Position numbers and translations under genes: made by a program. 33,417 nt of DNA, from positions 1-33,417 of the forward strand of contig CANQCR010000014.1 in assembly GCA_947589735.1 (NCBI GenBank), given 5' to 3'. The stretch is from an uncultured Bacilli bacterium (lineage in GTDB: Bacteria > Bacillota_I > Bacilli_A > RF39 > UBA660). Of the stretch, positions 1-33,417 are shown in pieces. The notes beneath the pieces are model-generated. The model saw only the letters and a program-made list of their open reading frames with translations, had not been told where the DNA came from and searched no databases. Each line of letters opens with the position of its first letter. Position 1 is the first letter of the stretch.

Positions 1-50
1 TAAAAGGACTGTCACCTGTTCAATTTAGGTTACAATCCTTGAATAATTAA
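1..50 (+). CDS. IS3-family transposase (OrfB), C-terminal end only
   Basis: Read from position 3, the frame gives KGLSPVQFRLQSLNN followed by TAA at 48-50. The KGLSPVQ(Y/F)R...S pattern is the usual C-terminal tail of IS150-group IS3-family OrfB (DDE integrase) proteins. The stop codon lies just before the element's terminal repeat, which is the expected geometry. Only this tail is inside the window, so I cannot tell whether the element is intact upstream. Confidence 0.8.
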   Translation, partial: KGLSPVQFRLQSLNN

Positions 51-52
51 AC

Positions 53-77
53 TGTCCAACTTTTGGGGTTCAGTTCA
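53..77 (+). mobile_element. Right terminal inverted repeat of an IS3-family element
   Basis: The sequence runs TGTCCAACTTTTGGGGTTCAGTTCA. Its complement begins TGAACTGAACCCCAAAAG, matching the style of IS150-group IS3 ends (TGAACTG...CCCCAAAAGTTAGACA). It sits 3 bases after the transposase stop. The left end is outside the window, so neither the partner repeat nor the 3-4 bp target duplication (which would be AGA or AGAT at 78-81) can be checked. Confidence 0.65.
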
Positions 78-148
78 AGATAGACCTTGTTTTTTTATTA
101 AAAGTAAAGTAAATGTTTATCCCTTGCATTTCATCTTAGCCGTTTTTT

Positions 149-157
149 TGATATAAT
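149..157 (+). promoter_or_regulatory. Extended -10 promoter of the glucan synthase gene
   Basis: The site is TGATATAAT (TG, one base, TATAAT) with no convincing -35 box. The predicted start is near 164, giving a leader of about 30 nt. An AAAGGGTG ribosome site precedes the ATG at 194. Confidence 0.6.
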
Positions 158-193
158 TAAATATAGGGGATAATGAAGTGAAAGGGTGATTAT

Positions 194-3100
194 ATGCGTA
201 AGTATCAAAAACAATTTGAAGCTAACCAAAAGACTGTTTGTTCTTACTATAATTATCTTGTTGAATTGACCAGTAATCATTATTATATTGGCACTTTAAA
301 TGAATGGATAGCCGATAACTATTACCTTATTGCGGAACAAGAAAAAGCAATGCGTCTTATTCTTGCTAATCGTAAAGGATATAATTATGCTTTTAAAGGG
401 GAAGTTGACCTTTATGAAGTCTTATATAAAATATTAAAACATAATAAGTTTAAGGTTGATAAAAATACTCTTATCAAAGAACTTAATTTGTATCAGGATA
501 ATTTTAATTATGCCTTTACCTATTATGAGATTAATGCTATTGCATCTGTTACTTACTTAGTTTTATTATCTGAACTTGCTAAGTTATGTATGCGGGCGAA
601 AGAAAGATTAACAGAAGAGCTAGAAGTTAAAAAATTACTTAACCATATTCAGGTTGATATTAGTAAAAAACATGAAGTTAATTTACATGATTATATTAAT
701 ATCGATGATGATATTTTTAACAAGCCCGTTTATTTGGAACGTTTGAATGCTGGCTTAAAAGAATTAGGACAATTAGCTAATGATGTTTTCAAACAATTAA
801 ATAATCTTTTAGAGAAGAAAAATATTAATCTTAATACTCTTATTGAAAGTGTATATCAAAAACAAGCTGAAGAAAGTATTTTAACTTCTAACATTTTTAA
901 TAGTATTATTAAAACAGAAAAAATACCAATTGAAACGCTATATCGAAAGATTAGTAAAACAGAATATGTTTTAAAACTAGATCCTTACTATAGTAATATG
1001 ACAACGGAGACGAAGGTTTATTATCGTTCTAGAGTTTTAGCGCTCGCTAAAAAGAAGAAGATGAAGGAGTATGATTTAGCTAAAAAATTAATTGCTGAGT
1101 CAACTAAAGAAGGAAAACATATTGGTTTTTATCTTCAAAAAGAGGTTCATCAAACAAGAAGAGTCGTCATATACCTTGGTATTGTTAGCTTTTTAACACT
1201 CTTATTTTCTTTTTTTCTATCTAAGTATTTCTTACCAATACGATTCCTTGGCATGCTTATTTTAATTGTTCCGGTTAGTGAAGTAGTTATTGAAATTTTA
1301 AATCGTATCTATTTAAAAATATATCCACCTATCCCGCTACCTAAACTAGATTTTAATGATGGTATTCCTAAGAGTTGTGCGACAATGACCGTTATTGTTA
1401 CTATCTTAGATAATGTCCAAAAAGTTGGTAAAATGTTTGATAAATTAGAGTCATTTTATCTTGCTAACAAATCCGATAATTTGTATTTTACTTTGCTAGG
1501 TGATTGTAAGGCTAGTCAAAATGAAACGGAAGCGTATGATGAAGATGTTTTAAGAGCATTAAAAGATCGAAGTGAAATCTTAAATCGTAAATATGGCAAA
1601 GAAATATTTTATTATGCTTACCGGAAAAGAACTTATAATCCTTCTGAAGGGGAATGGCTTGGCTATGAACGTAAAAGAGGAGCTTTAGAACAGTTTAACT
1701 CTTTACTTCTAGGTAATTTACCGAAAGAAGATGAAGAAAAATATTATTTAGGTCATAGTTTTAAAGATTTTAATAAAAAAATTAAATATGTTATTACTCT
1801 TGATCAAGATACCCAACTTGTTTTAGGTGCTGCTTATTATATGGTTGGCGCTATGGCTCACCCACTTAATAAACCAGTATTCAACCAAGATCACACGAAA
1901 ATTGTTAAGGGCTATGGTATTATGCAACCCAGAGTTAGTGTTGATGTTGAATCGACTAATAAGTCTTTTTATACCCAAGTATATGCTGGTTTGGGTGGTT
2001 ATGATATCTATAATAAAGTTATACCTAACTTTTACCAAGATGTTTTTGATGAGGGTAGTTTCTGGGGTAAAGGTATTTATGATCTAGAGGTTTTTGATGC
2101 TACATTATCCGGTTTGTTTCCAACTAATCGTATTTTAAGTCATGATTTGTTAGAAGGTAATTATGTTCGGTGTGGGTTCTTATCTGATATTGAAGTTATT
2201 GATGATTTTCCATCTTCCTTCCTGGCTGATGCAAAAAGGCGTCATCGGTGGGCACGAGGCGATATGCAAATAGCTAGTTGGATAATTTCTCGTCATTCAC
2301 CTTTAAATCTTTTAGAACGTTATAAAATATTTGATAATTTAAGACGTGGTACGCTTGATTTATCGCTATTATTAATATTAATTTTAGCGTTTACGGTTGG
2401 CATTGTAAATCCTGCTCTTTGGCTTTTCTTTGTAACCTTTGTTCTATTACTTCCTATTTTATTCTATATTAATGATAAGGTTAAAACACAAAAGGAAAGA
2501 ACTTTAAAAATAAAGCATTATCAAAATATTGCTTATGGCTTTAAGGCTGTTGTGATAAGGACATTATCAACCTTCAGTGCCTTACCTTATAATGCTAAAT
2601 TATACACTGATGCCTTTTTTAGAGCTTGGTGGCGTCTTCATGTTTCTCATAAACATTTGCTTGCTTGGGTTACTAGTGATGATGCTAGCAAAAACACTAA
2701 CAATTTATTCTTTAATTTCTTTACAAGTTTTATTGTTAATTATGCCTTTTCCTTTATCTTTATCTTATTATCTTATCTTTTCAAAAGGGAATATCTATCA
2801 CTTGCGATAGCAACATCATTAATCTTCTTTGTTAGTAGTGTTATTTTTTATCTTATTAGTAAAGAGACCGAAGATGATAAACGTTTAACATCTTTAGAAA
2901 ATGAAAAATTAAGAAGTATTGCTAAAGATACATGGCATTTCTTTGATAAGTTTATTGCGCCGGAAACTAATTATCTTATCTTTGATAATTACCAGTTAAA
3001 TAGAGAGTTTAAAGAAGATATTAAAACTTCGCCTACTAATATTGGCTTTTCGTTACTCGCCATTATTAGTGCTTATGAATTAGATTTTATTTCATCTGAT

Positions 3101-6100
3101 GAAGCTACTGATCGCATTGGAAAAATAATTACAACCATTGAAAAGTTAGAGAAATGGCATGGTCACTTATATAATTGGTATAATGTCAGTACTTTAAAGA
3201 AAATGTATCCATCGACGGTATCAACCGTTGATAGTGGTAATTTTATTGCCTCTCTTATGGTTACCGAATCATTTGTTAAAAGATATGGTAATGCTAATTT
3301 AAGAAATCGGATTGAAAACTTAATTCAACAGACCAATTTTAAATATTTATACAATAAAGATGAAGGTGTCTTTAGCTGTGGTTATGATACATTTAATGAG
3401 CAATTAATAACTTATAATTATAATAAGTTTGCTAGTGAATCAAGACTTACTAGTTTTGTTGCTATCGCTAAAGGTGATATTAAAAAGGAGCACTGGTTCC
3501 TTTTAGATAAAACTTTAACGACTTATCAAGGAAGGAAAGGATTACTTTCATGGACAGGATCAATGTTTGAATACTATATGCCTTTAATATGGCTTCGGAC
3601 ATATCCTAATACGTTGATGGATGAGAGTTATTATTTTGCGCATCACTGTCAAAAAGAATATATGCGGATGTTTGATACCCGTCTTCCTTGGGGCGTTAGT
3701 GAGGCCGCTTATAACTTACTTGATAATTCCCAAAATTATAAGTATAAAGCTTTTGGGGTACCACATTTACGCTTCCATGATAATCATGAAGAGCGTCTAG
3801 TTCTTTCCCCTTACAGCTCTATTTTATCTTTACCTTTATTTCCAAAGGATGTTTACATTAATTTAAAGAAATATCAGAAATTAAATATGTATGGGGAATA
3901 TGGCTTTTTAGAGTCATATGATTATAGTGATGAAACTCCGGTATTCTCTTATTTTGCCCATCATCAAGGTATGATTTTAGCATCCTTAACGAACTATTTA
4001 GCTGGTAACGCTATTCAAAATTATTTCTATGATGACATTAGAGTTCAAGCTATTGATGTCTTAAATAAAGAAAAAGTTCAGATTGAACCAATGATTGACC
4101 TCAAAATTGCTCGTCTTAAAAAGTACGACTATGATAAAGAAATTATTGAAAATGATATTCGGGAATATGACCATTTATCAATGCGTCCGGAAGTATCCGT
4201 TTTATCTAATGCCAGATATTCGGTTTTACTAAATGACAGAGGTGGCGGCTTTAGTAGGTATAAAACGATTCAATTAAATCGTTATCGCAAGATTACGGAA
4301 CAAGACTATGGTAATTTCTTATATATTCGGGATTTGAAAACTAATAAAGTATGGAGTAATACTTATAGTCCTACGAATATTAAACCTGATCGGTATCATG
4401 TCGTATTTGCTTTAGATCGTATCCGTTATATGCGGGTTGATGGTGAGATTGTTACCGATACTGAGATTATTGTTACCAAAAGACATAACGCTGAAATTCG
4501 TAAAATTACCTTTAAAAATGTTGGTGTTAGTCCAAAACAAATCGAACTAACGAGTTATACAGAGCCTATTTTATCAGAAAATGAAGCTGATATTAGCCAT
4601 CGGGTTTTCAATAATATGTTTATTAAATCATTATTTGATGAAGATACGAAATCCCTTGTCTTATATAGGAGATTACGTGGCACTAACGATAAATATTATA
4701 TGATGAGTAAACTTTTTATCGATGAGCCATTAACAAATTATACCTATGATACGGAACGGAGCCATTTTGTTGATAAAATGGGTGGTTACCAGTGCCCTAT
4801 GGGGTTATTCAAACCTTTAACGAACTATGCTGGTGAGAATCTAGATCCAATTAGTAGTATTCGAAATATCATTGATTTACCACCGATGAAAGACGTTACT
4901 ATCTATATGATTACCGGCTTTGGACGGTCATTAGAACAAGTTTTAGCGATTGCAAGTAGTTATGCGACAGAACTTGCTATTGAAGAAGCTTTTGAACTTG
5001 CGACAATAACAACGAACAATGATGTTAAAAAGTTAGGTGTTAGGGGAGCTGATGTTCACCTATATAATAAGATGTTAAACTACTTATATCAAACAAGCCG
5101 TATCAATTTAAGCGATCATCGTAAGAAACTTCTTATGAATAATAATTTAGGTCAAGATACTTTGTGGAAGTTTGGTATTAGCGGTGAAAGACCAATCATC
5201 TTAGTTGAGATGAGTGATATAAGTTCGGCGTCTTTCGTCTATGAAGTTCTTAAAGCCTTTGAGTATTATAAAAGTAAAAGTATTTTTGCCGACTTAGTTA
5301 TTATTAATAGTTATGAAGAAAAAACAGCAAAAATGATTTCAAAACTGGTTGATGATGAACTATATCGTATCTATACGGTTAATAATTTTGCTAATACACC
5401 CGGACGCGTAGTCTTAATTAATTATGATAAATTAACACCGGAAGAATTAAATCTCTTTAGAAGTATCGCTAGATTATCATTTAATACTATCTATAATAAT
5501 TCATTAAGAGAACAAATTGATTTACTTCAAAAAGAAAATCAAATTAATGATTATCATGAAAGAGAATATCTAATTAGTGATTCTATTCCTGATGATAATC
5601 TCCTTTTCAATAATGAATATGGTGGATTTACTACTGATGGCAGGGAGTATCACATTACTAATCCGAATACCCCAATGCCTTGGTCTAATGTTTTAACTAA
5701 TGGTCAGTTTGGAACAATTATTACAAACAATAATAATGGTTTCACTTATGCTTATAATAGTCATGAATATAAGATTACATCTTGGACTAATGATACTATC
5801 TTAGATGATAAATCTGAAGGTATAACTATTAACGATAAATATTTGAAGTGGCGTAATGCCATTCACGGTATCGGTTATAGTAAATTTAAATTTAAAAATG
5901 CTGACTATAGAATTGATGGGACATACTTTGTTCCAATGGATGCGAATGTTAAAGTGGCATATTTTACGTTAACTAATTTATCTGGTATAGTTCAAGAGTT
6001 AGATATCAGGTATTGGATTAATCCCGTTTTAGGTGGGACAGAAGAGAAGACAGCTCGTCACTTAGTATGCAATTACTATGAGCTTAATAAGTTTTTAACG

Positions 6101-7846
6101 ATTCAGAATAAGTATGCGATGAACTATAAAGATGCGATTGTCTATATGGGTAGTAGTGAAGATACCTATGCATCCGAAGTTGATAATGTTTTATGGAAAA
6201 GTATCAGTATTAAAAAAGTAGTTAATCCTGATGAGACAATTACTTTTGCTTTCCTATTAGGCGTTGAAAATAGTCTTGATGATGTTCAAAATGTTATCAG
6301 TAAGTATGAAGATAAAACATACTTGCAAAATAAATACCAAGAGACAATTACTTATTGGCAAAAACGCGTTAATAAAGTAACTGTTAAGACTACTGATGAA
6401 GCCTTTAACTTTATGGTTAATAACTGGTATTTATATCAGACTTTAGCATCAAGAATTATGGCTAAAGCTGGTTTCTATCAAGTTGGTGGCGCTTTCGGCT
6501 TTAGAGATCAATTACAAGATGCGATGAATATTTGTCTTGTTGAACCAAATCTTACCCGTGATCAAATCTTATTATGTGCTCGTCATCAATTTAAAGAAGG
6601 CGATGTGTTACATTGGTGGCATATGGATAATCATTTTGGCTTAAGGTCAAGGTATAAAGATGATTATTTATGGCTTATCTATGCGACGAGTGAATATATC
6701 GATATTACGGGTGATAGTGATATCTTAAAAGAAGAAGTACCTTTTGTCTTAGGTGATACATTATCGCCTGATGAAGAAGAACGCGGTATGACATTTAATT
6801 ATAGTGAAGATACAAAACCTTTGTATGATCACTTAAAAATTATTATGGATAAACTATTTAATGAGTTAGGTGAGAATGGCTTACCTTTAATGGGTGGTGG
6901 CGACTGGAATGATGGTATGAACCTAGTTGGCATCAATGGTAAAGGTACAAGTGTTTGGTTAGGCTTTTTTGCTTATGATGTCGTAAGAAGATTTATAAAA
7001 ATCGCTTCATCTTTTGCTGAAGATACGAAAAAGTATGAAGAGTTTAATACCCATCTTAAAGAAAGTCTTCTTAATAATGCCTGGGATGGTAAATATTATT
7101 TACGTGCTTTCTTCGATAATGGAGATAAACTTGGTAGTAGTACTAATGACGAATGTAAGGTTGACCTTATCTCCCAAAGTTGGTCTATTATTACCGGTAT
7201 TGCGACAAGTGAGCAATTACCATCAATTATCAGTGCGGTAAGTGATAATCTTGTTGATGTTGAAAATAAACTCATCAAGTTATTAACCCCACCATTTAAA
7301 AATACGAAAAACAATCCAGGCTATATTAAGTCATATGCAATGGGAATTCGGGAAAATGGTGGTCAGTATACCCATTCGGTTGCTTGGTGGATTATGGCTT
7401 TATTAGAACTTGGCCTAAATGATCAAGCTTATAATTATTTCCAGATGGTTAATCCGATTAATCATACCTTAACTAAAAATGATGTTTTAAAGTATCAAGT
7501 TGAACCATATGTTATAGCGGCTGATATTTATAGTAACCCGGAGTTTATCGGTCATGGCGGTTGGACTTGGTATACGGGATCTAGTGGTTGGTTTTATAAA
7601 GTAGCAATTATGAAGATTCTAGGCCTAGTAAAGAATGGCGATAAACTATTTATAAAGCCACATTTACCAAAGACTATGAATGGTTATGAGATGGAATATC
7701 ATTATCAAGATACAACATATCAAATAAAGGTTGTTGTTAGTGATAATGACGCTATCTATCTTGATGGTAATCCAACATCTGAGATTTCTCTAGAAAATGA
7801 TAATCAAACGCATACGATTATCTGTCATATAAAGAAAGATGCTTAA
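194..7846 (+). CDS. ndvB: Cyclic beta-1,2-glucan synthase-like protein (GT84 + glycoamylase-like + GH94), 2550 aa
   Basis: This is a very large membrane enzyme predicted to make cyclic beta-1,2-glucan from UDP-glucose and release it as rings. An N-terminal region of about 320 residues is followed by membrane segments near 325-375. The GT84 glycosyltransferase core follows, with ITLDQDTQL near 533, LSHDLLEG near 650 and the (Q/R)xxRW-type RRHRWARGD near 681. More membrane helices lie near 720-760 and 835-890. A glycoamylase-like domain spans about 945-1270 (STVDSGNF, ending near YFAHHQGM). Two GH94/GT36-type beta regions precede the catalytic barrel with MGGGDWNDGMN near 2235, whose Asp is the GH94 acid. 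This order matches NdvB/ChvB/Cgs. At 2550 aa it is shorter than the roughly 2800 aa proteobacterial proteins. AAAGGGTG lies just before the ATG. It appears monocistronic, with its own promoter and terminator. Family assignment is confident; ring formation and export are inferred. Confidence 0.9.
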   Translation: MRKYQKQFEANQKTVCSYYNYLVELTSNHYYIGTLNEWIADNYYLIAEQEKAMRLILANRKGYNYAFKGEVDLYEVLYKILKHNKFKVDKNTLIKELNLYQDNFNYAFTYYEINAIASVTYLVLLSELAKLCMRAKERLTEELEVKKLLNHIQVDISKKHEVNLHDYINIDDDIFNKPVYLERLNAGLKELGQLANDVFKQLNNLLEKKNINLNTLIESVYQKQAEESILTSNIFNSIIKTEKIPIETLYRKISKTEYVLKLDPYYSNMTTETKVYYRSRVLALAKKKKMKEYDLAKKLIAESTKEGKHIGFYLQKEVHQTRRVVIYLGIVSFLTLLFSFFLSKYFLPIRFLGMLILIVPVSEVVIEILNRIYLKIYPPIPLPKLDFNDGIPKSCATMTVIVTILDNVQKVGKMFDKLESFYLANKSDNLYFTLLGDCKASQNETEAYDEDVLRALKDRSEILNRKYGKEIFYYAYRKRTYNPSEGEWLGYERKRGALEQFNSLLLGNLPKEDEEKYYLGHSFKDFNKKIKYVITLDQDTQLVLGAAYYMVGAMAHPLNKPVFNQDHTKIVKGYGIMQPRVSVDVESTNKSFYTQVYAGLGGYDIYNKVIPNFYQDVFDEGSFWGKGIYDLEVFDATLSGLFPTNRILSHDLLEGNYVRCGFLSDIEVIDDFPSSFLADAKRRHRWARGDMQIASWIISRHSPLNLLERYKIFDNLRRGTLDLSLLLILILAFTVGIVNPALWLFFVTFVLLLPILFYINDKVKTQKERTLKIKHYQNIAYGFKAVVIRTLSTFSALPYNAKLYTDAFFRAWWRLHVSHKHLLAWVTSDDASKNTNNLFFNFFTSFIVNYAFSFIFILLSYLFKREYLSLAIATSLIFFVSSVIFYLISKETEDDKRLTSLENEKLRSIAKDTWHFFDKFIAPETNYLIFDNYQLNREFKEDIKTSPTNIGFSLLAIISAYELDFISSDEATDRIGKIITTIEKLEKWHGHLYNWYNVSTLKKMYPSTVSTVDSGNFIASLMVTESFVKRYGNANLRNRIENLIQQTNFKYLYNKDEGVFSCGYDTFNEQLITYNYNKFASESRLTSFVAIAKGDIKKEHWFLLDKTLTTYQGRKGLLSWTGSMFEYYMPLIWLRTYPNTLMDESYYFAHHCQKEYMRMFDTRLPWGVSEAAYNLLDNSQNYKYKAFGVPHLRFHDNHEERLVLSPYSSILSLPLFPKDVYINLKKYQKLNMYGEYGFLESYDYSDETPVFSYFAHHQGMILASLTNYLAGNAIQNYFYDDIRVQAIDVLNKEKVQIEPMIDLKIARLKKYDYDKEIIENDIREYDHLSMRPEVSVLSNARYSVLLNDRGGGFSRYKTIQLNRYRKITEQDYGNFLYIRDLKTNKVWSNTYSPTNIKPDRYHVVFALDRIRYMRVDGEIVTDTEIIVTKRHNAEIRKITFKNVGVSPKQIELTSYTEPILSENEADISHRVFNNMFIKSLFDEDTKSLVLYRRLRGTNDKYYMMSKLFIDEPLTNYTYDTERSHFVDKMGGYQCPMGLFKPLTNYAGENLDPISSIRNIIDLPPMKDVTIYMITGFGRSLEQVLAIASSYATELAIEEAFELATITTNNDVKKLGVRGADVHLYNKMLNYLYQTSRINLSDHRKKLLMNNNLGQDTLWKFGISGERPIILVEMSDISSASFVYEVLKAFEYYKSKSIFADLVIINSYEEKTAKMISKLVDDELYRIYTVNNFANTPGRVVLINYDKLTPEELNLFRSIARLSFNTIYNNSLREQIDLLQKENQINDYHEREYLISDSIPDDNLLFNNEYGGFTTDGREYHITNPNTPMPWSNVLTNGQFGTIITNNNNGFTYAYNSHEYKITSWTNDTILDDKSEGITINDKYLKWRNAIHGIGYSKFKFKNADYRIDGTYFVPMDANVKVAYFTLTNLSGIVQELDIRYWINPVLGGTEEKTARHLVCNYYELNKFLTIQNKYAMNYKDAIVYMGSSEDTYASEVDNVLWKSISIKKVVNPDETITFAFLLGVENSLDDVQNVISKYEDKTYLQNKYQETITYWQKRVNKVTVKTTDEAFNFMVNNWYLYQTLASRIMAKAGFYQVGGAFGFRDQLQDAMNICLVEPNLTRDQILLCARHQFKEGDVLHWWHMDNHFGLRSRYKDDYLWLIYATSEYIDITGDSDILKEEVPFVLGDTLSPDEEERGMTFNYSEDTKPLYDHLKIIMDKLFNELGENGLPLMGGGDWNDGMNLVGINGKGTSVWLGFFAYDVVRRFIKIASSFAEDTKKYEEFNTHLKESLLNNAWDGKYYLRAFFDNGDKLGSSTNDECKVDLISQSWSIITGIATSEQLPSIISAVSDNLVDVENKLIKLLTPPFKNTKNNPGYIKSYAMGIRENGGQYTHSVAWWIMALLELGLNDQAYNYFQMVNPINHTLTKNDVLKYQVEPYVIAADIYSNPEFIGHGGWTWYTGSSGWFYKVAIMKILGLVKNGDKLFIKPHLPKTMNGYEMEYHYQDTTYQIKVVVSDNDAIYLDGNPTSEISLENDNQTHTIICHIKKDA

Positions 7847-7858
7847 GGCATCTTTTTT
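7835..7858 (+). terminator. Intrinsic terminator after the glucan synthase gene
   Basis: An 8-bp stem, AAAGATGC/GCATCTTT, has a 5-nt loop and runs into a T tract. The gene's TAA stop (7844-7846) lies in the loop. Confidence 0.85.
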
Positions 7859-7859
7859 A

Positions 7860-7888
7860 TTGAAAAAGAAAAATTATTGTGTTATTAT
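7860..7888 (+). promoter_or_regulatory. Promoter of the MoxR/VWA operon
   Basis: TTGAAA (7860-7865), a 17-nt spacer, then TATTAT (7883-7888) with a TG one base upstream. The predicted start is near 7895. That leaves the upstream in-frame ATG at 7897 without a leader, so the ATG at 7912 is preferred. Confidence 0.75.
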
Positions 7889-7911
7889 AGTGAGCTATGT
7901 GGGGTGGAGAT

Positions 7912-9744
7912 ATGCGCATTAATAAGTTAACATTATTAGATGATGAAATGTTGACCAAGTTAGGTTGGACGGAAAATCCCGATTTAGCTTCCATAATAGC
8001 ATCGGATTTAGCTCGTCTTCAAGGAGTCTCTTCTTCTTCAAATGGTCTTTGTAACTATTGGATTAATAAATTAGGCAACACCGGAAAAAGAAAGACTGTT
8101 GGCTACATTAATTTCACAGGAGAACAAGGGTGGACAACCTCTATTACTAGTCGTATGGGTGTTCGTTTTGTGGCTTCATTTGATGATATTGATGACTTTG
8201 ATCCCGAACATCTTGATGATTTGACCCTTGATTATCCTATTAAAGCTATTACAAAAAATGTTAGTGAAGTTATTACCCAATTATTTTTAGAAAAAAGTAA
8301 GTTACTTATTAAAACGGGTCGTAAGTATTTAATTGACAATCATGAGTTTGAAGAGTATGAAGCGATGGGAATTAGATTTATCAATTATTGTGAAGCTGCT
8401 AAAGATGACATCATAACTATGGATGGTACTAAAATATCTAAAAATGATCATGTTTATTTAGAAGTTGTACCGGTCCCACTATCTTACGATTTTAATGCCC
8501 GACTTGTTTATTGTTCCATTGTTCCTTATTTTGGTGAATGGAATTCGCATTTTGGGCCTTTAAGTAGTAGTGATTTGTTAAAAAAATTAAATAATCAATT
8601 TCTAAAGAGTGCTTCAGATGAATTAGAACATCAAGAAAGAACTCTTGCTTATCCAACGAAGGCTATTACCAAGAATCGTTACAATTTTAAGTACGAACCC
8701 CTAAGTGAAGAAGATATTATTCAGATATGTATTAAAAGTGATATTCCTGTTTTTGTTCATGGTAAGACTGGTTGTGGTAAGACTGAACGTATTTTAGCTT
8801 TAGATCCTGATTTAGAGCTAGTTGATTTTGGATGTACTTCAAGTGATGGTTTTACTGGTATCATAGCGAAAGACTTTAAAACGCAAAAATTATGTTTATA
8901 TGAACCCCATTGGTATAAAAGCTTATGTGATAAAAGCCTTGAAAAACCTGATTTTATCCATATCCTATTTTTAGAAGAACTTACTAATGCTTCTAAGGAT
9001 ACACAAAAAGTAGCCTTTGAAGTAACCCTTAATAAGACTTTAACAAATGGTGGTTTTCATCTTGTCTTACCAGATAATTGTGTTGTTGTTGCAGCTGGCA
9101 ATGAGGCAAGTGAATCTCGTTCGGCAACAGCTTTGAGCGAACCATTATTTGGTCGCTATGCTCATGTTTATATTGAAACGAACGCGGAAAATTGGTTAAA
9201 TTGGGCGTCTAAAAATCATAGTGAAAAAAGACATTTACAATATAATCCCGTTGATAAAACAAGACCTATTCATCCAGCTATAGTTGATTTTATTAGGATT
9301 AATGGCGATCAAGTTTTAAGAACAAATTATGATGGTCAAGTTCCCAATGCTGATCCTCGTAAATGGGCTTTAGCGTCACGAGCTTTGTATGAATGTGGCA
9401 ATCCTAATGTTTTGCGTGCCTTTATTGGCCCAAGTCTTACGGCTAGTTTTATTGCTTTTACACAATTAGAATTATTAACGGTTGAAGATGTTCTTAAAGA
9501 TCGAGTTAAGCCATCAGATGTTCCAACAGAAATATCAATTCGTTGGAATTCTGTCTTCTCATTGTTAAATGTTTCCTTTGATGATGTCGATAAAGTACGG
9601 ACTTTTATTAAAGAACTTGGTTCAGAATATTTGGCTGTTTTTGATTATTATTGGTCTAAGGGTGATAATGAACGTATTTTAAAACTATATAATGATAATA
9701 ATGCTTCAGAACAAGTAGCAGTTAAGAAATTAGGTACATTATGA
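7912..9744 (+). CDS. MoxR-type AAA+ ATPase with long N-terminal extension (610 aa)
   Basis: The C-terminal half is a AAA+ module: Walker A GKTGCGKT at 284-291, Walker B-like ILFLEE near 352, and a sensor-1-like VVVAAGNEA segment. Such ATPases act with VWA proteins as chaperone-like remodelling machines. The first roughly 270 residues are not AAA+. They contain LDYPIKAITKN near 105 and LAYPTKAITKN near 246, suggesting a duplicated unit. Parts (MGVRFVAS, LEVVPVPLSYD) weakly recall DUF6273-like domains of Bacillota, a resemblance from memory only. The start at 7912 is chosen because GGGGTGGAG lies just upstream. The stop overlaps the next ATG (ATGA), so the partner is probably translationally coupled. 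Target unknown. Confidence 0.85.
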   Translation: MRINKLTLLDDEMLTKLGWTENPDLASIIASDLARLQGVSSSSNGLCNYWINKLGNTGKRKTVGYINFTGEQGWTTSITSRMGVRFVASFDDIDDFDPEHLDDLTLDYPIKAITKNVSEVITQLFLEKSKLLIKTGRKYLIDNHEFEEYEAMGIRFINYCEAAKDDIITMDGTKISKNDHVYLEVVPVPLSYDFNARLVYCSIVPYFGEWNSHFGPLSSSDLLKKLNNQFLKSASDELEHQERTLAYPTKAITKNRYNFKYEPLSEEDIIQICIKSDIPVFVHGKTGCGKTERILALDPDLELVDFGCTSSDGFTGIIAKDFKTQKLCLYEPHWYKSLCDKSLEKPDFIHILFLEELTNASKDTQKVAFEVTLNKTLTNGGFHLVLPDNCVVVAAGNEASESRSATALSEPLFGRYAHVYIETNAENWLNWASKNHSEKRHLQYNPVDKTRPIHPAIVDFIRINGDQVLRTNYDGQVPNADPRKWALASRALYECGNPNVLRAFIGPSLTASFIAFTQLELLTVEDVLKDRVKPSDVPTEISIRWNSVFSLLNVSFDDVDKVRTFIKELGSEYLAVFDYYWSKGDNERILKLYNDNNASEQVAVKKLGTL

Positions 9745-10982
9745 TTAATAATTTAATTAGAAGAGTATTATTTCGTTATCCACGTTTTGGCAATATCATA
9801 GCCAATTTAAAATATGTCGCTGTTGATGATAACTGGCCAGCGACGGCTGCAACTAATGGTAAAACGTTATATTATAGGCAAGATTTGTTTACTGATTTTT
9901 CTAATCTTGAACAAGAGTTTATTATTTCTCACGAAATAATGCATGTTGTTTTTGCCCATCTTAATCGCTCTGTTAATATGCATCATGATTTAGTTAATTT
10001 TGTTGCGGACGCAATTATTAATCAACTTCTTCTTCGTGATGGTTTACCAATTTATGAGGGCTTTATCAATAACCCTGATGAAATAGTAAGAAGCCTTCTT
10101 GAAGCTGCTGGCAGACCAATCCCTGAAGAATTGATGATTGATGTTGATGTTTTAAATAGTTCGATGGAAGAATTGTATCGTCGCTATTTTCCCTACTTAG
10201 ACCTTATCGCTGGTTGGATGGGTGAAAATACGTATCATTTACCAATTATACCATCGGATGTACCTCTTACCGAAGAAGAGCGACAAGCCTTATATGATGC
10301 TGATTATAAAGAACTTATGGAAGAAAATGATATCATGCGTGAACCATTTTTAACTGATTATCATCAACAATTAGCCGGCAAAGCCGGTATCTCGCCAAAG
10401 ATGGAATTTCCGGGGGTTAAATTAGGGAAAAGACCATCTTTCATTCGCTGGCAAGATGTTTTAGCGCAAAAACTTATCACTAAAGGTGATGATAATGTTA
10501 AGTTTTATGATATAGAGCCTGATGGTGTTTTAACTAAAGTATATGATAATTCAGAACGGAATACGAATACGGAAGTAGTTATTGATACAAGTGGCTCAAT
10601 GTCAATGTCTCTAATAAAAATGGTTTTAAGAGAATGTAAACATATTTTAGGACAGGGGTCTTTAAGAATTGCTTTTTGTGATGATGAAATTCATGCATGG
10701 CATGATATTGATTCCGAAGATGATATTGATGAGCTTAGAATATGTGGCCGGGGAGGAACTAATTTCGATGCAATGGTTAACCATTTTTCAGGTGGTATAA
10801 CTAATAAAGTTGTTATAACGGATGGATATGGTACTTATCCTAAAAATCGTGATGATGTTCTTTGGATTATCATTAATGATGAACCAAAAGATTCTTATTG
10901 GGCTGGACCTGATTTTGTAAATCATATTCATATAAATAATGAAAACTTATATTCTCAAAAAGTTAAAGTATTACAATATTAA
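9741..10982 (+). CDS. DUF2201-like putative metallopeptidase with C-terminal VWA domain (413 aa)
   Basis: The N-terminal part has a zinc-peptidase-like motif, ISHEIMHVVFAH, with H64, E65 and H68 (HExxH) and another His four residues on. The C-terminal part is a VWA fold with an intact MIDAS: DTSGS starting at D282, then GRGGTN and ITDG. Domain order matches the DUF2201 family (N-terminal putative metallopeptidase, C-terminal VWA-like), whose genes often adjoin MoxR ATPases. The 4-nt overlap with the ATPase gene fits a two-component machine in which the ATPase drives or loads the VWA protein. No signal peptide is visible, so it is probably cytoplasmic. Peptidase activity is inferred from the motif alone. 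Confidence 0.85.
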   Translation: MINNLIRRVLFRYPRFGNIIANLKYVAVDDNWPATAATNGKTLYYRQDLFTDFSNLEQEFIISHEIMHVVFAHLNRSVNMHHDLVNFVADAIINQLLLRDGLPIYEGFINNPDEIVRSLLEAAGRPIPEELMIDVDVLNSSMEELYRRYFPYLDLIAGWMGENTYHLPIIPSDVPLTEEERQALYDADYKELMEENDIMREPFLTDYHQQLAGKAGISPKMEFPGVKLGKRPSFIRWQDVLAQKLITKGDDNVKFYDIEPDGVLTKVYDNSERNTNTEVVIDTSGSMSMSLIKMVLRECKHILGQGSLRIAFCDDEIHAWHDIDSEDDIDELRICGRGGTNFDAMVNHFSGGITNKVVITDGYGTYPKNRDDVLWIIINDEPKDSYWAGPDFVNHIHINNENLYSQKVKVLQY

Positions 10983-11011
10983 AAATAAATAGTATAACAG
11001 GGGGGAAAATT

Positions 11012-12142
11012 ATGACTAAAATATTTGATAAAAAAGTTATTTTTGATTATATAAATGGTAATGATTTAGATAAGGACTATACTTTAGAAGAGTTAGAAGC
11101 ATCGCCTGAGTTTATGCTTAGTGTTTTAATGACAACGAGAGATAAAGAAATGTATTGGATGTGTGATGAAAATGTTAAGCACAATTATATTTTTGTTACA
11201 TCCGTAATTGATATTTTTAAATCTGATATTCCTTTTATTACGGAAGTTGCCAAAGAATACTTGAAAAGTGTTCCTAAAGATGACATAACGGCAATTGAAG
11301 TTCAAGTAAAAATAGCCGAAATAGCTGAAGCAACAAGAGATTTTACGCTTCATATTTTCTCTTTAAAGGCCTTATCTTTTTTAGCTAGAAAAATGGCTGA
11401 AAATGCCTTAGTTATCGAAGAAGCTAAGGAAGATTGGGTTAAAGAAGAATTAGGCATGGGCTTCTTTTTAATCCGTGATGAATATGGTAGTAGTGAGATC
11501 ATCTTACGTTACGCTGCTAGAAAAATGTTAGATGAGATTTTCTATCGACAAAATAGTGGTACTTTAGAACAGTTTTTACATCATCAATACCATCAATTAA
11601 CCGATTTTACTAATGAAAAAATTAATAACTTTTTAATCGGTCATATTGCTAGATTTGATATTCATTTATCTAGTTATGTTGCTAACCATCTTGAATTATT
11701 AGATAGTATTAAAAAAGAAATTGAATTAATTAAATATCGTTGGTATGATTATGAGAGTGAAAGAAATGAACGAAAGATTGCCATTTTTGTTCAAGAGATG
11801 AACCGCTATTTAGCTGAACATTGTCCAGAGTTTGAAGCTTTTGAACTTTTAGGCTATGCTCTTAAAAAATTAGAGATACCAGGTATCATTGAAAGTGATG
11901 AAGAAAAATCTTTAACGGAAGGCCATATTGGTGATTATACTGAACCACTAAGAGAACTTATGAAAATGCGTGATTTAACGTTAACGGAGATTGCTGCTTT
12001 AAAAGAAGCAGTTAGACTTACCAAGGAATTATTTATCGGTGATGATATTAAACCAAATCAAGATGATTATGATATGAAAGCAACACCATCACCTAAAGGC
12101 TTGATTTACTTATATGAATACTACCATAAAACTGACAATTAA
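11012..12142 (+). CDS. Unknown helical protein, third gene of the MoxR/VWA unit (376 aa)
   Basis: I do not recognise this family. The protein is acidic, lacks a signal peptide and membrane segments, and looks almost entirely alpha-helical (runs such as EVAKEYLKSV, EIAEATRDF, LDSIKKEIELIKYRW), perhaps as helical repeats. It starts 29 nt after the VWA gene with no terminator between them, behind a strong AGGGGGGA ribosome site. It is therefore probably cotranscribed and a partner or substrate adaptor of the ATPase/VWA pair. That role is inferred from position only. A 16-bp perfect palindrome overlaps its stop. Confidence 0.8.
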   Translation: MTKIFDKKVIFDYINGNDLDKDYTLEELEASPEFMLSVLMTTRDKEMYWMCDENVKHNYIFVTSVIDIFKSDIPFITEVAKEYLKSVPKDDITAIEVQVKIAEIAEATRDFTLHIFSLKALSFLARKMAENALVIEEAKEDWVKEELGMGFFLIRDEYGSSEIILRYAARKMLDEIFYRQNSGTLEQFLHHQYHQLTDFTNEKINNFLIGHIARFDIHLSSYVANHLELLDSIKKEIELIKYRWYDYESERNERKIAIFVQEMNRYLAEHCPEFEAFELLGYALKKLEIPGIIESDEEKSLTEGHIGDYTEPLRELMKMRDLTLTEIAALKEAVRLTKELFIGDDIKPNQDDYDMKATPSPKGLIYLYEYYHKTDN

Positions 12143-12148
12143 TTGTCA
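12133..12148. repeat. 16-bp perfect palindrome over a stop codon
   Basis: TGACAATTAATTGTCA is fully self-complementary and centred on the TAA stop of the preceding gene. It lacks a downstream T tract, so it is at best a poor forward terminator. It could be an operator or a remnant of the stop-in-hairpin layout seen elsewhere in the window. Confidence 0.5.
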
Positions 12149-12174
12149 AAATAACAAAAAAAGGGTTAGTAATG

Positions 12175-12203
12175 GTGCCACTAGCATTTTAATATGATAT
12201 ACT
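12175..12203 (+). promoter_or_regulatory. Promoter of the 122-aa protein gene
   Basis: GTGCCA (4 of 6 to consensus), 17 nt, then TATACT with an upstream TG (TGATATACT). The predicted start near 12210 gives a leader of about 74 nt, longer than most here, which opens with a hairpin. Confidence 0.6.
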
Positions 12204-12210
12204 ATTAGTA

Positions 12211-12226
12211 GTAGATGAAAATCTAC
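12211..12226 (+). other. 5'-end hairpin with GAAA tetraloop in the leader
   Basis: GTAGAT, GAAA, ATCTAC form a 6-bp stem closed by a GNRA loop, almost exactly at the predicted transcript start. A 5'-terminal hairpin can protect an mRNA from decay. That role is inferred. Confidence 0.4.
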
Positions 12227-12283
12227 CATTGGTTGTGAGAAACGGGTTTATATAAAAATTAAATATTAATTTGGAGGTAATGT

Positions 12284-12652
12284 ATGAGCTTATATCGTTT
12301 TTTGGCTAGCGCACGAGAATTGAAAGACTATGCTACCAATGAAAATAATACACAAATTAAAATTGCCGCTTTTGACAATTTAAATGAAGCTTCACAATTT
12401 ACGGATAAAAAGAATTGTGCAACTTTAGAGTGGACATGTAATGATCAAAATATTGACCTTTTAATCTCTTATATTAAAGAACATTTAAAAACTTGTCCTC
12501 GAATTGAATTATGGCGGGTTGGCTTAGGAGATAAATCAACAGCTATTATTGAAAAATGTTCTAAGAATATTTTAAGCAAAGAGAAAATAAAAGAATTGTG
12601 GGGCAAAGACGGATTATGTCAATCAGCTTGCCTTGTTGTATATAATTCATAA
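12284..12652 (+). CDS. Small uncharacterised protein with MSLYRFLAS start (122 aa)
   Basis: The function is unknown. The start, M-x-LYRFLAS, recalls short uncharacterised Bacillota proteins opening with MALYRFxAS. That recollection is not verified. No signal peptide or membrane helix is visible. Four Cys are present (TLEWTC, LKTCP, EKCSK, QSAC), which could matter in a small cytoplasmic protein. GGAGG lies about 7 nt before the ATG. The gene has its own promoter with a comparatively long structured leader and its own terminator, so it is monocistronic. Confidence 0.75.
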   Translation: MSLYRFLASARELKDYATNENNTQIKIAAFDNLNEASQFTDKKNCATLEWTCNDQNIDLLISYIKEHLKTCPRIELWRVGLGDKSTAIIEKCSKNILSKEKIKELWGKDGLCQSACLVVYNS

Positions 12653-12677
12653 GTTAAGTTTTACTTAACTTTTTTTA
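12651..12677 (+). terminator. Intrinsic terminator
   Basis: A 9-bp stem, AAGTTAAGT/ACTTAACTT, with a 3-nt loop and a T tract. The stem begins inside the TAA stop of the preceding gene. Confidence 0.85.
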
Positions 12678-12706
12678 TTGGCTAATCTTTTGATTTGTAG
12701 TAAAAT
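12678..12706 (+). promoter_or_regulatory. Promoter of the thioesterase/NERD unit
   Basis: TTGGCT, 17 nt, TAAAAT. The -35 abuts the T tract of the preceding terminator. The predicted start is near 12713, where the AGGTGA ribosome site begins. Confidence 0.5.
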
Positions 12707-12723
12707 AATCATAGGTGAATAAT

Positions 12724-13125
12724 ATGACAGATGAAATGTTAAAACAACTTCAAGAAACCTTAGAGAAAACGAATGGTTTTATTAAAGCTAATAATTTTAA
12801 AGTTATGGAAGCAAAAGATGGCTACAGCGTTGTTGAAGCTAAAATTACTGATACAAGTTTAAATCCGATGGGTATAGCTCACGGTGGTTTTATCTTTGGT
12901 CTTGCTGATACCACGGGTGGGGTAGCTGCTAGAATGAAAGGACGTAATATTGTAACATTGGATGCTAGCATTAATTATTTAAAACCGGCTAAAGGAAGTA
13001 AGCTTAAAGCTGTTGCCAACATAGAAAAAGATGGTAAAACGGTAACTTTTTATACTATTGATATCTATGATGAAGAAGAAAATAGAGTTGCAATCGCACA
13101 TATGAATTATTTTTATTTAGATTAA
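12724..13125 (+). CDS. PaaI/YdiI-type hotdog thioesterase (133 aa)
   Basis: This is a hotdog-fold acyl-CoA thioesterase of the PaaI/DUF4442-like group. The signature is PMGIAHGGFIFGLADTTGG (His-Gly-Gly, then an acidic residue on the central helix), followed by beta strands (VTLDASINYLKP, VTFYTIDIYD). Length is normal for the family. It would hydrolyse CoA thioesters in the cytoplasm; the acyl group cannot be read from sequence. An in-frame GTG at 12715 is rejected because the AGGTGA ribosome site (12713-12718) overlaps it and fits the ATG at 12724. The NERD gene follows 8 nt later. Confidence 0.88.
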   Translation: MTDEMLKQLQETLEKTNGFIKANNFKVMEAKDGYSVVEAKITDTSLNPMGIAHGGFIFGLADTTGGVAARMKGRNIVTLDASINYLKPAKGSKLKAVANIEKDGKTVTFYTIDIYDEEENRVAIAHMNYFYLD

Positions 13126-13133
13126 GAGGTATT

Positions 13134-14144
13134 ATGGGATTATTTGAACGATTTAATGAAACAATCTTTTTAAAGACGGATAGTGATCTAGAAAAAAGAA
13201 TTGCTTATTTAAAAGAACATCGTGAAGAAGTTATCAATAAAGATAGAATTGATTTGGATATAAAACTTTTAGAGTTAGGCTTAAAAGGCGAAAAGGAAAT
13301 AGAATTTGAACTTAAAAATGCTAATATTGGAATGTATGTCTTACACGATATAACTCTTTCATATGATGATTTGACTGCGCAAATTGATTATGTCGTCGTT
13401 ACGCCCGCTAAGTGTTATCTTATTGAATGCAAAAATCTTGTCGGGGATATAACGATTAACGCTAACGGTGAGTTTCAAAGAGCCTATAAAATGAATGGTA
13501 AAATTCATAAGGAAGCTATTTACTCACCATATAATCAAGCTATGCGTCATGTTGAAATATTACGTAAACGTTATATCGAAAATAATAGTAAATTAACAGT
13601 GGCTCTTTTTGAAAATAGTGTTTTTAATGATAAATATTATAAACCTTTAGTTGTCTTAGCTAATTCAACGGGAAAGTTAAATAATCGCTATGCACCTAAA
13701 TGGCTAAAAGATAAGGTTGTTAGATCCGATAATCTTATTAATTATTTCAAACAAGATATGGCTAAAACAAGTAGTAATGCAATTGATTCTAGAAAAGATA
13801 TGGAAAAGCTTGCTCTACATTTTTTAGAAATTAATACGCCTAAAGAAGTTGATTATTTAGCTAAATACCAGTTAAAACTATCTTCTAATGATACTTTAAA
13901 AGATGTGAAGTTAGATGATACGAAGCTAATAGATAAGCTAAAAGATTTCCGTTTGACTAAATCACATACTATGAAAGTACCGGCCTATTATATTTTTACT
14001 AATGATGAATTAGAATTGTTAGTTAGTAAAAAACCGACGACGATTGAAGAATTAAAAAGCCTTAATATTTTAACACCCATTAAAGTTCGTTGTCATGGCG
14101 AAGAGATTGTCAATATTATCAAAGAAACTATGTCATTACCATAG
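13134..14144 (+). CDS. NERD-domain protein, putative nuclease-related (336 aa)
   Basis: Residues of about 45-165 form a NERD (nuclease-related) domain. Visible are the LGLKGEKEIEFEL helix, AQIDYVVV with D85, and LIECKN with E98 and K100, giving the D...ExK arrangement of PD-(D/E)xK nucleases. Later ANSTG and a basic C-terminal region fit NERD proteins. There is no signal peptide or membrane anchor. The C-terminal 150 residues are unassigned. Nuclease activity is plausible from the residues but not established for the family. It follows the thioesterase by 8 nt behind AGAGG, so the two are cotranscribed. A functional link between them is not obvious. Confidence 0.85.
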   Translation: MGLFERFNETIFLKTDSDLEKRIAYLKEHREEVINKDRIDLDIKLLELGLKGEKEIEFELKNANIGMYVLHDITLSYDDLTAQIDYVVVTPAKCYLIECKNLVGDITINANGEFQRAYKMNGKIHKEAIYSPYNQAMRHVEILRKRYIENNSKLTVALFENSVFNDKYYKPLVVLANSTGKLNNRYAPKWLKDKVVRSDNLINYFKQDMAKTSSNAIDSRKDMEKLALHFLEINTPKEVDYLAKYQLKLSSNDTLKDVKLDDTKLIDKLKDFRLTKSHTMKVPAYYIFTNDELELLVSKKPTTIEELKSLNILTPIKVRCHGEEIVNIIKETMSLP

Positions 14145-14156
14145 TTTTCTTTTTTT
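14125..14156 (+). terminator. Intrinsic terminator after the NERD gene
   Basis: An 8-bp stem, AAACTATG/CATAGTTT, with a 7-nt loop and a T tract. The TAG stop (14142-14144) is inside the 3' arm. Confidence 0.8.
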
Positions 14157-14161
14157 AAAGA

Positions 14162-14170
14162 TGTTATAAT
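14162..14170 (+). promoter_or_regulatory. Extended -10 promoter
   Basis: TGTTATAAT lies 6 nt after the terminator T tract. The predicted start near 14177 leaves a leader of about 14 nt, mostly the AGGAGG ribosome site (14181-14186). Confidence 0.65.
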
Positions 14171-14190
14171 ATATATTAGTAGGAGGTTAT

Positions 14191-14664
14191 ATGAGAAGAG
14201 TAATTATTAGCGTTGGATTGGTCCTTTTAGTGGTAACTTTAGCTTTGTTCTTTGTTTTCAAAAATAATCCTAAAGAAGTTACTGATCGGATGCCAATCGT
14301 CGATTTTAAAACCTACTTAGGGGGTACGATTGATTCAGAAGATGTCGCTTATCAAAATGAATTGATTGAAACTTATGATGAGTATCAAACTATTACTAAT
14401 TTTTATCAAATGGAGCAGGTATTAGAACCCTCTGATTTTGATGACTATGATTATTTAGCTGCTGTTTTAGAAAATGATTATTGTGATGGCAATTTATTAG
14501 GTATTCAAAGAGTAAATATCGATAATAACCAAGTCCAAATAATAGTTGGTATTAAAAATGATGAAGAATTATGCTCCATAAATAATGAAATGTATTTTAT
14601 TAGATTAAAGAAAGGACGGATTAAAGATAACTTTGAAGTCATTTTTGACTATGAAAAAGTTTAA
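14191..14664 (+). CDS. Unknown single-pass membrane-anchored protein (157 aa)
   Basis: An N-terminal hydrophobic segment (IISVGLVLLVVTLALFFVF, about residues 5-23) with two Arg before it predicts an uncleaved anchor; there is no lipobox. The remaining 130 residues would face outside and are acidic, with two Cys (DYCDGN, ELCSIN) that may form a disulfide. I do not recognise the domain. It sits 5 nt upstream of the VanY-like lipoprotein gene and shares its transcript, which hints at an envelope role. That is an inference from position. Confidence 0.75.
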   Translation: MRRVIISVGLVLLVVTLALFFVFKNNPKEVTDRMPIVDFKTYLGGTIDSEDVAYQNELIETYDEYQTITNFYQMEQVLEPSDFDDYDYLAAVLENDYCDGNLLGIQRVNIDNNQVQIIVGIKNDEELCSINNEMYFIRLKKGRIKDNFEVIFDYEKV

Positions 14665-14669
14665 TTAAT

Positions 14670-15512
14670 ATGCGAAAAATAATAATAAGTTTAATGGCTA
14701 TGCCTTTAATTTTGGGATTAGTTGGTTGTGACGCTAAAGATAATAGTGATAATAAAACATCTAACGCTAATCCTACTTCTACTTCTAATACCCGGAGTAA
14801 TGTTAATGAAGATAGTAATGTTTTATCTAATTCGAATGTTACTAGTAATTCTAATCCTACTAGTAATAGTAATGAGGTAAAACCAGCTAGCAATACAAAC
14901 ACCCCAAGTAACTCTAATAAAGAAACACCAGTTAGTACTACTAAAACAAATGTTGTTGGTAAAACAACTAAAGGTTATGATATTGAAAAAATCGATGGTA
15001 TTTATTATGTTAAAGGTATTTTGATTGCTAATAAGAGTTATGCCCTTCCTAGTACGTATGCGCCAGGTGGCTTAAAAAGTGAGTTTACTATTGCTTATAA
15101 TGAGATGAAAAAAGCGGCTAAAAAAGATGGTGTAACCTTAAGTGTTGTTAGTGGCTATCGTTCATATAATACGCAAAAGACATTATATAATAATTATGTT
15201 AAACGTGATGGAAAAGCCGCTGCCGATACATATTCAGCCAGAGCAGGTCATTCAGAACATCAAACGGGTCTAGCCGCTGATTTAAATAAAATATCTGATT
15301 CTTTTGGTGAGACAAAGGCGGGTAAATGGTTAGCTAATAACTGTTATAAGTATGGCTTTATTTTAAGATATCCTAAAGGAAAGCAGAAGATTACGGGTTA
15401 TGTCTATGAGCCATGGCATTTCCGCTATATTGGAGATGAAGCCGTTAATTTATATAATAATGGTAATTGGATTACCTTAGAGGAATATCTAGGTATTGAT
15501 AGTAAGTACTAG
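14670..15512 (+). CDS. VanY-type D,D-carboxypeptidase-like lipoprotein (280 aa)
   Basis: The signal peptide ends in lipobox LVGC, so the protein is lipid-anchored outside the membrane. Residues of about 25-95 are an Asn/Ser/Thr-rich spacer (TSNSNPTSNSNEVK and similar). Residues of about 120-265 are a peptidase M15B domain: VSGYRSYNTQ, AGHSEHQTGLAADL with H197 and D204 as zinc ligands, and EPWHFRYIG near 248 giving the third His. Such enzymes trim D-Ala from peptidoglycan stem peptides, which implies the host makes peptidoglycan. No clear Shine-Dalgarno precedes the ATG, so translation may depend on the gene 5 nt upstream. There is no vancomycin-resistance context. Confidence 0.9.
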   Translation: MRKIIISLMAMPLILGLVGCDAKDNSDNKTSNANPTSTSNTRSNVNEDSNVLSNSNVTSNSNPTSNSNEVKPASNTNTPSNSNKETPVSTTKTNVVGKTTKGYDIEKIDGIYYVKGILIANKSYALPSTYAPGGLKSEFTIAYNEMKKAAKKDGVTLSVVSGYRSYNTQKTLYNNYVKRDGKAAADTYSARAGHSEHQTGLAADLNKISDSFGETKAGKWLANNCYKYGFILRYPKGKQKITGYVYEPWHFRYIGDEAVNLYNNGNWITLEEYLGIDSKY

Positions 15513-15528
15513 TTCGCTAGTACTTTTT
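15504..15528 (+). terminator. Intrinsic terminator with TTCG tetraloop
   Basis: A 9-bp perfect stem, AAGTACTAG/CTAGTACTT, is closed by TTCG and followed by T residues. The TAG stop (15510-15512) ends the 5' arm. Confidence 0.9.
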
Positions 15529-15530
15529 AA

Positions 15531-15559
15531 TTGCTTAAAAGAAAAGTATTTGTTATAAT
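15531..15559 (+). promoter_or_regulatory. Promoter of the HExxH pair
   Basis: TTGCTT (15531-15536), 17 nt, TATAAT (15554-15559) with an upstream TG. It starts 3 nt after the preceding terminator. The predicted start is near 15566. Confidence 0.75.
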
Positions 15560-15577
15560 AGAGAACTAGTGATATTT

Positions 15578-16021
15578 ATGGACATAGATACTTTTGTAAA
15601 ACTTCGAGCTTTTGATGATGCTATTATGGATCAAATAGGTGATGACATTACTTTAGATGATATTCAAACATTCTTAAGCTATGATACTTCTTTTTGGAAT
15701 TATTTAAAGGGTAAGGTCAGTAGAGTCGATAGTAATCAAAATGATGCTAAATATTTTTATGGGACTTATCCTAGTTATGATAGTAATGGTGTATTGAGTG
15801 GATTATATGTTATTGTTCCAATTATTAAAAACTTAGGAACGGCCTTAATTAATGTTCATGAATATCGTCATGCTTATGATCTTTATAATCATTTAGGTCA
15901 AAAATATGTTATTAATCAACTTGATAGTGAGGCGTTAGCTAAAGAAACAGAAGAAGCATTTTCTTTAAAATATGCATTAAGTAAAGGGAGTAAATGGTTA
16001 GATGAACAAACATCAGATTAA
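15578..16021 (+). CDS. Putative small HExxH metallopeptidase-like protein (147 aa)
   Basis: The family is not recognised. The key feature is ALINVHEYRHAYDLYNHLG, with H94, E95 and H98 forming a HExxH zinc motif on a helix. About 20 residues on, SEALAKETEEAF offers Glu candidates for a third ligand, as in gluzincin-like folds. Upstream is LDDIQTFLSYDTSFWNYL, a segment shared with the next gene. There is no signal peptide. The ATG at 15578 is preferred over the in-frame GTG at 15569, since TAGTGAT before the ATG can act as the ribosome site and the GTG would be nearly leaderless. Its end overlaps the next gene by 20 nt. Zinc binding and proteolysis are inferred from the motif. Confidence 0.75.
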   Translation: MDIDTFVKLRAFDDAIMDQIGDDITLDDIQTFLSYDTSFWNYLKGKVSRVDSNQNDAKYFYGTYPSYDSNGVLSGLYVIVPIIKNLGTALINVHEYRHAYDLYNHLGQKYVINQLDSEALAKETEEAFSLKYALSKGSKWLDEQTSD

Positions 16022-16805
16022 AGATATTAAATCCGATATTAGAACGTCACGTAAACTTAATATGGAAGAAATCTATCTTATGGCTAAATATTGCTTATCA
16101 ACTTATTTTTATAGTCTTAAAACATTTGGACGTAAAAGTGAGGTAACAAGGGGTGTAACAAAAGCTTGGCGAACTTTTAAAGATACTTTAGCGGAAGAAG
16201 ATTATCTCACGTCTTTAATGCTTCGGCATGGTAAAAAAATTAATGTTGCAGAGGCTTGGTCATTTTTAGATGATTTAGATTATGCTAACGAGCAAACCGT
16301 TGATTATTTATATCGTTATTTAGATAATGCTTCAGACGCTTGTGATGTTGAAGCCGCTTGGCGAGCTGTATGGGAAAAACGGGATTTTGAAATGATTACG
16401 GAAACATATGAATACCGTTTACGTTTATGCTCAATGCTTTTAGGCTTTGATGATATTAAAAAGTTTTTAGGATTTCCGGTAGAGTTTTGGACTTTTATCG
16501 AACCACGGATTGATTTTAAAAGTGATGCTGAATTACCATTTGAAAATATTGAAGAATATGGCGTGAAAAAGTATGTGGATGAAAGTGGTAAAATATTTAA
16601 TTTTCGGGTAACACTTCCCGTTATAACTAATTTAGATAAAGCTCTTTTTACGGTTAGGGGTTTAGAGGAAGCCTATAACTTGTTTCATCAAATTCGTATG
16701 CATATGCCAGGTAAAGATTTAATAGGATCTTCAGAAGAAAAAGAAGAAGCTTTTAAAAAAGGTTATATGAAGACGAAATATAAACAAGTTTTTAAAGAAA
16801 TATAA
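16002..16805 (+). CDS. Unknown helical protein with degenerate copy of the HExxH domain (267 aa)
   Basis: The C-terminal half aligns by eye with the preceding protein: FDDIKKFLGFPVEFWTFI matches LDDIQTFLSYDTSFWNYL, and LPVITNLDKALFTVRGLEEAYNLF matches VPIIKNLGTALINVHEYRHAYDLY. In the second block HEYRH is replaced by RGLEE (residues 219-223), so the zinc motif is gone. The N-terminal 140 residues are an extra helical region (NMEEIYLMAKYCLSTYF and on) that I cannot assign. The AAAGGGAG ribosome site lies inside the upstream gene and the overlap is 20 nt, so translation is probably coupled. A regulatory or substrate-binding partner of the putative enzyme is the natural inference. Confidence 0.78.
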   Translation: MNKHQIKDIKSDIRTSRKLNMEEIYLMAKYCLSTYFYSLKTFGRKSEVTRGVTKAWRTFKDTLAEEDYLTSLMLRHGKKINVAEAWSFLDDLDYANEQTVDYLYRYLDNASDACDVEAAWRAVWEKRDFEMITETYEYRLRLCSMLLGFDDIKKFLGFPVEFWTFIEPRIDFKSDAELPFENIEEYGVKKYVDESGKIFNFRVTLPVITNLDKALFTVRGLEEAYNLFHQIRMHMPGKDLIGSSEEKEEAFKKGYMKTKYKQVFKEI

Positions 16806-16823
16806 AGAATATATTTCTTTTTT
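16794..16823 (+). terminator. Intrinsic terminator
   Basis: An 11-bp AT-rich stem, AAAGAAATATA/TATATTTCTTT, with a 5-nt loop and a T tract. The TAA stop (16803-16805) lies at the top of the 5' arm. Confidence 0.8.
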
Positions 16824-16833
16824 GTTATATAAT
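16823..16833 (+). promoter_or_regulatory. -10 promoter element of the DUF1848-like gene
   Basis: TATAAT (16828-16833) lies right after the terminator T tract, with a nearby but not ideally spaced TG. The predicted start is near 16840, at the AGTGAT ribosome site. Confidence 0.5.
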
Positions 16834-16849
16834 AAAGCTAGTGATGAAA

Positions 16850-17731
16850 ATGATTTTAAATGTAAGTGGAAGGACCGATATCGTCGCCTTTTATAGTGAA
16901 TGGTTTATGAGACGTTATCAAGAAGGTTATGTTGATGTTCGTAATCCTATTTATCCCAAACAAGTTAGTCGGATTTATTTTGATGATGTCGATGCAATTT
17001 TATTTTGTACCAAAAATCCGCTACCCATTCTCCCTTATTTAGATAAAATAGATAAGCCGATTCTTTTTCATATTACTTTAACTCCTTATCATAAAGATTT
17101 AGAACCCAATGTTATTCCTAAAGGACGCATTATTGATGGCATTAAAAAAATATCAGAAATAGTTGGTACTGAATATACTTATGTGCGTTATGATCCCGTG
17201 ATTATCAACGATAAATATAATTTGCAGTATCATAGGAAAGCTTTTGATAAGATGTGTCACTTATTAAAAGGATATGTTAAACATATTATCATATCGTTTG
17301 TTGATGATTATAAAAATGTTCATCGGCATCAAAATGATTTAAAGATAAAAACTTTAACCGAGGAAGATTACCGCTTTATCGGGGATAGTTTTTCTAAAAG
17401 CGCTAAAGAATGTGGAATGAGTGTTCAAACTTGTGCTGAAGAACATAATTTAATAGAATATGGTTTTCAAAAAGAAGATTGTCTTTCCCATACGCTCGCT
17501 TTTAAATTGACTGGCAAGACCGGCTATAAGACTTGGCGGGAACGTAATTGTCATTGCGTTAGTATGGTTGATATCGGGGTTTATAACAGTTGTCCTCATT
17601 TTTGTAAGTATTGTTATGCCAATTACGATGAAGATAAAGTTAAAGGGCAATATCAAAAACACAACCCTAATTCGTCATTATTAGTAGGAAAATTAGAGGA
17701 AAATGATATAATAAAGGTTAGAAAAAGTTAA
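16850..17731 (+). CDS. DUF1848-like protein with C-terminal CxxxCxxC cluster (293 aa)
   Basis: The opening MILNVSGRTDIVAFYSEW and RNPIYPKQVSRI matches the DUF1848 family pattern (MIxxVSxRTDIPAFY...RNPxxxxQVSR), as does LFCTKNPLPI. Near residue 248, YNSCPHFCKYCYANY gives C-x3-C-x2-C, the spacing of radical-SAM [4Fe-4S] clusters, but at the C-terminus rather than the N-terminus. A further CHC lies just before. The biochemical role is unknown; a radical-SAM-like iron-sulfur enzyme is the leading reading. The ATG at 16850 is chosen because CTAGTGAT sits just upstream, the same arrangement as before the ATG at 15578. Upstream in-frame GTG and ATG codons overlap that site. Confidence 0.85.
   Translation: MILNVSGRTDIVAFYSEWFMRRYQEGYVDVRNPIYPKQVSRIYFDDVDAILFCTKNPLPILPYLDKIDKPILFHITLTPYHKDLEPNVIPKGRIIDGIKKISEIVGTEYTYVRYDPVIINDKYNLQYHRKAFDKMCHLLKGYVKHIIISFVDDYKNVHRHQNDLKIKTLTEEDYRFIGDSFSKSAKECGMSVQTCAEEHNLIEYGFQKEDCLSHTLAFKLTGKTGYKTWRERNCHCVSMVDIGVYNSCPHFCKYCYANYDEDKVKGQYQKHNPNSSLLVGKLEENDIIKVRKS
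17704..17712 (+). promoter_or_regulatory. Possible extended -10 for the XRE gene, inside the DUF1848-like gene
   Basis: TGATATAAT lies in the last codons of the upstream gene. If used, the XRE leader would be about 98 nt and carry both AATGCAACCG copies. A second -10 candidate is GATAAT at 17794-17799. Neither has a good -35. Confidence 0.35.
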
Positions 17732-17783
17732 ATGCAACCGAAAAGTTACATCAAAACAACTAAAAATTGGTAGAATGCAACCG
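17731..17783 (+). repeat. Direct repeat AATGCAACCG, possible XRE operator
   Basis: AATGCAACCG occurs at 17731-17740 and 17774-17783, 43 bp apart (about four helical turns), just before an XRE-type regulator. Spaced identical sites suggest an operator, probably for autoregulation. This is inferred from position. Confidence 0.5.
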
Positions 17784-17816
17784 GGTTTTGTTAGATAATG
17801 ATGGCGAGGTGAGAAA

Positions 17817-19454
17817 ATGAAATTTAGTGAAAAATTAGTTCAATTGCGTAAGCAAAACAAACTGAGTCAAGAACAATTAGCTGATATGCTCGATGTTTCA
17901 AGACAAGCCGTTTCTAAGTGGGAATCGGGAACAACTTATCCCGAAATGGATAAGCTGCTTACAATGTGTAAACTATTTAAATGTAGTTTAGACGAATTAA
18001 CAAATGATGAAATAACAACAACGGATTTTGGTGAAAAGAAAAAAAGCAATTTTATTATCGATACTTTGGATATGATTGCTAAAACTTTTGAGATGTTTAA
18101 AACGATGAAAGCTAAACAAGCGATTAGTTGTGTCCTTAGTATGTTACTGTTATACTTTATTCTGTTAGTTTTAGCTATTCCTATTAATAAAATTATTGAT
18201 TTAGGTAATGAAGTTATTTATTTCTTTGGACCAGCTCGTTCTTTCTTTAGTGTTGTTTGGGCTTTCTTAATTAAAGGAGCTTATCTAGTAGTCGCGATAG
18301 TTATCTTTATTTATATCTTTAAAGTTCGCTACTTAGATAGATTTGAATATGTTCCTAAACCAATTAAGGCTAACGATAAAAAAGAAGATACTGAAGAAGT
18401 TAATGTTAAAGATGTGCGCCTTGAAGAAAAAGAACTAGAGCCCCAAGTTATTTATTACCGTGAAGATAAACCGAATAACTTTTTTAAAGTATTTAGTACT
18501 TTAGCTATGATCTTTATTAAGGCTCTTGTCATATTAATTTTAATACCTTTTATTCTAGGCTTTCTAGCTTTATTTGCAGCCTTGATTGTCGATATTATTT
18601 TAATGTTTAAGGGTGTTATCTATATCGGTATCTTTTTAGGTATTATTTTTGGTATCATTTTAGACTATATTATTTTAGAGTTAGGTTATGATTTTCTTTT
18701 TAACCATAAAATAGCTTTAAAAAGAATCTTTATTATGTTCATAGCGGGTTTAGCTGGCTTTGGTATTGCGATAGGTACATCAATCTATGAGATTTCAACA
18801 ACTAAGTATATTGCAAAAGCTCCTGTCAGTACTTCTGATACGACTACGCATACAGTTAAAATGACGGATGGCTTATTATTTGATACTTATGGTTCATATA
18901 TTTATGACGATAAAATACTTTATGAAGCTGATGAGTCTTTAACGGATGAAGTTCAAATTATTATCCATCATAATGCTGATTTTACTAGTAATGATGTCGT
19001 TTCAATTGGTAGTCAATATAAAGAATTAGATCATTATACGATTAGAGCGTGGGAAACTAACTCTAATAGCTTACAAAAAATATGGACAGACTTTATTATC
19101 GATGATTTAAAGCATCATCAAATCCATGATTATGACCGTTTATATTGGGCAGAAGTAACCATTAAAACTAGTCAAGCTAATATTAATAAATTAAAAGATA
19201 ATCTAAAAAAATACTATACTATGGAAGAAGAGCGCTACGCTAATCAAAACCTTGAAATAGAGCTTGAAAATAGTCAAAATAGGTATGATTATCTAGAAGA
19301 AGAGTATAATGCTCTAGTAGAAGAAAAAGAAGAATTAAATGATAGTCTTAATGAGACAACATCAAATTACAATGCTTGTAAACAAGAAGTAATTGATTAT
19401 GAAGAAAAGATTGAAGAATATAAAAGTAAAATAAGCGATTTAATAGAAGAGTAG
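17817..19454 (+). CDS. Membrane-anchored XRE-family regulator with C-terminal coiled coil (545 aa)
   Basis: Residues of about 5-60 are an XRE helix-turn-helix (LSQEQLADMLDVSRQAVSKWE). About six hydrophobic segments follow: two near 105-165, three or four near 230-335, separated by a charged linker. A soluble region of about 130 residues follows, then a strong coiled coil from about residue 470 to the end. This suggests a one-component regulator that binds DNA from the membrane, with a sensing domain outside; the topology of the C-terminal part is uncertain. GAGGTGAG precedes the ATG. A 10-bp direct repeat upstream may be its operator. The second XRE gene starts 10 nt downstream. Signal and targets unknown. 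Confidence 0.85.
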   Translation: MKFSEKLVQLRKQNKLSQEQLADMLDVSRQAVSKWESGTTYPEMDKLLTMCKLFKCSLDELTNDEITTTDFGEKKKSNFIIDTLDMIAKTFEMFKTMKAKQAISCVLSMLLLYFILLVLAIPINKIIDLGNEVIYFFGPARSFFSVVWAFLIKGAYLVVAIVIFIYIFKVRYLDRFEYVPKPIKANDKKEDTEEVNVKDVRLEEKELEPQVIYYREDKPNNFFKVFSTLAMIFIKALVILILIPFILGFLALFAALIVDIILMFKGVIYIGIFLGIIFGIILDYIILELGYDFLFNHKIALKRIFIMFIAGLAGFGIAIGTSIYEISTTKYIAKAPVSTSDTTTHTVKMTDGLLFDTYGSYIYDDKILYEADESLTDEVQIIIHHNADFTSNDVVSIGSQYKELDHYTIRAWETNSNSLQKIWTDFIIDDLKHHQIHDYDRLYWAEVTIKTSQANINKLKDNLKKYYTMEEERYANQNLEIELENSQNRYDYLEEEYNALVEEKEELNDSLNETTSNYNACKQEVIDYEEKIEEYKSKISDLIEE

Positions 19455-19464
19455 TTGTGAGATT

Positions 19465-20208
19465 ATGAAAGAAACAGGTAAAATAATTGCTAAAGAGCGT
19501 AAGAAAAAGGGCCTTTCGACTTCTGATTTAGCTCGTAAATTAAAAGTTAGAGAAAGCCTTATCAAAAAGTGGGAAGCTGGTACGAAGATGCCAAATCTTT
19601 TCCAACTTAAAAAGTTGACCCATTTTTTTGATGTTAAAATATCTAAATTAGTAAGTGATGAAGTACTTATTCAAAGTATTGAGAAAAATCACCGACGGAT
19701 GTGGTTAAGAATTGGCCTTGGCGTACTTCTTATCGCCCTTGTCAGTGTCAGCTTTTATTTTACATATCGTCATTTTACTAATCATTCACCTGATGCGGTT
19801 TACATTTTTAAAGGTAAAAGCGATGGCTTTAGTTTTGAAGATGGTATCGTAACAATATCCCGAAATAAACGCTATATTTCTCTTTCCAAGTTCGATTGTG
19901 ATCCGACACTTGACATCAACCGTTTGACAATTAACATCGCTTTTAATAACGAAATATGGGTCGCTTCTGAATATCCAAGTGATTCATCGAAAACAGTTCA
20001 AGAGTGGCTTAATAAATTAACAATTAAAGAATATGGCGATAGTAATGATAAACTAGATTCCTTTTTAAAACATAATAATGACACTTTCATTGATAATATG
20101 CAAGTTGAAATTAATTATTGTGATAGCGCTGATAAATGTACAATGGAGATTATGGATCTAGAGTTAGAAGAATTAAAATTAAATAATAAAGTGATAGAAG
20201 ACATATAA
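19465..20208 (+). CDS. Second membrane-anchored XRE-family protein (247 aa)
   Basis: The N-terminus is an XRE domain (LSTSDLARKLKVRESLIKKWEAG, residues about 17-40). It is followed by one membrane segment (LRIGLGVLLIALVSVSFYF, about residues 75-95) and an external domain of about 150 residues. That domain has Cys at KFDCDP, NYCDS and DKCTM, which may form disulfides. The layout is a single-pass one-component regulator, distinct from the multi-pass protein upstream with which it shares a transcript. GTGAGAT precedes the ATG. A terminator follows, so the pair is separate from the ABC operon although they may act together. Confidence 0.82.
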   Translation: MKETGKIIAKERKKKGLSTSDLARKLKVRESLIKKWEAGTKMPNLFQLKKLTHFFDVKISKLVSDEVLIQSIEKNHRRMWLRIGLGVLLIALVSVSFYFTYRHFTNHSPDAVYIFKGKSDGFSFEDGIVTISRNKRYISLSKFDCDPTLDINRLTINIAFNNEIWVASEYPSDSSKTVQEWLNKLTIKEYGDSNDKLDSFLKHNNDTFIDNMQVEINYCDSADKCTMEIMDLELEELKLNNKVIEDI

Positions 20209-20220
20209 TTATGTCTTTTT
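20198..20220 (+). terminator. Intrinsic terminator after the XRE pair
   Basis: An 8-bp stem, AAGACATA/TATGTCTT, with a TAAT loop and T residues. The TAA stop (20206-20208) is in the loop. Confidence 0.8.
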
Positions 20221-20225
20221 GTCAC

Positions 20226-20247
20226 TTTAAAGTCATTTTAAAGTTAT
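20226..20247 (+). promoter_or_regulatory. 11-bp tandem repeat, candidate response-regulator site
   Basis: TTTAAAGTCAT is followed directly by TTTAAAGTTAT, 10 of 11 bases identical with a period of one helical turn. OmpR/PhoB-family regulators bind such direct repeats, and one is encoded downstream in this module (26356-27015). A weak -10 (TATATC, 20245-20250) overlaps the end with no -35, as expected for an activated promoter. Confidence 0.5.
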
Positions 20248-20271
20248 ATCATTTAAATGAGGAGGATATTT

Positions 20272-20949
20272 ATGGAAATATTACGTGTTGAAAACTTAAC
20301 TAAAATATATAAGAATGGTTCTAATGAAATAAGAGCTGTTGATAATGTATCTTTTAGTGTTGAAAAAGGAGATTTTGTCGCTATTATTGGCGCATCGGGT
20401 AGTGGGAAAAGTACGCTTCTTCATTTAATCGGTGGGGTAGATCGTCCAACTAATGGTAAAGTATTTATTGATGGCGTGGACATCTATGAGTTAGATAATG
20501 ATAAACTAGCTATTTTTAGAAGAAGACAAGTTGGCCTTATCTATCAATTTTATAATTTAATTCCTATTTTAAATATTAAGGAGAATATTACCTTACCATG
20601 TGATTTGGATAATAAAAAAGTTGATGATGATAAGCTTCAGGCTTTATTAGAAACGCTTGATTTAACTGATCGTGTTAATCATTTACCAAATGAATTATCA
20701 GGTGGAGAGCAACAGCGAGTAAGTATTGGTAGGGCAATGGTAACCTCACCAGCTATTATACTTGCTGATGAACCTACTGGTAATTTGGACTCTAAGGCGA
20801 GTGAAGAAATTGTTACACTTCTTAAAAAGGCTAATCAAAAATATAAACAAACTATTTTACTTATTACGCATGATTTAGAGATTGCTAGTATGGCTAATCG
20901 TATTATAACTATAGAAGATGGTAAGATTGTTAAAGATGTGAGGAACTAG
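20272..20949 (+). CDS. ABC transporter ATP-binding protein, BceA/MacB-like (225 aa)
   Basis: This is the cytoplasmic ATPase of a MacB/BceA-type transporter, powering the FtsX-type permeases encoded next. Motifs: Walker A GASGSGKST near 38-46, Q-loop in GLIYQFYNL, signature LSGGEQQRVS, Walker B AIILADEPTG with catalytic Glu, and H-loop LLITHD. Length is normal. The start at 20272 follows AGGAGG (20260-20265); an upstream in-frame ATG at 20257 overlaps that site and is rejected. The next gene begins 2 nt after the stop. With a response regulator and kinase downstream, the module resembles antimicrobial-peptide sensing and resistance systems. Substrate unknown. Confidence 0.93.
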   Translation: MEILRVENLTKIYKNGSNEIRAVDNVSFSVEKGDFVAIIGASGSGKSTLLHLIGGVDRPTNGKVFIDGVDIYELDNDKLAIFRRRQVGLIYQFYNLIPILNIKENITLPCDLDNKKVDDDKLQALLETLDLTDRVNHLPNELSGGEQQRVSIGRAMVTSPAIILADEPTGNLDSKASEEIVTLLKKANQKYKQTILLITHDLEIASMANRIITIEDGKIVKDVRN

Positions 20950-20951
20950 TT

Positions 20952-23636
20952 ATGAGCTCTTTAAATAAATTAACGTTTAACAATTTAAAACTGAATAAGA
21001 AACGAACTCTAGTAACAGTCATCGGCATTGTTTTAGCAACTTCGCTTATCTGTATTGTATCAGGACTCGCTTCTAGTTTTGTTAAAACGTTTCAAAATGA
21101 TGCGATTAAAACGAGTGGTTTGTGGCACGCTCATTTTACGACATCAACGATGGAGGATATCAATAAAATTACTAATTTTAGAGGGGTCAAAGATACTTTT
21201 TATATAACGGATATTGGGTATGTTCGCTCTTTAAAAGAATGGCAAAATGAATATTGGATTGATCCTTATGACGCTAATAAAACGATTGATTTTGTAAATA
21301 TAAGAGGTTTTAATGATGCGACGTTAAAGCATTATCCCATTAAGCTTATCCAAGGACGAATGCCTAAAAATGATACAGAACTTGCTTTAACTCAAGACTT
21401 AGCCGTAGCTTTAAATGGCTACTATAAAATAGGTGATAAAGTAAGCTTAGATATTGGTTCTTTAAATGTTGAAGATGATTTAGTTGATAAAGATAATGCT
21501 TTGACGGATATTAAGACAAAGACTTATACAATTGTAGGTATCATCAATGTTGATAACTATGTTGGTCATAATAGTAGTGAGTATACAACTATTAATGCTT
21601 TTACTTACGCTAAAGAACCTTATCCTAATACCGATATGTATGTTTTATATGATGATGTATCTGCTTATCAAAGTTTAACTTCCAAAATAGCTGCCGAACT
21701 TACGACTTATGATGGATATGTAGATCCTTCTAGCTTTAATGGGGATTATCTTTATTCTTTAGGCTATTTTGAATTAGGTAATATTCGAAATGTGATTATC
21801 ATTATTATGTCAATTGTCATTGCTATTATTATGGTAACAAGCATTTTAGTTATTCGAAATGGCTTTAGTATTTCCATAACGGAACGGTTTAAACAATTTG
21901 GTTTACTTAGCAGTGTTGGAGCAACTCCAAAGCAAATAAGAAAAATGATTTTAACGGAGGGATTAATAATTGGATTGATAGCTGTTCCTCTTGGCATTAT
22001 TATCGGTAGTGTTCTTGTTTATTTATTAGTTTTGTTCATTGAAGCATTGATGCCTGCTAGTACCGAATTAAAAATTATTGCTGATGTCCCTTTATGGGCT
22101 ATCATCGTTGCTGTCCTAACATCTTTTTTAACTATTATCTTATCGATATTAGTACCAGCTAGAAAAGTATCGAAGATGCCTATTATTGAATCTATTCGAG
22201 GTAACGGTAGTATTAAGTTAAAATCTAAAAAACTGAAAACACCTAAATATATTAAATCTTTATTTGGCATTGGTGGCGTTATTGCTGATAAAAGTTTAAA
22301 AAGAAGCAAGAAGAAATATAAGACAACAATTATCTCTTTAGTTATCAGTATTATAACTTTTATTGCCCTATATTCTGTTATGAATGTTGGCTTTAGAGCA
22401 AGTGATTATTATTTAGAAGATGTTAACTATGATCTTGAAATAGATTACAATCCTAATAAAAAAATAGATAGCCTAGATGCTGCTTTGACGGATTTTTCTA
22501 AAGCGAAAGATACTGTTTTGTCACTAGGAAATATCAAATCTTATGTCATTGAAAGAAGTTATATTTTATATTCTTATGAAGATGATGTTTGGAATAGTCG
22601 CTATCTTTCTTCAAGAAGCTTTAAAAATACATCGCTTGAGCGAGGAACATTAATCTTAATGGCTTTAGGTGATCAAGAATATGAAAGATATGTTAAATCT
22701 TTAGGTGGTAATGTCAAAGATTATGAAGATGGCGCTATTATCTATGATTTAGCTTATTTAAAACAAAATCACAAGTACTATGAGATTAATCTATTAGATG
22801 TTAAAGCTAATGATAAGATTAATTTAACATTTAAGAATCACCTCGAAGAGGGATTAGTTCCAGATGATTTTAATCCAAGAGGATTAGATGTCCCTATAAC
22901 CGTCGTTCATCATACTAGTGTCCCACCAATAAACATTATTAAGAACCGTAATAAACTTGATATGGAATATGATATTGGATTTGTTTATGTCATCGTTTCG
23001 GATAAATATTATGATAATTTTATTAAAGAACACCTTGATGTTATTAAGAAACATTTTTCTAACAATGAAGAGCTTACTAACTACACCGCTTTAGCGCAAT
23101 TTAGGGCCTTCCTTAAAACCGATGATGTAAAAAATATTAAAGAAAACTTAGATAATTATGACAATTCTAAAACTAATTTTGACTATTATGATATGAATGA
23201 TAGTTATGAGGAAACGCACGCTCTTATCGTTATTGTTGCTATTTTCTTATATGGTTTTATTGCCTTTATTTCAGCGATTGGAATTACAAATATTTTTAAT
23301 ACTATTACGACTAATATGGCTTTAAGAAGAAGAGAGTTTGCTATGTTACGAGCCATCGGTATGACCGATGTTGAGTTTAAGAAAATGATCCGTTTAGAAA
23401 GCCTTTTATACGGCTTTAAATCATTAATTATTGGCATTCCCGTTGGCGTAATTCTTTCTTATATCGTTCATTTAGTAATGACAAAAATTTTAGTTACTCC
23501 ATATGTTTTTCCAACTTTGCCTATCATACTAGCTATTATTTTTGTTTTTGCTGTTGTCTTTGGAACGATGCATTATTCTTTAAAACAAATTAATAAGCAA
23601 AATATTATTGATACAATTAGGAATGACAATATTTAG
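20952..23636 (+). CDS. FtsX-like ABC permease, first of a tandem pair (894 aa)
   Basis: Two FtsX-type halves are visible. In the first, a membrane helix near residue 20 is followed by an external domain of about 250 residues and three helices near 280-400, with the FtsX-type segment SVGATPKQIRKMIL. A second helix near 465 opens the second half, followed by another external domain of about 260 residues and three C-terminal helices with FAMLRAIGMTDVEFKKMI. At 894 aa it is longer than typical BceB (about 650 aa). The C-terminus NKQNIIDTIRNDNI is shared with the next protein. It probably pairs with the ATPase 2 nt upstream, perhaps as a heterodimer with its paralogue. Substrate unknown. Confidence 0.9.
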   Translation: MSSLNKLTFNNLKLNKKRTLVTVIGIVLATSLICIVSGLASSFVKTFQNDAIKTSGLWHAHFTTSTMEDINKITNFRGVKDTFYITDIGYVRSLKEWQNEYWIDPYDANKTIDFVNIRGFNDATLKHYPIKLIQGRMPKNDTELALTQDLAVALNGYYKIGDKVSLDIGSLNVEDDLVDKDNALTDIKTKTYTIVGIINVDNYVGHNSSEYTTINAFTYAKEPYPNTDMYVLYDDVSAYQSLTSKIAAELTTYDGYVDPSSFNGDYLYSLGYFELGNIRNVIIIIMSIVIAIIMVTSILVIRNGFSISITERFKQFGLLSSVGATPKQIRKMILTEGLIIGLIAVPLGIIIGSVLVYLLVLFIEALMPASTELKIIADVPLWAIIVAVLTSFLTIILSILVPARKVSKMPIIESIRGNGSIKLKSKKLKTPKYIKSLFGIGGVIADKSLKRSKKKYKTTIISLVISIITFIALYSVMNVGFRASDYYLEDVNYDLEIDYNPNKKIDSLDAALTDFSKAKDTVLSLGNIKSYVIERSYILYSYEDDVWNSRYLSSRSFKNTSLERGTLILMALGDQEYERYVKSLGGNVKDYEDGAIIYDLAYLKQNHKYYEINLLDVKANDKINLTFKNHLEEGLVPDDFNPRGLDVPITVVHHTSVPPINIIKNRNKLDMEYDIGFVYVIVSDKYYDNFIKEHLDVIKKHFSNNEELTNYTALAQFRAFLKTDDVKNIKENLDNYDNSKTNFDYYDMNDSYEETHALIVIVAIFLYGFIAFISAIGITNIFNTITTNMALRRREFAMLRAIGMTDVEFKKMIRLESLLYGFKSLIIGIPVGVILSYIVHLVMTKILVTPYVFPTLPIILAIIFVFAVVFGTMHYSLKQINKQNIIDTIRNDNI

Positions 23637-23644
23637 GTGATAGT

Positions 23645-26314
23645 ATGAATATATTAACGAAATTAACGATTAAAAATTTAAAATTAAATAAAAAAAGGAC
23701 TTTAGTAACCATTATTGGTATTGCTTTAGCAACCTTCCTTATTGTTGTTACATCAGGCTTATTTTCTTCTTTTTATACTTCTATGCTTAAACTAGTTAAA
23801 GAAGAAGGTGGTGGGGACTTTCACGCCGCTTATTATAATGTTAGTGGTGAGACTTTAAAGTATATTAAAAATAATAGAGAAGTAGCTAATTATTATGAAA
23901 CTTTCACTAAAGGGTATGCCAAAATAGATAGTGGAGATGAATATCGACCTTATTTATATATTCTATCTTATGATACGAAAGCTTTAGATAACATTGCCCC
24001 TAAATTAATTGAAGGAAGGTATCCTAAAAATGATACAGAGATCGTTATTCCGGAACATATTTATCAAGGAAACTTTCATTATGAAGTAGGGGATAAAATA
24101 AATCTTAGTGTAGGTACAAGAGTAGATAACAAGGAAAACGTTTTAAGTTCTGATGATCCGGCTTACACGTTTGATTCTCAGCGTAATAAATGGGCGTTAA
24201 ATGATGAAAAACTTATTAATACGGAAGATAAAAGCTATACAATTGTCGGAATTATGAAAAGACCATCAAAGCTTATCGAAGCCGATGATGCCCCTTTTTA
24301 TACAGCTATTACCTATGGTCTCGCTAATAATAATGATAAAGTGAATATTTATGTTCGTTATAAACACGCTTCTAAAGCTAAGAAAGAACTTTGTAAGACG
24401 ATAACATCTAATGAAGAAGATGCTAAAAAATGCTTAGCTAATGAGGAAGTTAATACCCAGGTAGCTTATAAGTACAATAATAATCTTTTAGAATGGGAAG
24501 GTAACTTAAAAGATTCGAAGGCTCGGCAAATGCTAATTCTTTTGATAGCTATTATCATCGGTATTATTATCATTACTAGTATCTTTGTTATTCGCAATAG
24601 TTTTATTATTTCCATTACGGAAAGATATAAAGAAATCGGAATGTTAAAAAGCATTGGCGCTACCCCTAAACAAATAAGATATAGCGTTTTAATGGAAGGC
24701 TTATTAGAAAGCATTATAGCTATTCCTTTAGGACTTGTTATGGGTGTATTCAGCATTTATCTATTATGTCATCTTACTAATCATATTATTATTACTAATC
24801 ATCTTTTTGATTTGACGAATAATTTCTTTGTCTTTAAAATTAGTTTTATAACTATTTTAATAGCGATAATTATCTCCTTTGGAACAGTTATCTTATCAAC
24901 TCTTTTACCAGCTAAAAAGGCAAGCAAATTACCACCCATTGCCGCTATTAGAGAATATAAAATGTATAAAATAAATAAGCGTGAATTAAAAGTATCGAAA
25001 TTGACAAGTAAGTTATTTGGTATTGGAGGCGTTATTGCTAGTAAAAACTTAAAACGTTATCGTAAAAATTACCGAACTACAATTATTTCTTTAGTTATAA
25101 GTATTGTTATGTTTTTATCTTTTACATCAGTTATTGGCTATTTTATGGGTTCAGGAATGAGTGAAGATGAGAAAAGAGCTAATTATGACGCAACAATTCA
25201 TCTTAGTTCAATATATCAAAGTGAAATGAAGGAAGATGGTAGTGTAAGTTATAATATGCCTAATGGCTTTGAATATAACATTTATAAAAAAATAATTGAT
25301 ATGAATTTAAATGGTATAAAAGATGTTATGCTATTTGGTGCGACATCAATCAAGGTTGATACGAAATATTATCTTGATGATTATAAAAGTTATTTAGAGC
25401 AAAGCCCTTATTATCAATTAGATGAAAAGACTAGTATTGAGGATACATTATTTATTGTTCCAAAGCAAACGTTTAACGAATTAACAAGTAATTTAGATAT
25501 TGCTGATAATGAAGTAGGAGTTCTTTTAGATGACTATCTTATGGTTGATGGTAAAAATTCTTTTAGAGGCCGTATGACAAATTTTAAAGTTGGAGATGAA
25601 ATAAAAGTCTCTTTAGGTTGTGATAGCGATGATGCTTGTGAAGAGAAAGTTACAGTTAAAGTTTTAGGATTAATTGATACGAAAGATATTTTAGCTGGTA
25701 AAAGAAATGGTTTCTTTATTAACGAAGATAGTTATCCTAATTTGAAAAAATATATGTATTCGGCTAGTATTTATCTTAATTATACAGATATTAATTCTCT
25801 TAAAGACTATATTAATAAAGTTAATCATTCAAATGAATATGCTTCTTTTGCCATTAGTGATCTTAAGACTGAAAAAGAACGTGAACAAGCAACAAAAATG
25901 TTAGTTAATATCTTTTGTTATGCCTTTGTTATCATTATTACTTTAATTGGTGTTACAAATATTTTTAATGTTATTACAACTAATATGACGTTAAGAAGAA
26001 GAGAGTTTGCTATGTTAAAAGCTGTTGGTATGACCGATGTGGAGTTTAAGAAAATGATTCGTTTAGAAAGCTTTCTTTATGGCTTTAAGGCTCTTGTTGT
26101 TGGTGTAACATTAGGATTAGGACTATCTTATTTGATGTTCAAATTAGCTTTAGAAATTACTAATGATACAGAGTTAGTTTACCACTTACCAATTGTAGAA
26201 GTTTTAATAGTAATTGTGGGGACTTTCATTATCATTTATATTACGATGAAGTATGCTTTAGGTAAAGTAAATAAGCAAAATATTATTGATACAATTAGGA
26301 ATGATAATATCTAA
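23645..26314 (+). CDS. FtsX-like ABC permease, second of a tandem pair (889 aa)
   Basis: A paralogue of the preceding gene with the same plan: a helix near residue 20, an external domain, three helices with SIGATPKQIRYSVL, then a second half ending in FAMLKAVGMTDVEFKKMI and NKQNIIDTIRNDNI. The external domains differ clearly; this one has a Cys pair (LGCDSDDACEE) absent from the partner. Membrane and cytoplasmic parts are much better conserved, including near-identical DNA at the 3' ends. This suggests a duplication with divergent ligand-facing domains and a heterodimeric transporter. It starts 8 nt after the previous stop behind AGGTGAT. A strong terminator follows. Confidence 0.9.
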   Translation: MNILTKLTIKNLKLNKKRTLVTIIGIALATFLIVVTSGLFSSFYTSMLKLVKEEGGGDFHAAYYNVSGETLKYIKNNREVANYYETFTKGYAKIDSGDEYRPYLYILSYDTKALDNIAPKLIEGRYPKNDTEIVIPEHIYQGNFHYEVGDKINLSVGTRVDNKENVLSSDDPAYTFDSQRNKWALNDEKLINTEDKSYTIVGIMKRPSKLIEADDAPFYTAITYGLANNNDKVNIYVRYKHASKAKKELCKTITSNEEDAKKCLANEEVNTQVAYKYNNNLLEWEGNLKDSKARQMLILLIAIIIGIIIITSIFVIRNSFIISITERYKEIGMLKSIGATPKQIRYSVLMEGLLESIIAIPLGLVMGVFSIYLLCHLTNHIIITNHLFDLTNNFFVFKISFITILIAIIISFGTVILSTLLPAKKASKLPPIAAIREYKMYKINKRELKVSKLTSKLFGIGGVIASKNLKRYRKNYRTTIISLVISIVMFLSFTSVIGYFMGSGMSEDEKRANYDATIHLSSIYQSEMKEDGSVSYNMPNGFEYNIYKKIIDMNLNGIKDVMLFGATSIKVDTKYYLDDYKSYLEQSPYYQLDEKTSIEDTLFIVPKQTFNELTSNLDIADNEVGVLLDDYLMVDGKNSFRGRMTNFKVGDEIKVSLGCDSDDACEEKVTVKVLGLIDTKDILAGKRNGFFINEDSYPNLKKYMYSASIYLNYTDINSLKDYINKVNHSNEYASFAISDLKTEKEREQATKMLVNIFCYAFVIIITLIGVTNIFNVITTNMTLRRREFAMLKAVGMTDVEFKKMIRLESFLYGFKALVVGVTLGLGLSYLMFKLALEITNDTELVYHLPIVEVLIVIVGTFIIIYITMKYALGKVNKQNIIDTIRNDNI

Positions 26315-26332
26315 AAAGGCTTCGGCCTTTTT
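26313..26332 (+). terminator. Intrinsic terminator with TTCG tetraloop
   Basis: An 8-bp stem, AAAAAGGC/GCCTTTTT, with TTCG loop. The 3' arm supplies the T tract. The stop of the permease gene (26312-26314) overlaps its foot. It separates the ABC genes from the two-component genes. Confidence 0.88.
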
Positions 26333-26333
26333 A

Positions 26334-26342
26334 TGGTATAAT
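26334..26342 (+). promoter_or_regulatory. Extended -10 promoter of the two-component genes
   Basis: TGGTATAAT begins one base after the terminator. No -35 is possible outside the hairpin. The predicted start near 26349 leaves only about 7 nt before the ATG at 26356, so part of GGAAGTGAT may not be transcribed. Read-through from the ABC operon may also contribute. Confidence 0.6.
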
Positions 26343-26355
26343 GGAAGTGATAAGT

Positions 26356-27015
26356 ATGAAAAAGATATTATTATTAGAAGATAATGAAGCTATTATTATG
26401 GGTTTAGTCTATGCTTTAAAGCAGGTCCCTTTTATGGTAGAAGTATGTCATAATAAAAAAGAGTTGATAAAACTGAATATTAAAGATTATGATTTACTTT
26501 TACTAGACATTATGTTACCAGATGTAAATGGCTTGGATTTGTGTAAAGAGATTAAGAAGAATTATCAGATTCCCATCATTTTTTTAACAGCTAAAGATGA
26601 AGAAGAAGATATCGTTTTAGGCTTTGATTTAGGATGTGATGATTATGTTACTAAACCTTTTAAAACAAGAGAATTAATCTCTAGGATTAAACGCTTAGTT
26701 GGTGAAGAAAATGACGTAATTAAAGTGCATAACGTCAGTTTAAACTTAAGCCTTAACAAAGTTTATGTTGATGATAAAGAGATCTCTTTAACAGCTTTAG
26801 AATATAAAATATTATGTCTTCTTTTCACGCATCGTCATCAAATTATTACTAGAGACTATATCTTAGAAAACATCTGGGACTATGATGACAAGTTTGTTAA
26901 CGACAACACTCTTACAGTTTACATAAAACGTCTACGTGAAAAGCTTGGTAATGATAATATCATTAAGACGGTTAAAGGATTAGGATACCGGGTCGATGAT
27001 TATGAGGAAAGATAA
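26356..27015 (+). CDS. OmpR/PhoB-family response regulator (219 aa)
   Basis: The receiver domain has acidic pocket E8/D9, phospho-acceptor D51 in LLLLDIMLPD, the TAKD switch segment and the YVTKPF Lys. The C-terminal winged helix has LTALEYKILCLLF and VYIKRLREKLG ... VKGLGYRV, typical of OmpR/PhoB. It would be phosphorylated by the kinase encoded next, with which it overlaps. The natural target is the ABC operon, preceded by an 11-bp tandem repeat at 20226. The start at 26356 is chosen since MKKILLLEDN is the standard opening; an in-frame ATG at 26341 lies within the -10 box. Confidence 0.92.
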   Translation: MKKILLLEDNEAIIMGLVYALKQVPFMVEVCHNKKELIKLNIKDYDLLLLDIMLPDVNGLDLCKEIKKNYQIPIIFLTAKDEEEDIVLGFDLGCDDYVTKPFKTRELISRIKRLVGEENDVIKVHNVSLNLSLNKVYVDDKEISLTALEYKILCLLFTHRHQIITRDYILENIWDYDDKFVNDNTLTVYIKRLREKLGNDNIIKTVKGLGYRVDDYEER

Positions 27016-28186
27016 TATTAAATGGTTAATTAAAGTTATGCTGATTAATGTCATCATTTTAATCGGTGTGATGTCGCTTACAACTTATTTTTCTTACCGG
27101 TTATATGTAAGAAATGTTAATAATGTTATTTTAGGACTTATTGATGTCAGTGAAGAAGAAGCTATGCAAATTCTTAATTCTGATAAGCCTAATTATCAAA
27201 AGGCGGATTTAAGTAAATATGGTATTAGTGAAGATAATGCGGTTATTAATAGTATGCAACATAGTTTTTATATGAGTGTTTTAATGAATGCTATTTTTAC
27301 CATTCTTATCGAACTTGTCATTACCTATATGATGTATGTTCATCTATCTAAATATAACAAGAAAGTTGCCAATCTAACGGAATATGTTAAAGATATCAAT
27401 AATGGTCGTTATGAATTAAAAATAAAAGATAATGTTGAAGGTGAGTTATCAAGACTTCAAAATGAACTATATAAAATAACCATTATGTTAAAAGAAGAAA
27501 ATGTTGCTATGAGTAAACAAAAAGAAAACCTCAAAAAAGCTATTTCCGATATTTCACATCAAATTAAGACACCTCTTACAAGTATCAATATTATTTTAGA
27601 TAATTTAAATGATGAAAAGATGGATTTGAAAACGCGCAAACGTTTTATTAATGAATTACAAAAGCAAATTAATCTAATTGATAATCTTGTTATTACACTT
27701 CTTAAATTAGCGCGCTTCGATACTAATAGTGTGAAGTTTTATAAAGAGGAAATTAATGTTAAAAAAATCATAAAGGAATGTGTGGATAACCTATCAACAT
27801 TAGCGGAATTAAAAAACATCAATATTCTTTTAACATCTAAAACAAAAGCCGTATTTAAGGGAGATTACAAGTGGGAATTAGAAGCCTTAACCAATATCAT
27901 TAAAAATGGTATTGAACATAGTGATAATGATAAAACAATTCAAATCTTTTGGGAAGAAAATGCCTTATATACAAAAATTATCATTAAAGATGAAGGCTAT
28001 GGCATTGATAGTGAAGATCTTTCCCATATCTTTGAACGTTTTTATAAGGCTAAAACAGCTGGTTCTTCTTCGTTTGGAATTGGTCTTTCTCTTGCTAAAG
28101 CTATCATCAACGAGGATGGTGGCGTTATTAAGGTTACTTCTAATATTGGTGAAGGTACAACCTTTGAAATTAAATATTTAAAGTGA
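26996..28186 (+). CDS. Sensor histidine kinase, BceS-like intramembrane-type (396 aa)
   Basis: Two membrane helices near residues 10-35 and 95-120 flank an external stretch of only about 55 residues. Then come a HAMP-like linker, the phospho-acceptor box ISDISHQIKTPLTS (H188) and an ATPase domain (NIIKNGIEHSD, DEGYGID, SFGIGLSLAKAI). The short external part suggests sensing through the partner transporter, as in BceS-type kinases. The start is either 26996 or ATG 27002; both overlap the response-regulator gene and neither has a strong ribosome site, so translation is probably coupled. There is no convincing terminator after its TGA stop. Confidence 0.9.
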   Translation: MIMRKDNIKWLIKVMLINVIILIGVMSLTTYFSYRLYVRNVNNVILGLIDVSEEEAMQILNSDKPNYQKADLSKYGISEDNAVINSMQHSFYMSVLMNAIFTILIELVITYMMYVHLSKYNKKVANLTEYVKDINNGRYELKIKDNVEGELSRLQNELYKITIMLKEENVAMSKQKENLKKAISDISHQIKTPLTSINIILDNLNDEKMDLKTRKRFINELQKQINLIDNLVITLLKLARFDTNSVKFYKEEINVKKIIKECVDNLSTLAELKNINILLTSKTKAVFKGDYKWELEALTNIIKNGIEHSDNDKTIQIFWEENALYTKIIIKDEGYGIDSEDLSHIFERFYKAKTAGSSSFGIGLSLAKAIINEDGGVIKVTSNIGEGTTFEIKYLK

Positions 28187-28210
28187 TACTTCCTTTTTAA
28201 GGCAAGATAT

Positions 28211-28218
28211 TGTATAAT
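28211..28218 (+). promoter_or_regulatory. -10 promoter element of the thioredoxin-like/tex unit
   Basis: TTGTATAAT, with TATAAT at 28213-28218 and TG directly adjacent. The predicted start is near 28225, at the first G of the GGTGAT ribosome site. Confidence 0.5.
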
Positions 28219-28233
28219 GAAGTTGGTGATTTT

Positions 28234-28758
28234 ATGAGTAAAAAAACATTAATCTTGATTATTTTAGCCATCATTGTAGCTGGTTTGGCGGCTTTTGTTG
28301 TTGTTAACAAAGATAGCTTATTTCCAAAAAAAGAACCAGAGGTTAAGGAAGAAGAACCATCTAACACAGAAAAGACGGAAGATAAAAAAACAACGGTAAT
28401 TGATTATAAAAAGTATCAAGAATTAAGGTCAGGCTTAAAAGATGATGAAACATATGCTATTTTAATTGTTGATTTATCAGATACAGGTAAAAATGTTTCT
28501 AATGATTTTAAAAAAGAAGTATTACGTAGTTTCCAAAATCGTAAAAGTGAAATCTATGAAATCGATATCAATAAATTAGATGAAGTATCTTTATCAGGCG
28601 TTATTACGGATGTAACGAAAGTAATGAACTATAAAGAACCTAGTCTAACGACGCCAACATTATTAGTTAGTAAAAAGGGTAAGATTGTTTATAAACAAGC
28701 AGGTCTTATCTATAGTGATGAAATAACAACCAACTTAGATAAAAACAAAATAGAATAG
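28234..28758 (+). CDS. Membrane-anchored thioredoxin-fold-like protein without CxxC (174 aa)
   Basis: One N-terminal membrane helix (LILIILAIIVAGLAAFVVV) and a Glu/Lys-rich linker precede a domain of about 110 residues. The order TYAILIVDLSDTG, then EIYEIDINKLDE, then TPTLLVSKKGKIVYKQAG resembles a thioredoxin fold, with TP as the cis-Pro site and the usual GK-V-G ending. Where CxxC is expected the sequence is SDTGK, and the protein has no Cys at all. Thiol-redox catalysis is therefore excluded if the fold is right. It starts at ATG 28234 behind GGTGAT; a TTG at 28210 lies in the promoter. tex follows 7 nt later. Confidence 0.72.
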   Translation: MSKKTLILIILAIIVAGLAAFVVVNKDSLFPKKEPEVKEEEPSNTEKTEDKKTTVIDYKKYQELRSGLKDDETYAILIVDLSDTGKNVSNDFKKEVLRSFQNRKSEIYEIDINKLDEVSLSGVITDVTKVMNYKEPSLTTPTLLVSKKGKIVYKQAGLIYSDEITTNLDKNKIE

Positions 28759-28765
28759 AGGAATT

Positions 28766-30922
28766 ATGAACGATAATATTATTGAACAAATTAGTAAAGA
28801 TCTAAATGTTTCAGTAAAACAAGTATCGGCGACATTAAAATTATTAGAGGATGGTAATACCATCCCTTTTATTGCGCGTTACCGTAAAGAAGTTACTGGC
28901 AATTTAGATGAAGAAATTATTAAAGCAATTGGTGAAGTATATACCTATCAGGTTAATCTTTTGAAAAGGAAAGAAGATGTTATTCGCTTAATTGATGAAA
29001 AAGGTCTTCTTACGGATGAATTAAAAGATGCTATTATGGCAGCGACGAAATTAGTAGAAGTAGAAGATTTATATCGTCCTTATAAAGAAAAGAAAAAGAC
29101 AAAAGCGACAGAAGCCATTAAAAATGGTTTGGAGCCTTTAGCGAAAATGATTATGGCTTGTCCTTTAAATGGTAATATATCTGATATGGCTAAGAAGTTT
29201 TTAACCGAAAACGTTAAAACCGAAGAAGATGCCATTATGGGCGCTAAATACATTATTGCCGAATGGATTAGTGATAATGCTTATTTTCGTAAATATATTA
29301 GAAGTAATATGTATCGCTTTGGTATCTTATCATCAAAATTAAAAAAAGATGTTCAAGATAATGATAAAATATATGAGATGTATTATGATTATCAAGAAGC
29401 GGTATCAAAGATTAAACCGCATCGTATTTTAGCTGTTAATAGAGGCGAAAAAGAAGATGTTTTAAGCGTTAGTATCGATGTTGATAAAGATAAAATGCTT
29501 AGCTTTTTAGAAAGTAAAAATATTAAAAATCAAGATAGTTTTTGTGCGCCATATATTAAGGAAGCTATTTTAGATAGCTATAAGCGTTTAATTTTTCCTT
29601 CGGTTGAAAGAGAAATTAGAAGTGATTTAACCGAAAAAGGGGAAGAGGCTGCTATTAATAATTTTGGTAAAAACTTAGAAAGCCTTCTTTTAACCCCACC
29701 GATGAAAGAAAAAGTTGTCTTGGCTTTTGATCCAGGATATGTCAATGGTTGTAAGTTAGCCGTTATCGATAAAACCGGTAAATACTTAGATTCGACCGTT
29801 ATTAAACCATTTTTAAATGGTAATACAGATGAACGTATTAAAGCTGCTAAAAAGATTGTGTTAGACCTTATTAATAAGCATCATGTCGATATTATTGCGA
29901 TTGGTAATGGAACGGCCTCAAGAGAGTCTGAAAAGTTTTGTGCAGAATTAATTAAAGAGAACAATTTAACTTGCAAGTATGTTATTGTTTCGGAAGCTGG
30001 GGCATCTATTTATAGTGCCTCTGATATTGCTATTGAAGAGTTTCCTGATTTAGCTGTCGAAAAAAGAAGTGCGGTATCGATTGGTAGACGTCTTCAAGAT
30101 CCATTATCTGAATTAGTTAAGGTCCCACCATCAGGCATTGGGGTCGGTTTGTATCAACACGACGTTAGCCCTAAAAAGTTATCCGATAGTCTTGACTTTG
30201 TTGTATCTAAAGCTGTTAATAGTGTCGGTGTTAATATCAATACGGCCAGTCCATCTCTTCTTAAATATGTATCAGGTATCAATAAGAAAAATATTGATAA
30301 GATTATGGCTTATCGTAATAGTGTCGGAAGGATTAACTCTAGAGAAGAAATTAAAAAGAAAAAACTTCTTACTGATAAAACTTATGAACAAGCGATTGGT
30401 TTCTTAAGAATTACCGAAGGCGAGAATATTTTAGATGCAACGGCTATCCACCCAGAAAGCTACGATATGGCTCTAAAACTATTAAAGGAGTTAGATTGCA
30501 ATCTAACGGATGTTGGGTCTGATAAATTAATTGATAAATTAAAAAATATTGAAGCTAAAGACTATGCTTCCAAATTAGGTACCGATATATATACTTTAGA
30601 AGATGTTATTGCTTCATTAATGAAACCTAACCGGGATCCTCGTGACGAAATGCCGCAACCAATATTAAAAAGTGATGTTTTAGATATTGCCGATTTAAAA
30701 GTAGGTATGAAATTGCAAGGAACAGTTCGAAATGTTGTCGATTTCGGAGCTTTTATCGATATTGGCTTACATAATGATGGCTTGGTTCATATATCAAAAA
30801 TATCTAAAGATTATGTTCGTCATCCATCTGATGTATTAAGTGTTGGTGATATCGTCGATTGTTATGTTGATGAAATATTTAAAGATAAAGGTAAGGTATC
30901 TTTATCTCTTATAGAAAAATAA
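28766..30922 (+). CDS. tex: Tex-family transcription accessory protein (718 aa)
   Basis: A cytoplasmic nucleic-acid-binding protein of the Tex/YhgF family. The N-terminus has TIPFIARYRKEVTG, followed by a YqgF-like RNase H-fold core (AFDPGYVNGCKLAVID), helix-hairpin-helix segments (NINTASPSLLKYVSGI, NKKNIDKIMAYR) and a C-terminal S1 RNA-binding domain from about residue 640 (VGMKLQGTVRNVVDFGAFIDIG ending VSLSLIEK). Length is normal for the family. It affects transcription and RNA turnover in other bacteria. GAGGAAT precedes the ATG, 7 nt after the upstream stop, so the two are cotranscribed. Confidence 0.95.
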   Translation: MNDNIIEQISKDLNVSVKQVSATLKLLEDGNTIPFIARYRKEVTGNLDEEIIKAIGEVYTYQVNLLKRKEDVIRLIDEKGLLTDELKDAIMAATKLVEVEDLYRPYKEKKKTKATEAIKNGLEPLAKMIMACPLNGNISDMAKKFLTENVKTEEDAIMGAKYIIAEWISDNAYFRKYIRSNMYRFGILSSKLKKDVQDNDKIYEMYYDYQEAVSKIKPHRILAVNRGEKEDVLSVSIDVDKDKMLSFLESKNIKNQDSFCAPYIKEAILDSYKRLIFPSVEREIRSDLTEKGEEAAINNFGKNLESLLLTPPMKEKVVLAFDPGYVNGCKLAVIDKTGKYLDSTVIKPFLNGNTDERIKAAKKIVLDLINKHHVDIIAIGNGTASRESEKFCAELIKENNLTCKYVIVSEAGASIYSASDIAIEEFPDLAVEKRSAVSIGRRLQDPLSELVKVPPSGIGVGLYQHDVSPKKLSDSLDFVVSKAVNSVGVNINTASPSLLKYVSGINKKNIDKIMAYRNSVGRINSREEIKKKKLLTDKTYEQAIGFLRITEGENILDATAIHPESYDMALKLLKELDCNLTDVGSDKLIDKLKNIEAKDYASKLGTDIYTLEDVIASLMKPNRDPRDEMPQPILKSDVLDIADLKVGMKLQGTVRNVVDFGAFIDIGLHNDGLVHISKISKDYVRHPSDVLSVGDIVDCYVDEIFKDKGKVSLSLIEK

Positions 30923-30944
30923 AGTGGCGTTAAGTCACTTTTTT
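30921..30944 (+). terminator. Intrinsic terminator of tex
   Basis: AAAGTG pairs with CACTTT, extended by a G-T wobble and a C-G pair to about 8 bp, followed by T residues. The stem starts within the tex stop codon. It faces the terminator of the convergent lipoprotein gene with only 3 nt between them. Confidence 0.75.
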
Positions 30945-30947
30945 ATT

Positions 30948-30979
30948 AAAAAAAGCATATAAGAATTGGCCTATATGCT
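30948..30979 (-). terminator. Intrinsic terminator of the minus-strand lipoprotein gene
   Basis: On the minus strand AGCATATA pairs with TATATGCT around a 10-nt loop, followed by seven T. The stop of the lipoprotein gene (30978-30980) overlaps the 5' arm. Confidence 0.8.
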
Positions 30980-31772
30980 AATTTAAAGAATAAACTCTGT
31001 TATTATTAAAAACAATTTTATCATTAGTAATATATTTAATATCTTGAAGATGTTTTGTAAGCTTTTCTTCTTTCTTTATATCGATTATTTCTACATATTC
31101 ACACTTTATATCTTCATATTTTTCACATTGTTCTTTATTAGTTGCTTCCTTTTTTTGCTTTAAACTATAAAATGCTTTATTAGTTTTTAAATAATATTTA
31201 TTGCCACTACTTAAATAAATGCTTATAATATTTTCTTCACTAGGTATAGGATTGTCTTCTACCAGTGTCCCATTTTTTTCGTAATTATCATAATAATCGT
31301 CGCTATTAACCAAAAATTTAGTAATGTATATTTTATTTTCATTATCTACATATACAATTCCATTTTTAAGTTTAAAGTCATAATTAAATGTACTTTTTAA
31401 ATCTAGACTTCCTTTTCCACTTGAATTATCTTTATCATAATAGCCCCTGTTTTCTTTATTATCATAAAGGGCATAAATTTCAAAATCTTCGTATTGAATT
31501 CCAATAAGATTAGATACGCCTTCTACTTGTTTATAATTCGTATCATTAGAATATAATTTATCAAAACTGACATTATAAAAATTGTTATCTGTAACTACCA
31601 AGTTATTTTGTGTCAAAATAACATTTTCATTTTCAAGACCATTTATAGTGTTAATGTAAGTAAAATCTTCTTTAGTATCTTTCTTTTCAGCCTTATTTTC
31701 TTTATTCCCACAACCACATATACTTAATAAAATAATAAGACTTAACATAAATAAACTGCTTTTCTTTAACAT
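30978..31772 (-). CDS. Lipoprotein of unknown function (264 aa)
   Basis: The signal peptide MLKKSSLFMLSLIILLSICGCG has Cys at the end of its hydrophobic core (ICGC), predicting a lipid anchor, followed by a Lys/Asp/Glu-rich spacer. The rest is Asn-, Tyr- and Lys-rich with short repeated beta-like phrases (NGIVYVDNENKIYITKF, SSGNKYYLKTNKAFYSL), which could be a small propeller or beta-repeat domain. CEKYEDIKC could be a disulfide loop. No family is recognised. GAGTGATGG precedes the ATG on the minus strand. It is the only minus-strand gene in the window and its terminator meets that of tex. Confidence 0.8.
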   Translation of the reverse strand: MLKKSSLFMLSLIILLSICGCGNKENKAEKKDTKEDFTYINTINGLENENVILTQNNLVVTDNNFYNVSFDKLYSNDTNYKQVEGVSNLIGIQYEDFEIYALYDNKENRGYYDKDNSSGKGSLDLKSTFNYDFKLKNGIVYVDNENKIYITKFLVNSDDYYDNYEKNGTLVEDNPIPSEENIISIYLSSGNKYYLKTNKAFYSLKQKKEATNKEQCEKYEDIKCEYVEIIDIKKEEKLTKHLQDIKYITNDKIVFNNNRVYSLN

Positions 31773-31798
31773 ACCATCACTCGTTTTCTAACATACTT

Positions 31799-31807
31799 AT
31801 TATAACA
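31799..31807 (-). promoter_or_regulatory. Extended -10 promoter of the minus-strand lipoprotein gene
   Basis: Minus-strand TGTTATAAT with predicted start near 31792, giving a leader of about 19 nt. It is downstream of the terminator of the small RNA described next, so the gene does not need read-through from it. Confidence 0.6.
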
Positions 31808-31839
31808 TCTTTTCATTAAATATCTTATATATTATACAC

Positions 31840-31936
31840 AAAAAAGACGTTGCCCCCTGAGCAACGTCCATAAAAGAATAAAAAGGGGTTGGCTAGTGTG
31901 ATACTAGCTCCAATCCGGCATTTCCGAATTGGTACC
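31840..31936 (-). ncRNA. Putative structured small RNA or leader with two terminator-like hairpins
   Basis: On the minus strand a strong promoter points into about 97 nt holding three hairpins. Hairpin 1: 9-bp stem 31932-31924 with 31918-31910 (one U-G pair), loop AAAUG. Hairpin 2: GCUAGU/ACUAGC (31908-31903 with 31897-31892), loop AUCAC, followed by CCCC and a U-rich run. Hairpin 3: perfect 8-bp GACGUUGC/GCAACGUC (31868-31861 with 31853-31846) and six U, an intrinsic terminator. The 3' arm of hairpin 1 (CCGGAUUGG) can instead extend hairpin 2 by pairing with CAACCC, so the two may be alternatives. I see no match to tRNA, SRP, 6S or a riboswitch class I know. Confidence 0.6.
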
Positions 31937-31940
31937 TCAT

Positions 31941-31969
31941 ATACTAATCCAAAAAGATGTTAATGTCAA
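31941..31969 (-). promoter_or_regulatory. Promoter of the putative small RNA
   Basis: On the minus strand TTGACA (31969-31964), exactly 17 nt, then TAGTAT (31946-31941). It has the only perfect consensus -35 I noted in the window. The predicted start is near 31936-31934, at the first G residues of the structured stretch. Confidence 0.7.
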
Positions 31970-32014
31970 GCATTTTTTTAAAAAAAATGAAATTTATTTA
32001 ATAATCCTAAAATG

Positions 32015-32023
32015 TGTTATAAT
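32015..32023 (+). promoter_or_regulatory. Extended -10 promoter of the first tandem lipoprotein gene
   Basis: TGTTATAAT, with a second candidate, TGGCATAAT, at 32027-32035. Predicted starts near 32030 or 32042, leaving leaders of about 19 or 7 nt before the ATG at 32049. Confidence 0.55.
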
Positions 32024-32048
32024 ATATGGCATAATTTTAGGGGGAGTT

Positions 32049-32420
32049 ATGCAGCTAAGAAAAATACTTATGATACTAATACTTATATTATGTACTAGTT
32101 GTAAAACAAAAAATAAAGAGGTCATGTGCCGGTATGTCGATATGGAGGATAATCAAAAAGCATATTTAAATATAACTTTTACATATGATAATAATAAGTT
32201 AAAAGAAAAACTTCATGCTAAATATAAATATGAAAGTATCGAAAAGGCTAATGAAAATTATCCCGAGGTCGAAAAAATACTGAGCGAAGAAGAAACCATT
32301 AAAGTTCATCAAGAAGATGATGCGATAATTGCTGAAGGCGAAAAACTTGATGATGTCTCTAAAGATGAATATGCATCTAAAATCGCATATTATGAAGAAT
32401 TAGGGTATACTTGTAAATAG
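32049..32420 (+). CDS. Small lipoprotein, first of three GYxC paralogues (123 aa)
   Basis: The signal peptide ends CTSC (Cys18), a somewhat atypical lipobox with Cys at -3. The mature part has one Cys near its start (VMCRYVD) and one at the C-terminus (ELGYTCK), likely a disulfide joining both ends. The middle is Lys/Glu-rich with a beta-like ITFTYDNNKL segment and a helical stretch. Family unknown; the next two proteins share the same layout. AGGGGGAG lies before the ATG at 32049; the open frame extends upstream to 31929 but that stretch precedes the promoter, so the later start is used. Confidence 0.78.
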   Translation: MQLRKILMILILILCTSCKTKNKEVMCRYVDMEDNQKAYLNITFTYDNNKLKEKLHAKYKYESIEKANENYPEVEKILSEEETIKVHQEDDAIIAEGEKLDDVSKDEYASKIAYYEELGYTCK

Positions 32421-32426
32421 GTATTA

Positions 32427-32435
32427 TGATATAAT
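32427..32435 (+). promoter_or_regulatory. Extended -10 promoter of the second tandem lipoprotein gene
   Basis: TGATATAAT, predicted start near 32442, leader about 14 nt with GGAGGA. No terminator separates it from the previous gene, so read-through is also possible. Confidence 0.55.
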
Positions 32436-32455
32436 TTAATAAGAATGGAGGACAT

Positions 32456-32824
32456 ATGAAGAAGACATTATTATTAGGTGTGGTTGCCATAACATTAGTT
32501 TTAGTAACCGGTTGTGGTAAAGAAGAACATATGACTTGTACAAAAAACCATACTATTACAGGTGTGGAAATCATCAATACGACGGAGTTTACGTTTAAAG
32601 ATGATTATGTTAGTAAAAAACATGTAACAATGGATTCAACTTTTGCTGATGAAGAAGCGGCTGAAGCTTTTGTTAAGAATTATGAAGATCAAGAAAAATA
32701 TACTGTTAAAAGAGATGGCAAAAAGGTATCTATTTCTTATTTAGAAAGTGCTGAAAAGACAGATATCAATAAAAAAGACACTGTTTTAGAGGCTATGGAT
32801 GCTCAGGGATATAAATGCAAATAA
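32456..32824 (+). CDS. Small lipoprotein, second of three GYxC paralogues (122 aa)
   Basis: A canonical signal peptide with lipobox LVTGC precedes a mature protein of about 100 residues. It carries Cys near the start (HMTCTK) and at the end (AQGYKCK), a beta-like EFTFKDDYVSKKHVTMD segment, an acidic helix (ADEEAAEAFVKNYED) and KVSISYLES. This alternation matches the flanking paralogues and suggests a compact alpha/beta domain closed by one disulfide. GGAGG lies 5-7 nt before the ATG. Function unknown. It has its own promoter and a terminator after the stop. Confidence 0.82.
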   Translation: MKKTLLLGVVAITLVLVTGCGKEEHMTCTKNHTITGVEIINTTEFTFKDDYVSKKHVTMDSTFADEEAAEAFVKNYEDQEKYTVKRDGKKVSISYLESAEKTDINKKDTVLEAMDAQGYKCK

Positions 32825-32847
32825 AATTGGCATATGCCGATTTTTTT
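32824..32847 (+). terminator. Intrinsic terminator
   Basis: An 8-bp stem, AAATTGGC/GCCGATTT (one T-G wobble), with an ATAT loop and a T tract. It begins in the last base of the TAA stop. Confidence 0.8.
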
Positions 32848-32855
32848 GTTATAAT
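32847..32855 (+). promoter_or_regulatory. Extended -10 promoter merged with a terminator T tract
   Basis: TGTTATAAT, whose first T is the last T of the terminator. The predicted start near 32862 coincides with the GAGGT ribosome site, a leader of about 12 nt. Confidence 0.65.
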
Positions 32856-32873
32856 GATAACGAGGTAGATAGA

Positions 32874-33335
32874 ATGAAGAAATTATGCTTAATACTCATA
32901 TTATTGTGTTTTATTAGTGGTTGTAAAAAAGAAGAAAAAGAAGAGACAAAGGTTTTAGCGACCGGAGAACTTGTCTGTGCTTATAAAGAGAATCGCATCA
33001 AAGAAGATACATTATATACTAGTTTATATCAATATAATTTTAATGATAATGGCGTCTTAGAGGAACTTATCGATGCCGAGCGAATTGAGTTTGTAGGAAC
33101 TGATGAAGAGATTAAAGAAAAATATTTAGAAACAGTTGATGAAACACTTAAAAAATATGAGAATATTGATGGTGTGACAGCTACGAAGGAAATTGAAGAT
33201 GATAAGTGCACAATCCTTATTAAAATTGATCCTAAAAAGTTAAAAGATGAATTAAAAGAAGATTATATGGTTAATTATGACCGCGTTAATACCTATAAAT
33301 TATTTACGGATATGGGTTATACATGTGAACAGTAA
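32874..33335 (+). CDS. Small lipoprotein, third of three GYxC paralogues (153 aa)
   Basis: The signal peptide LCLILILLCFISGC predicts lipid attachment. The mature protein is rich in Glu and Lys, with an early Cys (ELVCAYKE), an internal Cys (DDKCTIL) and the C-terminal motif MGYTCEQ. YQYNFNDNGVLEEL and the following helix mirror the beta/helix order of the two upstream paralogues. It is about 30 residues longer. GAGGT precedes the ATG at 32874; upstream in-frame codons back to 32799 overlap the previous gene, its terminator and the promoter, and are rejected. Function unknown. Confidence 0.8.
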   Translation: MKKLCLILILLCFISGCKKEEKEETKVLATGELVCAYKENRIKEDTLYTSLYQYNFNDNGVLEELIDAERIEFVGTDEEIKEKYLETVDETLKKYENIDGVTATKEIEDDKCTILIKIDPKKLKDELKEDYMVNYDRVNTYKLFTDMGYTCEQ

Positions 33336-33340
33336 AAAGT

Positions 33341-33417
33341 GGTTCTTTGTCAAATAGTGTTGGTGGACAATAAATTTGATAAATGAATTTAGTTATAGAG
33401 GATGATGAAAATCATCC
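33341..33417 (+). mobile_element. Possible left end of an ISL3-family element (truncated by window)
   Basis: GGTTCTTTGTCAAATAGTG then TTGGTGG (33341-33366) resembles ISL3-family terminal repeats, which start GG(C/T)TCTTTG and continue with TTGGTG. It lies 5 nt after the last stop codon, with non-coding sequence to the window edge. The transposase and the other end are outside. The match is from memory of the family and needs comparison. Confidence 0.45.
33400..33417 (+). terminator. Perfect hairpin with GAAA loop at the window edge
   Basis: GGATGAT, GAAA, ATCATCC form a 7-bp perfect stem. It is cut off by the window end, so a following T tract cannot be seen. It could terminate the lipoprotein transcript or shield an insertion element from read-through. 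Confidence 0.4.

Follow-up and report, generated by a model that had tools for sequence, protein, structure and literature searches.

The minus strand of the window, that is, of the whole analyzed stretch of 33,417 nt, contains a gene for a structured RNA that stands alone, is conserved and belongs to no Rfam family. As far as tested, it is restricted to one family of gut-type Bacilli, that of the host, probably the RF39/UBA660-type lineage. We consider it probable that the gene encodes a trans-acting, Hfq-independent C-rich antisense small RNA (sRNA) and represents a new family of small regulatory RNA. The gene spans approximately positions 31933–31840. Its promoter, the two hairpins with the C/U-rich single strand that follows them, and the terminator hairpin are all present at the following places.

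31969–31964, minus strand: –35 element TTGACA (sequence; promoter scan)
31946–31941, minus strand: –10 element TAGTAT, 17-nt spacer after the –35 element (sequence; promoter scan)
31933–31840, minus strand: predicted sRNA transcript of ~94 nt (start from the distance to the –10 element, end from the terminator)
31932–31910, minus strand: hairpin 1, CCAATTCGG...CCGGATTGG, at the extreme 5′ end of the RNA (two-sided changes)
31908–31892, minus strand: hairpin 2, GCTAGT-ATCAC-ACTAGC (stem almost invariant)
31891–31871, minus strand: C/U-rich single strand CAACCCCUUUUUAUUCUUUUA, the proposed pairing (seed) region (predicted unpaired; conserved)
31908–31873, minus strand: highly conserved 36-nt core GCTAGTATCACACTAGCCAACCCCTTTTTATTCTTT (comparison of 178 segments)
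31868–31846, minus strand: terminator hairpin GACGTTGC-TCAGGGG-GCAACGTC (terminator scan)
31858–31854, minus strand: AGGGG in the terminator loop, complement of CCCCU at 31888–31884 (recurrence in relatives)
31845–31840, minus strand: terminator T-run (sequence)

The same unit, consisting of TTGACA-17 nt-TA[G/T]TAT, a 5′ hairpin, hairpin 2, CAACCCCUUUUUAUUCUUU and a terminator, recurs in a set of 178 non-redundant segments, which includes a few partial, non-gene copies, at least three of them (L032–L034) being phage and target-site copies. The promoter match alone is uninformative, with 15 promoter-like sites found by the scan and 13.2 expected. The TTGACA/17 nt/TAGTAT promoter pointed out in the first-pass annotation is indeed present, and the same promoter and spacing are observed family-wide. 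Among the 174 loci with such a promoter layout, the –35 element is TTGACA in 155 and TTGACT in 15, and the –10 element is TAGTAT in 91, TATTAT in 33, TAGGAT in 16 and TAATAT in 16. The gap from the end of the –10 element to hairpin 1 (its CCA) is 8 nt in 147 of these loci, and from this fixed distance we infer that the 5′ end of the RNA lies at, or just before, hairpin 1. The first base is then probably near 31933, hence a length of ~94 nt, so that the small RNA of about 97 nt proposed earlier is retained with a corrected length. Judging by its sequence, the promoter is of the strong sigma-A type and is the sRNA's own. A small open reading frame within the RNA has been considered and rejected, as relatives, compared by eye, do not retain the ATG that the window copy has at 31940.

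The 105-nt stretch has a folding energy of –36.3 kcal/mol, compared to –24.1 ± 3.2 kcal/mol for shuffled sequences (z = –3.8), with one shuffle out of 200 being at least as good. Site 31868–31846 is the only terminator-like one detected by the scan within 31000–32800. The strict terminator rule is satisfied in 157 of the 178 segments, and in several failing segments that were inspected the hairpin is still there, followed by a less pronounced T-run. Three stems with two U-rich exits had been described initially; the stems are all there, but the last hairpin is the sole terminator, hairpin 2 not being one because CAACCCC separates it from the first T-run.

With a 116-nt query, almost every genome sampled from the host's family gives a match, and no convincing one is obtained outside the family. 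The 19-nt complement of the core is found in 104 out of 117 genera of the family (one genome per genus), compared to a single match for the control pattern. Scanning of GTDB genomes with the pattern identifies at least 118 stretches with the core, and the record titles among the listed matches are Bacilli, Tenericutes, Mollicutes, Erysipelotrichaceae and Bacillales. The covariance model R1, comprising hairpins 1–2 and the single strand and applied with the E-value cut-off of 0.01, detects the sRNA in 35 of 38 genomes of the family and in none of 258 genomes from other families of the class. Sixteen genomes had given no match with the pattern or with the first DNA search; among these, G070 yields a divergent copy (59 bits), and the others give only noise.

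The family comprises more than 130 genera, and the sRNA is usually present as a single copy per genome. Two tandem duplications are observed, L009 (G002:C1 ~130.9–131.2 kb) and L011 (G009:C1 ~117.0–117.3 kb), with each duplicate having its own promoter and terminator, and in one genome part of the core (AGCTGGTATCACACTAGTCGACCCCTTTT) occurs a second time, outside the sRNA gene (L036, G033:C24:5465–5493). Many copies are localized within ~50 bases of a contig end (L078, L088, L094, L098, L110, L113, L119 and others). A core common to many species probably breaks metagenome assembly, and since so many copies sit at contig ends, some of the absences are probably assembly losses.

The 36-nt core is exact in 136 of the 178 segments; in 28 the final C of the stem is replaced by T, and two have the A..T form. 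CCCCTTTTTATTCTTT is present in 174 segments. The single strand at 31891–31871 is predicted to be unpaired with a probability of at least 0.90, and a conserved accessible C-rich strand of this kind is expected of a trans-acting C-rich antisense sRNA.

In the alignment of 49 divergent copies (A2), standard pairs constitute 94.6% of the two hairpins, and two-sided changes are observed at six pairs (13 such cells), five of them in hairpin 1. These covariation values for hairpins 1 and 2 are reached in none of 500 shuffles, and when the partner is slid by 1–3 columns as a control, pairing falls to 1.8–47%. Hairpin 1 covaries, with compensated variants such as CCAATTG/CAATTGG in L007, CCAAATC/GATTTGG in L029, TGCTA/TAGCA in L272, and CCAGCAG/CTGCTGG in L167 (where hairpin 1 is misaligned in A2). 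In hairpin 2 the basal pair alone varies (G-C, G-U, A-U), the remaining stem being fixed in sequence. Compensatory changes, suggested in the first-pass annotation as a check on the stems, are seen at five pairs of hairpin 1 and only at the basal pair of hairpin 2. The copies that diverge most (L273, L275, L279, L371) have an altered hairpin 2 loop and retain the GCTAG stem and CCCCTTTTTATTCTTT, a pattern that would follow from an important role of the pairing strand.

The genomic neighborhood has been surveyed for 114 loci. In 78 of 93 loci the closest upstream open reading frame has the opposite orientation, and so does the closest downstream one in 80 of 105, with many kinds of genes represented. 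Genes that we take to be recG and nifJ from our own reading of the protein sequences are located upstream in 45 loci and directly downstream in 33 loci, respectively, and the other loci differ. As the flanking genes vary and mostly face the other way, the RNA is a stand-alone sRNA rather than a riboswitch or attenuator. Its having a promoter and a terminator of its own is what would be expected of a trans-acting C-rich antisense sRNA, and the earlier suggestion of an unannotated, structured, stand-alone sRNA holds, as it is absent from Rfam and its stems are kept in relatives.

In the window, the neighbors of the sRNA are lipoprotein genes, unlike in the recG/nifJ loci. On the plus strand, three small lipoprotein-like genes without a clear Pfam family follow in a row (31929–33335), divergent from the sRNA, and a gene for a Tex-type S1 protein is located upstream (28766–30922, plus strand).

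The possibility that the RNA is a cis-acting leader, controlling the downstream gene as a riboswitch or attenuator, had also been raised for this locus. A lipoprotein gene does lie on the same strand ~68 nt past the T-run in the window, and the promoter scan finds no promoter for it, contrary to the earlier claim that it has its own. A second pairing can also be drawn, in which the 3′ arm of hairpin 1 extends hairpin 2 by three extra pairs, but these have no two-sided change and are broken or weakened in several variants, so that no conserved mutually exclusive pairings are observed. The conserved element is a terminator, with no anti-terminator. The RNA does not regularly precede any particular kind of co-oriented gene, the downstream gene being neither constant nor usually on its strand, and these varied neighbors exclude a common function as a cis-acting switch for it. 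We regard the leader explanation as largely refuted and give it almost no weight.

Copies of the core are also present in phages. A 37-nt sense copy is located in the G015 prophage (L032/L445, G015:C1:75206–75242), with a regulator gene on one side and the terminase genes on the other; the phage integrase is ~12 kb away. Two IMG/VR contigs have a sense copy as well (L387, ~4312–4334, minus strand; L388, ~8110–8148), directly 3′ of a tRNA-like gene that contains a long insertion (149 nt, 35 bits to RF00005). The phage copies lack the host promoter, hairpin 1 and the terminator, and retain hairpin 2 and the single strand together. A phage attachment site was considered and rejected, as the copy is far from the integrase and not where such a site is expected.

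Occurrence of the core in one prophage and two viral contigs, the tandem copies in two genomes and the numerous copies at contig ends would agree with a mobile or repeat-derived element, e.g., an attachment site or an insertion remnant, spread by phages. We consider this very improbable, as the sRNA is usually a single copy that possesses a promoter and a terminator and in many cases resides in the conserved recG/nifJ neighborhood; the prophage copy is in the interior of the phage, at ~12 kb, and not near the integrase; and the contig ends would be explained by a k-mer common to many species in one metagenome.

The C-run of the single strand and the terminator loop may interact, CCCCU and AGGGG being complementary over five bases. 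AGGGG is found in the terminator of 132 of the 178 segments, with about a quarter of the copies lacking it. When terminators of the same loci are scored by the same rule, 46 of 60 sRNA terminators contain AGGGG, compared to one of 37 other terminators, and this sole case (L274) turns out to be a copy of the sRNA. As CCCC is nearly constant, there is hardly any room for the contact to covary. The pairing of CCCC with the G-rich loop, noticed already in the first-pass annotation, is thus backed by enrichment of AGGGG in the sRNA terminators but not by covariation; it is likely to be a shielding contact, suggestive rather than proven.

Taken together, these features are consistent with the following mode of action. 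Hairpin 1 would protect the 5′ end, and the near-invariant hairpin 2 would display the 21-nt C/U-rich single strand, whose invariant accessible part CAACCCCUUUUUAUUCUUUU resembles the C-rich strands of RsaE, FsrA, LhrC and IsrR. CUAGCCAACCCCUUUUUAUUCUUUU could base-pair with mRNA at purine-rich sites that resemble AAGAAUAAAAAGGGG and Shine-Dalgarno sequences, and this pairing would block translation or alter mRNA stability without Hfq, a protein absent in all 58 genomes of the family that were checked. The AGGGG loop of the terminator would probably shield CCCC until a target competes for it. The phages with a sense copy of the core may imitate the host sRNA or soak up its partners, an attractive idea.

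Among the candidate targets examined, strong sites pairing with the C-rich strand are found in four genera and none is family-wide. In these genera (G013, G019, G073, G092), the core pairs with a site between a gene that we take to be ppdK from our reading of the protein and an HTH-like gene, the HTH match of which is below the Pfam cut-off. The predicted energies are –41 to –51 kcal/mol, and pairing extends over ~26 bases, interrupted in three of the genera by a single mismatch or bulge, plus 6–8 more. The long intergenic complement of the core, located before the HTH-like gene (L266, L311, L312, L313), has its own hairpin GGCTAGTATTAAGTACTAGC, and at three of these four sites a run of T's comes after it. 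It is a possible target or sponge. Most genomes have no second site matching the 19-nt complement with up to two mismatches.

Several other candidates were rejected. Matches in rsmH (mraW) in several genomes are due to the codons for LKRIKRG, and the window's own rsmH is unmatched. Only two prepilin starts (MKNKKGF) match, the remaining prepilin genes being unmatched. In 10 genomes of the genus, genes having a AAAAGGGG Shine-Dalgarno site ahead of their ATG include no ortholog that evidently recurs in the subset examined, and the pairing with nifJ and recG starts is hardly above that with shuffled sequences.

The main rival explanation is a structural or protein-bound RNA, where hairpin 2 and the C/U-rich strand constitute a protein site, for example, for a global RNA-binding protein that the sRNA would sequester or guide, and pairing with mRNA is secondary. 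The 36 invariant bases exceed what a short motif binding Shine-Dalgarno sites needs, and fit a protein-binding RNA equally well. The near-invariance of the core, usually present once per genome, across the family of more than 130 genera argues for this explanation, as does the lack of a complementary target common to the whole family among the candidates examined, and so does the joint retention of hairpin 2 and the single strand in phages. On the other hand, the loop of hairpin 2 changes freely in divergent copies, and long complementary sites exist in four genera. The sRNA is neither the small SRP RNA (RF00169), which is encoded at G000:C5:13041–13130, nor 6S RNA (RF00013), encoded at G000:C1:1197–1382; these being separate genes, it replaces neither of them. 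We regard the protein-bound RNA as a possible, if somewhat unlikely, explanation, and base pairing by an antisense sRNA remains the one that we prefer.

Trans-acting sRNAs usually drift fast. A pairing-type segment unchanged across a family of uncultured, genome-reduced Bacilli suggests that it is tied to something very constant. A bolder proposal, which we find rather doubtful, is that of a near-universal, possibly essential sRNA of the family, with a 36-nt core kept across more than 100 genera in cells lacking Hfq and a self-shielding CCCC/AGGGG switch, the core of which was captured by phages behind a tRNA-like gene for imitation or titration. The RNA would be the first candidate global sRNA regulator of the lineage, none having been found in the literature searched. 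The covariance model is ready for screening of transcriptomes and metatranscriptomes, and a phage carrying a piece of a host sRNA provides a testable case.

As for known RNAs, in the literature search the core is not printed in any bacterial context, and UBA660 and "small RNA" never occur together in one paper. The comparison with Rfam proposed in the initial reading of the locus, done with Rfam 15 for the whole window, yields no family at its gathering score. The best permissive score at the sRNA is that of ncr1241 (RF02451), 22 bits compared to the required 60, and covers the terminator hairpin only. RsaE/RoxS (RF01820) scores 15.1 bits (E = 3.4), far from its gathering score of 79. Still, RsaE/RoxS is similar in being a small Firmicute sRNA with hairpins, a terminator and a single-stranded C-rich region for Shine-Dalgarno sites (PMC4132741, PMC9410917), but differs in sequence and distribution, and has repeated UCCC motifs, compared to one CCCC run here. 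More generally, the C-rich single strands of RsaE, FsrA, LhrC and IsrR bind Shine-Dalgarno regions, and IsrR and LhrC do not need Hfq (PMC4132741, PMC9410917). IsrR from Staphylococcus and FsrA from Bacillus, the latter binding Shine-Dalgarno sites via a C-rich motif (PMC9410917), also have C-rich single strands as pairing regions, but the RNA described here matches no Rfam family and is confined to another bacterial family. In LhrC of Listeria monocytogenes, C/U-rich motifs in single strands and in the terminator loop bind to G-rich sequences upstream of the start codon (PMC4132741), and a C/U-rich single-stranded motif, proposed to be the pairing region here, is common to both RNAs. LhrC, however, has three redundant UCCC motifs and a C-rich terminator loop, whereas the present sRNA, itself without an Rfam match, has one C-run and a G-rich terminator loop complementary to it.
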